This document shows positions 1 through 64,000 of a stretch of 64,000 nt of DNA, one piece after another; the stretch's first letter is position 1, and every line of letters starts with the position of its first letter. The stretch is taken from contig NZ_SKBU01000018.1 in NCBI RefSeq assembly GCF_004337705.1, positions 1-64,000 of the forward strand, given 5' to 3'. This DNA is from Rubrobacter taiwanensis (lineage in GTDB: Bacteria > Actinomycetota > Rubrobacteria > Rubrobacterales > Rubrobacteraceae). A model generated the notes under the pieces. That model made no database searches and was not told the origin of the DNA. It worked only from the letters and a program-made list of their open reading frames with translations. The position numbers and the translations under genes are program-made.

Positions 1-70
1 TGGCGTCGTCAGCATCAGGCCGTAGCCAGGCGTTGCCATTACAAGCGCAGAGGCGTGCTGCTGGCATGAA

Positions 71-1471
71 TTACAACTGTAGTATTAAGACGAAGGAGCC
101 GAACGCCACATACAGGAAGTGGACGCCGGCGAGTCCGAAGACCTCGACCGGGAAGAACGCCGCTATACCGAGCGGCACCATCACCGCGAGCGTGGTGAAG
201 GCTCCGGCGGCGTTGATCCTCCGCCAGAAGAGGCCCACGAAGAAGACGGCGACGACCGGGGGCGAGATGTAGCCGAGCACGGACTGCAAATACTGCACGA
301 GGGTGGGGAAGTTCGCTATCTGCGGGGCCCAGATCATGGCGAAGATCATGAACGCCGCCGTCGAGATGCGCCCGATGTATACGAGCGACCGCTCGGTAGT
401 CTGCGGCCGGAAGCTCCGGACGAAGTCCATCGTCACCAGGGTCGAGAGGGCGTTCAGGATGGAGTCCACGGTGGACATGATTGCGGCCAAGAGGGCGGCC
501 AGAATCACGCCTCTCAAGCCTATCGGCAGCAGATCGAACGCCAGCGAGGGGAAGACGAGGTCCGGGTTGTCCAGATCGGGGTAGAGCACGAGAGCCATCG
601 TCCCGGGCAGCACCATGATGAAGAGTATGGGCAGCTTGAGCAGGATCGCAAAGAGCGCCCCCCACCGGCCGTGGTCCAGGTTGCGGGCCCCCAGCGTGCG
701 CTGCACTATCACCTGGTTGGTGCACCAGAAGTAGAAGCCGAGGATGACGGCACCGGTGAAGATGCCCGGCCAGGGCGTCAGCTCGTCGCCCAGGGGCCGG
801 ATCAGGCTGAAAGCCTCCGGGGGTGCGGCCTCCTCTACCGCGCTCCAGGAGGGGATCGCCATGAAGGTCATGACCGCCACTATGGTGCCCCCGATCAAGA
901 GCACTATCCCCTGGATGGTGTCCGTGATCACGACCGCCTGCAAACCGCCGAAGATGGTATACATGCCGGCGAGCGCCGCGATCACGACGATGCTCACCCA
1001 CAGCGGGACCTCCGGGTAGAGCGTCTGGAGCACGATCCCGCCCCCGTACAGGGCGACGGAGAGGTCCACGAAGACGTTCGTGAAGATCAGGAACCCCGAG
1101 AAGGCGAGCCGCGAGTTGTGGCCGTACCGGCGGTCCAGAAACTCCGGCATCGTGTAGACCCGGCTCCTCAGATAGAAGGGAAGGACGAAGATAACGAAGA
1201 AGATCAGGGCCACGGCCGCCAGCCACTCGAAGTTGTAGACGGCGATGCCGTTGTTGTACCCGGAGCCCGCAAGCCCTATGAAAGAGGCCCCGGACTGGTT
1301 GGTGGCGAGGAGCGAGAGGCCGATCAGCGGCCAGATGAAGTTGCGCCCGCCGAGAAAGTAGTCGTCAGAGTCCTTCTTGCCCCGCCCGACGATAAACCCG
1401 ATTATCCGCGTGGCGACTATGTATACGAGGATTATCGCTATGTCTATGCCGCCAAGATCGAAATCCGGCAT
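71..1471 (-). CDS. Sodium:solute symporter (SSS/SLC5 family)
   Basis: A 466-residue, very hydrophobic protein with about 12-13 membrane segments that resembles the sodium/glucose-type branch of the SSS family. It would use the sodium gradient to import an organic solute across the cytoplasmic membrane. The N-terminal helix is followed by the family-typical DDYFLGGRN stretch and then LLATNQSGASFIGLAG, where the unwound first helix of LeuT-fold symporters lies. The ATG at 1471 is chosen over an upstream start at 1516 because a purine-rich GGAGAGGGGTGGG precedes it and the extra 15 residues look non-conserved. The substrate cannot be read from the sequence; sugar is only a guess from the subfamily. 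The neighbours give no pathway clue. Confidence 0.88.
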   Translation of the reverse strand: MPDFDLGGIDIAIILVYIVATRIIGFIVGRGKKDSDDYFLGGRNFIWPLIGLSLLATNQSGASFIGLAGSGYNNGIAVYNFEWLAAVALIFFVIFVLPFYLRSRVYTMPEFLDRRYGHNSRLAFSGFLIFTNVFVDLSVALYGGGIVLQTLYPEVPLWVSIVVIAALAGMYTIFGGLQAVVITDTIQGIVLLIGGTIVAVMTFMAIPSWSAVEEAAPPEAFSLIRPLGDELTPWPGIFTGAVILGFYFWCTNQVIVQRTLGARNLDHGRWGALFAILLKLPILFIMVLPGTMALVLYPDLDNPDLVFPSLAFDLLPIGLRGVILAALLAAIMSTVDSILNALSTLVTMDFVRSFRPQTTERSLVYIGRISTAAFMIFAMIWAPQIANFPTLVQYLQSVLGYISPPVVAVFFVGLFWRRINAAGAFTTLAVMVPLGIAAFFPVEVFGLAGVHFLYVAFGSFVLILQL

Positions 1472-1620
1472 GCTTCCCACCCCTCTCCGTCCGGGCCGGT
1501 ACTCCACCGGCATCACACATCTTCTCTTTCCCGCTCTCCCGGAGATTTAAGCCCGGCGGTTAGCGGGATATTCGATGCGGGTAAGAACACCTCCGGAGGA
1601 ACCGGAGCGAGGAGCCGCCC

Positions 1621-1833
1621 ATGGCTGGAGACGACGAGCGCATCATCCTCGACGACCGGCGGATGATGATCCTGACGGCCGCCGGCACGCTGGCCTTCTT
1701 GGTGGTGGTGTTCTTCGTGTTGCTGATCGGAGGTGTGCCGCCTTCCACCGCGCTCCTGTGGATCCTCATCATCGCGCTTCTGAGCGCTCCGGTGGAGTTT
1801 CTAGTGCTCTCGCGGCTCGGGCGCAGGCTGTAG
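1621..1833 (+). CDS. Small membrane protein, possibly DUF4229-like
   Basis: A 70-residue protein with a charged N-terminus (about residues 1-14), two membrane helices (about 16-38 and 42-60) and a basic C-terminal tail. The size and layout resemble the actinobacterial DUF4229 family, but I cannot confirm membership. GGAACCGGAGCGAGGAG upstream contains an acceptable ribosome binding site. The gene stands alone on the plus strand, and its TAG stop directly abuts the stop of the next, convergent gene. Function unknown. Confidence 0.6.
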   Translation: MAGDDERIILDDRRMMILTAAGTLAFLVVVFFVLLIGGVPPSTALLWILIIALLSAPVEFLVLSRLGRRL

Positions 1834-2358
1834 CTAACCGCGCTCCTTCGTCCACAGCAGGTACCCCAGTCCCGCCCAGGAGAGTCCGAAGAGCACTGAG
1901 AGCCCCAGATCCACACCCCGGTACATCCCCCCGAAGAGCAGATCCAGCGGAATGAAGACGGCCACGACGAACGGGTAGAAGTTCCAGCGCGGCAGGGTCT
2001 CGTTGTAGAAGGTGGAGTAGCCGATCAGGACGAGTCCGAAGGCCAGGATGAGGAATCCGAAGGAGGATGCTGCCCGCCCGGCTTCGAGCCCGAACGCCTC
2101 CGCAACCAGCCCCCCTCCCAGCATCCCGAGCCCGATGAACCCTTGGACGAACCCGGCCTCGCCCACCCCGCCCATGCCCCCGGCGTAGAGCGCGTGGAAG
2201 CCGAACATCCCGGCCAGCAGCAGAACTACGGCGCCGATGAGCAGGGCGGCCGCACTCCCCGGAGCCGCCCCGGTGAAGTTGAGAACCGCGCCCGAGCTCC
2301 AAAGCAGCCCGCCCAGAGAGCACGCCGGCCCGCTCAGCCGCAGCGATCCTTCCCTCAA
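1834..2358 (-). CDS. Hypothetical six-helix membrane protein
   Basis: A 174-residue, glycine-rich hydrophobic protein with about six predicted membrane helices and a short charged C-terminal end (LLWTKERG). I do not recognise a family. The start is a TTG whose last bases form a TTGA overlap with the stop of the upstream gene, so the two are probably translationally coupled. It ends flush against the convergent small gene at 1833. Confidence 0.65.
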   Translation of the reverse strand: MREGSLRLSGPACSLGGLLWSSGAVLNFTGAAPGSAAALLIGAVVLLLAGMFGFHALYAGGMGGVGEAGFVQGFIGLGMLGGGLVAEAFGLEAGRAASSFGFLILAFGLVLIGYSTFYNETLPRWNFYPFVVAVFIPLDLLFGGMYRGVDLGLSVLFGLSWAGLGYLLWTKERG

Positions 2359-2630
2359 TTTCTTCCCCGTGCCGACCGGTCCGACTCGCCGGACACCGCC
2401 CGGGCGTAGCAGTTACGGAGCACGCTGCGCCGAACCACAAGCCCGTGCATCCGCCACTCCAGATCCCGCAGCATGAGGTGCGCCACCAACGCCGCATACC
2501 ACCGGGACCGCCCGCGGACCTCGCGGCGCATATCCTCTATCCGGTACCTCTCCTGCAGCAGCGCCTCGATCTCTCCCTCCACGAGCTCCAGCTGCCGGCG
2601 CAGCTCCTCCGGGCCGGCCACACCTACCAC
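2355..2630 (-). CDS. Hypothetical coiled-coil-like protein
   Basis: A 91-residue soluble protein whose first 45 residues are a heptad-like acidic/basic helix (PEELRRQLELVEGEIEALLQ), followed by a tryptophan-containing helix and a basic tail. The GTG start has a good GGAAGGAGC site. Its stop overlaps the TTG start of the following membrane protein, which suggests the two work together, perhaps as a cytoplasmic partner and a membrane anchor. No family recognised. Confidence 0.6.
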   Translation of the reverse strand: MVGVAGPEELRRQLELVEGEIEALLQERYRIEDMRREVRGRSRWYAALVAHLMLRDLEWRMHGLVVRRSVLRNCYARAVSGESDRSARGRN

Positions 2631-2667
2631 GCTCCTTCCGCCCCCTCCCCATAAATATATCCTACCG

Positions 2668-4560
2668 CTACAGGCCGAGGCTCAGGCCGTAGCGGTGGGC
2701 GGCGGTGCTCTGCACGTCCTGCACGGTCTGGAAGACCACCTTGAGCATGCTCTGCTGCGTCCTGGTGAGCCGGTCGGGATCTATGCGGTTGTTCGGCTCC
2801 TCTCCGCGCTCTATGGCCTCCAGGTGGTGCACGAAGCGCAGCTCCGAGAGGTAGTTGTAGGCGTCCAGAGCGTTCTCGGCGGTCTGGCGCATCTCCGGCA
2901 GCGTTCGGGCCACGTGCCGGAGCCGGTCGGCGGTGTTGGCGGAGTCCAGATAGAGCACCTGCATGGCGAACGCCCGCGCGAGGTCCACCACCGGCCGCAA
3001 TCCCTGCGCCTTGACGTCGAAGGTGTGGCGGTACCGGCCGCTGCGGTCCAGCACGAAGCGCCGGAAGAAGGAGAGCGGCGGCCGGTGCGAGAGGGCGTTG
3101 CGCACCATGAACGGCAGGAAGAGGCGCTCCCGCTCCAGAGCGGCTGCGATCCCGGCCTTCAGCTCCTCGACCAGCGCTCCTTCCCCGTAGAGCCCGCGCA
3201 GATCGAAGAAGATTCCGGCCTCCATCAGTTCCTGCGCCTCGGACTGCAGCACCCACCGCCGGAAGGTCTCCTTCCAGCCGGAGAGCGTTCTGCGCCACCT
3301 GGGGTTGCGGGCCATCACTTCTCCCGCGCAGAGCGCGAATCCGGCCTCCGCCAGCGCAGCGTTCGCCCTTTCGGCGAACGACCGGAACCAGCTCTCCGCG
3401 GCCTCCGCCTCCCCGGGCGAGGCCGGGTCGGCGTAGATGAGGGCGTTATCCTGGTCGGTCAGCAGGCTCATCTCCCGCCGCCCTTCGCTTCCGAGCGAGA
3501 GCCAAGCCCACGGCAGCGGAGGCGTCCCCGCCTCCTCCTCGACCAGCGCCAGCACCCGCAACATGAGGCGGTCGTTGATCTCGGTGTTGATGGTTATGAG
3601 ATCATCCGGCTGCACGCCCTGCCGGTAGAGCCGGATGAGCAGCGCGGCCTTCTCCGCGTGCATGCCCTGCAGCTCGGAGGCCGAACCCGCCCGCTCTATG
3701 CGCTCGACCATGAACGCCGGGCTGTGCCCTTGGGCCCGCGTGATGTCCTGATCGGAGACGACCCCGATCAGGGCCGATCCCCCGCCGTCCGTGACGACCA
3801 CGTGCTCCGCCCGGCGCTGCATGATGGCCATGAGCGCCTCGAAGACCGGAGCGTCCTCCCGCAGGCGCACCACGTCCCGGTTCATAACCAGCTCCACGGG
3901 TGTTCCGGCCGGGGCCGCCTCGGCCACGACCCTGTTGCGCAGATCCGCGTCGGAGAGAACGCCGGCCACCCGGCCATCCCGCACGACCACCGCCGCGTCC
4001 GCCCCCCTCTCCCGCATGGCGCGGGCCGCTTCCCGCACCGGCGTCCCCGGAGAGCAGATCACGGGGTCCCGGCGCACCACCTCTCCCAGCCGGGTTCCGA
4101 AGAGCAGCCGCGCCCCGGAGGCGTCCAGCGGCACCCGGCTGGCGCGGATGTAGGCGCTGAGATCGCTGTCGAAGAAGGCAGCGAAGGCGTCGTGATCCTC
4201 ATACAGCCGGCGGAAACGCTCCGCACCCAGCAGGCAGCAGACGGCCGGCTCAACGACCCGGGCCTCGTAGGGCAGAGGACCGCCCCGGACCAGACCATAG
4301 GAGCCGAAAACGTCCCCCTCGCCGCACTCGTCCACCAGCCTACGGGTCTCCGAATCCGTCAGGCGCACGACGCCAGACTCCACGAGGTACAGGTAGTCGT
4401 GGGCGGTCTGCCCCGGCTGCAGTATGACCTCTCCGGGCTCGAAGTACCTGATCACGACCTCGCCCAGCAGCGAGCGGCGTTCCCCGGGCGGCAGGCGGTC
4501 GAAGGGCGGAGTACGGTCGAGCAGCCCCGCGACGCGCTCTGCTATGGCGGAAGAGCCCAC
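2668..4560 (-). CDS. cNMP-binding / CBS / DUF294 nucleotidyltransferase signalling protein
   Basis: A 630-residue cytoplasmic protein with three modules. Residues about 15-130 form a cyclic-nucleotide-binding-like beta-barrel (FEPGEVILQPGQ, GDVFGSYGLV). Residues about 160-285 hold two CBS repeats (DPVICSPGTPVREAARAM; DVVRLREDAPVFEALMAIM) that usually bind adenine nucleotides. Residues about 330-480 hold the DUF294 nucleotidyltransferase-like domain, related to the GlnD uridylyltransferase core, with GSEGRREMSLLTDQDNAL starting at Gly357. A C-terminal DUF294_C-type helical region follows. The aspartates expected for metal binding (TDQDN) are present, so catalysis is possible, but the substrate of this family is not established. 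GTG start without a strong ribosome binding site; it lies 24 nt after the upstream membrane gene. Confidence 0.88.
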   Translation of the reverse strand: MGSSAIAERVAGLLDRTPPFDRLPPGERRSLLGEVVIRYFEPGEVILQPGQTAHDYLYLVESGVVRLTDSETRRLVDECGEGDVFGSYGLVRGGPLPYEARVVEPAVCCLLGAERFRRLYEDHDAFAAFFDSDLSAYIRASRVPLDASGARLLFGTRLGEVVRRDPVICSPGTPVREAARAMRERGADAAVVVRDGRVAGVLSDADLRNRVVAEAAPAGTPVELVMNRDVVRLREDAPVFEALMAIMQRRAEHVVVTDGGGSALIGVVSDQDITRAQGHSPAFMVERIERAGSASELQGMHAEKAALLIRLYRQGVQPDDLITINTEINDRLMLRVLALVEEEAGTPPLPWAWLSLGSEGRREMSLLTDQDNALIYADPASPGEAEAAESWFRSFAERANAALAEAGFALCAGEVMARNPRWRRTLSGWKETFRRWVLQSEAQELMEAGIFFDLRGLYGEGALVEELKAGIAAALERERLFLPFMVRNALSHRPPLSFFRRFVLDRSGRYRHTFDVKAQGLRPVVDLARAFAMQVLYLDSANTADRLRHVARTLPEMRQTAENALDAYNYLSELRFVHHLEAIERGEEPNNRIDPDRLTRTQQSMLKVVFQTVQDVQSTAAHRYGLSLGL

Positions 4561-4584
4561 GCGGTCTTTACGGCCGGGGGGAGA

Positions 4585-5292
4585 TCAGCGCAGAACCGTG
4601 CTGTCGTCGGGTATGACCTCGACCGCGTCCGGGTCGGTGTGGAAGACGCGTACCTGCACGGTAGAAGCAGCGAGCAGCACGCCCACAAGCCCGCCGCCCC
4701 CGAGCTCCTGCGGCCGGGCCGGCTCGACCCACCCCACCTCGGCGTTGCTGAGATCCTGGTCCGTGGTCACGAAGCGCTGCAGGAAGAGGCTCGCCGGGAC
4801 GCGCAGCAGGAACGAAGCTGCGATGCTGGCCAGGATCAGCAGGTACAGGTCCCACCCGGAGGTGAGGCCCAGGTACAGCCCACCCCCGATGAACGCCAGG
4901 AAGAAGAGCGCAGCCAGCAGGTTGGCGGCCACGATCGTGGTCCCGCAGTTGCGGTGGATGGCGAGCTTCCTCTCCCCGGCCCGGAGCCGCCTGAGCGCCT
5001 CGCGCGCAGCGCTCTCGACCTCCTCCATCGAGCGAACGCCCTGCACGAAGAACCCGTCGTCGGTGGAGAAGCCGTTGAACCGCCGGTGCGGCTCGCGCTC
5101 CATCATCACGGCTATGGTGGCGTGCTCCAGGGCGTGGTTGCGGCGCAGGATCCTGTTTCCGAACATGCTCCTGAGCTGCTTCGGGTAGACGAAGAGGCTC
5201 CCCACTGCCCTCAGCGAGTAGAGCACCGGCAGGATCAGCAGGAAGGCCACGAACATGACCGCGAGGAACACAAAAACAACGAACAGCGTCAT
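4585..5292 (-). CDS. Membrane protein with NHALEHATI motif (DUF6391-like)
   Basis: A 235-residue protein with a hydrophobic N-terminal helix (about 1-25), a cytoplasmic segment containing RRNHALEHATIAVM, a GFF/GYxxG-like stretch, NCGTTIVAANLLAAL, and two further membrane helices (about 120-165). The motif and arrangement remind me of DUF6391 proteins; this is recollection, not a search result. The histidines in NHALEHAT look like a metal or active site. Upstream of the cNMP/CBS/nucleotidyltransferase gene by 24 nt and on the same strand, so they are likely co-transcribed. Confidence 0.65.
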   Translation of the reverse strand: MTLFVVFVFLAVMFVAFLLILPVLYSLRAVGSLFVYPKQLRSMFGNRILRRNHALEHATIAVMMEREPHRRFNGFSTDDGFFVQGVRSMEEVESAAREALRRLRAGERKLAIHRNCGTTIVAANLLAALFFLAFIGGGLYLGLTSGWDLYLLILASIAASFLLRVPASLFLQRFVTTDQDLSNAEVGWVEPARPQELGGGGLVGVLLAASTVQVRVFHTDPDAVEVIPDDSTVLR

Positions 5293-5367
5293 CGCCTCAC
5301 CTAGCCTCCGAAGTTTGCCGCCGCAGGGAGATTATACCCGCCGGGACACCACATACCGAGAGGAGAT

Positions 5368-6021
5368 TCACCCTCGCCACGAAAAGGGCAGCGCGACCTC
5401 TCCCGGCGCGCTCAGATCCTCGGCCAGCTCCAGCGCCGCGAGCGCGACCTCCCGGTGCTGCGTCCGGTCCCCGGGCCGTCCCATCGGGTGGTTGTAAGGG
5501 AACGGAACGCGGGCGACCCGCGGGGCCCCCACCCCATCCTCCATGGCTACGGTCACGGTCGGTATCCCCCGCGCCTCCACCGCTCTCGCTACCAGTCCCA
5601 CGGACCGGTGACAGAGCGGTCACGAGGGGGTGAGGAAGGCGAGGTGCACACCGTCGTCCGCGAGCTTCCCCGCCACCTCGGGTGCGGTCTCCTCGGCCAG
5701 CGGGACGGGATCGTGTATGGCACCCATGAAGCTGAAGTGCCGCCGGTTGAGCCGTCCCACCACGCCCTTGCGCTCCAGCCCCCGGAAGGTCCACAGGGGG
5801 AAGACGCCGTCCAGATCCTCGCCACGCTCCGGGGCGTGGTAGGCGTGGGTCCAGGTCAGCTCGCCGGCGTCGTTCGGGATCTCGCGGTACGAGCAGTCCC
5901 CGAGAGGGTCGTCTATGTCGAAGCGGGGCTGATCCGGCAGGTGCACCCCGCCGGTGGTGACGAGCGCCACCTTGCAACCGGAGAGCGGGCGCCGCAGGGG
6001 AGCGAACGGCAGCTCAGACAT
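5368..6021 (-). CDS. GrdB/PrdB-family selenoprotein (UGA read as selenocysteine)
   Basis: Read through the single in-frame TGA (5620-5622), this is one 217-residue protein of the glycine/sarcosine/betaine/D-proline reductase component B family. The N-terminal part (CKVALVTTGGVHLPDQP) matches the conserved family start. RRHFSFMGAIHDP and DGVHLAFLTPS precede the UGA at codon 134, and PLCHRSVGLVARAVEARGIP follows. The result is a U-x-x-C redox motif (Sec134, Cys137) where relatives carry either Sec or Cys. A hairpin directly after the UGA fits a bacterial SECIS (separate entry). The ATG at 6021 overlaps the ychF stop by 8 nt, implying coupling. The protein is much shorter than clostridial GrdB (about 430 residues), so it is a homologue of unknown reaction, probably redox. 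Selenocysteine insertion needs SelA/B/C/D elsewhere in the genome. The alternative is a nonsense mutation, which the hairpin makes unlikely. Confidence 0.82.
5580..5622 (-). promoter_or_regulatory. bSECIS element following in-frame UGA
   Basis: Immediately 3' of the UGA the mRNA can fold into two stacked stems. The lower stem CCGCUCU/AGAGCGG has 7 pairs. An internal loop (GUC against AGCG) follows, then an upper stem ACCGGUCC/GGACUGGU of 8 pairs including one G-U. The apical loop GUG begins with G, and 18 nt separate the UGA from the loop. Known bacterial SECIS elements have a G at the start of a small apical loop about 16-37 nt after the UGA, so the geometry fits. The hairpin lies wholly within coding sequence, as expected for bacteria. 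Confidence 0.8.
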
Positions 6022-7096
6022 TGAAGCGGATGAGCAGCACGTCGCCGTCCTCCACGACGTAGTCGCGGCCCTCAAGCCGTATCTTCGCCGCCTCCCTCGC
6101 CCGCGCCCAGGAGCCGGCCTCAACCACGTCCTTCCAGTGGCCCACCTCGGCCGCGATAAAGCCGCGCTCCATGTCGGAGTGCACCCTGCCGGCCGCCCGC
6201 CGGGCGGTCGAGCCCCGGGCGATGGGCCAGGCCCGGCACTCGTTCTCGTTGGCGGTGAAGAACGTGATGAGCCCCAGCAGCCGGTACGCCGCCCGGATGA
6301 ACTCCTCGAATCCGGTAGACTCCACCCCCACGGCTGCAAGATACTCCCGGGCCTCCTCCCCGGGCAGCTCGGCCAGCTCGGCCTCCAGCCGGGCCGAGAT
6401 CCGCACCACTCCCGCTCCCTCCTGCGCGGCCAGCCGCTCCACCGCGGCGCTGTGGGCGTTGCCCCCGGCTATGGAATCCTCGTCCACGTTCGCCACGTAG
6501 AGCACGGGTTTGGCGGTTATTAGCGTGCCGAGAGCCTCCTCCAGCGGCCCGGACGCCGGGTAGGTGCGCGCGGGCCTGCCGGCGGCGAGGTGCTCCCGCA
6601 GCCCGGCGAGCGCCTCGGCCTCGGCGACCGGCTTCCTCTCGCCGCTCTTGGCGGCGCGGGAGACGCGCTCGATGCGGCGCTCCACCGTGTCCAGGTCCGC
6701 CAGCACCAGCTCGGCGTTCACGGTCTCGATATCCTCCACCGGGTCAACCCGGCCGGCCACGTGCACCACGTTCTCGTCCTCGAAGCAGCGCACCACGTGC
6801 GCGATGGCATCGCACTCCCGGATGTGCGCCAGAAACCGGTTGCCCAGTCCCTCACCTTCGCTCGCGCCCTTCACGAGCCCGGCGATATCCACGAAGTCCA
6901 CCGTCGCCGGCACGACCCTCCGGCTCCCGATGGTCTCCGCCAGCGCTTTCAGCCGCCCGTCCGGCACGGCGGCCACACCCGGGTTGGGGTCTATCGTGGT
7001 GAACGGGTAGTTGTGCGCCTCGGCCCCGCCCCGGGTGAGGCTGTTGAAGACCGTGGACTTGCCCACGTTCGGCAGCCCGACTATCCCTACCCGCAT
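6014..7096 (-). CDS. ychF: YchF/Obg-type P-loop NTPase
   Basis: A 360-residue protein of normal YchF length. It starts with the G1 loop GLPNVGKST, then DFVDIAGLVKGASEGEGLGN (G3 region) and NVDE in place of NKxD; that G4 change is the family signature linked to ATP rather than GTP preference. The C-terminal TGS-like domain carries ITFFTANENECRAW and GRDYVVEDGDVLLIRFNV. YchF associates with ribosomes and affects translation and stress responses. It sits 30 nt downstream of the DMT transporter gene and overlaps the selenoprotein gene by 8 nt. Confidence 0.97.
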   Translation of the reverse strand: MRVGIVGLPNVGKSTVFNSLTRGGAEAHNYPFTTIDPNPGVAAVPDGRLKALAETIGSRRVVPATVDFVDIAGLVKGASEGEGLGNRFLAHIRECDAIAHVVRCFEDENVVHVAGRVDPVEDIETVNAELVLADLDTVERRIERVSRAAKSGERKPVAEAEALAGLREHLAAGRPARTYPASGPLEEALGTLITAKPVLYVANVDEDSIAGGNAHSAAVERLAAQEGAGVVRISARLEAELAELPGEEAREYLAAVGVESTGFEEFIRAAYRLLGLITFFTANENECRAWPIARGSTARRAAGRVHSDMERGFIAAEVGHWKDVVEAGSWARAREAAKIRLEGRDYVVEDGDVLLIRFNV

Positions 7097-7126
7097 ACCG
7101 CGTTTAGAGTAGCTGCGATCACCCGG

Positions 7127-8056
7127 CTATTGTAGCAACCGGAAGCGCTTGGGAAGCGGTATCCGGCCGGTCACCCCCGCGACGCCGAGCAGGATCAGGG
7201 CCAGCCCCGCAAGCTTGGGGACCGTAACCTCCTCCCCCAGCAGGAGCGCTCCGTAGAGAAGGCCCATCGCCGGCACCAGATACGTGACCATGAGGGTCTT
7301 CGTCGCCCCGACGTTCGCGATCAGGCGGAAATAGATTATGTAGGCTATGCCGGTGCTCCCGATCCCGAGCCCCAGCAGAGCCGCAACCGCCACAGCCCCG
7401 GGCCGGCCGTCCGGCAGCCCAAAGAGCAGCGCGAACGGCAGCACGACCAGGAACCCGGCCAGGTTCTGCCCCACGGCGGGGATCAGCGGCGGCACGCCCT
7501 CCAGGCGGGCGCGGGCGTAGAGGCCGCCGGTGGCGTAAGCCGCCGCACCCAGCAGAACGGCCAGATGCCCCAGCAGGGCCCACACCCCTCCGGCTCCGCC
7601 CCCGCCGCCCCCGACGAGCACGGCCACGCCCGCCACCCCGATCAGCAGCCCCGCGAACCCGGCGACGCCCAGCCGGTCCTCCGGCAGGCCGGGCAGGAGC
7701 AGTACCAGCGTCGCGGCGAAGAGCGGCGTGGTGGAGTTCAGGATGGCGGCGGCCGAGCTTGAGATCCAGAGCTCCCCCCACGAGATGGCGAAGAACGGCA
7801 GCGCGGAGTTCACCACCCCCAGCAGGAGCAGCGGCTTCCAGAGCGAGTACATGCGCTTCGCGCTGAATCCCGGCTGGCCCGGGAAGAGGCGGCTCAGCAG
7901 CGGCAGCAGCGCCAGGACGGCGCAAACGCCGAGGAAGGTACGCGCGGCGACCAGAAAGACGGGCGTCACCTCGGCCACCGCGACCTTGATGAACATGAAC
8001 GAAGCCCCCCAGAGGGCCGCCAGGGCCAGCAGCAAAACGAAGTCCTTAAGCCTCAT
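7127..8056 (-). CDS. DMT-superfamily (EamA) exporter
   Basis: A 309-residue membrane protein with ten helices arranged as two EamA repeats, for example ALWGASFMFIKVAVAE early and GIGSTGIAYIIYFRLIANVGATKT in the second half. Members export amino acids or metabolites across the cytoplasmic membrane; the substrate here is unknown. The ATG at 8056 fits the family N-terminus (MRLKDFVLLLALAALWG), and a TTG at 8089 would add an unconserved leader. Followed by ychF with a 30-nt gap. Confidence 0.88.
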   Translation of the reverse strand: MRLKDFVLLLALAALWGASFMFIKVAVAEVTPVFLVAARTFLGVCAVLALLPLLSRLFPGQPGFSAKRMYSLWKPLLLLGVVNSALPFFAISWGELWISSSAAAILNSTTPLFAATLVLLLPGLPEDRLGVAGFAGLLIGVAGVAVLVGGGGGGAGGVWALLGHLAVLLGAAAYATGGLYARARLEGVPPLIPAVGQNLAGFLVVLPFALLFGLPDGRPGAVAVAALLGLGIGSTGIAYIIYFRLIANVGATKTLMVTYLVPAMGLLYGALLLGEEVTVPKLAGLALILLGVAGVTGRIPLPKRFRLLQ

Positions 8057-8119
8057 GCGCAGAACGATACACCCGCCCGGCAGCGACAACCACCCGGTTC
8101 TTGCCGCGCCCGGACCGGG

Positions 8120-8596
8120 CTACTGCTTCATCCCCTCCCGCTCCCGGCGCCTCAGGGCCAGCGCCCCGCCCAGCGTGGAGAAGAGAACGAGAACCGCTGC
8201 CTGGACCACCGCCGCAACGAGCAGGCTCAGCAGGAAGAACAGCCAGGCTTCATCCGGGGTAATCGGGGCACCCATCCACTCTTCTATGGTGCGCGCGACC
8301 TCCTCCATGCCCAGGCCCCGCACGGCCACGGTAGATCCGACCGCGGCCCCCATCACGTAGACCGGGGTTGCGATGCAGCCGGCGACCAGTCCGGCGGAGG
8401 CTCCCCGGCCCGGACTCTCCCCCCGGGCGGTGCCCGCGGCCCGCTTGCCGCAGTAGTAGCCGATGAACCCGGCTATCAGGATGGCGGAGAACGCGCCGAG
8501 CAACCCGGAGACGAACCCGGCTACCCCGCCAATGGCTCCCCAGTTGAGCCCGACCCGGACGGTCTCGTTCTGTGTCAGACGGTTCACCGTTCCCAT
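8120..8596 (-). CDS. Hypothetical membrane protein
   Basis: A 158-residue protein with four to five hydrophobic segments and a basic C-terminus (LRRREREGMKQ). Its first helices are glycine-rich (GAIGGVAGFVSGLLGAFSAILIAGFIGYYCGKRA), resembling small poorly characterised bacterial membrane proteins with a glycine-zipper-like hairpin. The ATG at 8596 is preferred to the longer reading at 8650, which would overlap the previous gene. It follows that gene by 19 nt on the same strand. Confidence 0.6.
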   Translation of the reverse strand: MGTVNRLTQNETVRVGLNWGAIGGVAGFVSGLLGAFSAILIAGFIGYYCGKRAAGTARGESPGRGASAGLVAGCIATPVYVMGAAVGSTVAVRGLGMEEVARTIEEWMGAPITPDEAWLFFLLSLLVAAVVQAAVLVLFSTLGGALALRRREREGMKQ

Positions 8597-8615
8597 TCTA
8601 CAGCCACCGGTTACC

Positions 8616-8996
8616 TTACGGGCGGGCCACGGCCCGCCCGGCGAACGCACCCAGCCCGAAGGCCGCCAGAACCCCGAGGAGCGAGAGGTACCCGCCCAGC
8701 ACCTCTCCCGCCCCCAGCAGGCCGGCGGGCGCCACAGGCCGCAGCGTGAGATACACGCCGCCGGCCACAGCCCAGAGTACCAGCGCCGCCAGAACGGTGT
8801 GTCCCGCCATGGGCCGGGTGAGCACCCAGCCGCCGGTCCCGGCCAGCAGGAAGCAGGCCGCGTAGAGGGGCCAGCCCGCCACGTACCCCGCGAGCGTGCC
8901 CGCGCCCCAGCCCGCAGCAGCCCCGAAGAGCAGGGCGCGCAGCAGGTGGCTCAGGAGCAGCGTCCCGGAGCGCGGTCTCTCGGAAGATCGGCTCAT
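8616..8996 (-). CDS. Hypothetical membrane protein
   Basis: A 126-residue protein made almost entirely of four hydrophobic helices, with a short basic N-terminus (MSRSSERPRSG). No recognisable family or polar catalytic residues. It is the first gene of a leftward run that continues through the next membrane protein, the DMT transporter and ychF, and is divergent from the response regulator to its right. Confidence 0.55.
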   Translation of the reverse strand: MSRSSERPRSGTLLLSHLLRALLFGAAAGWGAGTLAGYVAGWPLYAACFLLAGTGGWVLTRPMAGHTVLAALVLWAVAGGVYLTLRPVAPAGLLGAGEVLGGYLSLLGVLAAFGLGAFAGRAVARP

Positions 8997-9133
8997 GGAA
9001 GCGGAGGATACAGCAGAGGCGGCACACCCCGCCAGCGGGTAAAATACCTCTGCGGTATAAGAGGCGACGCGGGGGATAGACGACGGAAGCGACCGAAGCA
9101 GGGAACCCGAACGAGAGCATCCGGGTAGCGATA

Positions 9134-9784
9134 GTGGACGACCAGCACCTGTTCACGAGCGGATTGGGGCGTCTCGTCGCCGTGCAGCCGGACATGGAGG
9201 TGGTCGGGGAAGCGCACAACGGGGAGGAGGCCGTCGCCCTGTGCCAGGAACTCACCCCCGATGTGGTGCTGATGGACATCTCCATGCCGGTCATGGACGG
9301 CGTCAGCGCGACCCGCAGGATAAAAGAGCTCGTCCCCTCCACCAAGATCCTCATCCTCACCGTGCACGCCGACGACGCGCACGTCTTCCGGGGCATCCGG
9401 GCCGGGGCGTCCGGGTATCTGCTCAAGGACTGCACGCCGGAAGACCTGGCGCGCGCCATACGCACCGTGCATGCCGGAGACACGATCATGGCCCCGGACA
9501 TAGCGCGCAAGATGCTCGCGGCCTTCGAGCACATCGGCAACCGGAATGCGGGTCTCACCCCCCGCCTGACCGAGCGGGAGATGCAGGTGATCACGGCCCT
9601 CGCCCAGGGCAAGAGCAACAAGCAGATCGCTCACGCTCTGGGCATCTCGGAGAAGACCGTGCGTAATCACGCCTCCAACCTGTACAGGAAGCTGCACCTC
9701 TACGACCGCACCCAGGCGGTGCTCTACGCCATCCGGGAGGGGCTGGTGGACCTGAACAGTCTGGACGATCCCAATAAGAGGTAG
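9134..9784 (+). CDS. NarL/LuxR-family response regulator
   Basis: The receiver domain occupies about residues 1-115, with acidic pocket DD at the very start, phosphoacceptor Asp in VVLMDISMP, Thr in LILTVHADD and Lys in YLLKD. The LuxR-type helix-turn-helix is at about 145-205 (LTEREMQVITALAQGKSNKQIAHALGISEKTVRNH split over the domain). No histidine kinase is adjacent. The only standard start codon in frame is this GTG, which would remove the first beta strand (IRVAIV) that all receivers have. The frame is open back to 9080, but contains only ACG, ATC and ATA as near-start codons. The true start is therefore probably non-standard and upstream, between 9080 and 9119. Confidence 0.85.
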   Translation: MDDQHLFTSGLGRLVAVQPDMEVVGEAHNGEEAVALCQELTPDVVLMDISMPVMDGVSATRRIKELVPSTKILILTVHADDAHVFRGIRAGASGYLLKDCTPEDLARAIRTVHAGDTIMAPDIARKMLAAFEHIGNRNAGLTPRLTEREMQVITALAQGKSNKQIAHALGISEKTVRNHASNLYRKLHLYDRTQAVLYAIREGLVDLNSLDDPNKR

Positions 9785-9797
9785 CGAAGCGGCGCAT

Positions 9798-9827
9798 TTT
9801 ACAGCCCACCGGGCGAGGTAGTAAGCT
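9798..9827 (+). promoter_or_regulatory. Candidate sigma-70-type promoter for zinc-ribbon gene
   Basis: TTTACA (9798-9803) and TAAGCT (9822-9827) are separated by 18 nt and lie 35 nt before the ATG of the zinc-ribbon gene. The fit to -35/-10 consensus is moderate. Confidence 0.4.
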
Positions 9828-9862
9828 TTGGATTCCGGAGCGAGCAGAGAGGAGACTGATAT

Positions 9863-10057
9863 ATGAGCGAGCCCCGCCTCGTATGCAGAGTGTGCGGCAT
9901 CGTTTTCTCCGAGCGGCAGGCCCGCATAAACGTCGTGGACCCGGAGGAGGATAGCAAGGACCGGCTCCAGTGCCCTAGATGCGGCTCCCTTCAGATCGAG
10001 CCCTACACCTTCGACCCCGAAGCCCCGATGCCGGATCTCTACGAGGAGGAGCAGTAG
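9863..10057 (+). CDS. Small zinc-ribbon protein
   Basis: A 64-residue protein with two Cys pairs, CRVC near residue 8 and CPRC near residue 37, spaced as in a zinc ribbon. An acidic C-terminal tail (DLYEEEQ) follows. The ATG is preceded by GAGAGGAGACTGAT. Zinc ribbons of this kind bind nucleic acid or protein, and no specific role can be assigned. The stop lies 7 nt from the stop of the convergent pseudopilin gene. Confidence 0.7.
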   Translation: MSEPRLVCRVCGIVFSERQARINVVDPEEDSKDRLQCPRCGSLQIEPYTFDPEAPMPDLYEEEQ

Positions 10058-10064
10058 GCGCCGC

Positions 10065-10706
10065 CTACCCCTCCCGGTTCCTCAGCGCTACGGTGGTGGT
10101 AAGCCTCTGGCTCCCTTCGTCCGCCACGACCTCCAGCGTTATGCGAACCATGCGCGCCGATGCGGGGTCTACGGGTGCGCCATTCTCGCTCAGGTACTCG
10201 AAGGTGAGGGAGCCTATGGACTCGGCGACTGCATCGGGATAGGCGGGCCGGCTGCGCGCGAGCCCGGCCTCCGTAAAGAAGCTCCGGTACCGGCTGTACC
10301 GGCCGAGCGCGTCGGTGCTGTTGCCGGCCGGCCTGTAGAGCCCGTAGCCTATGAGCTCGCACCGGGAGCCGGGAACCACGGCCGGGTCCGGACACTCGAC
10401 CCTCCGGTCCCCGTTCAGATCGTTCCCGAAGACGATCAGCTCCGAGTTCGACTGAGCCAGCAAGACCCGCCCGTCTCCGCCGGCTTTATCCACCGGGTAA
10501 GCGGCCCGGATCTCGCGCCTCATCCACTCCAGCCCCACGCGCGCATTCTGGACGGTCTCGACCTTGTCGTTGCCGACCTTGAACACCCGCAGGCTCATAT
10601 CGAAGACGGCGTAGAGGGCGAACATGGACGCCGTCATGAGCAGGATCGTTACCAGCAGCTCGGCCAGGGTGAATCCCGTCTCGCTCTTCAGAAGACGCTC
10701 TTTCAC
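10065..10706 (-). CDS. Type IV pilin-like / pseudopilin (PulJ-type) protein
   Basis: A 213-residue protein with a class III prepilin signal: a short basic leader, then ETG/FTLAELLVTILLMTASMFALY, with cleavage expected after Gly and methylation of Phe. The rest is a soluble pilin-like domain (TVQNARVGLEWMRREIRAAYPVD), typical of type II secretion or minor pilin PulJ-like subunits. The GTG start has an excellent GGAGGT site and forms a GTGA overlap with the stop of the upstream pseudopilin, so both are made together. No assembly ATPase or prepilin peptidase is in the window. Confidence 0.82.
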   Translation of the reverse strand: MKERLLKSETGFTLAELLVTILLMTASMFALYAVFDMSLRVFKVGNDKVETVQNARVGLEWMRREIRAAYPVDKAGGDGRVLLAQSNSELIVFGNDLNGDRRVECPDPAVVPGSRCELIGYGLYRPAGNSTDALGRYSRYRSFFTEAGLARSRPAYPDAVAESIGSLTFEYLSENGAPVDPASARMVRITLEVVADEGSQRLTTTVALRNREG

Positions 10707-11377
10707 CCGGCACCTCCGGCTATATCTCCTCCACGGGTCTCGCCACAGTCGCCGTCTTTCATCGAGACGCGCGAGGTGGCGGAAGACACCGTCATGCGGC
10801 GTTCTGGATGCGGACTGCCCCTGACCGTCACGCAGATGGAGGCGCTCGGCGACATGTAGAAGGTCATGGCCCCGTAGGGCTTGAAGCCGAGGGTGCGGGT
10901 GGGCGCGCCGCCGGTCTCCGGAATGTCCTCTGGGGCCGGCGAGACCCACCAGCCCTGGTTCTGGTCGTCGTTGTTGAGCGGGTCGTGATCCCGCACCTTC
11001 ACGTTGGCCGGGAAGTAGCGGGGGATGCTCTCGGTCACGTTGCCGGCGGTTACCGCGTCTCCCCCGGCGGAGTAGGTGCGGTCCAGCTTCACCAGGTAGT
11101 AGTCCGGCCCTTCCTCTTCGCCCGCGCGCTCCGGCACCAGCACGACGCGCCACTCGACGAGCTGGTTGGTCGCCCGGGCATGGGCCAGCCGCAGGTCCGC
11201 CTCCAGCTGCCGGGCGGCGGCCTCCACCCGGCGGGCCTCCAGCAGGCTCAGCCACCAGAGCACGGCGATGGCGATCAGGACCCCCATGATGGCGATCACG
11301 GCCAGCAGCTCCGGCAGGGTGAAACCGCCCTCACCCCGCCGGAGGCGTGCGCCAGTCCGAGAGACCCGGCATCCCAT
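10703..11377 (-). CDS. GspH/FimT-type pseudopilin
   Basis: A 224-residue protein with a prepilin signal GEGGFTLPELLAVIAIMGVL preceded by a basic leader (SRTGARLRRG), so cleavage is expected between Gly and Phe. The alpha-helical stalk (ARRVEAAARQLEADLRLAHARATNQ) matches GspH/FimT pseudopilins, which cap type II secretion pseudopili or type IV pili. The ATG at 11377 is the closest reasonable start, without a clear ribosome binding site; an upstream reading to 11530 would run through the intergenic region. Coupled to the following pseudopilin by a 4-nt overlap. Confidence 0.8.
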   Translation of the reverse strand: MGCRVSRTGARLRRGEGGFTLPELLAVIAIMGVLIAIAVLWWLSLLEARRVEAAARQLEADLRLAHARATNQLVEWRVVLVPERAGEEEGPDYYLVKLDRTYSAGGDAVTAGNVTESIPRYFPANVKVRDHDPLNNDDQNQGWWVSPAPEDIPETGGAPTRTLGFKPYGAMTFYMSPSASICVTVRGSPHPERRMTVSSATSRVSMKDGDCGETRGGDIAGGAG

Positions 11378-11522
11378 GCATAGAACATCGGTCCGCGAAG
11401 TGCGCAACTTTAACTGCACCGGGACGAATGTCCCGGGCGGATCCGGGTCTCCTGCTCTATGTACTCGTCCTCTCTGACTGAATAGATTTAGATGGAGAGG
11501 AAACCTCCGGAAAGGAAGCGCC

Positions 11523-11990
11523 ATGACCAATCAGCCGTTCGCGGTGCCGCCCACGAGCACCGCAGCCCGGGACACGAATGTGTTGGGCCAGAGAGTGGTG
11601 GCGACCATCATAGACGCCGGGATAATCACGGTCGCGATCTTCGTGATCTCGTTCGTGCTGGGGATTCCGGCCGCGATCATCGGCAGCGACGCGTTGCTGG
11701 TGCTGGTGAACCTGCTCGTCTTCCTGCTCTCGTTCGTGATCGCCTTCGGCTACTACATCGTCCTGGAGGGCAGGTCCGGACAAACCATCGGGAAGAGGAT
11801 CTGCGGGATCAAGGTCGTGGACGCGGACACCGGCCAGGTTCCGGGCATGCAGGCCGCCGTCCTGCGCAACGTGCTGCGCGTAGTGGACGGCTTTATGGCC
11901 TACCTGGTCGGGTTTATAGTGGCCATAACCAACGACCAACACCAGCGACTCGGGGACAAGGTAGCCCGCACGCTGGTAGTCCGGGCCTAG
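11523..11990 (+). CDS. RDD-family membrane protein
   Basis: A 155-residue protein with the RDD layout: the first conserved helix begins with RVVATIIDAGIITV (the R..D pair that names the family), a second helix pair follows, and YYIVLEGRSGQTIGKRICGIKVVD precedes the last segment. RDD proteins are small membrane proteins implicated in transport, including Na+/H+ exchange in one studied case. The role here is open. GGAAAGGAAG precedes the ATG. Flanked by divergent pseudopilins and a shared downstream terminator. Confidence 0.85.
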   Translation: MTNQPFAVPPTSTAARDTNVLGQRVVATIIDAGIITVAIFVISFVLGIPAAIIGSDALLVLVNLLVFLLSFVIAFGYYIVLEGRSGQTIGKRICGIKVVDADTGQVPGMQAAVLRNVLRVVDGFMAYLVGFIVAITNDQHQRLGDKVARTLVVRA

Positions 11991-12007
11991 CAGCGCCAAA
12001 GTCCAGG

Positions 12008-12038
12008 GCGGGGGGGCTGCGCGGAGCCCCCGCTCTTT
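12008..12038. terminator. Bidirectional terminator hairpin
   Basis: GCGGGGG and CCCCCGC arms (12008-12033) are followed by CTCTTTTT on the plus strand. It lies exactly between the convergent RDD and glyoxalase genes and would stop transcripts leaving the RDD gene. The glyoxalase stop codon is at the end of the T tract. Confidence 0.75.
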
Positions 12039-12422
12039 TTACCTGCGCTCCAGGAACTCTATGCGGTAGCCGTCGGGGTCGCGGACGAAGAAGAGCCGGG
12101 TGCCGCTGCTGCCCATCTCGTGCGGCTTGCTCTCGAAGTCCACGCCGCCGGCCCGCTCCAGCCGCTCGGCCAGCGCGTCGAGGTCCTCCACGGCGAAGGC
12201 GACGTGGCTGTAGCCCTCGCCGAGCTCGTAGGGGCGCTCCCGGTCGTAGTTCAGGGTCAGCTCCAGCCGCGGCTCGGGCTCGCCGGGCACGGCGAGGAAG
12301 GCGTTGACGGCCTCGTCCCCGATCGGGCTCTTGCGCACGAGCTCAAGGCCCAGCTTGTTGACGTAGAAGTCTATGCTGCGGTCCAGGTCGTAGACCCGGT
12401 AGCAGGTGTGCAGGTACTGCAT
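12039..12422 (-). CDS. gloA: Lactoylglutathione lyase-like glyoxalase I
   Basis: A 127-residue vicinal-oxygen-chelate protein with two beta-alpha-beta-beta-beta units. The four expected metal ligands are visible: His in LHTCYRV, Glu in RLELTLNYD, His in GYSHVAFAV and Glu in YRIEFLE. Glyoxalase I isomerises the hemithioacetal of methylglyoxal and a thiol. Actinobacteria often lack glutathione, so mycothiol or another thiol may be the real partner; that is inference. The ATG at 12422 has a strong AGGAGG nine bases upstream, so the longer GTG reading to 12452 is rejected. Confidence 0.88.
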   Translation of the reverse strand: MQYLHTCYRVYDLDRSIDFYVNKLGLELVRKSPIGDEAVNAFLAVPGEPEPRLELTLNYDRERPYELGEGYSHVAFAVEDLDALAERLERAGGVDFESKPHEMGSSGTRLFFVRDPDGYRIEFLERR

Positions 12423-12529
12423 AAACTCCGGCCTCCTCTCGTTCTCCTCCACCGGACAGTATAAGCGGTCCGCAGGTTCCGCACCTGCGAATAGCTGGGC
12501 ACCGTCTTTTGAAGTATCCTTTCCGGGAC

Positions 12530-14131
12530 ATGGAACCCGGCCGCAGCATAAGGGGAATCGCGGGCGTTCAGGCCCGGCGGGCGACCAGGATCGCCCAGGT
12601 CGGGGCGCGCTACGGCTTCGGATACATCTTCGGCCGGCGCCTGCTCCCGCCCTTCCGCCGCCGGCAGGACCCGGGCCGCCTGGGTCTGAGGATGAGGCTG
12701 GCTCTGGAGGAGCTGGGACCGATCTTCGCGGAGTTCGGGAGGTTCCTGGGCGCCCGGGGGGATATAGTTCCTCCGGACGTCGCCCGCGAGCTGAAGCGCT
12801 CGGAGACCGTGGTGAAGCCCGAGCCTTTCAGCCGCGTCCGCCACCATCTGGAGCGCGAGCTCGGCAACCGGCTGGAGCGACTCTTCGTGGCGTTTGAGGA
12901 GGTCCCGATCCGGGCGGGTTCCCTGACCCAGGCACACCGGGCAGTGCTGCCCGGCGGCCGGCCGGCGCTGGTCGTGGCGGCCCGTCCGGGCATCCGCGGC
13001 GACCTGCTGGCCATGCGCCCGGTGGCGGAGCTGGTCCGCCGGCAGCAGGGCGACCGGCTCCCGGTCAACCCGGTCGAGCTGGTGCAGGAGTTCATCTCGC
13101 ACGTCAACCACCGCCGGGATATGCACCTCGCCGGGCGCACCGCGATCCGGCTGGCGGAGCTGGAAGGCGTGTCGCTGCGCGTTCCTGCCTTCTACCGGCG
13201 CTACACCACCGCCCGGGCCATAACGCTTGAGGCCCCGGACGCCCGCCCCGAGCCGCTGAACCGGGAGGCGGCCGGGAGACTGGGGCGAATCCTCATACGT
13301 CTGGCTCTGTTGGAGGGCATCTTCTTAGCGGACCCCGCGCCGGAGAGGTTCGTGCTCGCCGCGGGGGAGCTGTGGCTCGCCGATCCGACCGAGACCCTCG
13401 CCATAGACCCGGAGAGGATGCGCGGCCTCGCGGAAGTCCTGGCCGCGGTGCGGCGGGGAGACGCCGCCGGCATAACGCCCGTGCTGCCGCTCACCGGCTG
13501 CCACGTGCCCCGGGACGCCTACCTCTTCAACCGCGAGATGCGCGAGACGCTGGGGTTTTTCGGAGGACCGCTGTGGCGGGAGCATCCGCTGGAGCGTATA
13601 GCCTCCCGTGCTCTGGAGTCTGCCCGGCGCGGCGGCGTGCGGCTGCCGCCGGATCTGGCCCTGATGCTCGACTACCTGGTGAAGGTCGAGGAATTCGTCC
13701 GGGAGCACGAACCCCGTTTCTCCGGTGTGGAAGCCGCGGCCGGAGCGGCCGAAGAGCTCATCTCGCGCTACCGCGATCCGCAGTACCTGCTGGCGCGCAC
13801 GGCCCGGCGGCTGGCCCAGTTCGACACCTATACCGACTACCCGCGCCAGATTCACACCGTTCTCAACGAGCTGCGCGACGGGGAGATCCAGGTCCGGTTC
13901 CGCCATCAGGGGCTGGAGGAGCTGATCTCGCGGGTAGACATCCTCGCCAACCGACTGGTCTTCGCGCTCCTGATAGCGGCGCTGATCGTCGGGTCGTCAC
14001 TCATCGGGATCTTCGGCGAGGCAGATATCAGGGTTCTGGGCATCAACATCTTCGGCCTTCTCGGGTTCGTGCTCGCGGCCCTCTTCGGGCTCTTGCTGCT
14101 GGCCGGAATCGTACGGTCGAGGCGGCTCTAG
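12530..14131 (+). CDS. ABC1/UbiB-like pseudokinase with C-terminal membrane helices
   Basis: A 533-residue protein clearly built on the ABC1/AarF/UbiB scaffold: LGPIFAEFGRFLGARGDIVPPDVARELKR, ERLFVAFEEVPIRAGSLTQAHRA, then a paired helix anchor near the C-terminus (LVFALLIAALIVGSSLIGIF; GLLGFVLAALFGLLLLAG). All catalytic signatures are altered. KxGQ reads ExGR; the alanine-rich loop is RAGS; the VAVKV lysine is missing (LVVAA); and DPHPGN reads DPAPER. It is therefore probably a pseudokinase with a structural or lipid-binding role. Start is ATG 12530 or TTG 12509; neither has a strong ribosome binding site. Its stop overlaps that of the convergent FIST gene by 4 nt. Confidence 0.82.
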   Translation: MEPGRSIRGIAGVQARRATRIAQVGARYGFGYIFGRRLLPPFRRRQDPGRLGLRMRLALEELGPIFAEFGRFLGARGDIVPPDVARELKRSETVVKPEPFSRVRHHLERELGNRLERLFVAFEEVPIRAGSLTQAHRAVLPGGRPALVVAARPGIRGDLLAMRPVAELVRRQQGDRLPVNPVELVQEFISHVNHRRDMHLAGRTAIRLAELEGVSLRVPAFYRRYTTARAITLEAPDARPEPLNREAAGRLGRILIRLALLEGIFLADPAPERFVLAAGELWLADPTETLAIDPERMRGLAEVLAAVRRGDAAGITPVLPLTGCHVPRDAYLFNREMRETLGFFGGPLWREHPLERIASRALESARRGGVRLPPDLALMLDYLVKVEEFVREHEPRFSGVEAAAGAAEELISRYRDPQYLLARTARRLAQFDTYTDYPRQIHTVLNELRDGEIQVRFRHQGLEELISRVDILANRLVFALLIAALIVGSSLIGIFGEADIRVLGINIFGLLGFVLAALFGLLLLAGIVRSRRL

Positions 14132-15294
14132 GGGCCGGAGGCCGGACGGAAGAGCCCGAAAACGGCGGAGTAGGCGTGCAGGCGGGTGCCGCCGGCGGCG
14201 GGACCGATCTCCCCGCCGCTGAAGCAGCCGCCCGCCGGAACATCTCCGACCAGCTCCCGGAGCACGCCGGTCTCGAAGCCCGGCCGTCCGTACAGCCCGC
14301 GCCCCCGGGCCACGCAGGAGAACAAGAGAGCTCCGGAGAAGCCGCCGAGACCGCCGAGCGCCTCCCGCAGGTCGGCAGCGGCAGAGGCGGCGTCCCGCAG
14401 GTGGAGCCGGAGGCGGGCTCCCTCAGAGACCCGCTCGGAGACGGCTATCGCCCCCGAATTTGGGTCCGCACCGATGAGATCCCGGATCAGGAAATCTCCC
14501 CGTCCCGGACGCTCCAGAAACTCGTCTCCCGGAATGCCGGCGTACAGCGCGGTCCGGGCGAGCTCCCGGTCCCTCCCGTCCAGGGACCGCAGCACCTTCC
14601 GCAGCGCCTCCAGCGCCTCCGTCCCGTCCAGCTCGTAGATGATGTTGCCCTCCGAGCGCGTCACCCGCATGAGGGGTCCTACCGGGCGGCAGCCCTGGGA
14701 GGCTACCGCCTCCACCTCCACATCGCCCGAGAGCGCCACGCCCACCGTGCCGTCGAAGAAGACCCGGTCCCCCAGAAAGAGAGCATTGCCGCCGCGGGCG
14801 GAGGAGCCGCTGGCCAGACCGCCGATCTTCGCCGGGCCGGGGTAGGCGTAGTCCAGCCCGGCCAGCAGCTCCGGCCGGAAGGTGAACGGGTCCGCCAGCA
14901 GTACGAAGTGCCGCTCGCCGGCCGGCACCCCGAGCGCCTCATGCCAGCTTCCGGGCGGTCCGTCGAGGTCGGGGAGCGTGCTCGGGTTCAGGCGGAAGGG
15001 GAGTACTTCCACCCCGGGCAGCCGGGCCGCGACGAGCGAGACGGCGGGACGGTGCTCGATCTCCTCCCCGCCCCCGACCACACCCGCGGCCGAGCAGCCG
15101 GCGAGCACCCGCGGCGACAGGTGCTCCGAGAGCTCCTCGCAGACCCGGGGGAAGGCGTCGGCGAAGCGCGGGGAGATGAAGACGAAGAGCAGATCCGGAG
15201 AGCCCGGCCCCAGCTCCTCCCTTATCTGCTCGGCGCACTCCCGGATCGCGATCTCGGCCGTGATCCAGCGCGAGACCGCCGACGCCCACCTCAT
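14128..15294 (-). CDS. FIST N/FIST C domain sensory protein
   Basis: A 388-residue protein with a FIST domain (LLFVFISPRFAD, VLAGCSAAGVVGGGEEIE, ARLPGVEVLPFRL) and a C-terminal FIST_C domain ending in ARGRGLYGRPGFETGVLRE and GGCFSGGEIGP, the typical closing motifs. FIST domains are thought to bind small ligands, possibly amino acids, and often sit in signalling proteins; here no output domain is attached. The ATG overlaps the stop of cruF (ATGA), so it is translated from the carotenoid transcript. Confidence 0.88.
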   Translation of the reverse strand: MRWASAVSRWITAEIAIRECAEQIREELGPGSPDLLFVFISPRFADAFPRVCEELSEHLSPRVLAGCSAAGVVGGGEEIEHRPAVSLVAARLPGVEVLPFRLNPSTLPDLDGPPGSWHEALGVPAGERHFVLLADPFTFRPELLAGLDYAYPGPAKIGGLASGSSARGGNALFLGDRVFFDGTVGVALSGDVEVEAVASQGCRPVGPLMRVTRSEGNIIYELDGTEALEALRKVLRSLDGRDRELARTALYAGIPGDEFLERPGRGDFLIRDLIGADPNSGAIAVSERVSEGARLRLHLRDAASAAADLREALGGLGGFSGALLFSCVARGRGLYGRPGFETGVLRELVGDVPAGGCFSGGEIGPAAGGTRLHAYSAVFGLFRPASGP

Positions 15295-16064
15295 CTCCAC
15301 CACCGCTTTCTCCACCGCCGGGAGAGCACCGCACGCCGCCGCAGAAAGAGGATGAAGAGCACCCCTCCGAGCAGCGCCGGAAAGGGGAGCCCGGCGGCTG
15401 CCGTGACGGCCGCCCAGAAGGCGAGCGAGATGAGGGCGCTGTCCAGCAGCATGGGACGCGGGACCGTGCCCCGCCACCAGCCTCCTAGCGCCAGGAGCAG
15501 CGCCGCGGCCAGAGTCCCGGAGAGCGCCCACCCCAGATAGTTCTCCACCGGCACGCCGTAGTACGCGCCACCCTCCGGCCACACCCAGAGCCCCAGCCGG
15601 ACCGCCCCGGGGTCCAGCACGCCGTCGAGGGCGACGAGTAGCAGCGCCGCCGAGAACACCCAGCCGGCCCTGCGGCCGGGGGTGTCGGAGGCGCGCGGCT
15701 CCGCAGCGGCCACGGCCCCGATAACGAGCGGGACGTAGGCGACCGGCAGCGCGTACGGCACCAGACCCGCCAGCTTCGGCCCGAGCCCGGCCCCGTAGGA
15801 GAACTCCCCGTAGGGGAAGCCGGTGAGCACGCCCGTGATCTCCACGGCGAACGCGAAGAGCGAGAGCCCGGCCAGCGAGATCACCGCCCGGCGAACGCCG
15901 AGGCGCAGAAAGAGAGCCGCAATAGCCGGGGCCGCGATCACGGCGACGGAGATCACCGAAGCGGTGCCAGAACCGGGGGTCTCCGGGAAGCGGACGGCCA
16001 GAACGCCCGCCAGGAAGAAGGCCGGGCACAGCACGAGCAGGTGCCGGGGCAGAACTCCGCGCAT
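15291..16064 (-). CDS. cruF: CruF-type carotenoid hydratase (bisanhydrobacterioruberin hydratase)
   Basis: A 257-residue membrane protein with about seven helices of the CruF/DUF422 family. Recognisable parts are AVEITGVLTGFPYGEFSYGAGLGPKLAGLVPYALPVAYVP and ALDGVLDPGAVRLGLWVWPEGGAYYGVPVENYLGW. In haloarchaea and related bacteria this enzyme hydrates the terminal double bonds of bisanhydrobacterioruberin to give bacterioruberin. It is divergent from the prenyltransferase and desaturase genes needed for the same pathway. The ATG at 16064 (MRGVLPRHLLVLCPAFFLAG) fits the first helix; longer readings run into the divergent gene. Confidence 0.86.
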   Translation of the reverse strand: MRGVLPRHLLVLCPAFFLAGVLAVRFPETPGSGTASVISVAVIAAPAIAALFLRLGVRRAVISLAGLSLFAFAVEITGVLTGFPYGEFSYGAGLGPKLAGLVPYALPVAYVPLVIGAVAAAEPRASDTPGRRAGWVFSAALLLVALDGVLDPGAVRLGLWVWPEGGAYYGVPVENYLGWALSGTLAAALLLALGGWWRGTVPRPMLLDSALISLAFWAAVTAAAGLPFPALLGGVLFILFLRRRAVLSRRWRKRWWR

Positions 16065-16110
16065 ATCTCTACATGGTAGCCCAACACCGGCGGGCTGGTA
16101 TATTTGAGGC

Positions 16111-16953
16111 GTGACCGCCCGGCTCTTCCATATCTCCCGGCCCGTGCTCTGGATTAACGCCCTCGGCACGGGCGTCATCGGGATGTGGCTCTCGGGCCAC
16201 CTCTGGACGTGGGCGGCGCTGCCCGTCCTGCTCTGGCTGACCCTGCCGTTCAACCTCCTGATCTACGGCGCAAACGACATCTTCGACCGAAAGACCGACG
16301 AGAAGAACCCGCGCAAGGGCTCCTTCGAGGGCGCGCGCATCACCGGGGCGGAGATCCCGAAGATATGGACCGGGATCGCCGCCCTGAACTTGCCCTTCCT
16401 CGCCTACTTTGCGCTGGCACTGCCGCCCGCATCCCTCCTCTGGGCGCTGCTCTACACTGCGCTCTTCGTGCAGTACTCGGCCCCGCCGCTCCGCTTCAAG
16501 TCCCGCCCGTACCTGGACTCACTGAGCAACGCCGCCTATGCCTTACCGCTCATCTTCGTGCCGCTGGCGCTGGGAGATTCGCCGGTGTGGCCGGCGGCGC
16601 TCGGGCTTATGGCCTGGAGCGCGGCCAAGCATACCTTCGACGCCGTGCAGGACATCCGGGAGGACCGGGCGGCGGGCATACGCACCACGGCCACGCAGCT
16701 CGGGCCGCGCGGCGTGGTGCTCTGGAGCGGGGCGTGGTGGGCGCTCTCCGCCCTCCTCTTCGCGCTGGTGAACCTCCCGGTGGCGCTGGTGAGCGGCGGC
16801 TATGCCGCCGCCCTCCTCTACGCTCTACACCGGCGCCCGACCCCGGTGAATGCGCACCGGCTCTACCCCCTCTCCATAGCCTTCCCCTACATCGCCGGGA
16901 CCGTTGCCGGGGTGCAGCTCGTGGCCGCCCTCTCGCTGGGGCTGTACCCGTGA
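16111..16953 (+). CDS. UbiA-family prenyltransferase (lycopene elongase-type)
   Basis: A 280-residue polytopic enzyme with both aspartate-rich motifs of the UbiA superfamily: NDIFDRKTD near residue 56 and DAVQDIREDRAAGIRTT near residue 178. Lycopene elongases of this type (LyeJ, CrtEb) add two C5 units to lycopene to start C50 carotenoid synthesis. The neighbours, a CrtI-like desaturase overlapping its stop (GTGA) and divergent cruF, support that job. GTG start with a weak GAGG site. A menaquinone or chlorophyll prenyltransferase role is less likely in this context. Confidence 0.87.
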   Translation: MTARLFHISRPVLWINALGTGVIGMWLSGHLWTWAALPVLLWLTLPFNLLIYGANDIFDRKTDEKNPRKGSFEGARITGAEIPKIWTGIAALNLPFLAYFALALPPASLLWALLYTALFVQYSAPPLRFKSRPYLDSLSNAAYALPLIFVPLALGDSPVWPAALGLMAWSAAKHTFDAVQDIREDRAAGIRTTATQLGPRGVVLWSGAWWALSALLFALVNLPVALVSGGYAAALLYALHRRPTPVNAHRLYPLSIAFPYIAGTVAGVQLVAALSLGLYP

Positions 16954-18365
16954 AGATAGTGGTGGTGGGCGGCGGGATCGGAGGACTCGCCGCAGCGGCC
17001 CTCCTCTCCCGCGCCGGACACCGGGTAACCCTGCTGGAGGCCACAGAGCGGCTCGGCGGCAAGAGCCGCCGCATCGAGCTCGACGGACAGATAATCGATA
17101 CCGGTCCCTCGTTCCTAACGCTGCCGGGCGTCTGGAAGGAGTTCCTGCGGCGCTGGGACGCTCTCGGAGGAGGCAATCCCCCGGCGGCGGAGGTGGCGGC
17201 TCTAAAGCTGCGGCGGCTGCCGGGACTCGGGACCTACTACCACCGCGGCGGCGCGGTCCCGCTGCCGGTGCCGGAGGGTCATCCCTGGCACCCAGCGTGG
17301 CGGCGCTTCGAGGAGCTGCACGGTCCACTGGGGCCGGAGATCCTGCACCTGCTCACGCTGCACCCGCTGGACCGCCGGACGCTTCCGGCCCTGAAGAGGC
17401 TGCTCGGCATCTACGGACCACGCCTGACCACCCGGAGCTATCTGAACGGTCTGGGCTGGCTCCCCGGCGGGCTGCGTGAGATCCTGGCCATACACACCCT
17501 GAATGCCGGTGTAAGCCCGGCGCGCACCCCGGCCCTCTTCGCCAGCCTCCCGGCGGTGATGGCACGGGAGGGCATCTGGGTCCCGCACGGCGGCGTGTAC
17601 GAACTCGTGCGGGCACTGGAGCGCCTCTGCCGCGCGGGCGGGGTCGAGATCTTCACGAACGCCCCGGCAGAGCACCTCTCCGAGGGAGAGGTGCGGGCGG
17701 CCGGGGACGTATATCCGGCGGACGCGGTGGTGAGCGCGGTGGACGAAGATCGGCTCGCGCGGCTGCTGGAACCGGGGAAGAAGATTCCCCGCCGCAAAAT
17801 GTCTTGTTCGGGAGTGGCCATATACGCCGCGCTGCGCGAAGGGCTCCCGGAGAACCTCCCCCCGCACACCGTAATCCTCCCCGAAAATCCGGACGAGCTG
17901 TACCGCAACCTCGAGGCCCGCACCGAGCCGCACCAGGCGATGGCGTTCGTCAACTACTACCGGCCCGGCGAGGTGTACCCGCAGAACGAGAAGCCCGTGC
18001 TGGCGCTGCTTCTCACCGCCCCGGCGAACGGCCGGGAGTACGGACTGGAGCGCGGTTTCGTGCGGCGCGAGGTCGAGCGCGTGAGCCGCCTCCTGGGACT
18101 CTCCGGGCCGCTGGCGGAGCTGTTCAGGGAGTACGCGATCCTCGACCCCCGGTACTTTGGCGCGTGGGGCAGCCCAGGCGGGGCTCTGTACGGCCCGGCG
18201 CGGCCGGTGTGGAGGAGCGGCCCTCTGCACCGCCCGCGGTACACCGACCGCCGACGGCCCTGGCTCTGGAGGGCCGGGGCCTCGGTGCATCCGGGCGGGG
18301 GCCTTCCGGCGGTGCTGGGCGGGGTCCTGGTCTCTACCGAGCTGCTGCTCGAAAGGGCGGGTTAG
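16950..18365 (+). CDS. CrtI/CrtD-family carotenoid desaturase
   Basis: A 471-residue flavoprotein with an N-terminal FAD Rossmann motif (VVVGGGIGGLAAAALLSRAGHRVTLLE). GGKSRRIELDGQIIDTGPSF follows, then the C-terminal GASVHPGGGLPAVLGG motif found in phytoene-desaturase-like enzymes. In a bacterioruberin pathway it most likely performs the 3,4-desaturation after prenyl transfer (CrtD role); true phytoene desaturation is also possible. The GTG start overlaps the prenyltransferase stop, so it is coupled. Convergent with osmC; the stops overlap by 4 nt. Confidence 0.88.
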   Translation: MKIVVVGGGIGGLAAAALLSRAGHRVTLLEATERLGGKSRRIELDGQIIDTGPSFLTLPGVWKEFLRRWDALGGGNPPAAEVAALKLRRLPGLGTYYHRGGAVPLPVPEGHPWHPAWRRFEELHGPLGPEILHLLTLHPLDRRTLPALKRLLGIYGPRLTTRSYLNGLGWLPGGLREILAIHTLNAGVSPARTPALFASLPAVMAREGIWVPHGGVYELVRALERLCRAGGVEIFTNAPAEHLSEGEVRAAGDVYPADAVVSAVDEDRLARLLEPGKKIPRRKMSCSGVAIYAALREGLPENLPPHTVILPENPDELYRNLEARTEPHQAMAFVNYYRPGEVYPQNEKPVLALLLTAPANGREYGLERGFVRREVERVSRLLGLSGPLAELFREYAILDPRYFGAWGSPGGALYGPARPVWRSGPLHRPRYTDRRRPWLWRAGASVHPGGGLPAVLGGVLVSTELLLERAG

Positions 18366-18862
18366 CCCCACTCCGTGTGCAGGTTCGGAGGCTCCCGCAG
18401 CGTCCGTAACACCACGCAGTACTGCTCGGTCTTCTCCCGCAACGCCGCCAGCTGTTCGGGTGCAGCCTCCGGGGCGTCTATCTCGAACCGGGTCCGGATC
18501 TCCTCAAACCCGACCGGTACGTCCCTCGAGACGCCCAGCGTTCCGCGCAGGTCCAGATCCCCCTCCACCGTCACCTCTATCCGTCTGACCGGTACGCTCA
18601 TGGCCTCGGCAACCATCTGGCAGGTGACCTGAGCGCAGGCGGCCAGCGCTCCGAGCAGGAGGTCTCCCGAGCAGGCGGCGGTCCCGGCTCCGCCCACCCC
18701 ACTGTGCGCCTGCGCCTCATAGACGGCGCGCCCGATGTCTACCGAGCAGGCCATGGACGTGTCCGCCTGACTGCCCCGCGCCGTCAGGGTTATCCGGGAG
18801 GCGCCGGGGTCGCGGCGGTACCTCTCCTTCAGCGGTTTCTGGATCGATCTGAGATCACCCAT
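18362..18862 (-). CDS. OsmC-family protein
   Basis: A 166-residue protein with the OsmC/Ohr fold signatures: DLLLGALAACAQVTCQMVAEAM carrying the first redox cysteine and KTEQYCVVLRTL carrying the second. Proteins of this family reduce organic or fatty-acid hydroperoxides using the two cysteines. Strong AGGAGG site seven bases before the ATG. Upstream on the same strand lies the ABC exporter operon (14 nt gap), so it may be its last gene. Confidence 0.87.
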   Translation of the reverse strand: MGDLRSIQKPLKERYRRDPGASRITLTARGSQADTSMACSVDIGRAVYEAQAHSGVGGAGTAACSGDLLLGALAACAQVTCQMVAEAMSVPVRRIEVTVEGDLDLRGTLGVSRDVPVGFEEIRTRFEIDAPEAAPEQLAALREKTEQYCVVLRTLREPPNLHTEWG

Positions 18863-18876
18863 TCAAACCTCCTCAC

Positions 18877-19617
18877 TCATTTTTCCACCTCGGGGAGCGT
18901 GCGGGAGGCGAGGAGCAGCAGGACGAGACCGTAACCCGCCAGCACCGCGAAGTTGACCCACACGTCAGCCAGCGTCCCGCCCGGCTCTATCATCTCCTGG
19001 ATGACGTTGTTGGCGTAGAGCACCGGGAAGGCGTGCCCGAGCCATCCGGCCCAATCTGGCAGCTCGCCCACATCCACCAAAAAGCCGGAGAGGAAGACGG
19101 AGGGGAGTATGATCAGGGGCACAAACGGGAAGACCTGCCCCTCCTTGCGGGCGAAGGTCGAAACGAAGATGCCGAGCATGACGCTCGCTATGGCGAGCAG
19201 CCACACGACCGCAAAGAGCGTGGCGAGAACGTCGGCGTCGTAGTCCAGCTCGAAGAGCCACAGCACCTCTCCCAGCGCGACGGCGGCCTGAAGCGTCGCC
19301 AGCCCCAGAAACCCGAGCACGTACCCGCCGATGACCTCGGCCCGCCGGAAGCCGTTTATGAACATCCGCTCCATGGTGCCCGCCGTCCGCTCCTGCACGA
19401 GCGCTATGGCGCACAACAGGAACGCCAGGAAGTGGACGATGAAGGCCGCCGCCGGGACGGCGTAGCGCCCGGTGTCGAAGCCCTCCGGGAAGGTGTCGAA
19501 GAAGAGCTTGAGGAAGTACACGATGACCAGCGGCCCGACTATGGTGAGCACCAGGAACCGCGGGTTGCGCCGGAGCTGCCCCAGCACCCGCCTCCCGACG
19601 ACGAAGGTCCTTCTCAT
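18877..19617 (-). CDS. ABC-2 type transporter permease
   Basis: A 246-residue protein with six helices and the ABC-2 fold: GPLVIVYFLKLFFD near the first helix, QERTAGTMERMFINGFRRAEVIGGYVLGF, and the conserved end of the domain FVPLIILPSVFLSGFLVDVGELPDWAGWLGHAFP. It forms the membrane part of an efflux pump with the ATPase encoded just upstream; the ATG shares one base with the ATPase stop (TAATG). The TetR gene at the head of the operon suggests induction by a toxic compound or lipid. Confidence 0.92.
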   Translation of the reverse strand: MRRTFVVGRRVLGQLRRNPRFLVLTIVGPLVIVYFLKLFFDTFPEGFDTGRYAVPAAAFIVHFLAFLLCAIALVQERTAGTMERMFINGFRRAEVIGGYVLGFLGLATLQAAVALGEVLWLFELDYDADVLATLFAVVWLLAIASVMLGIFVSTFARKEGQVFPFVPLIILPSVFLSGFLVDVGELPDWAGWLGHAFPVLYANNVIQEMIEPGGTLADVWVNFAVLAGYGLVLLLLASRTLPEVEK

Positions 19618-20471
19618 TACGCCTCCTCCCCGATGATGGAGAGCACGACCTGCTCCAGCGAGTCGGCCTCGACACTCACGGCGGAGACGCTCTCGCGCAG
19701 CCCGTAGGCGTGCAGCGCCTCCGCCAGGTCCTCGGCCCGCCCGCCGATGATGCGCTCCTCTTCTCTCTCGTCTTCCCGGACGAGGAGGCGGGTCCTGCCG
19801 CGCTGCAGGATCTCGCGCGGCTCGTCGCAGACGACGACGCGCCCCTGCCGGAGGACCGCCACCCTATCGCACAGAATCGCTTCGTCCATGAGGTGCGTGG
19901 TGATGAACAGCGTGGCGCCTCCCCGCGCGAGCTCCCGGAAGGCGGCCCAGAAGCGGCTCCTCAGCCGCGGGTCCACCCCGGCCGTCGGCTCGTCCAGGAA
20001 GAGCATCTCCGGCCGGTGGACGAGCGCGCACGCGAGCGAGACCCGGTTCTTCATGCCGCCGGAGAGGGTGTGGACGGGATCATTCGCCCTCTCTTCCAGC
20101 TCGACGAACCGCAGCGCCTCCCGCGCCCGCTCCCGCAGGCCCCGGACGCCGTGGGCCGCCCCGAAGAACTCGACGTTCTCCAGGGCCGGGAGATCGTCGT
20201 AGAGCACGGGGGACTGGGGCATGTACCCGATCCGGCGCCTCAGCTCCGGCCTGTCCTTCAGCGGGTCGAGCCCGAGCACCCGCGCCCGGCCCCCGCTGGG
20301 ACGCAGCGCTCCCACGAGCGCCTTTATGAGGGTGGTCTTCCCGGCACCGTTCGGCCCGACGAGCCCGAAGACCTCGCCCCTGCCCACCGAGAGGTCCACG
20401 CCCCCGAGCGCCTGGACCTTCTTGCCGTACCGCTTCTCGAGCCCCTCTACCTCTATGGCGTCCATCTTCAC
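19617..20471 (-). CDS. ABC transporter ATPase
   Basis: A 284-residue ATPase with Walker [10 protein letters not shown] (about residues 39-47), Q-loop YMPQSPVLYDDL, signature LSGGMKNRVSLA, Walker B MLFLDEPTAGVD and the switch histidine in ITTHL. The C-terminal extension (about 215-284) resembles that of drug and lipid exporter ATPases. Partner is the ABC-2 permease immediately downstream; the upstream tetR stop overlaps this start by 4 nt. Confidence 0.95.
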   Translation of the reverse strand: MKMDAIEVEGLEKRYGKKVQALGGVDLSVGRGEVFGLVGPNGAGKTTLIKALVGALRPSGGRARVLGLDPLKDRPELRRRIGYMPQSPVLYDDLPALENVEFFGAAHGVRGLRERAREALRFVELEERANDPVHTLSGGMKNRVSLACALVHRPEMLFLDEPTAGVDPRLRSRFWAAFRELARGGATLFITTHLMDEAILCDRVAVLRQGRVVVCDEPREILQRGRTRLLVREDEREEERIIGGRAEDLAEALHAYGLRESVSAVSVEADSLEQVVLSIIGEEA

Positions 20472-21064
20472 TTCCCTTCCGGCCTCAGCCCTTCCAGGAG
20501 CATCCGTACCGCGTTCTCTACGTGCTCTTCGTCGGTGAGGCCGTCTTCCCTTATCGCGGGGAAGAAGACCTTGCCGCCGACCTGCGGGAGCAGCATCCCG
20601 ATAAAGGCCCGCGCGCTGGACCTGACATCGTGCGGGCGGAGCCTGCCGAGCTCGACCTGGTGGGCCATGTAGCTCTTGAGGAAGCCGAGGATCCGCTTTA
20701 TGACGGCGTTGCCGAAGACCTCCGCGATCTCGGGCCGCCGCATGGCCTCTCCCACCAGCAGCCGCGCCATCCTCTGGGCCGCCGGGTTGTCGAAGGTGGA
20801 GAGATACCTCTTGGCTATGAGCGGCAGCACCTCCTCCGGCGGGCGGTCGAGCAGCCGCGCCGGATCCCGGACCGCGCGCAACACCGGTATCCTCGCCCCC
20901 AGAACCTCCCTGAAGAGCGCCTCCTTGTCCGGGAAGTACCAGTAGATCAGGGCCGGAGACCGCAGCCCCGCAGCCCGCGCAATGCTCTTTATCGTGGCCC
21001 CCCGAAACCCCTTCGTCGCAAACTCCTCAAACGCCGCATCCAGAATCCGCTCCCTCCGCCCCAC
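20468..21064 (-). CDS. TetR-family transcriptional regulator
   Basis: A 198-residue protein with the TetR N-terminal helix-turn-helix (RERILDAAFEEFATKGFRGATIKSIARAAGLRSPALIYWYFPDKEAL) and an all-helical ligand-binding half with little conservation. First gene of the tetR-ATPase-permease operon with ATGA coupling, so it probably represses its own operon. GTG start. A TTGA-N8-TCAA palindrome sits about 50 nt upstream and is the obvious operator candidate. Confidence 0.92.
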   Translation of the reverse strand: MGRRERILDAAFEEFATKGFRGATIKSIARAAGLRSPALIYWYFPDKEALFREVLGARIPVLRAVRDPARLLDRPPEEVLPLIAKRYLSTFDNPAAQRMARLLVGEAMRRPEIAEVFGNAVIKRILGFLKSYMAHQVELGRLRPHDVRSSARAFIGMLLPQVGGKVFFPAIREDGLTDEEHVENAVRMLLEGLRPEGK

Positions 21065-21114
21065 TAACCCTCCGCATACACGCCCGATCGACTATCCAAC
21101 CAACAGTCTGCCAC

Positions 21115-21133
21115 TGATTGAACGATTAATCAA
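21115..21133. promoter_or_regulatory. Candidate TetR operator
   Basis: The sequence at 21118-21133 is a TTGA-N8-TCAA inverted repeat within an AT-rich island, whereas surrounding DNA is GC-rich. It lies in the divergent gap between tetR (start 21064) and the 2-phosphoglycerate kinase gene (start 21209), so a bound repressor could affect both. Confidence 0.45.
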
Positions 21134-21208
21134 GTAGAGGTTTTGGGGTTGGGGGACAAAACGGGTAACATTTGGCACCGGGGGAGCTAGAGAGCACGGG
21201 AGCGAGAG

Positions 21209-22150
21209 ATGGAGTTTCCCGCCAACCGTCCGGACCTACCGGACATACTGGTTGAGGAGGATCTGGGTTCGGAGGACACGCCGCGCGAGCTGCAATTCTT
21301 CAGCCGGGGGATCATGACGCAGAGTCTGATGCGGCTGGGGCTGCCGCCGGAGCGGGCTCTGGAGCTGGTTTTGAGCATCAAGTCGGAGCTACAGGAGCGG
21401 GGGATCAAGCGCATCCCCCACTCCAGGCTGCGCCGGATGATCCTGGAGCGTCTGGAAGATCTGGAGCCTGAAGAGGCGCGTTATCCGGACCGGTTCCGTT
21501 ATCTGGAGGAGCAGGGCGGTGCGCTGGTCGTGCTCATCGGGGGGACCACGGGGAGTGGGAAGACGACCGTGGCGGTGAAGGTGGCGCACCGGCTGGGGAT
21601 AGAACACGTGGTGGGCACGGACTCTCTGAGGGAGGCGCTGCGTTCGGCCATCTCGCCCGGCATCGCGCCGGCGCTGCACGAGTCCAGCTACACCGCCTGG
21701 CAGACGCTCGCCAAGTTCGCCGGGGACGGCCCGGAGGTGCAGCGGATGGGCTTTCTGGAGCATGCCCGGCCCGTGGCGACCGGGATCAACGGTCTGCTGC
21801 GGCGGGCGCGGGCCGAAGACGTCCGCATCGTCATAGAGGGCGTGCATGTGGTTCCGAGCCTGCTGGAGGACACCTTCCGGGAGGCTCCGAACGTGATGAT
21901 GGCGGTCGTCAACGTTCCGGACGAAGAGGAGCACCGGGAGCGCTTTCAGTCCCGCTCGTATGAGAAGTCGCTCAGGAAGTCGGCGGCGGAGTATCTGAAG
22001 CACTTCCCGGCCATCCGCGAGATCCACGACTTCATAGCCGAGGACGCCCAGAAGCACGGTTTTCCGGTCATAGACTCCCGGGATCCGGAACGGGCGGCTG
22101 CGTTGATCATCGAGCGGCTGTGGCGGCGCATTCTGGCCGCGGATCTCTGA
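21209..22150 (+). CDS. 2-phosphoglycerate kinase-like protein
   Basis: A 313-residue protein. The first 90 residues resemble an ATP-cone-like regulatory region (SRGIMTQSLMRLGLPPERALELVLSI, RIPHSRLRRMILERLE). Next comes a P-loop kinase with GGTTGSGKTTVAVKVAHRLG (catalytic-site Lys118), GTDSLREALR, IVIEGVHVVPS and a C-terminal RSYEKSLRKSAAEYLKHFPAIREIHDFI segment. This matches archaeal 2-phosphoglycerate kinase, the first step of cyclic 2,3-diphosphoglycerate synthesis. No cyclase gene is nearby, so the product's fate here is unknown. ATG preceded by GGGAGCGAGAG. Its stop lies one base from the stop of convergent pdxA. Confidence 0.82.
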   Translation: MEFPANRPDLPDILVEEDLGSEDTPRELQFFSRGIMTQSLMRLGLPPERALELVLSIKSELQERGIKRIPHSRLRRMILERLEDLEPEEARYPDRFRYLEEQGGALVVLIGGTTGSGKTTVAVKVAHRLGIEHVVGTDSLREALRSAISPGIAPALHESSYTAWQTLAKFAGDGPEVQRMGFLEHARPVATGINGLLRRARAEDVRIVIEGVHVVPSLLEDTFREAPNVMMAVVNVPDEEEHRERFQSRSYEKSLRKSAAEYLKHFPAIREIHDFIAEDAQKHGFPVIDSRDPERAAALIIERLWRRILAADL

Positions 22151-22151
22151 G

Positions 22152-23159
22152 CTAGCCCTCCTCGCTCCTCAGCTCCGAGAAGGCGAGGCTCCGCGCCAGG
22201 TTCAGAGCGGCGCGGAGGCTGGACGGGCTGGCTTTACCGGTCCCGGCGATATCGAAGGCGGTGCCGTGATCCACGCTGGTGCGAAAGAACGGCAGTCCGA
22301 CCGTTACATTCACGCCGGCATCGAATCCGGAGAGCTTGACGGGGATGTGTCCCTGGTCGTGGTACTGAGCAACCACGATATCGAACTCGCCCCGCGCTGC
22401 GCGCATGAAGACCGTGTCGGGCGGCCAGGGACCGCTGGCCTCTATCCCCTCTTGGCGCGCCCGGTCCACGGCCGGAGCGATGTGCTCGGCGTCCTCGCTT
22501 CCGAAGAGGCCGCTCTCGCCCGCGTGCGGATTGAGGCCGGCTACGGCGACCCGGGGCCGGTTGAAGCCCAGCCGCAAGAGCGCCTCGTGCGCGAGCCGGA
22601 TCACGGCCAGCTCCCGTTCTTCCCGCACCCGCTCGATAGCCTCGCGCAGCGAGACGTGGGTGCTGGCATGGATCACCCGCAGGTTATCCGCCACCAGCAT
22701 CATGGCGTAGTCGCGTGTCGAGGTGAGTTCGGCCAGGATCTCGGTATGACCCGGGTATCTGTGTCCGGCCAGGTGCAGAGCCTCCTTGTTCAGCGGAGCG
22801 GTCGCGATGGCCCGCACCCGGCCCTCCAGCGCCAGCTCCGTCGCGAGCCGCAGGTACTCAAAGGCCGCAGCCCCGGCGCGCGCGTCCAGCTCGCCGAACG
22901 GCAGGTCGCGCGGCAGGCGGGTAGGGGAGATCACATCCACGCTCCCCGGCTCGAAGGCGGCTTCTTCCGGACCGGAGACGGCGTTGATGCGCAGGTCCGT
23001 GCCCACGACCTCCGCGGCCCGCTCCAGAATGCGGGCATCTCCGACGACCACGGCCCGGTTCTCCCGGTGCACGGCGGGGTCGGCGAAGACCCTGGCTATG
23101 ATCTCCGGCCCGATGCCGGCCGGATCCCCCATGGTTACGGCCACGAGCGGGTGAGACAA
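22152..23159 (-). CDS. PdxA-family 4-phospho-hydroxyacid dehydrogenase (PdxA2-type)
   Basis: A 335-residue protein of PdxA size with MGDPAGIGPEI at the N-terminus and the metal-binding histidines in YPGHTEIL, STHVSLREA and QYHDQGHIPVKLSGFD. Canonical PdxA oxidises 4-phosphohydroxy-L-threonine in vitamin B6 synthesis. Next to a DUF1537 kinase, however, the established role of PdxA2 is oxidation of 4-phospho-D-threonate or 4-phospho-erythronate, with decarboxylation to dihydroxyacetone phosphate. Two bases separate it from the kinase stop, so they are one operon. I favour the catabolic role. Confidence 0.87.
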   Translation of the reverse strand: MSHPLVAVTMGDPAGIGPEIIARVFADPAVHRENRAVVVGDARILERAAEVVGTDLRINAVSGPEEAAFEPGSVDVISPTRLPRDLPFGELDARAGAAAFEYLRLATELALEGRVRAIATAPLNKEALHLAGHRYPGHTEILAELTSTRDYAMMLVADNLRVIHASTHVSLREAIERVREERELAVIRLAHEALLRLGFNRPRVAVAGLNPHAGESGLFGSEDAEHIAPAVDRARQEGIEASGPWPPDTVFMRAARGEFDIVVAQYHDQGHIPVKLSGFDAGVNVTVGLPFFRTSVDHGTAFDIAGTGKASPSSLRAALNLARSLAFSELRSEEG

Positions 23160-23161
23160 GG

Positions 23162-24361
23162 CTACTCCTTCCTCGCTCCGGTGAGAATCCGCAGGGCCCG
23201 GCGCAGCGTGTCCGGCCCTCCGAAGGCCCCGGCCTTCGTAACGACCGGCCGGGCCCGCGGCCCGATAACCGTCCCGGCCGGTACTCCGGCCTCGATCTCG
23301 TCCGCTAGAAGTATACCCCGGCCCCCGAGCCGCCGAACGACCTGCACCGCCGTGTCCCCGCCGGTCAGCACCAGCCCTTCGAAAACCTCCTCGTCCGAGA
23401 GACCGGATACGACCTCGGCGAGGGCTCCGGAGATGACCGCCGGGTCTCCACTGTCATCGGTCGAGTAGAGAGCGGCGCTCTTCCCGGCCGCCAGCGCTCC
23501 CCGCGCCCGTCGACGAGCGGCCTCCACCGCAGCAGCTTGCCCGCTCCCGGAGGCCCGCCGTGAGTCCAGTGGCACCGGCTCCACGTCCGGCGCCTCCAGC
23601 AGGCGTCGAAGCTGTTCCCGCGACACGTCGCTGAGGCTGCCGACGACCACCAGGGCGTTGCGAACCCGCGGAACCCCTGTGTACCCGGCGCCCGGCCCCG
23701 GGTACACCGCGCCGAGCGCCAGCGCCAGCCCCGCGGACCCGGCCCACAACACCTCCTCCGGCTCGGGGACGACCCGCACCAGCGCCTCCAGATGCTCCTG
23801 TGCCTCCGCGTCGGCCACCACCCAGACTGCCTGTGAGAGGGCGCGCCGCACGGCGGCCGGGTCCGCGAGCTCCGGGGTCTTTAGGAGGGAGATCCGCTCC
23901 AGACCGCCCGCGGCGAGCAGCGCCGGGATGCGGCTCTCGCGCACGGGCGTGCGTGGGTCGCGGGCGAGGTCGGTCTCGTGCACCGGCACGCCACGCAGAA
24001 GCTGCACCCCGCCGCGGGTGGTGCGCCCGCCAGCGGGGAAGGCCGGAGCGACGATCGCCCGCTCCCGCCCGCCGGCCGCAAGAGCCGCCGCCAACTCGGC
24101 CGCCACCGGGCCGCGCAGGGTCGAGTCCAGCTTCTTGTACGCGATCCCGGCCTCCCGCAGCACCGCTCCGGCTTCAAGGACCCGCTCGCGGGCCGCCTCC
24201 GGAGGCAGAGCGCGCGAGTCGGTGTCCACCACCGCTGCGTCCAGATCACCGGGCGGGCTCTCTCCCCTGAAGACGACGGCGGTGCGGTAGCCGGCCCGGG
24301 CGAGCTGCACACCTGAATCGGCGGCGCCGGTCAGGTCGTCGGCGACCATCCCGAACCTCAA
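23162..24361 (-). CDS. DUF1537 four-carbon acid sugar kinase (DtnK/DenK-type)
   Basis: A 399-residue kinase of the DUF1537 family. The N-terminus RFGMVADDLTGAADSGVQLARAG is the family signature; YKKLDSTLRGP and IVAPAFPAGGRTTRGG bind the acid sugar; GLVLTGGDTAVQVVRRLGG and IGPRARPVVTKAGAFGG form the ATP site. It phosphorylates the terminal hydroxyl of threonate or erythronate-like acids. The TTG at 24361 is chosen because it overlaps the KdgT stop (TTGA) and preserves the first beta strand; ATG 24349 would delete it. The exact substrate (D-threonate, L-threonate, D-erythronate or another) is open. Confidence 0.87.
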   Translation of the reverse strand: MRFGMVADDLTGAADSGVQLARAGYRTAVVFRGESPPGDLDAAVVDTDSRALPPEAARERVLEAGAVLREAGIAYKKLDSTLRGPVAAELAAALAAGGRERAIVAPAFPAGGRTTRGGVQLLRGVPVHETDLARDPRTPVRESRIPALLAAGGLERISLLKTPELADPAAVRRALSQAVWVVADAEAQEHLEALVRVVPEPEEVLWAGSAGLALALGAVYPGPGAGYTGVPRVRNALVVVGSLSDVSREQLRRLLEAPDVEPVPLDSRRASGSGQAAAVEAARRRARGALAAGKSAALYSTDDSGDPAVISGALAEVVSGLSDEEVFEGLVLTGGDTAVQVVRRLGGRGILLADEIEAGVPAGTVIGPRARPVVTKAGAFGGPDTLRRALRILTGARKE

Positions 24362-25374
24362 GGCCGACCGCTCCCTCCCGGGATTAGCTCCTCGAACTCC
24401 TTGCGGGGATCTACACCCCGGCTCATCTGCCAACGATAGATCAAGATGACAAAGACAGGCGTCAGGATCGCCGTCGTGACCGTGGAAGCCGCAACCTGCG
24501 CCGTTGCAACCTCGGCTACGGCCTCGTAGGCCGGGTCCGCCAGCGCAACGGCGGCCGGAGTCGCCACGGCGTTGCCCGCGGTGGAGGCCTCGGCCGCCCC
24601 GGAGACAACGTTCCGCTGCCGGCGCGGCCGGCGGCGGATCAGGTACCATCCGTAGAGGAAGGCTATGGCGCCAAAGCCGGAGATCACGACCGTCATCACC
24701 CCCAGCAGAATACCCGGCGGCCCGGCCGTCAGGATGGTCCCGAAGTCTATGCTCGCTCCCAGCGGGAAGGCGAAGAAGGGTATCAGCAGCCGCTGGCCGG
24801 GCTTCAGGAAGTTACGGATGTCCTCATCCAGATTCCCCAGCACGAAACCTGCCAGTATCGGCACCAGCACGGCCACCAGGGCCAGCAGCGGTATGTCCGC
24901 CAGCCCTGCCACACCGAGCGCCACCAGCGTAAAGAACGGACCGTCGTTTATAGAGATCACCGAGACCGCACCGGTATCGGTTTCGTTGCCGAACTCCTCG
25001 GTGAGGGCTACGAAGAGTCCGCCGTTGGAGTTGGTCATCGCAGCGATTATGGCGACGGGGACCAGCCCGAGCAGAGTTCCGTCCGGCATGAGTGCGGCGA
25101 CCGCCAACCCCACGGCGACCCCCGCCGCCAGCTTGCCGAGCAGGATCGCAGCTCCCTTCTCCAGCGGCACCCCGGCAGCACGCGCCGGGATCTGAGCCCC
25201 CATACAGAACAGGAAAGCCCCGATGAGCGCCAGGGCCCCCTCCTTAAAGAGCGCGGTGGTGAAGCCCCCGATCTCCAGGGCCTCGGGGAAGAACGTATTG
25301 AGCGAAGCCCCCAGAAGCAGCGGGACGATCATCAGCCCACCGGGGATACGCTCTACCGTAGCGAGTATCCTCAC
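24358..25374 (-). CDS. kdgT: 2-keto-3-deoxygluconate permease (KdgT family)
   Basis: A 338-residue membrane protein with about ten helices. Family-typical parts are ERIPGGLMIVPLLLGASLNTFFP, AIIAAMTNSNGGLFVALTEEFG, SINDGPFFTLVALG and FFAFPLGASIDFGTIL. KdgT-type permeases import 2-keto-3-deoxygluconate or related acid sugars by proton symport. It is the second acid-sugar transporter in the operon, next to a GntP homologue, which suggests either two substrates or import plus export. Coupled to the kinase by a 4-nt overlap. Confidence 0.86.
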   Translation of the reverse strand: MRILATVERIPGGLMIVPLLLGASLNTFFPEALEIGGFTTALFKEGALALIGAFLFCMGAQIPARAAGVPLEKGAAILLGKLAAGVAVGLAVAALMPDGTLLGLVPVAIIAAMTNSNGGLFVALTEEFGNETDTGAVSVISINDGPFFTLVALGVAGLADIPLLALVAVLVPILAGFVLGNLDEDIRNFLKPGQRLLIPFFAFPLGASIDFGTILTAGPPGILLGVMTVVISGFGAIAFLYGWYLIRRRPRRQRNVVSGAAEASTAGNAVATPAAVALADPAYEAVAEVATAQVAASTVTTAILTPVFVILIYRWQMSRGVDPRKEFEELIPGGSGRP

Positions 25375-25383
25375 CCGTCCCTC

Positions 25384-26751
25384 CTAACCGAAGATCGCAT
25401 TCGCGATTAGCAGTGCGACTAGCGAGACCGCCCACACGATGGTGGTCGGAACGGACCAGGTGAGGATCTGCTCCTTCACGTCCCTGATACCAAGCGAACG
25501 ATTAATTACCCAGAACATACTGTCATTAAAGTACGAGAAGACTATGGAGCCGAGGCAGGCCGCCTGCGCCGCCAGAATCAGGTTCACATCCAGCCCGGAG
25601 ACGATGGGGGCCGAGATGGAGGCCCCGGTTATCATGGCGACCGTGCCGCTGCCCTGAATTATCCGCACCAGACTGGAGATTACGAACGGCAGCAGGATCG
25701 CCGGCAGCGCCGTAGCCGCGACGAGCTGCCCCAGCTCGTCTCCGGCGCCGCTCTCCCGCAACACGTTCCCCAGAGCGCCGCCGGCTCCCGTCACAACGAG
25801 TATGATCCCTGCCGAGCGTATCCCCTCCTCCATCCGATCCAGAGCGTTGGAGCGCTGCACGTGCCCGAACAGCCCGTAGATAGCTATCAAAAGACCTATC
25901 CCCACGGCTATTACCGGATTACCGAAGAACTGGGCGTACTCGAAGACTCCCCCCTCCAACTCCAGCGCAGCAACGGTCGTGTTGGCGAAGATCAGGAATA
26001 TGGGGACCAAGATGGGAGCGAGCGATCGGCCCAGCGGCGGCAGATCCTTGGCCTCCTCCTGCTCGACGAACTCCTGGAAGGTCCGTGGCCTCTCGGGACG
26101 CACCCAGCCCTCGCCGGTCTCATCCGGGAGTTGGTAGATACGGCGGCCGAGCCACCGGGCGTAGAGCACGCCCGTTATGGCTATGGGAATCCCGAATGCC
26201 AGCCCCGCGAGCAGCATCGTCCCGACGTCCACGCCGTAGATCCCGGCCACCCCCAGCGGTCCGGGGGTCGGCGGAACGGCGTGGTGGGTGGCCGTAAGCC
26301 CGATCCCGAGTGCCACCCCGAGCGCGATCACGGACTTGCCGGTCCTGGTAGAGAACGCCTTGGCCAGCGGCGTCAGGATCACGAATGCCGAGTCCACGAA
26401 GACCGGTATGGAGACGACATAACCGGTGAGCGCCAGCGCCCACTCCTCCTTCCTGCGCCCCAGCCATCTCAGGAAGCTGTAGGCCAGCCGCTCCGAAGCG
26501 CCCGAAACCTCCAGAATGCGCCCCAGCATGACGGCCAGCCCGATAACGAGTCCTATCACCGCTAGCGTGTTGCCGAACCCCTCGGTTATGGCGGTGGCAA
26601 CCTCCACCGGCGCGAGCCCTCCGATGAGCCCGGTGAGCGACGCCGCGATCAGGAGTGCCGGGAAGGCATGCACCTTCGTGCGCACCACCAGAAAGACGAG
26701 CGCGAATACACCTATGAGAAGACCTAAGGCGGCTTGTACTCCCGGATCCAA
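25384..26751 (-). CDS. GntP-family gluconate/hydroxyacid permease
   Basis: A 455-residue transporter with about 12-14 helices, including VRTKVHAFPALLIAASLTGLIGGL, VSIPVFVDSAFVILTPLAKAFS and TATHHAVPPTPGPLGVAGIYGVD, the hallmark segments of the GntP (GntT, DsdX, YgbN) family. These carry gluconate, fructuronate, D-serine or similar hydroxy or amino acids with protons. A role in uptake of the substrate of the neighbouring racemase and kinase is likely. Nine bases upstream of kdgT. Confidence 0.9.
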   Translation of the reverse strand: MDPGVQAALGLLIGVFALVFLVVRTKVHAFPALLIAASLTGLIGGLAPVEVATAITEGFGNTLAVIGLVIGLAVMLGRILEVSGASERLAYSFLRWLGRRKEEWALALTGYVVSIPVFVDSAFVILTPLAKAFSTRTGKSVIALGVALGIGLTATHHAVPPTPGPLGVAGIYGVDVGTMLLAGLAFGIPIAITGVLYARWLGRRIYQLPDETGEGWVRPERPRTFQEFVEQEEAKDLPPLGRSLAPILVPIFLIFANTTVAALELEGGVFEYAQFFGNPVIAVGIGLLIAIYGLFGHVQRSNALDRMEEGIRSAGIILVVTGAGGALGNVLRESGAGDELGQLVAATALPAILLPFVISSLVRIIQGSGTVAMITGASISAPIVSGLDVNLILAAQAACLGSIVFSYFNDSMFWVINRSLGIRDVKEQILTWSVPTTIVWAVSLVALLIANAIFG

Positions 26752-26775
26752 AACCCCTCCTCGATCTACGCTGCC

Positions 26776-28035
26776 TTACGAATCACCAAACGGCGTTAGA
26801 TACCCTTCCGTGTCGAACTCCAACTCCTCCGACTCCCCGACACGCCGGGCACCTCCGGTAGCCAGAGCCTCGTCTAACAGATTCTCCGAGACGTATACGT
26901 CTCGGAGGTGCAAGGTGTTCGGGATGCGCACGAAGCGGGTCTCCTCCGGCGGCACGCCCCAGTTGCATCGGATGGCGGCCTCTATCGCGGCGCGGTCGCT
27001 CTCCAGCACCGGCGGTATCTTGCCCCGCTCGACGAAGGTGCTGGTCAGGACGTTCTCGTTGGTGACACCAAAATCTATACCCTCGAAGAGGCGGCGGGTG
27101 GTGAAGTCCGCGAGTCCCACGCCCAGCGCGTTGCCCCCGGTCTGCTGGCTGAGCCGGCTCACGATGAGATACTTCACCCGCGGGCTCTCAGGTTCCTCCA
27201 CGCCGGGTATCTTGAACCGCCCGATGATGTTGGTGTCCATGCCGGTGCCGGAGTAGTTCTTGCCCAGCTCGTCCACGAAGAGTACGTCCACATCTTCCAC
27301 GGGCAACTTCGGCATCATGGCCGCAGCTCTCCGTAGCAGCTCCGCCTCGCGCCGTGGTATCTCCTCCGGAGGGATGGCCTCCAGTACCGAGATCTCGTCG
27401 TAGCCGTTCTCCACGATGCCCACCCCGAAGAGCACCCGTCCCGACTCCAGCACCCTGCACCCCGCCTCGACCATGAAATCCCTGATGCCCCGTACTCCAT
27501 GGGAGTGCAGAACCAGCGCCTGCTCGTGCTTGCCGAGCCCGATGGAAGCCATCTTCAGAAGTCCGCTCTCGATCTCCGCCCGGAAGTCGGTGTGGGGCTT
27601 GATCCTCCCGACCAGAACGACGCCGTCGGCCCCGGCGGCGAGGCGGTCCATGTATACCGGAATACCGTGCCCGGTCTCCCCGATCCTCACGACCTCCATC
27701 GAGGACCGGATAGGGGCACCGCAGAACTTCTCCGTGATCCCGAGGCTCCTCAACACCTTCACCTGCCCCGCAGCGGTGGCCCCGCCATGGCTCCCCATCG
27801 CCGGGACGATGAACGGTTCGGCCCCCCTCTCCCCGAGAAAGCGCACCAGAGCCCGCAGGATGATCGCCACCCCCGCAATTCCCCGGCTCCCAGCGGTGAC
27901 GGCGACGCGCATGCCGGGCCGTATGCGCCTGGCTATCTCCTCCCGCGCACACTCCCGCCGCAGCGCAGCCTCTACGTCCCCCACGCGCTCGCCGGAGAAA
28001 CGCTGCCTGACCCTCACGACCCTGGGAAACTTCAT
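26776..28035 (-). CDS. LarA-like (DUF2088) nickel-pincer racemase/epimerase homologue
   Basis: A 419-residue protein of the DUF2088/LarA superfamily. GMRVAVTAGSRGIAGVAIILRALV resembles the N-terminal LarA fold; PAMGSHGGAT, GRIKPHTDF and LLKMASIGLGKHEQALVLH supply the Lys and His residues expected around the nickel-pincer nucleotide. LarA racemises lactate, and relatives epimerise other 2-hydroxyacids. Here it sits between a DeoR regulator and acid-sugar transporters, so it may invert C2 of the sugar acid before phosphorylation. The LarB/C/E cofactor genes are not in the window. ATG with GGAGGGCGCC upstream. Confidence 0.8.
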   Translation of the reverse strand: MKFPRVVRVRQRFSGERVGDVEAALRRECAREEIARRIRPGMRVAVTAGSRGIAGVAIILRALVRFLGERGAEPFIVPAMGSHGGATAAGQVKVLRSLGITEKFCGAPIRSSMEVVRIGETGHGIPVYMDRLAAGADGVVLVGRIKPHTDFRAEIESGLLKMASIGLGKHEQALVLHSHGVRGIRDFMVEAGCRVLESGRVLFGVGIVENGYDEISVLEAIPPEEIPRREAELLRRAAAMMPKLPVEDVDVLFVDELGKNYSGTGMDTNIIGRFKIPGVEEPESPRVKYLIVSRLSQQTGGNALGVGLADFTTRRLFEGIDFGVTNENVLTSTFVERGKIPPVLESDRAAIEAAIRCNWGVPPEETRFVRIPNTLHLRDVYVSENLLDEALATGGARRVGESEELEFDTEGYLTPFGDS

Positions 28036-28044
28036 GGCGCCCTC

Positions 28045-28830
28045 CTACACCAAATGGATCCTCGCAGAAGTAGCCTCCCGGAGAGCCTCCAGAGCCTCCT
28101 CCGGCACGGCCCGGTCGGTTATGAGATCGTCCACGACCTCCACCCCGGCTACCTCGAAGAAGGCCGGATCCCCGAACTTGCTGTGGTCGGCGAGCAGCAC
28201 AACCCTCCGGGCAGCCCGGATCATGGCCCGCTTGATCTCGGCCACGCCGATCCCGGCCTCGCTGAGCGACCCGTCCACCACAGCGTGGATGCCAAGCAGG
28301 AGTACGTCCACATGCAGCCGGCCCAGGAACTCCCGCGCCACAGGACCCACCAGCGTGAAAGACCCCTCCCGAACCTCGCCGCCGGTGACTATCACGCGAG
28401 ACCCGCCACCGGAAGCCAGCGCCGCAGCGATGCCGACGTCGTTGGTCACCGCCGTGACCTCCGGCCCTCCCTCCGCCACCGCCTCGGCCGCACAGAGCAC
28501 GGTTGAAGAGGAATCGAAGATCACGCTCTGCCCCGCCTCCAGCAGCGAGACGGCATGCCGGCCTATGCGCCGCTTCTCATCGGGATTCTGGCGACTGCGG
28601 TCCGCGAAGAGCGGCTCGAAGGCCGTGCGCCCGGAAACCACAGCCCCCCCGCGCGTCCGGCGTACCCGCCCACCAGCACTCAGCTCGTCCAGATCCCGCC
28701 GCACAGTAGACTCGGAAACCCCGATCTCACCAGCCAGCTCCGAGATCGAGGCCGCCCCCCGCCGCAGCAGAATCGCCAGCAACTCCGCCCGCCGCTGCGC
28801 CGGTATCTTGTGCAAAGACCCCCTCCCCAA
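28045..28830 (-). CDS. DeoR-family transcriptional regulator
   Basis: A 261-residue regulator with the DeoR helix-turn-helix (AQRRAELLAILLRRGAASISELAGEIGVSESTVRRDLDEL, with RRTRGGAV after it). The C-terminal sugar-phosphate isomerase-like sensor carries IFDSSSTV, VTNDVGIA, GGEVREGSFTLVGP and LLADHSKFG. Members bind phosphorylated sugars and repress catabolic operons. First gene of the acid-sugar operon. The start is uncertain: TTG 28839, GTG 28836 and TTG 28830 are all near AGGAGG (28840-28845); 28830 has the best spacing. Confidence 0.9.
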   Translation of the reverse strand: MGRGSLHKIPAQRRAELLAILLRRGAASISELAGEIGVSESTVRRDLDELSAGGRVRRTRGGAVVSGRTAFEPLFADRSRQNPDEKRRIGRHAVSLLEAGQSVIFDSSSTVLCAAEAVAEGGPEVTAVTNDVGIAAALASGGGSRVIVTGGEVREGSFTLVGPVAREFLGRLHVDVLLLGIHAVVDGSLSEAGIGVAEIKRAMIRAARRVVLLADHSKFGDPAFFEVAGVEVVDDLITDRAVPEEALEALREATSARIHLV

Positions 28831-28854
28831 ATCCACCAACCTCCTGACTCCGGC

Positions 28855-28884
28855 AATATATCATTTTCTGTCATTATCGATCAA
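28855..28884 (-). promoter_or_regulatory. Promoter of the acid-sugar operon with DeoR-site candidate
   Basis: On the minus strand TTGATC (28879-28884) and TATATT (28855-28860) are 18 nt apart, just upstream of the DeoR gene. The spacer contains repeated TGA-rich units (GATAATGACAGAAAATGA), which is a reasonable place for an autoregulatory DeoR operator. Confidence 0.5.
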
Positions 28885-28934
28885 GTTATTCCAGAATTAG
28901 CCATCCTTTGGCAAGGAGGGGTTGCGGGGATAAT

Positions 28935-28959
28935 CCCCGGGTCCTCCCGGGGGGTTTTT
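28935..28959 (+). terminator. GC hairpin with plus-strand T tract
   Basis: CCCCGGG and CCCGGGG arms (28935-28941, 28946-28952) with a TCCT loop are followed by GG and TTTTT on the plus strand. Both flanking genes run leftward, so the T tract faces the antisense direction of the glutamate dehydrogenase gene. On the minus strand the same hairpin lacks a U tract but could still end the gdh transcript. Confidence 0.45.
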
Positions 28960-28967
28960 GCGCCGGG

Positions 28968-31900
28968 CTATCTCGGGCGTTCGGGGGTTGGGGGAGTAGC
29001 GGCTGTGACCAGGTTACGGATCTCGCGCAGGGCTACAGAAAGGGTGGAGAGGTCGAAGACGCCGCCGGAGTTTATATCGGCGAGCACCTGCAGGGTACGG
29101 TCCACGGCCCGGCGGTTCTCCTCGGCCCAGGCCTCGATACGCTCCGGGGCGGGGCGGTTTTCGGGGGCGGTGAGGAGCACTTCGGCGGTGAGTTCGGCCT
29201 GCAGGTTGTATAGGTCGTCGCGCAGGGCGGCGCGTGCGAGCGTCTGCCAGCGGGTATCGCGGGGCAGCGCCTCGATATGTTCGCGCAGCCAGTGCAGGCG
29301 GAGCCGGTCGCCCAGGTGGAAGTACACGGCGGCGGAGGTCGCCACCGGGTGGCCGGTGGCGGCCGCCACGTCCACGATATCCAGTGCGGAGAACATGGCG
29401 CTAAGGGTTGCGAGCCGGTTGGCGAGATCGGCCGGGACGCCGTCTTCGGCGAGCTGCCGGGCCCGCCTTTCCAGTACCTTCCGGTCGCCATCGAGCATGA
29501 ACTGCGGGATATGTTCGGCGAGTTCGGCCGCGCCGGGAGCGAAGTACGCGATCGTCTTCCGGATCTCCAGCGGGGGGCGCCGGTTGCGCAGGAGCCAGCG
29601 CGTGGCGCGTTCGACCAGCTTGCGCGCCTCGAGCAGCATGCGGGTCTGCGTTGTGGCCGGGATGCGGCCGTCCAGGGCTTCGATCTCGGCCCAGAGCTCG
29701 CGCATGCTGAAGATCTGGCGCGCTGCGGTGTAGGCGCGGGCTATGTCCGGGAGGGCCGCGCCGGTCTCCTCGCTCATCCGGTAGGCGAAGGTGGTGCCGG
29801 CCCGGTTCACCATGCCGTTGGTGACGTGGGTAGCCGTGATCTCGCGCCGCAGCCGGTGCTCTTTCATCCGCTCCCGGAAGCGTTCCTGTAGCGGGTGCGG
29901 GAAGTAGCGGATGAACTCGTCGAAGAAGTAGGGGTCGTCCGGCAGGTCGCTCTTCAGCAGCCCGTCGTAGGTCGAGATCTTAGTGTATGAGAGCAGGACG
30001 GCAAACTCCGGGGCCGCAAGCCCCCCGCCCTCCGACTTGCGTTCGGCGATCTCCTCCTCCTGCGGCAGGAATTCCAGCTCGCGGTTCAGCACCCCGGAGC
30101 TCTCCAGGGCCCGGATGTAGCGGGCGTGCACCTCTGCCATCGAGTTCGCCTGAGCCACGGAGTTGCTGATCGCCTGCGTCTGCAGGTAGTTGTCGCGCAG
30201 CACGAGGGAGGCGACCTCCTCCGTCATCTCCTCCAGCAGCTCGTTGCGCTGCTTTTCGGTCATGTCCCCGCTCTCGACCACTGAGTCCAGCAGGATCTTG
30301 ATGTTCACCTCGTGATCGGAGCAGTCCACTCCGGCGGAGTTGTCTATGGCGTCCATGTAGATGCGGCCGCCGCCGAGCGCGTACTCTATGCGGCCCCGCT
30401 GCGTGAAGCCCAGATTGCCGCCCTCGCCCACGACGCGGCACCGGAGGTCGGCCGCATCGACCCTGACCGCGTCGTTGGCCTTATCTCCCACCTCGGCGTG
30501 CGTCTCGCCGGAGGCTTTCACGTAGGTACCGATGCCCCCGTTGAAGAGCAGGTCCACCGGAGCCTTCAAGAGCGCGCTTATGAGCTCGTTCGGCGTCATC
30601 CGCTCGGCGTCCACGTCCAGAAGCTCCCTCACCTGCGGCGAGAGGGGGATGGACTTGGCCGTCCGCGGCCACACGCCGCCGCCCTCGGAGATCACGCGCG
30701 GGTCGTAGTCCGCCCAGGTGGACCGGGGCAGCTCGAAGAGGCGTCTGCGTTCTTCGTAGCTCCGCTCCGGGTCGGGGTCGGGGTCCAGGAAGATGTGCCG
30801 GTGGTCGAAGGCTCCGACCAGCCGGATATGCCGGCTCTGAAGCATCCCGTTGCCGAACACATCCCCGGACATGTCTCCGATCCCGACGACGGTGAAGTCT
30901 TCCTCCTGGACGTTCATCCCCAGCTCGCGGAAGTGCCGCTTGACCGACTCCCACGCGCCGCGCGCGGTGATACCCATCGCCTTGTGGTCGTAGCCTGCCG
31001 ATCCCCCGGAGGCGAAGGCATCGCCGAGCCAGAATCCGTACTCTTCGGAGATGCCGTTGGCTATGTCCGAGAAGGTCGCGGTCCCCTTGTCCGCGGCGAC
31101 CACCAGATAGGGGTCGTCGCCGTCGTAGCGTACCACCCGCTCGGGCGGCCGGACCTCGCCGTCCACGAGGTTGTCCGTCACGTCGAGCATCCCGCGCACC
31201 AGGGTCTTGTAACACTCAACGACCTCCCTCTGGAGCGCCTCGCGCCCGCCGTCCGCGGGCGGCCGCTTGACAACGAAGCCGCCCTTGGCGCCGACGGGCA
31301 CGATCACGGCGTTCTTGACCATCTGGGCCTTCATGAGGCCCAGGATCTCGGTCCGGAAGTCCTCCCGCCGGTCGGACCACCGGATGCCGCCGCGCGCGAC
31401 CCTGCCGCCCCGCAGGTGCACGCCCTCGGTGCGCGGCGAGTAGACGAAGATCTCGAACATCGGCCGCGGGAGCGGGAGCTCGGGTATCCGCGAGGGGTCC
31501 AGTTTGAGCGAGAGATAGGTCTTGGGCTCCCCGGCGCGGTCTTCCCGGAAGTAGTTGGTGCGCAGGGTAGCCTGAATGAGGTTCAAAAAGCTCCTGAGTA
31601 TGCGGTCCTCGTCCAGGCTCGCGACGTGCTCCAGAGCGGACTCTATCTCGCCCCGGAGCCGTTCGGACTCCTCCGCGGCCCGCTCCCGCCGCTCCGGATC
31701 GAAGCGGGCCTCGAAGAGCTCTATCAGGAGCCGGGCGATGCGCGGATTGGCAGAAAGGGTGTCCTCCATGTAGTTCTGGCTGAAGGTGGTCTCCGTCTGG
31801 CGCAGGTACTTGCAGTAGGCGCGCAGGACCGTTATCTCGCGCCAGGTGAGCCGGGCGCCGAGCACGAGCCGGTTGAAGCCGTCGCTCTCCGCGGCCCCAT

Positions 31901-33809
31901 GCCAGGTGCGGGCGAAGGCATCCTGGAAGATCTCCCGCACGCCGTCGGCCCGGAACTCGCCGTCCCCGCGGTGGATCAGACCGAAGTCGTGGATCCAGAC
32001 CGGCTCCCCGCCGGCGGGTTCTATCCTGTACGGGCGCTGGTCCAGCACCTTCACGCCCATGTCCTCCAGCAGCGGCATGACTTCGGAGAGCGAGATCTGG
32101 TCCCCCCGCCGGTAGAGCCGGAAGCGCAGGAAGTCTTCGGGCTCCTCCAGCCGGTGGTAGAGCCTCATGCCCAGGTCCTCCCCGGACCCCAGACTCTCCA
32201 TCTGCTCGATGTCCGCCGCGGCGGTGCGGGTCAGATACTCGTCGCGGTAGCCGGGCGGGAAGGCGTTGCGGTAGCGGTTGAAGAGCTCGGTGCCCCGCTC
32301 CTCGCCGAAACGCTCCACGAGCGCGCCGTAGAGGGTGTCCGGCCACTCGCGGGTGGCCTCCACTATCCTGGCTTCTATCTCGTCTATGTCGTAATCCCGG
32401 GGTGCGCCCGAGTCGGTGTAGACGATAAAGTGCAGCCGTGCCAGCACCGACTCCGAAAGGTGCACCGAGAACTCCACGCTCCGCCCGTTAAACTCCCGCT
32501 GCAGGATCTCCTGGATCCGCTGGCGGGTCTGGGTGTTGTGGCGTTCGCGCGGCAGATAGACCAGGCAGGAGAGGAAGCGGCCGTAGGTGTCGCGCCGCAC
32601 GAAGAGCCGCACCCGCTGGCGCTCCTGCAGATGGACTATGCCCAGCGCGATGTCGTAGAGCTCCTCCTCGGAGATTTGCAGGAGCTGGTCGCGCGGGAAG
32701 GTCTCGAAGACCTCCAGCAGCGCCTTCTCGTAGTGGCTGTTCGGCGGGAAGCCCGTCCGCCGCATGACGTTCTCGATCTTGCGCCGGATGAGCGGTATGT
32801 CCCGCGGGTTCATGCTGTAGGCCGCCGAGGTGTAGAGCCCCAGGAAGCGCCGCTCGCCGCAGACCTCGCCGTTCTCGTCGAACCGTTTGACACCCACGTA
32901 GTCCAGGTACGAGGGCCGGTGCACCGGGGAGCGGGAGTTGGCCTTAGTCAGATTGAGCAGGTGCCTGGAGCGGGCCAGCCGCCGCACCTCCGGCGGCAGC
33001 TTGGCGAAGCTCCGGGATCTCGGCTCCCGGCCCTCCTGCCGCAGGATGCCCAGCCCCGTGCCCGGCACGGTGCGCAGCACATCCTCGCCGTCCTCGACGG
33101 CGAGCTCGTACTCCCGGTAGCCCAGGAAGGTGAAGTGGTGGTCGTCCAGCCACCTCAGGAAGGCGCCGACCTCGGAGACCTCCTCCCGGTCTACCGGCGG
33201 CGGGTTCTTCTCGAACTCCTCAACGATCTCGCGGATCTTCCGGCGCATCCTGGGCCAGTCCTCGACCGCCGCCCGTACCTCGCCAAGGACGCGCTCCAAG
33301 TTCCATCGCAGCTCCTCCAGCGCCTCCGGCTCGGTGCGCCGGTTGACCTCGATGTGTATCAGGGACTCCTGAAGAGCATCCTCAGCGTCCGGCGGCAGCA
33401 GCTCCAGCAGCCTCCCCCGGCCGTCACGCCGCACCCGGACGATGGGGTGGTTCATGAAGTGGATCTCATACCCCAGACGCGTGATCTCCATGCTTGTGGA
33501 GTCCACCAGAAACGGCATGTCGTCGTTTACGATCTCGATCGCCGTGTGAGTGGACTGCCAGCCGTACTCCTCGTGCCGCGGGTTGTACACCCGCACCTTC
33601 GCCTCGCCGGGTCTCCGCTGGCGCATGAAGTTCCAATGCGCTACCGCCGCCCCGTATATGTCCACCGGCGAGCGCTCTACCAGATCCTCCTCCGCGGTCC
33701 AGCCGTAGTACTGGCGCACGAATTCCTCAACCCGCGGGGCCTGATCTTCCGGCAGCAGCTCCCGGACGCGGGCCGCTACCTTGTCTAGAATCTCTTTCTT
33801 GGTCGGCAC
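28968..33809 (-). CDS. NAD-specific glutamate dehydrogenase, giant form
   Basis: A 1613-residue enzyme of the large (about 180 kDa) NAD-glutamate dehydrogenase class known from Streptomyces and Pseudomonas. The first about 700 residues are regulatory regions unrelated to small GDHs. The catalytic core contains GGIRWSDRREDFRTEILGLMKAQMVKNAVIVPVGAKGGFVVK with the active-site lysines, AADKGTATFSDIANGIS and VGIGDMSGDVFGNGML near the NAD site. A long helical C-terminus follows. It deaminates glutamate to 2-oxoglutarate and ammonium, a catabolic role. GTG start with AAAGGAGG. The glutamate-type symporter gene is 51 nt upstream on the same strand, so uptake and oxidation are linked. Confidence 0.97.
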   Translation of the reverse strand: MPTKKEILDKVAARVRELLPEDQAPRVEEFVRQYYGWTAEEDLVERSPVDIYGAAVAHWNFMRQRRPGEAKVRVYNPRHEEYGWQSTHTAIEIVNDDMPFLVDSTSMEITRLGYEIHFMNHPIVRVRRDGRGRLLELLPPDAEDALQESLIHIEVNRRTEPEALEELRWNLERVLGEVRAAVEDWPRMRRKIREIVEEFEKNPPPVDREEVSEVGAFLRWLDDHHFTFLGYREYELAVEDGEDVLRTVPGTGLGILRQEGREPRSRSFAKLPPEVRRLARSRHLLNLTKANSRSPVHRPSYLDYVGVKRFDENGEVCGERRFLGLYTSAAYSMNPRDIPLIRRKIENVMRRTGFPPNSHYEKALLEVFETFPRDQLLQISEEELYDIALGIVHLQERQRVRLFVRRDTYGRFLSCLVYLPRERHNTQTRQRIQEILQREFNGRSVEFSVHLSESVLARLHFIVYTDSGAPRDYDIDEIEARIVEATREWPDTLYGALVERFGEERGTELFNRYRNAFPPGYRDEYLTRTAAADIEQMESLGSGEDLGMRLYHRLEEPEDFLRFRLYRRGDQISLSEVMPLLEDMGVKVLDQRPYRIEPAGGEPVWIHDFGLIHRGDGEFRADGVREIFQDAFARTWHGAAESDGFNRLVLGARLTWREITVLRAYCKYLRQTETTFSQNYMEDTLSANPRIARLLIELFEARFDPERRERAAEESERLRGEIESALEHVASLDEDRILRSFLNLIQATLRTNYFREDRAGEPKTYLSLKLDPSRIPELPLPRPMFEIFVYSPRTEGVHLRGGRVARGGIRWSDRREDFRTEILGLMKAQMVKNAVIVPVGAKGGFVVKRPPADGGREALQREVVECYKTLVRGMLDVTDNLVDGEVRPPERVVRYDGDDPYLVVAADKGTATFSDIANGISEEYGFWLGDAFASGGSAGYDHKAMGITARGAWESVKRHFRELGMNVQEEDFTVVGIGDMSGDVFGNGMLQSRHIRLVGAFDHRHIFLDPDPDPERSYEERRRLFELPRSTWADYDPRVISEGGGVWPRTAKSIPLSPQVRELLDVDAERMTPNELISALLKAPVDLLFNGGIGTYVKASGETHAEVGDKANDAVRVDAADLRCRVVGEGGNLGFTQRGRIEYALGGGRIYMDAIDNSAGVDCSDHEVNIKILLDSVVESGDMTEKQRNELLEEMTEEVASLVLRDNYLQTQAISNSVAQANSMAEVHARYIRALESSGVLNRELEFLPQEEEIAERKSEGGGLAAPEFAVLLSYTKISTYDGLLKSDLPDDPYFFDEFIRYFPHPLQERFRERMKEHRLRREITATHVTNGMVNRAGTTFAYRMSEETGAALPDIARAYTAARQIFSMRELWAEIEALDGRIPATTQTRMLLEARKLVERATRWLLRNRRPPLEIRKTIAYFAPGAAELAEHIPQFMLDGDRKVLERRARQLAEDGVPADLANRLATLSAMFSALDIVDVAAATGHPVATSAAVYFHLGDRLRLHWLREHIEALPRDTRWQTLARAALRDDLYNLQAELTAEVLLTAPENRPAPERIEAWAEENRRAVDRTLQVLADINSGGVFDLSTLSVALREIRNLVTAATPPTPERPR

Positions 33810-33860
33810 TCTGCAAAACCTCCTTTGCGGCCCGTAGCTTATCCTCCGCGCGCCGCCGCG

Positions 33861-35141
33861 TCATCCGGCGGCGAGCCTGGCCTCCGGAGCGCCCCGTTTC
33901 TCGTCTAGCATCCCCTCCTCCGTCTGGGCCACGAGGCGGGTCCCGGTCAGGTCGCCGGTCACGTTGCACATGGTGCGCGCCATGTCCAGGATGGCGTCTA
34001 TCCCGGCCACCAGCGCGACCGCCGCGAAGGGCAGCCCGGCCTGAGTGATGGCGAGCGAGAGCATGATGAGCCCGGCCCCCGGCACGCCCGCCGTCCCGAT
34101 GGAGGCCAGCACACCCACCAGCACCACGCCGAGGAGCTGCCCGAAGCCGAGCTCCACACCCGAGACGCCGGCCACGAAGACGACCGCGGCTCCGACGTAG
34201 AGCGCCGTGCCGTCCATGTTCACCGTCGCGCCGAACGGCAGGGAGAAGCCGTGAACGCCCTTCCTGACCCCCATGCTCTCCGCCGCGCGGATGCTCACCG
34301 GCAGCGTCCCGCTGCTGGAGCGGGTGACGAAGGCGGTAAGCATCGGTTCCCTGGCCGCGAGGAAGAAGCGCCGCAGGCTCACGCCGAAGAGCAGCAGGAG
34401 CAGGGCGTAGAAGCCGATCTGAAGCGCCACGCCACCGTACACCACGCCGGTAAGCCGGGCGAGGGGGAGCAGCGCCTCGGCGCCCACCTCTCCGAGCGTC
34501 ACCGCGATGAGGGCGAAGACGCCCACAGGAGCGTACTCCAACACGCCGCGCACGATGAGGAACATGACCTCCGCCCCGGCGTCGAACAGGCGGCGGGCCA
34601 GGCCGGCGAGCTCGCGCAGACGTTCGTCTGCGCTGCTCTGCATCGCGCCCAGCGCCAGCCCCACGAGAACGGCGAAGAAGATCACGGCCAGCACGTTCCC
34701 CTCCACCATCGCCGCAAACGGGTTCTCCGGCACGATGTTCAGCAGCGTCTCGCCTATCGGGGGTGCCTCGGCGGGCTCTTCTCCGGCCGCTCCCGGCATG
34801 CTCAGCCCGCCGCCGGGCCGCACGAAGAGCGCCAGTGCTATCCCGAGCGTGATCGCAACGACGGAGGTGAGCATGTAGTAGAGAAAGACCTTGCCCCCGA
34901 TCCGCCCGAGCCGCGCCGGGCCGATGGAGGAAACCCCCACCACCAGCGTGAAGAGCACCAGCGGCACGATGAGCATCTGCAAAAGCCGCAGGAAGAGATC
35001 TCCGAGCGGCTGCAGCACCTCCGCCCGCGGCCCCAGGATGAGCCCGGCCGCCGCGCCGAGCACCAGTGCGATGAAGAGCTTCCAGATCAGGGGGAAGTCG
35101 AGGTACCGCCGCAAGAGAGATCGTCTCTCCCCGGATTCCAT
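33861..35141 (-). CDS. Dicarboxylate/amino acid:cation symporter (glutamate/aspartate type)
   Basis: A 426-residue DAACS-family transporter. Diagnostic parts are the re-entrant loop RSSSGTLPVSIRAAESMG, the ion-binding GATVNMDGTALY and the last segment GIDAILDMARTMCNVTGDLTGT. Those hold the Asp, Arg and Asn positions that bind acidic amino acids in GltPh. The Arg in DMARTM points to glutamate/aspartate or dicarboxylates rather than neutral amino acids. ATG 35141 has AGGAGG eight bases upstream; the GTG at 35150 would overlap that site. Directly upstream of the glutamate dehydrogenase gene. Confidence 0.93.
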   Translation of the reverse strand: MESGERRSLLRRYLDFPLIWKLFIALVLGAAAGLILGPRAEVLQPLGDLFLRLLQMLIVPLVLFTLVVGVSSIGPARLGRIGGKVFLYYMLTSVVAITLGIALALFVRPGGGLSMPGAAGEEPAEAPPIGETLLNIVPENPFAAMVEGNVLAVIFFAVLVGLALGAMQSSADERLRELAGLARRLFDAGAEVMFLIVRGVLEYAPVGVFALIAVTLGEVGAEALLPLARLTGVVYGGVALQIGFYALLLLLFGVSLRRFFLAAREPMLTAFVTRSSSGTLPVSIRAAESMGVRKGVHGFSLPFGATVNMDGTALYVGAAVVFVAGVSGVELGFGQLLGVVLVGVLASIGTAGVPGAGLIMLSLAITQAGLPFAAVALVAGIDAILDMARTMCNVTGDLTGTRLVAQTEEGMLDEKRGAPEARLAAG

Positions 35142-35182
35142 CCCCTTCACCTCCTCTCCTGCAGAGCCTCGAAACTATTGTC

Positions 35183-35614
35183 TCATATCCCCGTCCTCTC
35201 GTACCGCTCTATCCGCTCCCGCACGCGGTCCGGGACCGGGATGGCCCGTCCCTCCTCTACGCAGTAGGAAACGTAGATTATCTCGGCCTCCAGGTAGGGG
35301 CTGCCCGGCCGCTTGTCTTCGTGCGGGTAGATCTCGAATCTCGCCGTGAAGCTCTTGTTGCCCAGGCGGGGAACGGCGACGTGCACATCCAGCAGTTCGT
35401 CCAGCCGGGCGGGGCGTTTGAACTCCAGCGTAGCCCTGACGAGCGCGAACTCGAATGCATCATCCCCCACGACCAGGATACCCAGGTTTCTGAAGTACTC
35501 CGTGATGGCCACGTCGCAGTAGGTCATATAGTGGCTGTTGAAGACGATCCCCTGGCCGTCGATCTCCGAGTACCGCACCCGCAGAGTGTGGTAGAAGCGC
35601 GCCGGTTCGGCCAA
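35183..35614 (-). CDS. Acyl-CoA thioesterase (YbgC/4HBT hotdog family)
   Basis: A 143-residue single hotdog domain. RYSEIDGQGIVFNSHYMTYCDVA has the catalytic Asp and the motif of the YbgC/4-hydroxybenzoyl-CoA thioesterase branch, and EFKRPARLDELLDVHV and NKSFTARFEIY follow the family pattern. It would hydrolyse a short or aromatic acyl-CoA in the cytoplasm. The TTG at 35614 has a GAGGAGG site; a GTG at 35674 would overlap the EamA stop by 4 nt but gives a non-conserved leader. Both starts are possible. Confidence 0.85.
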   Translation of the reverse strand: MAEPARFYHTLRVRYSEIDGQGIVFNSHYMTYCDVAITEYFRNLGILVVGDDAFEFALVRATLEFKRPARLDELLDVHVAVPRLGNKSFTARFEIYPHEDKRPGSPYLEAEIIYVSYCVEEGRAIPVPDRVRERIERYERTGI

Positions 35615-35670
35615 AGCTCCCTCCTCTCCCGAAGACACACATCGCCCCCAGTATAGGCGAGGGGCACACC

Positions 35671-36558
35671 TCACCCGCCCGGTGCGGACTTGCGCCGGAC
35701 GGTGAGCAGCACCAGGCCGGCCAGCAGCAGCCCGCTCCCCAGCAGCGCCGGGCCGGTGAGCCGCTCGCCGAGCACGAGCACGCCCAGAAACCCCGCCGTG
35801 AGCGGCTCCGCGAGCGAGAGGGTCGCGGCGGTCGCCACCGGGATATACCCGAGCCCCCGGCCGAAGAGCAGGTACGCCACGGCCGTCGCGACGAGCCCCA
35901 GGTGCAGGGCGACGGCCGTTCCACGGGGCTCCACCACCCAGCTCAGGTCCCCGGCCAGCAGGAACGGCGAGAGCAAGACTCCCCCGAGGCTGAAGGTAAC
36001 GGCCACCACGGTGACGGAGGGGATCACGTCCAGCAGCCGCTTGCTCGCCGTGGCGTACGCCGCATAGGAGAGCCCCGCTCCGAGCGCCAGCAGAACTCCG
36101 GCGGCATCCACGGTTATCCCGCCTCCGGCCCCCACCAGAAGCCCGCAGCCGAGCACGGCCAAGACGGTCGCCGCGGCCCAGCGGGCCCCGGGACGCTCGC
36201 CCCGGAAGAGAAAGCCGAGCAGACCCCCGAAGACCGGTGCGCTCCCGATGGCGACGATGGTACCCGCGGCCACGCCGGTGAGGGCGACGCCGTTGAAGAA
36301 GCAGATCTGGTAAGCCGCTATGGCGCCGGCGGCCACGGCGGTCGCCGGACGCGTCCAGCGGTGTCCTCCTGTGCGCAGGCTGCCGCTAAAGAAAGCGAAG
36401 GCCAGCAGAGCGGCCCCGCCGAGCGCGATCCTCACCGCCCCGACCGTCTCCGGCTCCGCACCGGCCGGGGCGAATGCCTGTGCCGTTCCGGTTGTGCCCC
36501 AGAGCACCGCAGCCGCCAGCACCAGCCAGCGGCCCGCAGCCTCGCTGGACACGCGCAT
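35671..36558 (-). CDS. DMT-superfamily (EamA) transporter
   Basis: A 295-residue protein with ten membrane helices in two EamA repeats: VLWGTTGTAQAFAP early, ICFFNGVALTGVAAGTIVAIGSAPVFGGLLG at the end of the first repeat, and PVATAATLSLAEPLTAGFLGVLVLGE in the second. Probably exports a metabolite or amino acid; substrate unknown. Start taken at ATG 36558 after GGGAGCGGGT, with GTG 36576 as an alternative. It is the second DMT protein in this window and is not closely similar to the one at 7127-8056. Confidence 0.88.
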   Translation of the reverse strand: MRVSSEAAGRWLVLAAAVLWGTTGTAQAFAPAGAEPETVGAVRIALGGAALLAFAFFSGSLRTGGHRWTRPATAVAAGAIAAYQICFFNGVALTGVAAGTIVAIGSAPVFGGLLGFLFRGERPGARWAAATVLAVLGCGLLVGAGGGITVDAAGVLLALGAGLSYAAYATASKRLLDVIPSVTVVAVTFSLGGVLLSPFLLAGDLSWVVEPRGTAVALHLGLVATAVAYLLFGRGLGYIPVATAATLSLAEPLTAGFLGVLVLGERLTGPALLGSGLLLAGLVLLTVRRKSAPGG

Positions 36559-36595
36559 ACCCGCTCCCGGCATCACCCGGGTATTCTAACGAGGA

Positions 36596-36985
36596 TCAGG
36601 GCCGGCGTTTGCCGTTGCGGGAGATCTCGGCGACGAGGTCCAGAAGCTCGTCCGGGCCGTAGGGCTTGCGCAAGATCCGGGCGGAGCCGTGAGAGCGGTC
36701 CTTCAGAGACTTCGCCTCCGGGTCCTTCTTGGCGGCCGTGAGGACGACCGGGATCCTGTTCGTCTTAGGCATCGCCTTGAGACAGTGACAGGTCTCGACG
36801 CCGTTCAGCTGCGGGATGGAGACGTCCACGATGATCAGGTCTACCCTGTGGGAGATGGCCTCCTGTATAGCCCGTCGGCCGTCCGGGACCCGGATCACCC
36901 GGTGCCCGGCTCCGGTCAGCGTAGCGGCGGCGTTCTCCAGAGCCTCTGGATCGTCGTCCGCGACCATGATGGTCATCCGCTCCAT
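36596..36985 (-). CDS. Single-domain response regulator
   Basis: A 129-residue protein consisting only of a receiver domain: acidic pocket VADDDPEAL, phosphoacceptor Asp in LIIVDVSIPQLNG, Thr in VVLTAAKKD and Lys in ILRKPYGPDELL. Without an output domain it would act by protein contact, like CheY or Spo0F. No kinase lies nearby. The ATG at 36985 is chosen; starts at 36976 and 37042 are possible, and none has a good ribosome binding site. Confidence 0.85.
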   Translation of the reverse strand: MERMTIMVADDDPEALENAAATLTGAGHRVIRVPDGRRAIQEAISHRVDLIIVDVSIPQLNGVETCHCLKAMPKTNRIPVVLTAAKKDPEAKSLKDRSHGSARILRKPYGPDELLDLVAEISRNGKRRP

Positions 36986-37108
36986 ACTTAGCGCGTATTT
37001 ATACACCCTGGCGAGGTGAATTGCACAACCCTGGCACTTCATTTATACGCCGGGGCAGAGCGCGCTACACCCTCCAGAAACAGGAAAGACACGGAAATTA
37101 AGATAAAC

Positions 37109-37135
37109 TTAACCTCGGCAGATAAGAGCTAAACT
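37109..37135 (+). promoter_or_regulatory. Weak promoter candidate upstream of ispH
   Basis: TTAACC (37109-37114) and TAAACT (37130-37135) in an AT-rich island, with a shorter than ideal 15-nt spacer, 17 nt before the ispH GTG. Several TAAGAT/TAAACT-like hexamers overlap here, so the exact promoter is uncertain. Confidence 0.3.
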
Positions 37136-37152
37136 CAAAAGAGGGCAAAGGC

Positions 37153-38400
37153 GTGGCACGCAAAACGGCGGACGAGAAGTACCACCGGCGCGGATTCAAG
37201 CTGCGCCGGGAGATTCAGGCGCTACTCGACCGGGACTACCGCTCGGAGATCGTGGACCACATCAGGGAGCGCGGCAACGTCCTGCAGGCGGACGGCCTGA
37301 CGCTGCGCATCGCCGATGAGTTCGGGTTCTGCTACGGCGTGGACCGGGCGGTGGACTATGCCTTCCAGACCCGGGCCAGGTTCCCGGACCGCAGGATCTT
37401 CATCACCGGGGACATGATCCACAACCAGTCCATGAACGACCGGCTGCGCGAGATGGGCATCGAGTTCCTCTCGCAGGGCTTCGACGGCCGTCCGGATGAG
37501 GCGTTCGAGCGGCTGACCCCGGAAGACGTGGTCCTGCTCCCCGCCTTCGGTGCGCCGGTGCAGTGGGTTAGGAAGCTGCGTGAGCGGGACTGTATCATCG
37601 TAGACACCACCTGCGGCTCGGTGCTCGCCGTCTGGAAGCGTGTGGCGCGCTACGCCCAGAAGGGCTTCACCAGCATCATCCACGGCAAGTACTACCACGA
37701 GGAGACCAGAGCCACCGCCTCCCAGACCACCAGGGACGGCGGCAACGGCAAGTACCTCATCGTGCGAGACCTCCGGGAGACCGGCTACGTCACGGAGTTC
37801 ATCCGGGGCCGGATGAGCGCGGATGAGCTACGCGAGAAGCTCGGCCACGGCATGAGTCCCGGCTTCGATCCGGAGGAGGATCTGCAGCGGGTCGGCGTCG
37901 CCAACCAGACCACGATGCTCATGACCGAGACCATGCGGGTCGGCGAGGAGATCCGGCAGGCGATGGCCGACCGCTACGGCGAGGAGAACCTGGCCGAGCA
38001 CTTCGAGCTCTTCGACACCATCTGTTCGGCAACCCAGGACCGTCAGGACGCCCTCTTCCGGCTGCTAAAACACCCGCTGGACGTGGTGGTGATCGTGGGC
38101 GGGTACAACTCCTCCAACACCAACAACCTGGCGATTATCGCTGCAGAGCGCGTGCCGCGCAGCTACCACATCGCCGCGGGGACCAACATCGAGGGAGACG
38201 TCATCCGGCACAAGCCTCCGGGCACGCCGCTCGACCCGCGCCAGGAGGTCGAGGAGCGTGGCTGGCTGCCGGAGGGAGAGGTGAAGATCGGGCTCACCGC
38301 CGGAGCGTCCACCCCCAACTCCCAGATCGGGCTCGCCATAGAGCGCATCCTAAAGGCCCGGGGGCTTGCGCCGGCGGATGTCTTCGCCGCAAATAGCTAG
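37153..38400 (+). CDS. ispH: 4-hydroxy-3-methylbut-2-enyl diphosphate reductase, long form
   Basis: A 415-residue IspH. The three iron-sulfur cysteines are present in GFCYGVDRAV, DTTCGSVLAV and DTICSAT, and conserved histidines in IIHGKYYHEET contact the substrate. It performs the last step of the MEP pathway, giving IPP and DMAPP, and so feeds the carotenoid genes of this window. It is about 100 residues longer than the E. coli enzyme, matching the long plant/cyanobacterial-type form with an N-terminal extension. GTG start after AAAGAGGGC. lon follows 26 nt later. Confidence 0.95.
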   Translation: MARKTADEKYHRRGFKLRREIQALLDRDYRSEIVDHIRERGNVLQADGLTLRIADEFGFCYGVDRAVDYAFQTRARFPDRRIFITGDMIHNQSMNDRLREMGIEFLSQGFDGRPDEAFERLTPEDVVLLPAFGAPVQWVRKLRERDCIIVDTTCGSVLAVWKRVARYAQKGFTSIIHGKYYHEETRATASQTTRDGGNGKYLIVRDLRETGYVTEFIRGRMSADELREKLGHGMSPGFDPEEDLQRVGVANQTTMLMTETMRVGEEIRQAMADRYGEENLAEHFELFDTICSATQDRQDALFRLLKHPLDVVVIVGGYNSSNTNNLAIIAAERVPRSYHIAAGTNIEGDVIRHKPPGTPLDPRQEVEERGWLPEGEVKIGLTAGASTPNSQIGLAIERILKARGLAPADVFAANS

Positions 38401-38426
38401 CCCCCGCCCCTGATAGAATCAGGGGT

Positions 38427-40820
38427 ATGGCAGAGAGCGAGAGAGACCAGAACAAGAAGTTACAGCTTCCCGTAATCCCGATCCGGGAGATGACCCTCTT
38501 CCCCGAGATGGTTACCCCCGTGCTGGTCGGACGCCGCCCGTCCAAGGCCGCCCTGGAGGAGGTTGGGGAGGATGGCCCGATCCTGCTCGTCGCCCAGAAG
38601 GACTCTCAGGGCCCGCCCGTCCCGGAGAACATGTTCGAGTTCGGGACGACGGCCGTAATCCAGCAGATCATAAGGCTCCCCGACGGCTCGCTCAGGATAC
38701 TCGTCGAGGGGCAAAAGCGCGCCCGGGTTACGGGCTGGGTGCAGACGGAGCCGTATCTGATCGCGGAGCTGGAGGAGATCGAGGAGCCCGAGCTGCCGGA
38801 GGAGCTGCCGCGGGAGCTCTCGGCGCTCATGCGCACCGTGATCCAGCAGGTGCAGCAGATGAGCGAACTGGGCGGCCAGGTGCATCCGGACCTCGTGGTT
38901 GCGGCCATGAACATAGAGGAGCCGGGCAAGCTCGCGGATCTTATCGCCAGCCAGCTCATCTCCAAGCTGGAGGACCGGCAGGAGATCCTGGAGCGGGTGG
39001 ACTACGCCGGGCGGCTGGAGCGCGTAAGCGTCGCCCTCTCGGAGGAGCTGGAGGTCCTGAAGCTGCGCAGCCAGGTGCAGCACCGGCTGCAGGAGCAGAT
39101 GCAGAAGGGCCAGCGGGAGATGCTCCTGCGCGAGCAGCTCGCCGCCATCCAGCGCGAGCTGGGCATCATGGACGAGCGCAGCGAGGAGATTGAGGAGCTC
39201 CGGCGGCAGATAGAGGCCGCCGGGATGCCGGAAGAGGTGAAGAAGAAGGCGGAGAAGGAGCTGGACCGCTACCGCAGGCTGAACCCGGCCTCCGCCGAAA
39301 CGGGTGTGATCCGCACCTACCTGGACTGGATGACGAGCCTGCCCTGGAGCAAGTCCACCGAGGACCGTCTGGACCTCGAAGAGGCCCAGAAGCTGCTGGA
39401 CGCCGATCACTACGGGCTCGAAGAGGTCAAGGACCGCATCCTGGAACACCTGGCGGTGCGCAAACTGGCCCGAAAAGAGCGCAGCAGCATCCTCTGCTTC
39501 GTCGGGCCGCCGGGAACCGGGAAGACCTCCATCGGCCGGGCCATCGCGGACGCTCTGGGACGCAGATTCGCCCGCATCTCTTTGGGCGGCATCCGGGACG
39601 AGGCTGAGATAAGGGGCCACCGCCGCACCTATGTGGGCGCGATGCCGGGCCGCATAATCCAGGCCATAAACAACGCCGGGACGCGCAACCCGGTCCTGAT
39701 GCTGGACGAGATAGACAAGGTAGGCGCGGACTTCCGGGGCGACCCGTCCTCCGCCCTGCTGGAGGCTCTGGACCCGGAGCAGAATCACGCTTTCAGCGAC
39801 CACTACCTGGAGGTGCCCTTCGACCTCTCGGACGTGCTCTTCATCGCGACGGCCAACGTGCTGGAGACAATCCCGCCGGCGCTCCGGGACCGGATGGAGG
39901 TCATCCGCTACTCAGGCTACACCGAGGACGAGAAGACCGAGATCGCGCTCAGGCACCTGATCCCGAAGCAGATCGAGGCCCACGGGCTGCCCGAGGGCTC
40001 GCTGAAGATAACCGAGGACGCCATCCGGCGCATCTTGCGCCGTTATACCCGCGAGGCCGGCGTGCGCAACCTGGAGCGCACCATCGCCACGCTCTGCCGG
40101 AAGGTCGCACGCAGGATAGTGGACTCCGGGGACGGAGGCGTCTCGGTCACCATAACCGGGGACGACCTGGAGGAGTACCTGGGGCCGCCGCGCTTCCGCT
40201 ACGGCGTGACCGAGGAGAAGGACGAGATCGGGGTCGCCACGGGGCTGGCCTGGACTCAGGTTGGCGGCGACATCCTGTTCATCGAAGCGACGACGATGCC
40301 CGGCAAGGGCTCGCTAACGCTCACCGGGCAGCTCGGGCAGGTGATGAAGGAGTCGGCGCAGGCGGCGATGAGCTACTGCCGGGCGAACGCCCGGCAGCTC
40401 GGCATAGAGCCCGAGGACATCTCCAGGCAAGACGTGCACATCCACGTCCCCGAGGGAGCGGTGCCAAAGGACGGCCCCTCGGCCGGTCTGGCCATGACGG
40501 TGGCCCTCATCTCGGCGCTCACGGGCCGGCCCGCAAAGCGGCAGGTGGCGATGACCGGTGAGATCACGCTGCGCGGAAGGGTTCTGCCCGTCGGAGGTAT
40601 CAAGGAGAAGGTGCTCGCGGCCCACCGCGCGGGGGTCAGGACCGTAATCCTGCCGGAGGAGAACCGCAAGGATCTCGTCAAGATCCCGGAGAACGTCCGG
40701 GACGAACTCGAGTTCGTCTTCGCCGAGCGTATCTCAGACGCCACGAAGGTGGCACTCGGCCGCCGGAGAAGGAAGAAGCCGTCCCGGCCGGAGAAGGAGC
40801 CGGCCGGGACGGCCCTCTAG
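38427..40820 (+). CDS. lon: ATP-dependent protease La
   Basis: A 797-residue Lon of normal length. The N-terminal LON substrate-binding domain (about 1-200) begins LPVIPIREMTLFPEMVTPVLVG, and a coiled-coil middle follows. The AAA+ module has Walker A GPPGTGKT (360-367) and LMLDEIDKVGADF. The C-terminal protease has the catalytic dyad Ser685 in DGPSAGLAM and Lys728 in GGIKEKV. It degrades misfolded and regulatory proteins in the cytoplasm. ATG start in a gap of 26 nt after ispH. No HrcA/HspR-type operator was recognised. The stop overlaps the convergent gene's stop by 4 nt. Confidence 0.98.
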   Translation: MAESERDQNKKLQLPVIPIREMTLFPEMVTPVLVGRRPSKAALEEVGEDGPILLVAQKDSQGPPVPENMFEFGTTAVIQQIIRLPDGSLRILVEGQKRARVTGWVQTEPYLIAELEEIEEPELPEELPRELSALMRTVIQQVQQMSELGGQVHPDLVVAAMNIEEPGKLADLIASQLISKLEDRQEILERVDYAGRLERVSVALSEELEVLKLRSQVQHRLQEQMQKGQREMLLREQLAAIQRELGIMDERSEEIEELRRQIEAAGMPEEVKKKAEKELDRYRRLNPASAETGVIRTYLDWMTSLPWSKSTEDRLDLEEAQKLLDADHYGLEEVKDRILEHLAVRKLARKERSSILCFVGPPGTGKTSIGRAIADALGRRFARISLGGIRDEAEIRGHRRTYVGAMPGRIIQAINNAGTRNPVLMLDEIDKVGADFRGDPSSALLEALDPEQNHAFSDHYLEVPFDLSDVLFIATANVLETIPPALRDRMEVIRYSGYTEDEKTEIALRHLIPKQIEAHGLPEGSLKITEDAIRRILRRYTREAGVRNLERTIATLCRKVARRIVDSGDGGVSVTITGDDLEEYLGPPRFRYGVTEEKDEIGVATGLAWTQVGGDILFIEATTMPGKGSLTLTGQLGQVMKESAQAAMSYCRANARQLGIEPEDISRQDVHIHVPEGAVPKDGPSAGLAMTVALISALTGRPAKRQVAMTGEITLRGRVLPVGGIKEKVLAAHRAGVRTVILPEENRKDLVKIPENVRDELEFVFAERISDATKVALGRRRRKKPSRPEKEPAGTAL

Positions 40821-41050
40821 ATGCCCTGGCGGCCGTCCGCCAGAGCTATCTCCAGCACCTTGTGCGCTATGTCCTCGAACTCCTGCGCCCTGACCGAGTC
40901 CCCGGTCAGGGTGACGCTCGACCCGTCGTCGAAGAACATCTGCGCCACCTCGGTGCGGGAGCCGCTCTTCTCCAGATAGCTTCTGGCGAGCGCTACCAAC
41001 CCCGCCAGCGCGGTCAGAGCGAGCAGATACTTCAGAACGCTACGCCTCAC
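40817..41050 (-). CDS. Small membrane-anchored hypothetical protein
   Basis: A 77-residue protein with a single N-terminal membrane helix (YLLALTALAGLVALARSYL) and a mixed alpha/beta tail (MFFDDGSSVTLTGDSVRAQEFEDIAHKVLEIA). GTG start that overlaps the 3' end of the Roadblock gene by 11 nt, so it is translated from the same message. It may tether or partner the Roadblock protein at the membrane; this is inference from gene order only. Confidence 0.6.
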   Translation of the reverse strand: MRRSVLKYLLALTALAGLVALARSYLEKSGSRTEVAQMFFDDGSSVTLTGDSVRAQEFEDIAHKVLEIALADGRQGI

Positions 41051-41432
41051 CCTCTTCCTCCTTCAGGATACGCGAGATCTCCCGCCCCGCGTTGCGCATG
41101 TCGTAGAAGATCAGACCTATCCTCGCCTCCGTTCCGGTAATGGCGGCCAGAACGGTCTCCCCGTCCACCCGCGAGAGCAGCACGTACCCGAGCTCGTTGC
41201 GGACCTTCACGTTGCGCGGAGCATCCCGGCCCTGCTCGCGGGCGGTGCGCCCGGCCAGATTGAAGAGAGCCGAAATCATCGCCGAAACCCTCTCCGAGTC
41301 CACGCCTTCGGGGAGCGTGGAGGCCAGCGTCTCACCGCCGGAGATAACCACCCCCGCCTTCACGTCCGGCGAAAGCGACTGCAGCTCCCCGAGGACTCGC
41401 CTCAAACGCTCTCCTCTGCTCCTCTCCGTCAC
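41040..41432 (-). CDS. Roadblock/LC7-domain protein
   Basis: A 130-residue alpha/beta protein with the Roadblock/LC7 pattern: LGELQSLSPDVKAGVVISGGETLASTLPEGVDSERVSAMISALFNLAGRTA, followed by NELGYVLLSRVDGETVLAAITGTEARIGLIFYDM. Bacterial members act as MglB-like regulators of small Ras-like GTPases or as signalling scaffolds. No GTPase gene is adjacent. GTG at 41432 with a near-perfect GGAAGGAGG site, which excludes the longer reading to 41498. Confidence 0.8.
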   Translation of the reverse strand: MTERSRGERLRRVLGELQSLSPDVKAGVVISGGETLASTLPEGVDSERVSAMISALFNLAGRTAREQGRDAPRNVKVRNELGYVLLSRVDGETVLAAITGTEARIGLIFYDMRNAGREISRILKEEEGEA

Positions 41433-41491
41433 TCGCCTCCTTCCGGACGCGTACAGCACCACTCTTCTGATCCTCCCGGGATTATACCGGC

Positions 41492-41520
41492 TTAACAAAC
41501 GGTCCGCGGAATGGTAATAT
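41492..41520 (+). promoter_or_regulatory. Promoter of tRNA-Val
   Basis: TTAACA (41492-41497) and TAATAT (41515-41520) with a 17-nt spacer, ending 17 nt before the first base of tRNA-Val. Good agreement with a sigma-70-type housekeeping promoter. Confidence 0.7.
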
Positions 41521-41537
41521 TGCTCCCGCAGTCCCCG

Positions 41538-41609
41538 GGGCGATTAGCTCAGCGGGAGAGCGCTGCCTTCACACGGCAGAGGTCGCTGGTTCGATCCCAG
41601 CATCGCCCA
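41538..41609 (+). tRNA. tRNA-Val (anticodon CAC)
   Basis: A full cloverleaf of 72 nt: acceptor GGGCGAT/ATCGCCC with discriminator A, D arm with AGCTCAGCGGGAGAGC, anticodon stem CTGCC/GGCAG around loop TTCACAC, T arm with GGTTCGATCC. The anticodon CAC reads GUG (Val). CCA is not encoded. Confidence 0.96.
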
Positions 41610-41682
41610 CTTTGAAAACCCTCCCTCCGTCTGGGGGAGTTCGGATTATTCCGTACCGTTTCCACGATAGAGGGCGGCCGAG

Positions 41683-42018
41683 TCACATACCGCCGGGGCG
41701 GGCGAATACGACCTGCACCTCTTCGGTAGTCACCAGTCCTTTATCGATCATCTCGTCTAGTCTGGGGAGTATCGCCTCGATCTTCTCCGGGCGGTCGATG
41801 GCTATGATGACCACGGGCAGGTCGCCGGAGAGATCCAGGATCCTGGCCGTGTGTATTTGCTTGTCCGCACCGTAGCCTTCTATTCCGTGAATTACCGTGG
41901 CTCCTGCTATCCCTCCCTCGTGCAGAGCTTCGACTATCGCGCGGTAGAGGGCTTTGTGTCCGTACCGGAAGGAGTCACCTATGTAGATGGTCAGCCTGGT
42001 GGCGCGCAGCGTGTTCAT
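41683..42018 (-). CDS. DUF190 family protein
   Basis: A 111-residue protein of the DUF190 family, with ATRLTIYIGDSFRYGHKALYRAIVEALHEGGIAGATVIHGIEGYG and PVVIIAIDRPEKIEAILPRLDEM matching the ferredoxin-like (PII-like) fold. DUF190 genes commonly sit beside crcB fluoride channels, as here, where the ATG overlaps the crcB stop by 4 nt. It may be a regulator or sensor of the channel; no function is proven. GGAGAGGATCC precedes the ATG. Confidence 0.85.
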   Translation of the reverse strand: MNTLRATRLTIYIGDSFRYGHKALYRAIVEALHEGGIAGATVIHGIEGYGADKQIHTARILDLSGDLPVVIIAIDRPEKIEAILPRLDEMIDKGLVTTEEVQVVFARPGGM

Positions 42019-42416
42019 TTGGATCCTCTCCCGGTTCTCCACACGCGGCGAGTGCCGCGAGCCATAATCACTCCTAGGTAGACGGCAAGAAGCCCTAAGA
42101 GCACCTGACCGAATGCATTCAGCATATACCCGGCAAGATTCCCGGCGGAGAGGAGCTGCAGGGACTCGTAACTGAAGATCGAGAAGGTCGTATATCCACC
42201 GAGCATGCCCACAGCGAAGAAAGCTCGAGATCGATTCGAGAGCACTCCCTCTTCTACGTAGTGTAGCACCGCGCCGATCAAGAAGCATCCGGAGACGTTA
42301 ATGATAAAGGTCCCCCACGGAAACGCGGTCCCGTAGAGAGATGTGATCCAAGAATCCAACAAGTAGCGGCTGCCAGCCCCGACCGCGCCTCCCAGAGCTA
42401 CGAAGAGAGTGTTCAT
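42015..42416 (-). CDS. crcB: CrcB/Fluc fluoride channel, subunit 2
   Basis: A 133-residue protein with four membrane helices and the Fluc signatures: GGAVGAGSRYLLDSW, PWGTFIINVSGCFLIG with the channel Asn, and GGYTTFSIFSYES with the phenylalanine-box region. Fluc channels expel fluoride as dual-topology dimers. The presence of a second crcB 53 nt upstream suggests an antiparallel heterodimer. Coupled to the DUF190 gene. Confidence 0.93.
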   Translation of the reverse strand: MNTLFVALGGAVGAGSRYLLDSWITSLYGTAFPWGTFIINVSGCFLIGAVLHYVEEGVLSNRSRAFFAVGMLGGYTTFSIFSYESLQLLSAGNLAGYMLNAFGQVLLGLLAVYLGVIMARGTRRVWRTGRGSK

Positions 42417-42469
42417 ATCCCTGCGGGCTGGGATACCCGGATATGGCTGCGTACGCTATCCGCCGTCAC

Positions 42470-42853
42470 CTATTCTCCCACCAGGCCCCGGACAAGAACG
42501 ACCCCCAGATACACGGCAGCGAGGCATATGAGGAGCTGACCGAGCGCATTGAACAGGGTGGCCCTGGCGCTCCGGAACCGGAGCAGTTGCATGGTCTCGT
42601 ACCCGAAGGTAGAAAAAGTTGTGTATCCGCCCAGGATACCCACGGCGAGGAGGTGCCGCGCTCCTCCCGGAAGTCCTCCACTCTCGATAAAAGCCAGGAC
42701 CACGCCTATCAGAAAAGACCCCGATACGTTTACGAAGAAGGTCCCCCAAGGGAAATCCGTATCGAGCCGGGTCATGATCCAGACCCCCACGAGGTACCGC
42801 GCAGCAGACCCGACGGCCCCGCCGAGGGCCACGTAGATCAAGCTCTCCAGCAT
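42470..42853 (-). CDS. crcB: CrcB/Fluc fluoride channel, subunit 1
   Basis: A 127-residue four-helix protein with GGAVGSAARYLVG, PWGTFFVNVSGSFLIG and GGYTTFSTFGYET, the same motifs as its downstream paralogue. In genomes with two adjacent crcB genes the pair forms a heterodimeric fluoride exporter. The next upstream gene on this strand (amiS-like) ends 47 nt away. I looked for a fluoride riboswitch in that gap and saw none. Confidence 0.93.
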   Translation of the reverse strand: MLESLIYVALGGAVGSAARYLVGVWIMTRLDTDFPWGTFFVNVSGSFLIGVVLAFIESGGLPGGARHLLAVGILGGYTTFSTFGYETMQLLRFRSARATLFNALGQLLICLAAVYLGVVLVRGLVGE

Positions 42854-42900
42854 GCAACACCGGTGCCCAGCCTCTTCAGAGCTCCGCCAGAACGCACGAT

Positions 42901-43413
42901 CTACACACTCAGGGCCCCCGTGAGGAGAAGGTAACCCGGTATCCAGGCCGTAACCACGCCTATTATTATCGTGAAGATCCCGCTAAAGCGCAGCAGCTGC
43001 GTCATCCCCAGAGCCAGCAGCAGCCAGTAGACGAACCACAGCACCGCCCAGGCCGCCCAGTTGAGACCCAGCCAGAAGGGGCCCTCGCCCGCAAGAGTGG
43101 TAAAAGCTATCGGCACCGCTGTTAACGCCACGAAGAGACAATACCAGCCGAGACCTCGGCCGTCGACGTCCAGAAACCGGTTGATACCCACCCACAGGTA
43201 CGTAAACGCGAATAAGAGAAACTGCGCCGATGCCAGCACGCTGAACTCGTCTGCTCCGGGACCGAAGGCCGAGTAAAGCGCCACAAGCAGCACCAGCCCC
43301 CCGGTAAAGATGTTCATGACCCAGATCTCTCGATCTTGTATGTAGCCCAGAAGCCATATTCCGTTCAGGACGAGAACGGCACCCACATAGAGCAACCCGA
43401 GACCAAGATACAT
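42901..43413 (-). CDS. amiS: AmiS/UreI-family amide or urea channel
   Basis: A 170-residue protein with about six membrane helices. Family parts are LYVGAVLVLNGIWLLG near the start, FTYLWVGINRFLDVDGRGLGWYCLFVAL in the middle and WLLLALGMTQLLRFSGIFTIIIGVVTAWIPGYLLL at the end. AmiS/UreI proteins let short amides or urea cross the cytoplasmic membrane. The formamidase gene 154 nt upstream on the same strand indicates formamide or acetamide. ATG 43413 after GAGAGGTGGTGC. Confidence 0.9.
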   Translation of the reverse strand: MYLGLGLLYVGAVLVLNGIWLLGYIQDREIWVMNIFTGGLVLLVALYSAFGPGADEFSVLASAQFLLFAFTYLWVGINRFLDVDGRGLGWYCLFVALTAVPIAFTTLAGEGPFWLGLNWAAWAVLWFVYWLLLALGMTQLLRFSGIFTIIIGVVTAWIPGYLLLTGALSV

Positions 43414-43467
43414 CGATGCACCACCTCTCTTATCGCTGTGAAGAGTTCCTCTGCAGCGATATTCGAT

Positions 43468-43505
43468 CGGTGTTCTGGCGGTGTACGTACACCGCCAGAA
43501 CACCG
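43468..43505. repeat. Perfect 38-bp palindrome between fmdA and amiS
   Basis: The two 19-nt arms (43468-43486 and 43487-43505) are exactly complementary with no spacer; the left arm contains GGTGTTCTGGCGGTGTAC. It sits within the fmdA-amiS transcript, 54 nt before the amiS ATG and 62 nt after the fmdA stop. As RNA it would form a stem of about 17 pairs. No U tract follows on either strand, so it is not a standard terminator; mRNA stabilisation or processing between the two genes is plausible. Confidence 0.75.
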
Positions 43506-43567
43506 GGCTACTTACTACTTACCGCGACGAACCTCCGGCTATCCCTTATGCGACCGTCAGCCTCTCT

Positions 43568-44848
43568 CTATCCCCGGAACTCCACCCTTGTCTGGTTGAT
43601 CTGCGGCTCGCCCGGAGCATGAGGCAGCCGGGCCTCCCGTGCCACCCGGCTGGGAACGTCCTGCGGGATGACGGGCCGCTTGAAGATCTCGGTCGGTATG
43701 TAGAGCGAGACGCACGCATTCGGGATGTCGACGATGCCGCTAACCCGTCCCTCCACCGGAGCCGTACCGATTATGATGTAGGCCTGCTCGTCGGTGTACC
43801 CGCAGGTCTTGAGGTACTCGATGGCGTTCAGGCAGGCCTGACGATAAGCGACGGTGAGGTCCAGATAGTGCTGGGTGTTGTCCTCGCTGACCCCGACACC
43901 CTCGAAGACCAGGAAGCTGGAGTAGCGGGGCTGGAGATGACTCAGCTCGAAGATCGGCATGTGCGTCGGGCGGGTCATGCCATACTTCTCCATGCCGCCC
44001 TTGATCAGCTCCACTCCGAGATCTATGTACCCCGCCATCTCGATCGCCCCGCAGAAGGTGATCTCGCCGTCCCCCTGCGAGAAGTGCAGATCGCCCATCG
44101 AGAGCTTGGCACCCTCCACATAGACCGGAAAATAGATGCGCGACCCGATGGTGAGGTCCTTTATGTCGCAGTTGCCGCCGTGCTCCCGCGGAGGAATCGT
44201 CCGACACGCCTCCCCGGCGACCCGCTCAAACTCGCTCCCGGTGAGCGTACCCAGCAACGCGTTCTGAGGAAGCGGTGGCAAGGCCAGCGGCGGCACCCGG
44301 TCCGGATTGGTGTCGATCAGAGCCTGTTCCCGGCGATTCCACCGGGCCAACAGATCGTGTGAAGGGGCACACCCTATAAGTCCCGGGTGCTGGATCCCCA
44401 CGAACTCAACATCCGGAACGTGGCGCGAGGTCGCATAAAGGCCGCGCAGGTCCCAGATCGCCTTGTGAGCATCAGGGTAAACGTCGGTGAGAAAGCCGCC
44501 CCCGTTCTGCTTGGAGAAGATGCCAGTGTAGCCCCACTGCTGCCCCGGCCCGGAAGGAGGCCCCATGTCAAGGATATCCACAACCAGGATATCCCCCGGC
44601 TCCGCACCGTTGACGTGTATCGGGCCGGAGAGCACGTGGCACGGAGTAAGGTCAATGTCGCGGATGTCGTCCGCAGAGTCGTCGTTCCTGACCTGCCCGT
44701 TGGTCCAGTCCAGACACTCGATGCGGAAATCCGTCCCCGGATCGGTCGACGCCGCCGCCGGAATGTCCGGGTGCCAGCGGTTGTGCCCGGGCACTTCCTG
44801 TTCCTGCATCGGCTTATTCACGTCGACCTTGAACAAGGTTTCGGGCAT
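43568..44848 (-). CDS. fmdA: Formamidase/acetamidase (FmdA)
   Basis: A 426-residue enzyme of the FmdA/AmdA family (PF03069), with WTNGQVRNDDSADDIRDIDL, HVLSGPIHVNGAEPGDILVVDILDMGP, FVGIQHPGLIGCAPSHDLL and LSMGDLHFSQGDGEITFCGAIEM. It hydrolyses formamide (or acetamide) to ammonia and the carboxylate. The ATG at 44848 has AGGAGGAGTC directly upstream. It has a consensus promoter and a TGCACA/TGTGCA inverted repeat in its leader. It is transcribed with amiS and divergent from fmdB. Confidence 0.95.
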   Translation of the reverse strand: MPETLFKVDVNKPMQEQEVPGHNRWHPDIPAAASTDPGTDFRIECLDWTNGQVRNDDSADDIRDIDLTPCHVLSGPIHVNGAEPGDILVVDILDMGPPSGPGQQWGYTGIFSKQNGGGFLTDVYPDAHKAIWDLRGLYATSRHVPDVEFVGIQHPGLIGCAPSHDLLARWNRREQALIDTNPDRVPPLALPPLPQNALLGTLTGSEFERVAGEACRTIPPREHGGNCDIKDLTIGSRIYFPVYVEGAKLSMGDLHFSQGDGEITFCGAIEMAGYIDLGVELIKGGMEKYGMTRPTHMPIFELSHLQPRYSSFLVFEGVGVSEDNTQHYLDLTVAYRQACLNAIEYLKTCGYTDEQAYIIIGTAPVEGRVSGIVDIPNACVSLYIPTEIFKRPVIPQDVPSRVAREARLPHAPGEPQINQTRVEFRG

Positions 44849-44956
44849 GACTCCTCCTGTAGTCGCCGAACTCTTCCGAGAAACGCTGGCAGCTCTGCCT
44901 CCGGGCCCTGCCCGGTGCTCCTTTCCGCTATCCAACCTCCTTCCCGGAGCCCGATG

Positions 44957-44974
44957 TGCACAAATGAATGTGCA
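44957..44974. promoter_or_regulatory. Inverted-repeat operator candidate for fmdA
   Basis: TGCACA, six bases, then TGTGCA form a clean inverted repeat in the fmdA leader, 29-46 nt downstream of the -10 box. A site downstream of the start of transcription is typical of a repressor that blocks elongation or promoter escape. Confidence 0.5.
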
Positions 44975-45002
44975 TATCTCACCCCAATATCGAGAGCGGG
45001 GG

Positions 45003-45032
45003 ATTATAGTCACGGATCGTGCGGGGTGTCAA
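45003..45032 (-). promoter_or_regulatory. Consensus sigma-70-type promoter of fmdA
   Basis: On the minus strand TTGACA (45027-45032) and TATAAT (45003-45008) both match consensus exactly, with an 18-nt spacer. It points toward fmdA, leaving an untranslated leader of about 150 nt. Confidence 0.8.
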
Positions 45033-45099
45033 TGATGCAGGTGGATAGAAAATGAACTAATATGGAAATTGAAACCAGAGGCATCGAAGAGGAGGCGAG

Positions 45100-45387
45100 G
45101 TGCCCGTCTACGAGTTTGTCTGCGAGAGCTGCGGTCCGTTCGAGCAATGGCGGAGCATGGGAGAATCCGGAGCAGACATGAGTTGTCCGGAGTGTGGAGA
45201 GGCGGCGCGCAGGTTGTACACGGCGCCCGCGATCAGGAGGATGTCCGCGGGCCTCTACAGGGCTCTGGATCGGGCGGAGAAGAGCGCGAGCGAACCGGAG
45301 GTGGTCCGGAAGCCCGGCAAAGGAAGAGACCTCAGAAGCGGACATCGCCACGGTCCCGGGAGACCCTGGGCCCTGGGGCATGGCTGA
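45100..45387 (+). CDS. fmdB: FmdB-family zinc-ribbon protein
   Basis: A 95-residue protein starting VYEFVCESCGPFEQWRSM, with two Cys pairs (CESC and CPECG) forming the FmdB zinc ribbon, then a basic, low-complexity C-terminus. FmdB was named for its link to formamidase expression and is called a putative regulatory protein; direct proof of DNA binding is lacking. It is divergent from fmdA across a 251-nt gap. GTG start with AGAGGAGG. Confidence 0.88.
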   Translation: MPVYEFVCESCGPFEQWRSMGESGADMSCPECGEAARRLYTAPAIRRMSAGLYRALDRAEKSASEPEVVRKPGKGRDLRSGHRHGPGRPWALGHG

Positions 45388-45395
45388 TCTCTCAG

Positions 45396-45469
45396 TAGGG
45401 GCGGTGGGATTCGAACCCACACTGTACGGATTTTAAGTCCGCTGCCTCTGCCGGTTGGGCTACGCCCCC
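45396..45469 (-). tRNA. tRNA with anticodon UAA (Leu), short variable region
   Basis: A 74-nt cloverleaf: acceptor GGGGGCG/CGCCCCT (one G-U at the end), discriminator A, 3-bp D stem with an 11-nt leucine-like loop (CAACCGGCAGA). The anticodon stem is GCGGA/TCCGT around loop CTTAAAA and the T arm is GTGGG/CCCAC. The anticodon UAA reads UUA (Leu). The variable region is only ACAGT, five bases, whereas bacterial tRNA-Leu is normally class II with a long arm. CCA is not encoded. It ends 8 nt after fmdB and starts 4 nt after the ppx stop. Confidence 0.88.
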
Positions 45470-45473
45470 GCAC

Positions 45474-46340
45474 TCATCGCTGTGAAAGTATACCAACTCC
45501 GTTTTTCAGGTCGTGCGCCGTGCCGTCGAGGAGGTCTTTCTTCGAAACGGTGAAGCTCTCGTGCCCGCAGGCCCGGACGGCGGAGGCCAGCAGCGTCAGG
45601 CCCGCGCGGAAGACCTGGGCTCTCAGGAGCGGTACGGCGTAACGGGAGGAGATCTCTCCCGGACTCAGCGGCTCCAGCTCATCCAGCAGCGTCTCTACGT
45701 CGTTCAGGCCGATGCGGTGGATCTCGAGCGAGTCGCCGCCGGAGAGGAGGCCGGCCAGCGTGGTGGCGGTCCCGCCGGCGGCGATGAGCCGGTCCGCGCG
45801 GGCGGCGGGTGGGAGGTGGAAGGTCTCGAGCGCGAGTGCGGCCAGCCGCTTCCGGTCCGCACGAGTAAAGCGCTCGTAGTCCCGGGTGCAGCGGACGCTT
45901 CCGAGATCGAAGCTCCTGAGCCACTCCGGGTTCCATCCGGCGCGGCCGGAAGATATCTCGGTGCTGCCCCCGCCCACGTCCACGACCGTGGCGCGCTCTC
46001 CGGGCCTCAGGTCCAGCGTTGCGCCCGCGAAGGTCAGAGCGGCTTCCTCCTCTCCGGTGAGCACGTAGAGTTCGACACGCCGCCGCTCCAGTTCGGCCGC
46101 CAGCGCGGCCGCGGCGGGTCCGGCATCGCGCACGGCGCTGGTGGCGACGGCGGCCACCCGCTCTACATTACGCTCCGCCGCCAGCTCCAGGTACTCGTCC
46201 ACCGCGGCGAGGGTGCGTTCCAGCCCGGTGTTCCCGAACCCGCTGCGTCCGAGGCCGGTTATGCGCTCGCGGCGCTCGCCGGGCGGGATCAGGAGCCGGG
46301 TGGAGTTTGAGCCCAGGTCTATGATCGCGAGGCTACTCAT
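45474..46340 (-). CDS. Ppx/GppA-family exopolyphosphatase
   Basis: A 288-residue protein with the ASKHA phosphate motifs: AIIDLGSNSTRLLI at the N-terminus, VAAVATSAVRDA, GEEEAALTFAGA, VVDVGGGSTEIS and IAAGGTATTLAGL. It would cleave polyphosphate or hydrolyse pppGpp. It is the short form of about 300 residues usual in actinobacteria, without the C-terminal HD-like domain. It overlaps the DUF501 gene by 8 nt in the conserved eno-ftsB-DUF501-ppx order. Confidence 0.92.
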   Translation of the reverse strand: MSSLAIIDLGSNSTRLLIPPGERRERITGLGRSGFGNTGLERTLAAVDEYLELAAERNVERVAAVATSAVRDAGPAAAALAAELERRRVELYVLTGEEEAALTFAGATLDLRPGERATVVDVGGGSTEISSGRAGWNPEWLRSFDLGSVRCTRDYERFTRADRKRLAALALETFHLPPAARADRLIAAGGTATTLAGLLSGGDSLEIHRIGLNDVETLLDELEPLSPGEISSRYAVPLLRAQVFRAGLTLLASAVRACGHESFTVSKKDLLDGTAHDLKNGVGILSQR

Positions 46341-46758
46341 CCGGGGTGCAGCAGCGGTCCTCCGGGTAGGGGTTTCCGAGGCGCTCCAGAGTCCACTCGG
46401 CGACCGGGTTCGGGAGCGCCCCGGAGAGGTGGAGCGCCGTAAAGGCGTGCAGGCACTTCACGTGCCCCCCGGACCGTACCCCGGCCACCCGCGTCCCGAA
46501 GAGCCGGGCGTGACGCTCGTGGATCTCCTCCACGGCGCTCTCGCCCAACGTCTGCTGCGCCTCGCGCACCCCGCCCGCGGATTCCACACGCGAGATGGCG
46601 GCCACCAGCTCGGGGCAGGTCACCCAGAAGCTGGTAGGCATCTCGCGGGTGCGTTCGTTCTCGATCACGCTCGGGCGCCCGAACGGACAGCGGGCGGCGA
46701 CGCGGAAAGGTCTCGGCCTGCGCCCCAGCTGGCGCGCGACCGCCTCACGGTCGTCCAT
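46333..46758 (-). CDS. DUF501 protein
   Basis: A 141-residue protein of the DUF501 family, with QLGRRPRPFRVAARCPFGRPSVIENE, PTSFWVTCPELVAAISRVESAGGV and VAGVRSGGHVKCLHAFTALHLSGA. The conserved cysteines and histidine (CPFG, TCP, HVKCLHA) suggest a metal site. Its function is unknown, but it is almost always between ftsB/divIC and ppx in actinobacteria. It overlaps ftsB by 14 nt and ppx by 8 nt. Confidence 0.9.
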   Translation of the reverse strand: MDDREAVARQLGRRPRPFRVAARCPFGRPSVIENERTREMPTSFWVTCPELVAAISRVESAGGVREAQQTLGESAVEEIHERHARLFGTRVAGVRSGGHVKCLHAFTALHLSGALPNPVAEWTLERLGNPYPEDRCCTPDE

Positions 46759-47026
46759 CGTCCTCCGGGATTATGTAGACCTTCTCGCCGGGGCGGACCA
46801 TGCCGTACCGCTCCCGGGCCGTACGCTCCAGCCCCTCCGGGGTCTTCAGAGATTCGATGGCATGTTGCTGGCGCGCGTTCTCCCGCTCCGCCTCGTCCAG
46901 CCGCTGCTCCAGCACCGCTATCTGGGAGCGACTCTCCATGATCTGCTGCAGCGGCGCTATATACGCCGCGAGCAGGAGTCCGATCAGGGCCGCATAGAGA
47001 ATCACGAACAGCGGCCGGAGCTTCAT
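46745..47026 (-). CDS. Septum formation initiator (FtsB/DivIC-like)
   Basis: A 93-residue bitopic protein: one membrane helix (about 8-26) then a coiled coil (ESRSQIAVLEQRLDEAERENARQQHAIESLKTPEGLE) and the conserved end ARERYGMVRPGEKVYII. It would join FtsL and FtsQ at the division septum. It starts directly after the pyruvate kinase stop, so it is part of the eno-pyk-ftsB-DUF501-ppx run. Confidence 0.9.
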   Translation of the reverse strand: MKLRPLFVILYAALIGLLLAAYIAPLQQIMESRSQIAVLEQRLDEAERENARQQHAIESLKTPEGLERTARERYGMVRPGEKVYIIPEDDGRP

Positions 47027-48448
47027 CTACTCCTCTCCTATGGTGTACACCTGGAGCATGTTCGTGGACCCCGGCGTGGTGTTCAGCACGCCGCCCGTGA
47101 TTATCACGCGGTCGCCCTTGCGGACGAACCCGGCCCCCTCGGCCGCCTCGATAGACATTCGCACGCGGGCCTCCATGTTCCCCACCTGCTCGCCCGAGAT
47201 GGCGTCCACGCCCCAGACGAGCGCCAGCATCCGTACCGTGCTCTCCTCCGGGCTTACGGCTATGATCCTGTTCGACGGGCGGAAGCGCGCCACCCGGATA
47301 CACGAGAGCCCGCTCTGGGTGGAGGTGATAATAGCCTCGGCGGCCAGGTCCTCGGCCAGCTCGCAGGCGGCATGGGTAAGCGCGTCGTACTTATCCCCCC
47401 GGCCCCAGGCGGTCGAGGCCGCCAGATCCTGACCGTAGGCTATCGCGGACTCGGCCGTGCGGCAGATGCGGTCCATCTCCTGCACGCTGCGCAGCGGATA
47501 GCGCCCCACGGCCGTCTCGCCGGAGAGCATCACCGCGTCCGCCCGATCGAAGATCGCATTCGCCACGTCGGAGACCTCGGCCCGCGTCGGACGGGGGTTG
47601 CGGATCATGGAATCCAGCATCTGCGTCGCGATGATCACCGGCTTGCCCGCCCGCCGGGATCGGGCCACTATGCGCTTCTGCTCTATCGGGACCTGCTCGG
47701 CGGGGAGCTCTATGCCCAGATCGCCCCTCGCCACCATGATCCCGTCCGCCGCCCGGATGATGCGCTCGATGTCTCCCACGGCCTCGTGCTTCTCGATCTT
47801 GGCCACGACCGGGGTCTTGCCGCCGAACCGGCGGATGCGGTCTTTGAGGTCCAAGATCTCGTCCCCCGAGCGCACGAACGACATCGCCACCCAGTCGGCC
47901 CCGATCTCCCTCACGCCGAACTCCAGATCCTCGATGTCCTTCGGCGTGAGCCCTCTGATGCTCAGAGAGGAGTCCGGGAAGTTCAAACCCTTGTGCGAGA
48001 GGACCAGCCCGCCGGTGATCACCTCGCACTCAAGCTCGTTCTCCCCGACGCGCACGACCTTCAGATCGAGCAGGCCGTCGTCTATGAGGATGCGGTGCCC
48101 CTCCCGGACGTCCTGAGCGATCCCCTCGTAGGAGACCGGCAGGCGGCTGGCGTCGCCCAGGAAGTCTCCCGGCGCGATGGTAACCCGGTTTCCGGGCACA
48201 AGCTCCGTTCCCCCAACCACGTTCCCCACCCGTATCTTCGGCCCCTGGATGTCCTGCAGGATGGCGACGTTGCGGCCCATCTCCCGGGCGAACTTGCGGA
48301 TCAGCTCCGCGCTTCGCGCGTGATCTTCGTGCTCACCGTGTGAGAAGTTCAGGCGCGCCACGTCCACCCCGCTCCGGATGAGGCCCTCGATCATCTCCGG
48401 CGTCGAGGTGGCCGGTCCCAGCGTGGCGACTATCTTAGTGCGGCGCAC
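47027..48448 (-). CDS. pyk: Pyruvate kinase
   Basis: A 473-residue enzyme starting RRTKIVATLGPAT. MSFVRSGDEILDLKDRI leads to the substrate site VVAKIEKHEAVGDIERII with the catalytic Lys, and MVARGDLGIELP and IIATQMLDSMIRNPRPTRAEVSDVANAIFDRADAVMLSGETAVG follow. The C-terminal regulatory domain is complete (KGDRVIITGGVLNTTPGSTNMLQVYTI). It transfers phosphate from PEP to ADP, the last glycolytic step. GTG start, 7 nt after eno. Confidence 0.98.
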   Translation of the reverse strand: MRRTKIVATLGPATSTPEMIEGLIRSGVDVARLNFSHGEHEDHARSAELIRKFAREMGRNVAILQDIQGPKIRVGNVVGGTELVPGNRVTIAPGDFLGDASRLPVSYEGIAQDVREGHRILIDDGLLDLKVVRVGENELECEVITGGLVLSHKGLNFPDSSLSIRGLTPKDIEDLEFGVREIGADWVAMSFVRSGDEILDLKDRIRRFGGKTPVVAKIEKHEAVGDIERIIRAADGIMVARGDLGIELPAEQVPIEQKRIVARSRRAGKPVIIATQMLDSMIRNPRPTRAEVSDVANAIFDRADAVMLSGETAVGRYPLRSVQEMDRICRTAESAIAYGQDLAASTAWGRGDKYDALTHAACELAEDLAAEAIITSTQSGLSCIRVARFRPSNRIIAVSPEESTVRMLALVWGVDAISGEQVGNMEARVRMSIEAAEGAGFVRKGDRVIITGGVLNTTPGSTNMLQVYTIGEE

Positions 48449-48455
48449 TATCCTC

Positions 48456-49775
<1,320 letters not shown>

Positions 49776-49839
49776 TCAACGAGCTCTCAGCCTCTAACTC
49801 TACGCCCCAGAGGCTGATCGCACAAGCTAGCCGGGTATG

Positions 49840-50865
49840 TTACTGCTGTTCTTCCGGCAGTCTCGGACGGTATTCAGGAAGGTACCGGGCGTCGCGCTCC
49901 TCCAGCTGGTCGAGCACCCACCGGTTGAAAGCCTCGGCCCGCTGCTCCTCGGTCAGGCTGTCCACGATGGTCTGCCGGGCCTCCTCCAGCGGGGTGACCT
50001 CTTCCTCCCGGATCTCAGTGACCTCCAGCACGTGGTAGCCAAACTCGGTCTCGACCGGGCCGACGATCTCGCCCTCCTGTGCCTCCCAGACGGCCTCGTC
50101 GAAGTTCTCGACGTAGGAACCCCGCGGCTGGCAGCCCAGATCTCCGCCCTGCTCCCTGCTGCCCGGGTCCTGCGAGTGCTCCGCGGCGAGCTCCTCCCAG
50201 TCGCCGCCATCCTCGAGCTGCTGCCGAACCTCCTCGGCGAGCTGCTCCTGCTCCCGGGTGAAGAGGATGTGCCGGACGCAGCGCTGCTCGGGCGTGGTGA
50301 ACTGGGCCTCAACGTTCTCCTCGTAGTAGGTCCGGACCTCTTCCTCGGTCGGCTCAACACCGGCCGTCACCCGTTCCTGTACCTTCTGAACGGTGAGCCC
50401 CTGGCGCACGAACTCCCGGAACTCGCCCTCGGTGAACCCGGCCTGGGAGAGGGCCTCCTGGAAGATCGTCTCGGGCGTCCCTCCCCGCCCGGCCTGCCGG
50501 GCCTGATCGAAGAGCTGCTCCCTCGTCTGCCGGACCTGCTCTTCTACCTCCCGGTTCGTGACGGTAATGCCCTGCTCCTCGGCGTAGGTCCCGGCGATCT
50601 CGGCCGTAAGCAGGTGCAGCATGACCTGATCCCGCACCGCCGGCCACTGCGGAGACTCGGGCGTTATGCTGCCGGCCCCGCTCCGCTGCGCGAAGCGGTC
50701 TATCTCGGCCTGGACTTGGCCCTGCGTGACCTCTCCTCCATCGAATCTGGCGACCACCTGCGCCCCGGAGGGCCGGTTCGGCTCGGCCGGAGCCGGCGAG
50801 CAGCCCGCAACGCCCACCAGCGCCACGGCTGCGGCGGCCAGAAACACCTTCGCACGCCTGCTCAT
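49840..50865 (-). CDS. SurA/PrsA-like peptidyl-prolyl isomerase lipoprotein
   Basis: A 341-residue exported protein. The signal peptide ends in the lipobox LVGVAGC with Cys22 as the lipid anchor. A helical SurA-like N-domain (VVARFDGGEVTQGQVQAEIDRFAQ) follows, then a parvulin domain at about 190-290 (CVRHILFTREQEQLAEEVRQQL, FGYHVLEVTEIREEE). It would assist folding outside the membrane. Two cysteines in the parvulin domain (about 205 and 250) could pair. ATG 50865 has GGGAGAGACC upstream. Confidence 0.9.
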   Translation of the reverse strand: MSRRAKVFLAAAAVALVGVAGCSPAPAEPNRPSGAQVVARFDGGEVTQGQVQAEIDRFAQRSGAGSITPESPQWPAVRDQVMLHLLTAEIAGTYAEEQGITVTNREVEEQVRQTREQLFDQARQAGRGGTPETIFQEALSQAGFTEGEFREFVRQGLTVQKVQERVTAGVEPTEEEVRTYYEENVEAQFTTPEQRCVRHILFTREQEQLAEEVRQQLEDGGDWEELAAEHSQDPGSREQGGDLGCQPRGSYVENFDEAVWEAQEGEIVGPVETEFGYHVLEVTEIREEEVTPLEEARQTIVDSLTEEQRAEAFNRWVLDQLEERDARYLPEYRPRLPEEQQ

Positions 50866-50931
50866 GGTCTCTCCCAAAGCGATCGCACCTCGCTATCTGG
50901 GTAGGGGTAGTTCATGCAGAAGTCGCGGGGA

Positions 50932-53900
50932 TTATAGCACGAGAGCTCGCAGGGCCGTCTCCGCCAGCTCCAGACCCCGCAGCTTCGAGCCGCGCACGGT
51001 CACGCCCCCGGAGCGGTTCTGCACCACGCCCCCGGTCGCGCGCCGCAGCTTCGCCGCTTCCGCCGATCCCGCCCGGTAGCCCGTGAGGCTCAGCGCCCCG
51101 GAGCGGCAGCTCACGGCGTTCGCTCCCAGCTCGCGCGCAAGCAGCTTGACGCGCGAGATCCCGAGCAGGTTCTGCGCCGGCACCGGCAGCTCCCCGAAGC
51201 GCTCCTCCAGCTCCTCGGCCAGATCTTCGAGCCCGGCGAGCGAGTCGGCCTCCGACGCCCGCCGGTACAGGTTCACCCGCTCCACCTCGTCCTTTACGTA
51301 GTCCGGCGGCAGGTAGGCGTCGAGCGGTACCTCCACGATCACGGACCTCCGCTCCTCCCGCTCGACCGGCTCGCCCTTCGCCTGAGCCACCGCTTCCCGC
51401 AAGAGCTGCAGGTACATCTCGAAGCCGACCGCCGCGATGTGCCCCGACTGCTCCGCCCCCAGCAGGTTCCCCGCGCCCCGGATCTCCAGGTCGCGCATCG
51501 CCACCGCGAAGCCGCTGCCGAGCTCGGTGAAGTCCAGCAGCGCCTCCAGCCGCCGCTGAGCCTCCGGTGTTGCTCCGAGCGGCGCGAAGAGATAGGCGTA
51601 CGCCTGCCGGTCCGAGCGCCCGATCCTGCCCCGCAGCTGGTAGAGCTGCGCCAGCCCCATCGCGTCTGCCCGGTCCACTATGAGGGTGTTGGCCGTAGCG
51701 ATGTCCAGCCCGCTCTCCACGATCGTGGTCGAGACCAGCACGTCCGCCCGGCGGTCCAGGAAGGTCTGCATCACGTCCTCTAGCGCCCGCTCGGACATCT
51801 GCCCGTGCCCGACCACGAAGCTAGCCTCCGGCACCAGCGCCCGCAGCCTCTCCGCGACAGCATCTATGCTCTCCACCCGGTTGTGGACGAAGAAGACTTG
51901 CCCGCCTCTTGCGATCTCGCGCAGGATAGCCCGCCGCACCAGCTCCTCGTCGTACGGCCCCACGTGCGTGAGGATGCTCTGCCTCCCCGCCGGAGCCGTC
52001 TCTATGATGCTGATATCCCGCAGCTCTGAGAGCCCCATCTGCATCGTGCGCGGGATGGGGGTGGCGGTGAGCGTCAGCACGTCCACGCTAGTCTTGATCT
52101 CCTTCAGGCGCTCCTTGTGCGCCACCCCGAAGCGCTGCTCCTCATCCACGATCACGAGCCCGAGGTCTTTGGGGCGCACCTCCGGGTTCAGCAGCGCGTG
52201 CGTCCCGATGAGCACGTCCACCTCTCCCGCCCGGAAGTCCCGGATTATCCTCTCCCGCTCGGCGGGGCCGTCGAAGCGCGAGAGGCTCTCCACGCGCACG
52301 GCGAAGCTCTCCAGCCGCTCCCGGAAGGTCCGGTGGTGCTGCTGCACCAGGATGGTCGTCGGGGCGAGCATCATCACCTGCTTGCCCGCCAGTGCCGCCT
52401 TGAACGCCGCGCGCACGGCGACCTCGGTCTTCCCGAAGCCCACATCGCCGCACACCAGCCGGTCCATAGGCCGCGGCCGCTGCATGTCCCGCTTGACGGC
52501 CTCTATGGCGGCGGCCTGGTCCGGCGTCTCCTGGTACGGGAAGCTCTCCTCCAGCTCCCGTTCCCACTCACCGTCCTCCGGGAAGGCGTACCCCTCCGCG
52601 CCGGCCCGAGCCACCTGCAGCAGTAACAGATCCCCGGCCAGCGCTTTGACCCGGCGGCGAACCCGGTCCGTAAGCTGCTCCCAGGTCTGGCCGCCGAGCC
52701 GGTCCAGCCGGGCCGTACCCCCGCCGACGTACCGGTGCAGCAAATCCATCTGCTCGTAGGGCACGAAGAGCGTGTCCCCGCCCCGGTAGGTGACCTGCAT
52801 GTAGTCCCGGACGGCCCCCAGAGCCTCTTTTGCGACCAGCCCCTCGAAGCGCCCGATGCCGTGCACCAGGTGCACCACGAGATCTCCGGGCTTGAGGTCC
52901 GCGAACGCCCCGACCGCCCGGCCCGGACGGCGGCGCTCCGCGGAGCGCCGCCCGAAGAGCGCATCCCGCCGCACCACCGCGAGGCCGCCCTCCGGGTAGA
53001 TGAACCCCTCCTCTATCTCGTGCGGGATGGCGTAGATCCCCGGCCCCAGACCCGCGTCCACACGCTCCGCCTCCCGCACCCTCCTCCCGGCCCGCTCGAA
53101 GGCGTAGACGGCGCGCCGGGCTTCTCCGGCAGAGCCGCAGGCCACGAACACCGCCAGTCCGTCGCTCACCATCGCGTCCAGCCGGCGACCGGCCTCCCGG
53201 ACCGTGGTGCTCAGGTGCGCCGCAGGGGGTGCGGAGATCACCTCCCCCTCCCCGCTCCCGCCGAACCGCAGCGCCACGTCCTCCGGAAGCTCCGGCTCGT
53301 AGAGCTCCGGCACGAAGCCGTCCACCTCTTCGAGCCCTTCGCGCTCCTCTTCGGCCCAGACCTCGGCGTCTTCCGGCAGCCGCTCCAGCGGCGAGATAGG
53401 GTCCAGCCCCAGCAGCAGCCGGTCCAGCCCCGGCACACGCACGCCCCGGCCGACCTCCTCCGGCCACTCCTCCCCGCTGCGGGCCGCGAGTACCGGCAGG
53501 TCCCCCTCCCTCACCGCGTACGCGCTTACGCCCTCCAAATCCCGCACGACCCGCTGGGTTGCCAGGGAGACGGCCCGCACGCTCTCCACCTCATCCCCCC
53601 ACCACTCGACACGCACCGGCGACCGGCGGGTGCCGGGGAAGAGGTCCACGATCCCGCCCCGCACCGCAAACTCCCCGGGGCGGCTTACCCGGTCTACCCG
53701 CTCGTACCCGAGCGCCGCCAGCCGCGATAGCGCCTCGTCCATCTCCAGCGGCAGATCCGGCTCCAGCAGCAGCGGCTCGTGCAGCGGCGTCCGCTCCCGC
53801 AACGCCACCGGCCCGGCGACGATCAAGCGCGCCTCCCCCATCGCGTGCAGCGCCCGCTGCCGCTCGCTTACCCGCCGCGCACCGGGACCGAACACGTCCC

Positions 53901-54084
53901 CGTACACCGGCCCGCGCGAGGGCAAATGCACGACACCCTCCACAAAACAGCGGGCGTCGCGCGCGTAGCGCGCGGCATCCTCCTCCGAAGAGGCAACGAG
54001 CAGCACCGGACGCCCGGCGGTCGCCGCCAGATATGCTCGGAGGCGCCGGGGAGCCTGGATGTTCTTCAGCCGGGTCTCGGGCAC
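50932..54084 (-). CDS. mfd: Transcription-repair coupling factor
   Basis: A 1050-residue Mfd. The N-terminal UvrB-like region (VDRVSRPGEFAVRGGIVDLFPG) is followed by the RNA-polymerase-interacting CarD-like domain (LKPGDLVVHLVHGIGRFEGL) and the translocase with GDVGFGKTEVAVRAAFKA (Walker A near residue 550), DEEQRFGV and TATPIPRTMQMGL. The C-terminal RecG-like motor and D7 domain complete it. It removes stalled RNA polymerase and recruits UvrA. It is shorter than E. coli Mfd mostly through a reduced N-terminus. GTG start. Confidence 0.97.
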   Translation of the reverse strand: MPETRLKNIQAPRRLRAYLAATAGRPVLLVASSEEDAARYARDARCFVEGVVHLPSRGPVYGDVFGPGARRVSERQRALHAMGEARLIVAGPVALRERTPLHEPLLLEPDLPLEMDEALSRLAALGYERVDRVSRPGEFAVRGGIVDLFPGTRRSPVRVEWWGDEVESVRAVSLATQRVVRDLEGVSAYAVREGDLPVLAARSGEEWPEEVGRGVRVPGLDRLLLGLDPISPLERLPEDAEVWAEEEREGLEEVDGFVPELYEPELPEDVALRFGGSGEGEVISAPPAAHLSTTVREAGRRLDAMVSDGLAVFVACGSAGEARRAVYAFERAGRRVREAERVDAGLGPGIYAIPHEIEEGFIYPEGGLAVVRRDALFGRRSAERRRPGRAVGAFADLKPGDLVVHLVHGIGRFEGLVAKEALGAVRDYMQVTYRGGDTLFVPYEQMDLLHRYVGGGTARLDRLGGQTWEQLTDRVRRRVKALAGDLLLLQVARAGAEGYAFPEDGEWERELEESFPYQETPDQAAAIEAVKRDMQRPRPMDRLVCGDVGFGKTEVAVRAAFKAALAGKQVMMLAPTTILVQQHHRTFRERLESFAVRVESLSRFDGPAERERIIRDFRAGEVDVLIGTHALLNPEVRPKDLGLVIVDEEQRFGVAHKERLKEIKTSVDVLTLTATPIPRTMQMGLSELRDISIIETAPAGRQSILTHVGPYDEELVRRAILREIARGGQVFFVHNRVESIDAVAERLRALVPEASFVVGHGQMSERALEDVMQTFLDRRADVLVSTTIVESGLDIATANTLIVDRADAMGLAQLYQLRGRIGRSDRQAYAYLFAPLGATPEAQRRLEALLDFTELGSGFAVAMRDLEIRGAGNLLGAEQSGHIAAVGFEMYLQLLREAVAQAKGEPVEREERRSVIVEVPLDAYLPPDYVKDEVERVNLYRRASEADSLAGLEDLAEELEERFGELPVPAQNLLGISRVKLLARELGANAVSCRSGALSLTGYRAGSAEAAKLRRATGGVVQNRSGGVTVRGSKLRGLELAETALRALVL

Positions 54085-54138
54085 CGGGTAATTCTACCGC
54101 TCCCGCGCCGGGTTCCAAGCGGCAACGCCGCACGAGAA

Positions 54139-54158
54139 GGGGAGCCGGCCGGCTCCCC
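54139..54158. terminator. Palindromic hairpin between mdh and mfd
   Basis: A perfect 20-bp palindrome, GGGGAGCCGG with its complement CCGGCTCCCC, just beyond the mdh stop. As RNA it gives a stem of about eight GC-rich pairs. There is no strong U tract on the minus strand, so termination would be weak or factor-assisted. Confidence 0.45.
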
Positions 54159-54178
54159 CTTCCGCACGACGGGTGTTC

Positions 54179-55108
54179 TTACGAATGCAGCACCTCTACC
54201 AGCTCGCGCACGGCTCCGGCGCTCTTGTGGAGATCCTGCAGCTCCTCCTCGGTGAGGTCGAGCTCTATGATCTCCTCTATCCCCCCGCTCCCGAGCTTGA
54301 CCGGCACGCCGACGAAGAGCCCGTCTATGCCGTACTCGCCCTCAAGATATGCGGCGCAGGGCAGGATGCGCTTCTGGTCCAGAACGATGGCGTCCACCAT
54401 CTCCACCGAGGCGGCCGAGGGCGCGTAGAACGCGCTCCCCTTCTGCAAAAGCTTGACGATCTCGGCCCCGCCGTCGCGGGTGCGCTGCACGATGGCCTCC
54501 ACCTTATCTTTCGGCAGCAGCTCGGTGATGGAGACGCCGCCCACCGTGGCCATGCTCGGAAGCGGGACCATGGTGTCGCCGTGGCCGCCGAGCACGAGCG
54601 CGAAGACGTCCTTGACCGAGACGTTCAGCTCCTCGGCGATGAAGGTGCGGTAGCGGGCGGTGTCCAGGATGCCCGCCATCCCGATCACGCGCTCCTTCGG
54701 GAAGCCGCTGGTCTCAAGCGCCACGTGGCACATCGCGTCCAGCGGGTTGGCCACCACGATGATTATGCACTCCGGAGAGTACCGCACGACCTCTTCGGTG
54801 ACGCTCTGCACGATCTCCTGGTTGTTCTTCAAGAGGTCGTCCCGGCTCATCCCCGGCTTGCGCGGCATGCCGCTCGTGATGACCACCACGTCGGAGTCCG
54901 CCGTCTCCTCGTAGCCGTTGGTACCGATGACCTTCGACTCGAACCCCTCGACCGGACCGCTCTGCAGGATGTCTAGCGCCTTGCCCTGCGGTAGCCCCTC
55001 CACGATGTCCACGAGAACCACGTCGGCGTAGTTGCGCTCCGCCAGCCGCTGCGCCGTCGTGCCCCCGACGTTGCCGGCACCGACCACCGTAACCTTGCTG
55101 CGGCCCAT
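54179..55108 (-). CDS. mdh: Malate dehydrogenase (LDH-like type)
   Basis: A 309-residue dehydrogenase starting [21 protein letters not shown] (NAD Rossmann loop). [19 protein letters not shown] carries the Arg that selects dicarboxylates, [13 protein letters not shown] follows, and the catalytic His lies in [12 protein letters not shown]. It interconverts malate and oxaloacetate in the TCA cycle. The MPRKPGM pattern separates it from lactate dehydrogenase. ATG 55108 has GAGGAGGG five bases upstream. Confidence 0.96.
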
Positions 55109-55146
55109 CGACCCTCCTCGGTTGTAGCTCTCTCGCACCGCAGGGC

Positions 55147-55152
55147 ATTATA
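55147..55152 (-). promoter_or_regulatory. -10 box of mdh promoter
   Basis: TATAAT on the minus strand, 38 nt before the mdh ATG. No clear -35 hexamer was found at the expected distance, so an extended or activator-dependent promoter is possible. Confidence 0.45.
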
Positions 55153-55292
55153 CCCATCCAGCGGGCCAGGAATCCCACCCGCGACCAGATGTCTCTATAG
55201 ATGGCCTCCTGCTGCATCGTCCGGTACCGCACCCGGGCGCTCCGGCGGAGAAGGCCGGTGTGAGCGGCGGTCCTTTCTCTTAGAATCCGGGT

Positions 55293-56099
55293 ATGCGAGA
55301 CGGGGAAAAGGGCTCTTCTGAGGAGTATCTGGCACTCCACTCTCCGGCCGTCGAGCGGGTCATCGCGGCGATGCGCCGGAACGAGGCGGGGGCCCTCTCG
55401 CTGAGGACGATGGGCGAGATGGCCCACCTCAGCCCCTACCACTTCGCGCGCACCTTCAGGAAGGTGACCGGTGTGGCGCCCGGCGAGTTTCTGACGGCCG
55501 TGCGTCTGGAACGGGCCAAGAAGCTGCTTTTGAGCACGGACTTGAGCGTAGCCGAGGTGTGCTTCGAGGTCGGCTACGGGAGCCTCGGGACGTTCACGAC
55601 CCGCTTCCGGGAGCTCGTCGGCCTGACACCGGGCCGAATGCGGCGGCTGCCCGAGGAGCTGCACGAGGCTCTGGCTCGCACCGGCGGGAGGACCCGGGGG
55701 ATGTCCCCGGAACGGCCGGGGCCGGGCGTCGCCTTCCGGGTCCGCGGCTGCGGGCTCGCCGGGACTTTGATCTTCGCCGGGCTCTTCCCCTCGGCCCTCC
55801 CGCAGGGCCGGCCCGTGGCCGGGGAGATCCTGGAAGCTCCCGGAGATTACCGGCTGGCCCCCGTCCCCGACGGCCGCTACCACCTCATGGCCGCCGCGCT
55901 CCCCTGCTCGGGAGGCCCCTCCTCGCTGCTGTTCCCCGGCGACGCCCTGCGCGTGGGACGCGCTCCGGCCACAGTCGAGGTACGGGGCGGCAGAGCCGCC
56001 GGAAGGATCGAGGTAGAGCTACGCCCCCCGCGAAGCACCGACCCGCCGGTACTCATCGCCCTGCCGGCGCTGCTCCTGGAACGGCTCGCTGCCCGCTGA
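55293..56099 (+). CDS. AraC-family transcriptional regulator
   Basis: A 268-residue regulator with the AraC double helix-turn-helix in its N-terminal half (LRTMGEMAHLSPYHFARTFRKVTGVAPGEFL; LSVAEVCFEVGYGSLGTFTTRFRELVGLTPGRMRR). A beta-rich C-terminal domain (about 140-268) with no family name that I recognise would be the sensor. This order is the reverse of classical AraC. Two near-identical promoter elements follow in the two downstream transcription units, so it probably activates both. ATG start with a weak ribosome binding site. Confidence 0.9.
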   Translation: MRDGEKGSSEEYLALHSPAVERVIAAMRRNEAGALSLRTMGEMAHLSPYHFARTFRKVTGVAPGEFLTAVRLERAKKLLLSTDLSVAEVCFEVGYGSLGTFTTRFRELVGLTPGRMRRLPEELHEALARTGGRTRGMSPERPGPGVAFRVRGCGLAGTLIFAGLFPSALPQGRPVAGEILEAPGDYRLAPVPDGRYHLMAAALPCSGGPSSLLFPGDALRVGRAPATVEVRGGRAAGRIEVELRPPRSTDPPVLIALPALLLERLAAR

Positions 56100-56102
56100 G
56101 GC

Positions 56103-56150
56103 AAAGAGCAAGATAAGAGAAGTCTCCGGCCGTACCCCCGATTACGCTTG
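56103..56150 (+). promoter_or_regulatory. AraC-type activator site and -10 box, copy 1
   Basis: AAAGAGCAAGATA with GAAGT following forms a 21-nt element, and TACGCT (a TAnnnT -10 box) lies 40 nt from its first base. It matches copy 2 at 56774-56821 in motif and in total length (48 nt). Located 28 nt before the cysteine-dioxygenase-like gene. No good -35 box is present, as expected for an activated promoter. Confidence 0.65.
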
Positions 56151-56178
56151 CTCCGGAACGAAGAAGAGGAGAGACAAG

Positions 56179-56742
56179 ATGAGGGTACTACTCGAGCCGG
56201 AGGCGGCAGAGTTGGAGAAGATCTCCGGGCTGCCCGTAGAGACAGCCCTACCGCGGGCCGCCCGCTTCCTGAACCGCCTGGCAGAAGACCGGGCGTTCAT
56301 CGAAGAGGAGGTCCTACCGCTCCTCCGGGAGGCGCAGGGCGCGCAGGAGGAGTGGTACGTAGCCCGCCGCTACGACGACCCGGACGGCTCCTACTCGCTG
56401 CAGCTCTTCGTCTGGCCTCCGGGAACGGGGACCAGGGTCCACGACCACTCCTCCTGGGGAGCCTACCGCTGTCTCGCCGGCACCGTGCTCGAGGAGCGCT
56501 ACGAGCGTCTCGACGACGGCTCTATCCCGGACCACGCCCGCCTGAAGCGCGCTTGGCGGCTCGATTGGGGACCGGAGCACGGAGCCTCGACCGTGCTGCC
56601 CGGGGATGGGGGGATCCACCGGGTTAGCAACCCCGGCGAGGAGGTGGCGGTCAGCGTGCACCTCTACGGGCCGAGGTTGCGGGAGGTGGACGGGCGGGAC
56701 TACGACCCCTCCCGGGACTACGTCTGCGACCGGCGAGATTGA
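56179..56742 (+). CDS. Cysteine dioxygenase-like cupin
   Basis: A 187-residue cupin resembling type I cysteine dioxygenase. The first iron motif is visible as FVWPPGTGTRVHDHSSWGAYRCLAG (two His) and the third His as GIHRVSNPGEEVAVSVHLYGP. Such iron enzymes oxidise cysteine or another thiol to a sulfinate. ATG after GAAGAGGAGAG. The gene is preceded by AraC-site copy 1 and followed by copy 2 and the exporter, so it belongs to the same regulon. Confidence 0.85.
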   Translation: MRVLLEPEAAELEKISGLPVETALPRAARFLNRLAEDRAFIEEEVLPLLREAQGAQEEWYVARRYDDPDGSYSLQLFVWPPGTGTRVHDHSSWGAYRCLAGTVLEERYERLDDGSIPDHARLKRAWRLDWGPEHGASTVLPGDGGIHRVSNPGEEVAVSVHLYGPRLREVDGRDYDPSRDYVCDRRD

Positions 56743-56773
56743 GGTCCCGATCAAAGGACCGCACCGGGCGCCG

Positions 56774-56821
56774 AAAGAGCAAGATAGAAGAAGTGCCGGC
56801 GCTGCGGTCCGGGTACGCTTG
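56774..56821 (+). promoter_or_regulatory. AraC-type activator site and -10 box, copy 2
   Basis: Same AAAGAGCAAGATA start (13 of 13 bases match copy 1), AAGT at the same offset and the same TACGCTTG end at exactly the same distance. The intervening 19-20 bases differ, which argues for selection on the two boxes rather than recent duplication. Precedes the 29-codon ORF and drrAB-like genes. Confidence 0.65.
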
Positions 56822-56858
56822 ACCCGCAAGCGAAAACCTGCAGAAAGGGGAGGAAGTG

Positions 56859-56948
56859 ATGGAGCACATCCACTCCGCAACGCTGACGGTCAGAGGCCCT
56901 GCATCGCAGCCGGAGAGGCGTGAGAGTGTCGAAGAAGGAGGGCGATGA
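56859..56948 (+). CDS. Putative 29-residue leader peptide
   Basis: ATG at 56859 with a very strong GGGGAGGAAGTG site opens a 29-codon ORF (start [13 protein letters not shown], arginine- and glutamate-rich end) whose TGA overlaps the ATG of the ABC ATPase gene (ATGA at 56945-56948). It may be a coupling leader that feeds ribosomes to the ATPase gene. The peptide itself has no recognisable homology. Its ribosome binding site is better than that of the ATPase. Confidence 0.4.
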
Positions 56949-57934
56949 GCGGTAGAGCAGGCGGGCTGGCGGTCCACGCGGAGGGTCTGGTCCGCCGGTT
57001 CGGGGACAACGTCGCGGTAGACGGTGTGGACCTGAGGGTGCGTCCGGGTGAGATCTACGGCTTCCTCGGTCCCAACGGAGCCGGCAAGACCACCACGATC
57101 CGCATGCTCGCCACCCTGCTCCGCCCCGACTCCGGCACGGCGCGGGTGCTCGGGCACGACGTCGTGCGCGAGGCCGGCGCGGTGCGAGGGAGGGTGAGCC
57201 TCACCGGCCAGTTCGCCTCGGTGGACGAGGACCTGACCGGGCTGGAGAACCTCATCCTGATCGCCCGCCTGTTGGGCTACTCGCGCAAGGCGGCCCGGGT
57301 ACGGGCCGGAGAGCTGCTCGAAGCCTTCGGGCTGGCCGAGGCGGCCGGCCGGCAGGTAAAGAAGTACTCCGGGGGCATGCGCCGCCGGCTGGATATCGCG
57401 GCGAGCATCGTCGTCACGCCGGACCTCATCTTCCTCGACGAGCCGACCACCGGCCTCGACCCGCGGAGCCGCAACCAGGTGTGGGAGATCATCCGCACCC
57501 TCGCCGCCGGGGGCACGACGGTGCTCCTGACCACGCAGTACCTCGAAGAGGCCGACCGGCTGGCCGACCGGATCGCCGTCATCGACCACGGGCGCGTGAT
57601 CGCCGAAGGTACCCCCGGCGAGCTCAAGTCCTCGGTCGGCTCCGGCGCCCTGCACGTGCGGCTGCGCGACCCCGGGGACCGGCCCGAAGCCGAGCGGATA
57701 CTCTCCCAGACGCTCGGCGCTCCCGTGCACCGGGAGCCCGACCCGGCCGCGCTCTCGGCCCGCGTCTCTGACCCGGAGCGCGTGGCCAATGCGCTCGCGG
57801 AGCTCTCCCGCTGTGGCGTCGCGGTAACGGACTTCTCCCTCGGCCGGCCGAGCCTGGACGAGGTGTTCCTGGCTCTCACCGGCCGCCCGGCCGGCGAAGA
57901 CGAAACCGCTACCGGTGAGGAGGACGCGGCATGA
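56945..57934 (+). CDS. ABC transporter ATPase, DrrA-type
   Basis: A 329-residue ATPase of the daunorubicin-resistance group. It has Walker [13 protein letters not shown] (about residues 39-50), signature [16 protein letters not shown], Walker [21 protein letters not shown] and [15 protein letters not shown]. The DrrA-like C-terminal region ([20 protein letters not shown] to [27 protein letters not shown]) is complete. It powers export of a hydrophobic compound with the permease whose start overlaps its stop (ATGA). Confidence 0.94.
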
Positions 57935-58770
57935 CCACTGAGACCACCCCGACACAGACGGTCCGCGAAGAGACGCTGCGCTCGGCGCTGGCGGCGGGTG
58001 GCCGTCCGAAGCGGCCGGGAGCGCTCTCCGCCTCGCTCACCTTCGGGTGGCGGGCGCTCTTGAAGATCAAGCACGTCCCCGAGCAGCTCTTCGACGTCAC
58101 GGCGTTCCCGATCATGTTCACCCTCATGTTCACCTACCTGTTCGGCGGGGCCATAGCCGGCTCTACGTCCGAGTACCTGCGGTTCCTCCTGCCGGGCATC
58201 CTGGTCCAGACGGTCGTGTTCATCACCATCTACACCGGGTTTACCCTGAACACCGACATCTCTCGGGGTGTCTTCGACCGCTTCCGGTCGCTGCCGGTCT
58301 GGCGTCCGGCGCCCCTCGTCGGCGCGCTGCTCGGCGACGCCGCGCGCTACACGATGGCCTCGGCGATGGTCCTCGTGCTGGGTCTCATCCTGGGCTTCCG
58401 GCCGGAGGGCGGTCCGCCCGGCGTGTTGCTGGCGGTGCTGCTCGTCCTGGTCTTCTCGTTCAGCCTGTCCTGGATCTGGACCGCCCTCGGGCTCGTCCTG
58501 CGGACGCCGAACTCGGTCATGGGCGTGAGCATGATGGTGCTCTTCCCGCTCACCTTCGCCAGCAACATCTTCGTGGACCCGCAGACCATGCCGGGCTGGC
58601 TGAAAGCGGCGGTCGGCGCCAACCCCATCACCCACCTGGTGACCGCCGTGCGCGGCCTGATGCACGGGACCGTGACGGCCGGGCAGGTAGGCTGGGTGCT
58701 CCTGAGCTGCGCGGCGCTCGTGGCCATATTCGCCCCTCTCACCATGCACCTCTACCGCAACCAGAGCTGA
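57931..58770 (+). CDS. ABC-2 permease, DrrB-type
   Basis: A 279-residue protein with a cytoplasmic N-terminal 50 residues and six helices. [61 protein letters not shown] and [43 protein letters not shown] are DrrB-like. It pairs with the upstream ATPase. The substrate is unknown; co-regulation with a thiol dioxygenase and an AraC sensor suggests a toxic small molecule or sulfur compound. Confidence 0.92.
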
Positions 58771-58773
58771 GGC

Positions 58774-58801
58774 GGTTCGCGGAAGTTTGCTTCCGCGAAC
58801 C
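58774..58801. terminator. Terminator-like hairpin between convergent operons
   Basis: A perfect 12-bp stem, GGTTCGCGGAAG and CTTCCGCGAACC, around a TTTG loop, lying exactly in the 39-nt gap between the permease stop and the biotin carboxylase stop. No U tract on either side, but position and stability support a shared bidirectional terminator. Confidence 0.65.
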
Positions 58802-58809
58802 CTGCGGCT

Positions 58810-60780
58810 TCATGCCTCAGGCGTCAGCTCCTCCAGCTCGGCGAGCACGGCGCCGCCGGAGACCATGGAGCCTTCGCGGAAGGGAAGCCGGGTGACCACC
58901 CCGGCGTAGGGAGCCACGATGGGCTGCTCCATCTTCATCGCCTCCAGCACCAGGAGCGGCTGCTGCGCCCGCACCTCTTCGCCTTCCTCGACCAGGACCT
59001 TGATCACGATCCCGGGCATGGGAGCCTCCAGACTGGTACGTCCGGACTCGCCGGAGCCTGACTCCATATCCTCCAGGTTCAAGGCGGGCGGTCTGGCGAG
59101 CGTGTGCTCGCGCCCCCTGCACGAGACCCGCACCTCGCTCCCTTCGCGCTCGACCCGGGCCGCGACCGGGCTGCCGTTCGCCTTCAGGTGCAGCTCGTTG
59201 CCCGTCCGGGCCAGAAGCCCGACCTCATACTCCTCGCCATCCAGCCGCAGCCGCCAGAGCCGGGCACCGTTCCGTTCGGCTTCGACCGTCCGCTCCCGGC
59301 CGCCGTCCAGGTAGCGGATGCGAGCGGCTCCGCCGGCCCGCCAGATCCCCAGCTCGAAAGGATCGCGCGCCGGGTTCCCGCTCCCGGAGAGCTCCTCGAC
59401 CGCCGCCGCGAGCAGCGCCTCTGCAGGAGCCTCCCCGGGACGACCGACGAGCCCGTGCGTCTCCAGGAAATCGGTCGAGGTGTCTCCGGCCGCGAAGGCG
59501 GGGTGCCCGGCCACGCGCCGGAGCAGGGGCAGGTTGGTCACGACCCCCTCGATCACGTAGCTCCTGAGCGCCTCTTGCATCCTTGAGACGGCCGCCGGCC
59601 GGTCCGGGGCGTAGACGATGAGCTTCCCGATCATGGGGTCGTAGTTGACCGGGACCTCGTCGCCGGACTCCACCCCGGCGTCGTTGCGGATGCCCGGCCC
59701 CTCGGGCGGCCGGAAGAGCAGGATCCGGCCGCCGGTCGGCATGAACGTCTCCGGGTCCTCGGCGTAGACGCGGGCCTCGATCGCGCTGCCCGTAAGCTCC
59801 ACGCTCTCTTGCGCGAACGGCAGCCGCTCCCCGGCAGCGACCCGGATCTGCAGCTCCACCAGATCCCGGCCCGTGACGAGCTCGGTAACCGGGTGCTCCA
59901 CCTGCAGGCGGGTGTTCATCTCCAGGAAGTAGAAGCGGTGGCCCTCCAGCATGAACTCCACCGTCCCGGCGTTGCGGTAGCCGGCGGCCTCGGCCAGCCG
60001 CACGGCCGCCTCCCCGAGCTCCTCGCGCTCCTCTGGCGTCAGGGCCGGAGACGGAGACTCCTCGATGATCTTCTGGTGCCTACGCTGGATGGAGCACTCC
60101 CGCTCACCCAGGTGCACCACGTTGCCGTGGTTGTCGCCGAGAACCTGCACCTCGATGTGGCGCGGCCGCTCTATCAGCTTCTCCAGGAACACCCGGCCGT
60201 CGCCGAAGGCCGAGAGGGCCTCCCTCTGCGCGCTCTCCACGGCGTCCGGGAACTCTCCGGGGTCGCGGACGGCGCGCATCCCCCGCCCGCCGCCGCCGGC
60301 GCTGGCCTTGATGAGCACCGGAAAGCCGATGCGCCCGGCCTCCTCCGCCAGCTTCTCCACGCTCGTATCATCCCCGGTATATCCGGGCACGGTGGGAACG
60401 TCCGCCTTCTCCGCCAGCCGCTTGGCCGCCACCTTCGATCCCATGAGCTCCATAGCCTCCGGGGGAGGCCCGATCCAGACGGCTCCCGCCTCCTCCACCG
60501 CCCGGGCGAAGTCCGCGTTCTCGGCCAGAAACCCGTAGCCGGGGTGCACGGCCTCCGCGCCGCTCTCCCGGACGGCGTCCAGGATGCGTTCGATGTTCAG
60601 GTAGCTCTCCGCGGGTGCGGCGGGGCCGAGCAGGTAGGACTCGTCCGCGAGCCGCACGTGCAGGGCCCCGGCATCGGCCTCCGAGTAGACCGCGACGGCC
60701 GCTATCCCGAGCTCGCGGCAGGCGCGGATTATCCGGACCGCGATCTCACCCCGGTTCGCGATGAGGATTCTGGAGAACAT
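58810..60780 (-). CDS. Methylcrotonyl-CoA-type carboxylase, biotin subunit (LiuD-like)
   Basis: A 656-residue fusion of biotin carboxylase and biotin carrier. It starts MFSRILIANRGEIAVRIIRACRELG, has the ATP-grasp loop KASAGGGGRGMR and the motif FLEMNTRLQVEHPVTE, and ends with a lipoyl-like domain whose EAMKM carries biotin on Lys616. The gene order (carboxyltransferase, hydratase, biotin subunit) equals liuB-liuC-liuD, so 3-methylcrotonyl-CoA from leucine is the likely substrate. Geranyl-, acetyl- or propionyl-CoA carboxylases are alternatives. Start overlaps the hydratase stop by one base. Confidence 0.9.
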   Translation of the reverse strand: MFSRILIANRGEIAVRIIRACRELGIAAVAVYSEADAGALHVRLADESYLLGPAAPAESYLNIERILDAVRESGAEAVHPGYGFLAENADFARAVEEAGAVWIGPPPEAMELMGSKVAAKRLAEKADVPTVPGYTGDDTSVEKLAEEAGRIGFPVLIKASAGGGGRGMRAVRDPGEFPDAVESAQREALSAFGDGRVFLEKLIERPRHIEVQVLGDNHGNVVHLGERECSIQRRHQKIIEESPSPALTPEEREELGEAAVRLAEAAGYRNAGTVEFMLEGHRFYFLEMNTRLQVEHPVTELVTGRDLVELQIRVAAGERLPFAQESVELTGSAIEARVYAEDPETFMPTGGRILLFRPPEGPGIRNDAGVESGDEVPVNYDPMIGKLIVYAPDRPAAVSRMQEALRSYVIEGVVTNLPLLRRVAGHPAFAAGDTSTDFLETHGLVGRPGEAPAEALLAAAVEELSGSGNPARDPFELGIWRAGGAARIRYLDGGRERTVEAERNGARLWRLRLDGEEYEVGLLARTGNELHLKANGSPVAARVEREGSEVRVSCRGREHTLARPPALNLEDMESGSGESGRTSLEAPMPGIVIKVLVEEGEEVRAQQPLLVLEAMKMEQPIVAPYAGVVTRLPFREGSMVSGGAVLAELEELTPEA

Positions 60781-61565
60781 CAGGCTCGTATCCAGCTCGC
60801 CCGGCGCTTCTCCAGGAATGCCCGCAGCCCTTCCTGCCCCTCTTCGCTCGTGCGGGTCCGGGCCATCTGCCGGGCCATCGTGTAGGTCTCTTCGGAGATA
60901 TCTATGCCGCGCAGCGCGCGCACCAGCCGCTTGGCCTCCGCGAGCGCGTTGGGCCCGCCCTGAAGCAGGGCATCCACCTTCTTCCGCACCGCAGCGTCCA
61001 GCTCGCCCTCGGGGACCACCTCGTGCACGAGCCCGATCTCCCGCGCCCTCTCGGCCCCGAAGCGCTCGCCGGTCAGAAACAAAGCGGCGGCGGCCGAAAC
61101 CCCGATCTTGGCCACCGCGACCGGAGCGATGGTGGAGGGCGTGATGCCGAGCCGCACCTCGGTGAACCCGAACCGCGCGCCCTCGGCCGCAACCACGATG
61201 TCCGAGGCCGCAACCAGCCCGCAGCCGCCGCCCAGCACCGCGCCGTGCGCCCGGGCGACGATGGGCTTGGGGCACTCGTCCATCGCCACCAGCATTCCCG
61301 CCAGCCTCTGCATGTCCTCCACGTTCTCCTCGTAGGAGAGCTCTATGCTGCGCCGGAGCCAGTCTATGTCCGCTCCGGCGCAGAGCGAGCGCCCCGCGCC
61401 GGAGATGACGACGGCGCGGACGGCGCCGTCCCGCCCGGCCTCTTCTATGGCCTGCCGGATCTCGTCTATAAGGGCGTTGTTGAGCGCGTTGTGCACCCCG
61501 GGCCGGTTCAGCGTGAGGCGGGCGACCCCGCCTTCGACCTCGTAGCGCAGGTTCTCGTATGGCAT
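60780..61565 (-). CDS. Enoyl-CoA hydratase, methylglutaconyl-CoA hydratase-like (LiuC)
   Basis: A 261-residue crotonase-fold enzyme. It has the N-terminal NRPGVHNALNNALIDEI, the oxyanion-hole segment GRSLCAGADIDWLRR and the second motif AHGAVLGGGCGLVAASDIVVA, followed by FGFTEVRLGITP containing the Glu expected in hydratases. Placed between the two carboxylase subunits it would hydrate 3-methylglutaconyl-CoA to HMG-CoA in leucine breakdown. ATG 61565 after GGGAGGG. Confidence 0.88.
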   Translation of the reverse strand: MPYENLRYEVEGGVARLTLNRPGVHNALNNALIDEIRQAIEEAGRDGAVRAVVISGAGRSLCAGADIDWLRRSIELSYEENVEDMQRLAGMLVAMDECPKPIVARAHGAVLGGGCGLVAASDIVVAAEGARFGFTEVRLGITPSTIAPVAVAKIGVSAAAALFLTGERFGAERAREIGLVHEVVPEGELDAAVRKKVDALLQGGPNALAEAKRLVRALRGIDISEETYTMARQMARTRTSEEGQEGLRAFLEKRRASWIRA

Positions 61566-61578
61566 CAACCCTCCCTCT

Positions 61579-63174
61579 CTACATCCGGAACACGCCGTAG
61601 GTCGTGTCTTCTACGGGCGCGTTGGCTGCGGCGGAGAGCCCCAGAGCCAGCACCATCCGGGTGTCGGCCGGGTCTATCACCCCGTCGTCCCAGAGCCGGG
61701 CGGTCGAGTGGTACGGGTTGCCCTCGCGCTCGTACTTCTCCAGGATCGGGCGCTTGAACTCCTCCTGCTCCTCCGGGCTCATCTCCTCGCCCCGGTCCAG
61801 CCGCACCTGCAAGAGCACGTTCGCCGCCTGCTGGCCGCCCATGACGCTGATCCTGGCGTTCGGCCACATAAAAAGAAGGCGCGGCGAGTAGCCCCGGCCG
61901 CACATAGCGTAGTTCCCGGCCCCGAAAGACCCCCCGATGATCACGGTAAAGCGCGGCACGCGCGCGTTGGCGACCGCCATGACCATCTTCGCCCCGTCCT
62001 TGGCGATGCCGCCGTTCTCGTACTCTTTCCCGACCATGAACCCGGTTATGTTCTGCAGGAAGATGAGCGGGATCTTGCGCGAGGAGCACAGCTCGATGAA
62101 GTGCGTGCCCTTGAGGGCGCTCTCGGAGAAGAGGATGCCGTTGTTGGCGATTATCCCCACCGGGATGCCCATGATCCGGGCGAAGCCGCAGACGAGCGTC
62201 TCGCCGTAGAGCGGCTTGAATTCGTGCATCCGGCTGCCGTCCACGATGCGGGCTATGATCTCGCGCACGTCGTAGCTCTTGCGCGGGTCGCGGGGGATGA
62301 TGCCGTAGATCTCGCGTGCGTCGTACAGCGGCTCCTCGGGCTCCGCCATCTCCCAGGGCCACTCCTTGCGGGTGTTCAGATTCTCGACGATCTGGCGCAC
62401 GATGGCCAGCGCGTGCTCGTCGTTTTCGGCGTAATGGTCGGCAACACCGGAGATCCTGGTGTGCACCTCCGCCCCGCCCAGCTCCTCGGCCGTGACCTCC
62501 TCACCGGTCGCCGCCTTCACCAGCGGCGGGCCGCCGAGGAAGATCGTGCCGTTCCCCTTGACGATGACCACCTCGTCGCTCATCGCCGGGACGTAGGCCC
62601 CTCCGGCGGTGCAGCTCCCCATGACCGCAGCGATCTGCGGGATCCCCTTCGCGCTCATCCGCGCCTGATTGTAGAAGATGCGTCCGAAGTGGTCCCGGTC
62701 CGGAAACACCTCGTCCTGCAGCGGCAGGTACGCCCCGCCGGAGTCCACGAGGTAGATGCACGGCAGGCGGTTCTGCTCGGCGATCTCCTGCGCCCGCAGG
62801 TGCTTCTTGACGGTCATCGGGTAGTAGGTGCCGCCCTTGACCGTAGCGTCGTTGGCCACGATCATGCACTCCCGCCCGGCCACCCGCCCGATGCCCGTCA
62901 CCATCCCGGCCGCCGGGACCTCGCCGCCGTACAGCCCGTAGGCCGCGAGCGGCGAGAGCTCCAGGAAGGGCGTGCCGGGGTCCAGCAGCAGCTCTATGCG
63001 GTCGCGCACGAGCAGCTTGTTCCGCTCCCGGTGCCGCGCGCGGGCCTTCCCGGGGCCGCCCTGCCGGACCTCCCTCGTCCGGGCGCGCAGCTCCTCCAGC
63101 AGCTCCTCGTAGGCCCCGGCGTTGGAGCGAAACTCCCCGCTCCTGGGGTCCACGTAGCTGCGGATCTTGCTCAT
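61579..63174 (-). CDS. Methylcrotonyl-CoA-type carboxylase, carboxyltransferase subunit (LiuB-like)
   Basis: A 531-residue carboxyltransferase with both crotonase-like halves. The CoA-binding half has [59 protein letters not shown]; the second half has [27 protein letters not shown] and [19 protein letters not shown]. The wording [15 protein letters not shown] is characteristic of the methylcrotonyl-CoA group. First gene of the operon, with the hydratase 13 nt downstream. AGGCGAGCC before the ATG is a modest site. Confidence 0.92.
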
Positions 63175-63273
63175 GGCTCGCCTCCGGCAGCCCCCATCAA
63201 GTGTTTCTCCGTCTCAAGATCCGATAACACGCGCACCGGTATGGTAGCCACCCCGTCCGGTCCGCGCCACCAT

Positions 63274-64000
63274 CTACGCCCCAGACGCCGAGAGCCCGGC
63301 GAGCACCTGCGCGAGCTCGTAGAGCTCGGGATCCAGCGGACGGATCTTGCCGGCTACCTCCGGAAGGGGGATGCGCTCCATCCGGCGGCCCTGGAGCCCG
63401 ATCATGACCCCCGTCTCTCCGCCGACCAGCGCCTCGACCGCGGCGGCCCCCATGCGGCCGGAGAGGATGCGGTCGTAGGCGAGCGGGCTCCCGCCGCGCT
63501 GCACGTGCCCCAGCACCGTGAGCCGGGACTCGAACGCCCCAGGCGTGCGGTTTATGTACTCGTGCAGCTCCGCGGCCGTGAGAGCGGCACCCTCCGCCGC
63601 CACGACGATGAAGTGCGGCTTGCCCCTGGCGTAGGAGCGCCTCAGCGCCTCGAGGATGCCCTCCGGGTCGGGCTCGAACTCCGGCACCAGCACGGCCTCG
63701 GCTCCGCCCGCGATGGCGCTCATGAGCGCGAGGTAGCCGCAGTTGCGGCCCATGACCTCCACCACGTGCGCCCGCTGGTGCGAGCTGGCGGTGTCCTTGA
63801 TGCGGTCTATGGACTCCAGCGCCGTGTTGAGCGCCGTGTCCACCCCGACGGCCATCTCCGTGTGCGGCACGTCGTTGTCTATCGTTGCGGGGATGCCGAT
63901 GGTACCGATCCCGAGCTCGAAGAGCCGCTGCGCGCCGGCCAGGCTCCCCTCGCCCCCGATCACGACCAGGCCACCGATCCCGGCTCCGAGGAGGTTCTCC
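63274..64000 (-). CDS. pfkA: 6-phosphofructokinase (5' end beyond window)
   Basis: The last 241 or so residues of a phosphofructokinase; the start lies right of the window. Visible are VVIGGEGSLAGAQRLFELG (nucleotide site), IGIPATIDNDVPHTEMAVGVDTALNTALESIDRIKDTASSHQR with the catalytic Asp, and VVEVMGRNCGYLALMSAIAGGAE. HVQRGGSPLAYDRILSGRMG follows later. GGEGS rather than GGDDT favours an ATP- over a pyrophosphate-dependent enzyme. It phosphorylates fructose 6-phosphate in glycolysis. It ends 99 nt before liuB on the same strand. Confidence 0.95.
   Translation of the reverse strand, partial: ENLLGAGIGGLVVIGGEGSLAGAQRLFELGIGTIGIPATIDNDVPHTEMAVGVDTALNTALESIDRIKDTASSHQRAHVVEVMGRNCGYLALMSAIAGGAEAVLVPEFEPDPEGILEALRRSYARGKPHFIVVAAEGAALTAAELHEYINRTPGAFESRLTVLGHVQRGGSPLAYDRILSGRMGAAAVEALVGGETGVMIGLQGRRMERIPLPEVAGKIRPLDPELYELAQVLAGLSASGA

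Follow-up and report, generated by a model that had tools for sequence, protein, structure and literature searches.

Genes and Promoter Elements at the Locus

We analyzed a 64,000-nt stretch of the Rubrobacter taiwanensis genome (hereafter, the window), in which genes for an AraC-family regulator, a cysteine dioxygenase (CDO)-like cupin, a DrrA-type ATPase, and a DrrB-like permease lie on the same strand (Table 1). The initial annotation had named these four genes, and profile matches (Pfam/TIGRFAM type) confirmed the assignments. It had also described two similar promoter elements, one upstream of the CDO-like gene and one upstream of drrA.

Table 1. Features of the regulator locus in the window
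Feature	Position	Strand	Basis or remark
AraC-family regulator, 268 aa	55293–56099	+	HTH_18, 5.6e-25
Putative promoter element 1, upstream of CDO-like gene	56103–56150	+	pattern search
Predicted AraC box 1, AAAGAGCAAGATAAGAGAAGT	56103–56123	+	core GAGCAAGATA-NN-AGAAGT at 56106–56123
Predicted -10 element TACGCT	56143–56148	+	19 nt past box 1; register as in other loci
Thiol-dioxygenase-like cupin (CDO_I family), 187 aa	56179–56742	+	Pfam CDO_I, 5.5e-12
Putative promoter element 2, upstream of drrA	56774–56821	+	pattern search
Predicted AraC box 2, AAAGAGCAAGATAGAAGAAGT	56774–56794	+	core at 56777–56794; upstream of drrA
Predicted -10 element TACGCT	56814–56819	+	19 nt past box 2; register as in other loci
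DrrA-type ABC exporter ATPase, 329 aa	56945–57934	+	TIGR01188, 378.5 bits (cut-off 312.45)
ABC-2 type permease (DrrB-like), 279 aa	57931–58770	+	ABC2_membrane, 3.3e-27

The two elements were found as described. The 13-mer AAAGAGCAAGATA occurs at 56103–56115 and 56774–56786 (both + strand), AAGT at 56120–56123 and 56791–56794, and TACGCTTG begins at 56143 and 56814, with identical register and spacing at both sites. The elements are 671 bp apart and agree at 33 of their 48 positions, an agreement that was matched by only 7 of 200,000 random pairs of 48-mers from the window, some of which were overlapping pairs. No third site with up to two mismatches to AAAGAGCAAGATA was present in the window; shuffled sequences contained a mean of 0.20 such matches, and 2 of 100 shuffles reached two. 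A pattern search of the 3.03-Mb genome recovered these two sites as the only exact copies. The single one-mismatch match in the genome (C3:48587) lacked both AGARGT and a -10 element, and we regarded the further partial matches in the window and genome as chance-like.

The similarity and proximity of the elements, together with the TACGCTTG common to both, may indicate a recent local promoter duplication of no regulatory meaning. However, identity falls outside the boxes and -10 elements; the flanks and the spacer differ, which rules out a longer duplicated segment, and the same positions are kept in other genera and in another phylum. Since conservation is limited to the box and -10 positions, we rejected this explanation as extremely improbable. 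The conserved unit is an 18-bp box, GAGCAAGATNNNAGARGT, followed by a -10 element after 19 nt (N19), and AAAGAGCAAGATA is only the left part of this unit.

Conservation of the Regulator and Box in Rubrobacteraceae

Full-length orthologs of the AraC-family protein, with both of its domains, were identified in five further Rubrobacteraceae (G009, G013, G022, G001, and G062). In all six loci, the box GAGCAAGATNNNAGARGT directly follows the AraC gene on its strand, and TAnnnT is found at N19. The complete, mismatch-free element was confined to the six ortholog-bearing genomes among the 39 genomes of the family that were scanned and was absent from the remainder. Matches with two mismatches in G006 and G026 were rejected as chance; their flanks carried no match to the regulator.

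In the six Rubrobacteraceae loci and three Chloroflexota loci, TAnnnT was at N19 or N20, and the gap between the end of the AraC match and the box was 11–116 nt. The exception was G062, in which the box lies 312 nt past the matched part of a frame-broken ortholog. This ortholog (L363, 747–1546, - strand) aligns in two frames, query residues 14–174 and then 169–250, which suggests a frameshift or an assembly error. The box and its VOC target are intact in G062 despite the broken reading frame.

Boxes in Ktedonobacteria and Other Chloroflexota

GTDB species genomes were scanned with AGCAAGATANNAGANGT-N18-20-TANNNT. Numerous Ktedonobacteria (Chloroflexota) were among the matches listed, carrying GAGCAAGATARGAGAAGTTTT together with a good -10 element. 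In five Ktedonobacterial genomes, one full-length ortholog of the regulator was found in each, except for two in Dictyobacter (E 1e-49 to 1e-54, 40–43% identity), and the next AraC-family matches covered the helix-turn-helix (HTH) region only. With up to one mismatch and no -10 requirement, these genomes contained 30, 14, 19, 4, and 13 boxes, and the reversed pattern gave 0, 0, 2, 0, and 0 matches. Sixty such sites, found without any -10 requirement, had TAnnnT at N19 in 38 cases and at N20 in 9, against approximately 0.6 per offset elsewhere. Fourteen of these 60 sites lie within open reading frames (ORFs), compared with 74% of random positions. Some of the sites with up to one mismatch are probably chance matches, such as L286, which has no -10 element at N19.

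In a wider set of Chloroflexota, we compared 15 genomes that have the regulator with 15 that lack it: 8 of the former contained exact boxes (39 sites), and none of the latter did. The AraC-box-target layout was present in three Chloroflexota loci (G500, G426, and G596). Exact boxes were absent from five divergent relatives with the same C-terminal domain (G363, G191, G478, G510, and G636). Distant AraC proteins with this domain were also noted in L308, L309, and L310 (Actinomycetota of one genus with genomes of 8–9 Mb) and in L311; the box was not found near their genes, and these proteins may use a diverged site.

We considered whether the box is the site of another regulator or of an alternative sigma factor, with the AraC gene as a passenger. 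The Ktedonobacteria examined are compatible with this explanation because no box lies within 1.5 kb of their AraC gene. However, the AraC gene and box are adjacent in two phyla and co-occur genome by genome. Moreover, the 18-bp box is followed by an ordinary TAnnnT -10 element, and both its length and its distance upstream exceed what the -35 element of a sigma factor would allow. A passenger AraC gene is, therefore, very unlikely. The adjacency, co-occurrence, and fixed -10 distance support the initial annotation in reading both elements as promoter boxes linked to the AraC gene, and the predicted link between regulator and box is well supported.

Domains of the AraC-family Regulator

The AraC protein contains two HTH motifs within residues ~37–118. 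The two-HTH domain (HTH_18/HTH_AraC) was matched by all 10 aligned orthologs, which places the protein in the AraC/XylS family. Orthologs share 37–66% identity across both domains, and the HTH helices are strongly conserved between them, which is consistent with the conserved box.

The C-terminal domain (residues ~145–268) is beta-rich in an AF2 model built from three sequences only (mean pLDDT 74). It matched no Pfam family; a sub-threshold match to CarboxypepD_reg (0.049) was obtained in two of 10 orthologs. Comparison with the PDB by sequence yielded nothing convincing (best E 0.034, serine hydroxymethyltransferase), nor did Foldseek reveal a convincing fold match for this domain. The Foldseek matches are driven by the HTH, and we did not rely on weak matches to transthyretin, pilin, and CBM20-like beta-sandwiches.

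The corresponding position in Rob and STM3175, C-terminal to the AraC HTH, is taken by a GyrI-like domain that binds ligands (PMC10414762). STM3175/YgiV and Rob share with the present protein an N-terminal AraC DNA-binding domain followed by a further domain, and an STM3175/YgiV structure (7r3w) was the best Foldseek match to our model (E 1.9e-6). However, the full-length superposition was poor (TM 0.28), and a GyrI-like domain was not detected in any of the 10 orthologs at E≤5 (Pfam), which sets the protein apart from the Rob/STM3175 type. By analogy with the ligand-binding domains of these proteins, the C-terminal domain is probably sensory. The phylogenetic tree separated regulators with this C-terminal domain from the remaining AraC proteins at a weakly supported fork (83/56) and grouped the Rubrobacteraceae regulators (97/98).

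Predicted Regulon Targets

The initial annotation had termed the window cupin a thiol-oxidising enzyme. Its three-histidine iron ligands (H88, H90, and H147) and Ser-His-Tyr triad (S159, H161, and Y163) are present, as in cysteine dioxygenase, 3-mercaptopropionate dioxygenase (3MDO), and mercaptosuccinate dioxygenase, and the last of these is the nearest solved structure (8vni, E 9.9e-14). However, the cysteine-specific Arg60 of CDO aligns to Ala62, and Arg168 of 3MDO aligns to Gly172, with Arg173 adjacent. The cupin is likely to be a thiol-dioxygenase-type enzyme, with thiol oxidation as its putative activity. The exporter resembles daunorubicin-type DrrAB systems, with DrrA above its model cut-off and an ABC-2 permease partner; however, the permease scored only 64.9 bits against the drrB model (TIGR01247), far short of the cut-off of 223.05. 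In the interval between box 2 and drrA, we noted a 29-codon ORF (56859–56948) that has a good ribosome-binding site and extends over the drrA start. This ORF was not visible in G009, and we set it aside.

The first target after the AraC gene in the window is the CDO-like cupin. G009 has a BBE-type FAD oxidase gene at this position, and the other Rubrobacteraceae loci examined have VOC genes. In G009, a second box precedes contiguous CDO, drrA, and drrB genes; SGL and RibD_C genes follow these closely, and the box itself is closely preceded by VOC, AHSA1, and DoxX genes. The Chloroflexota targets are DinB in G500, VOC in G426, and in G596 an alpha/beta-hydrolase-like protein, which was named from its sequence only.

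Downstream genes of the Ktedonobacterial boxes were assigned by a simple ORF rule. Their families are DinB, VOC/glyoxalase, DUF899, AHSA1, peptidase S51, alpha/beta hydrolase, metallo-beta-lactamase fold, RibD_C, SDR, TetR, MFS, SGL, epoxide hydrolase, ABM monooxygenase, PNPOx, luciferase-like monooxygenase, and DUF1801. VOC, DinB, AHSA1, SGL, RibD_C, alpha/beta hydrolase, DUF899, and epoxide hydrolase recur. Judging from the family names, the common theme of the targets is probably the detoxification of reactive or toxic small molecules. Boxes ahead of a TetR-type regulator gene and another AraC-family gene (L259 and L275, Ktedonobacteria) hint at a regulatory cascade. An odd target among the enzymes was noted in Ktedonobacter racemifer (L248), in which an exact box with a -10 element at N19 is followed by an RRXRR/HNH endonuclease gene, which may be a mobile insertion downstream of the promoter.

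The initial annotation had predicted a dedicated response of three parts, namely, a sensor, a thiol-oxidising enzyme, and a drug efflux pump. This is a narrower form of the explanation that we prefer and does not exclude it. The contiguous CDO-like and drrAB genes behind one box in G009, a second genus, favor it. However, drrAB accompanies a CDO-like copy in two genomes only, at the window locus and in G009; CDO-like paralogs elsewhere in Rubrobacteraceae (60–70%) have no drrAB neighbors. As a general rule, the prediction failed because other orthologs adjoin VOC, DinB, alpha/beta-hydrolase, or BBE-type FAD oxidase genes, and the Ktedonobacterial targets are mixed. A dedicated three-part response is accordingly unlikely, and the thiol oxidase and pump represent one local outcome of a broader regulator whose targets change. 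Several Rubrobacteraceae carry multiple CDO-like cupins (as many as four matches, in G009; e.g., G000:C7:14799–15302; L367–L381), with copies that adjoin other cupins or SnoaL-like or methyltransferase-like genes.

Promoter Architecture and Proposed Mechanism

With TAnnnT at N19 taken as the -10 element, the box is predicted to span approximately -49 to -32, centered near -40.5. A site of approximately 20 bp near -41 that overlaps the -35 region, with a sigma-70-like -10 element, has the expected arrangement of a class II activator site. The would-be -35 hexamers (AAGTCT, AAGTGC, and AAGTTT) are poor, and no canonical sigma-70 promoter was found in 55.1–58.9 kb of the window, which fits an activator standing in for the -35 element. 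RamA binds near -41 at the class II micF promoter (PMC8811837), and the placement of the box and the weak -35 suggest a similar MarA/RamA-like class II activator.

MarA, SoxS, Rob, and RamA likewise have an AraC-type double HTH and control unlinked stress genes, and the marbox at their class II promoters, such as micF, is an asymmetric box of approximately 20 bp near -41 with a poor -35 (PMC8811837). The present system differs from theirs in the box sequence GAGCAAGATNNNAGARGT, which keeps the same orientation at almost every site observed, in a C-terminal domain of another family, and in its hosts, which are Actinomycetota and Chloroflexota.

Alternatively, the AraC protein may be a repressor that sits on the box over the -35 and is freed by its ligand. 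The predicted span of the box overlaps the -35 and would be compatible with the blocking of sigma region 4. However, poor -35 hexamers and the lack of a canonical promoter imply that the promoter is weak without help, and class II activation is usual for AraC-type regulators at such a position (PMC8811837). We consider repression to be distinctly unlikely and activation to be the better explanation.

The box, its register, its adjacency to the AraC gene, their co-occurrence, and the target families are computational observations, from which we infer binding, the monomer state, activation rather than repression, ligand sensing, and the inducer class. In this reading, both window elements would be promoters of one regulon under the adjacent AraC-family protein. 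This protein would bind the 18–21-bp box RAGAGCAAGATA-NN-AGARGT through its two N-terminal HTH motifs, probably as a monomer. The bound protein would take the place of the poor -35 and recruit a sigma-70-type RNA polymerase to the TAnnnT -10 element, a class II activation such as that by MarA, SoxS, and RamA at micF. The C-terminal domain, of an undescribed family, may sense the inducer. The window targets would be the thiol-dioxygenase-like cupin and the DrrAB-type exporter, relatives would use other enzymes, and the Ktedonobacterial regulon may comprise up to approximately 30 sites. Their common function is probably defense against reactive or toxic small molecules. Taken as a whole, we regard this reading, one AraC regulon with class II activation, C-terminal inducer sensing, and small-molecule defense, as likely.

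Implications for Rubrobacteraceae and Ktedonobacteria

A search of the open-access literature found nothing relevant on the box sequence, on Ktedonobacter or Rubrobacter in connection with AraC, or on the target set. We lean toward the view that the findings describe a previously undescribed stress regulon common to Rubrobacteraceae and Ktedonobacteria, in which an AraC master regulator with a new ligand-sensing domain would control changeable detoxification enzymes and exporters through one box. The regulon would be local in Rubrobacteraceae and genome-wide (up to approximately 30 sites) in Ktedonobacteria.

The present results provide a predicted regulator-box pair and a list of targets for bacteria whose gene regulation is still poorly characterized. 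The AraC protein, the 18-bp box, and the -10 element at N19 are kept across two phyla while the targets change, which offers a natural case of regulon rewiring about a fixed, predicted binding site. Moreover, for many of the targets, the function of the family is unclear (DUF899, DinB, VOC, AHSA1, and RibD-like), and control by a shared sensor would offer a functional handle on these proteins.
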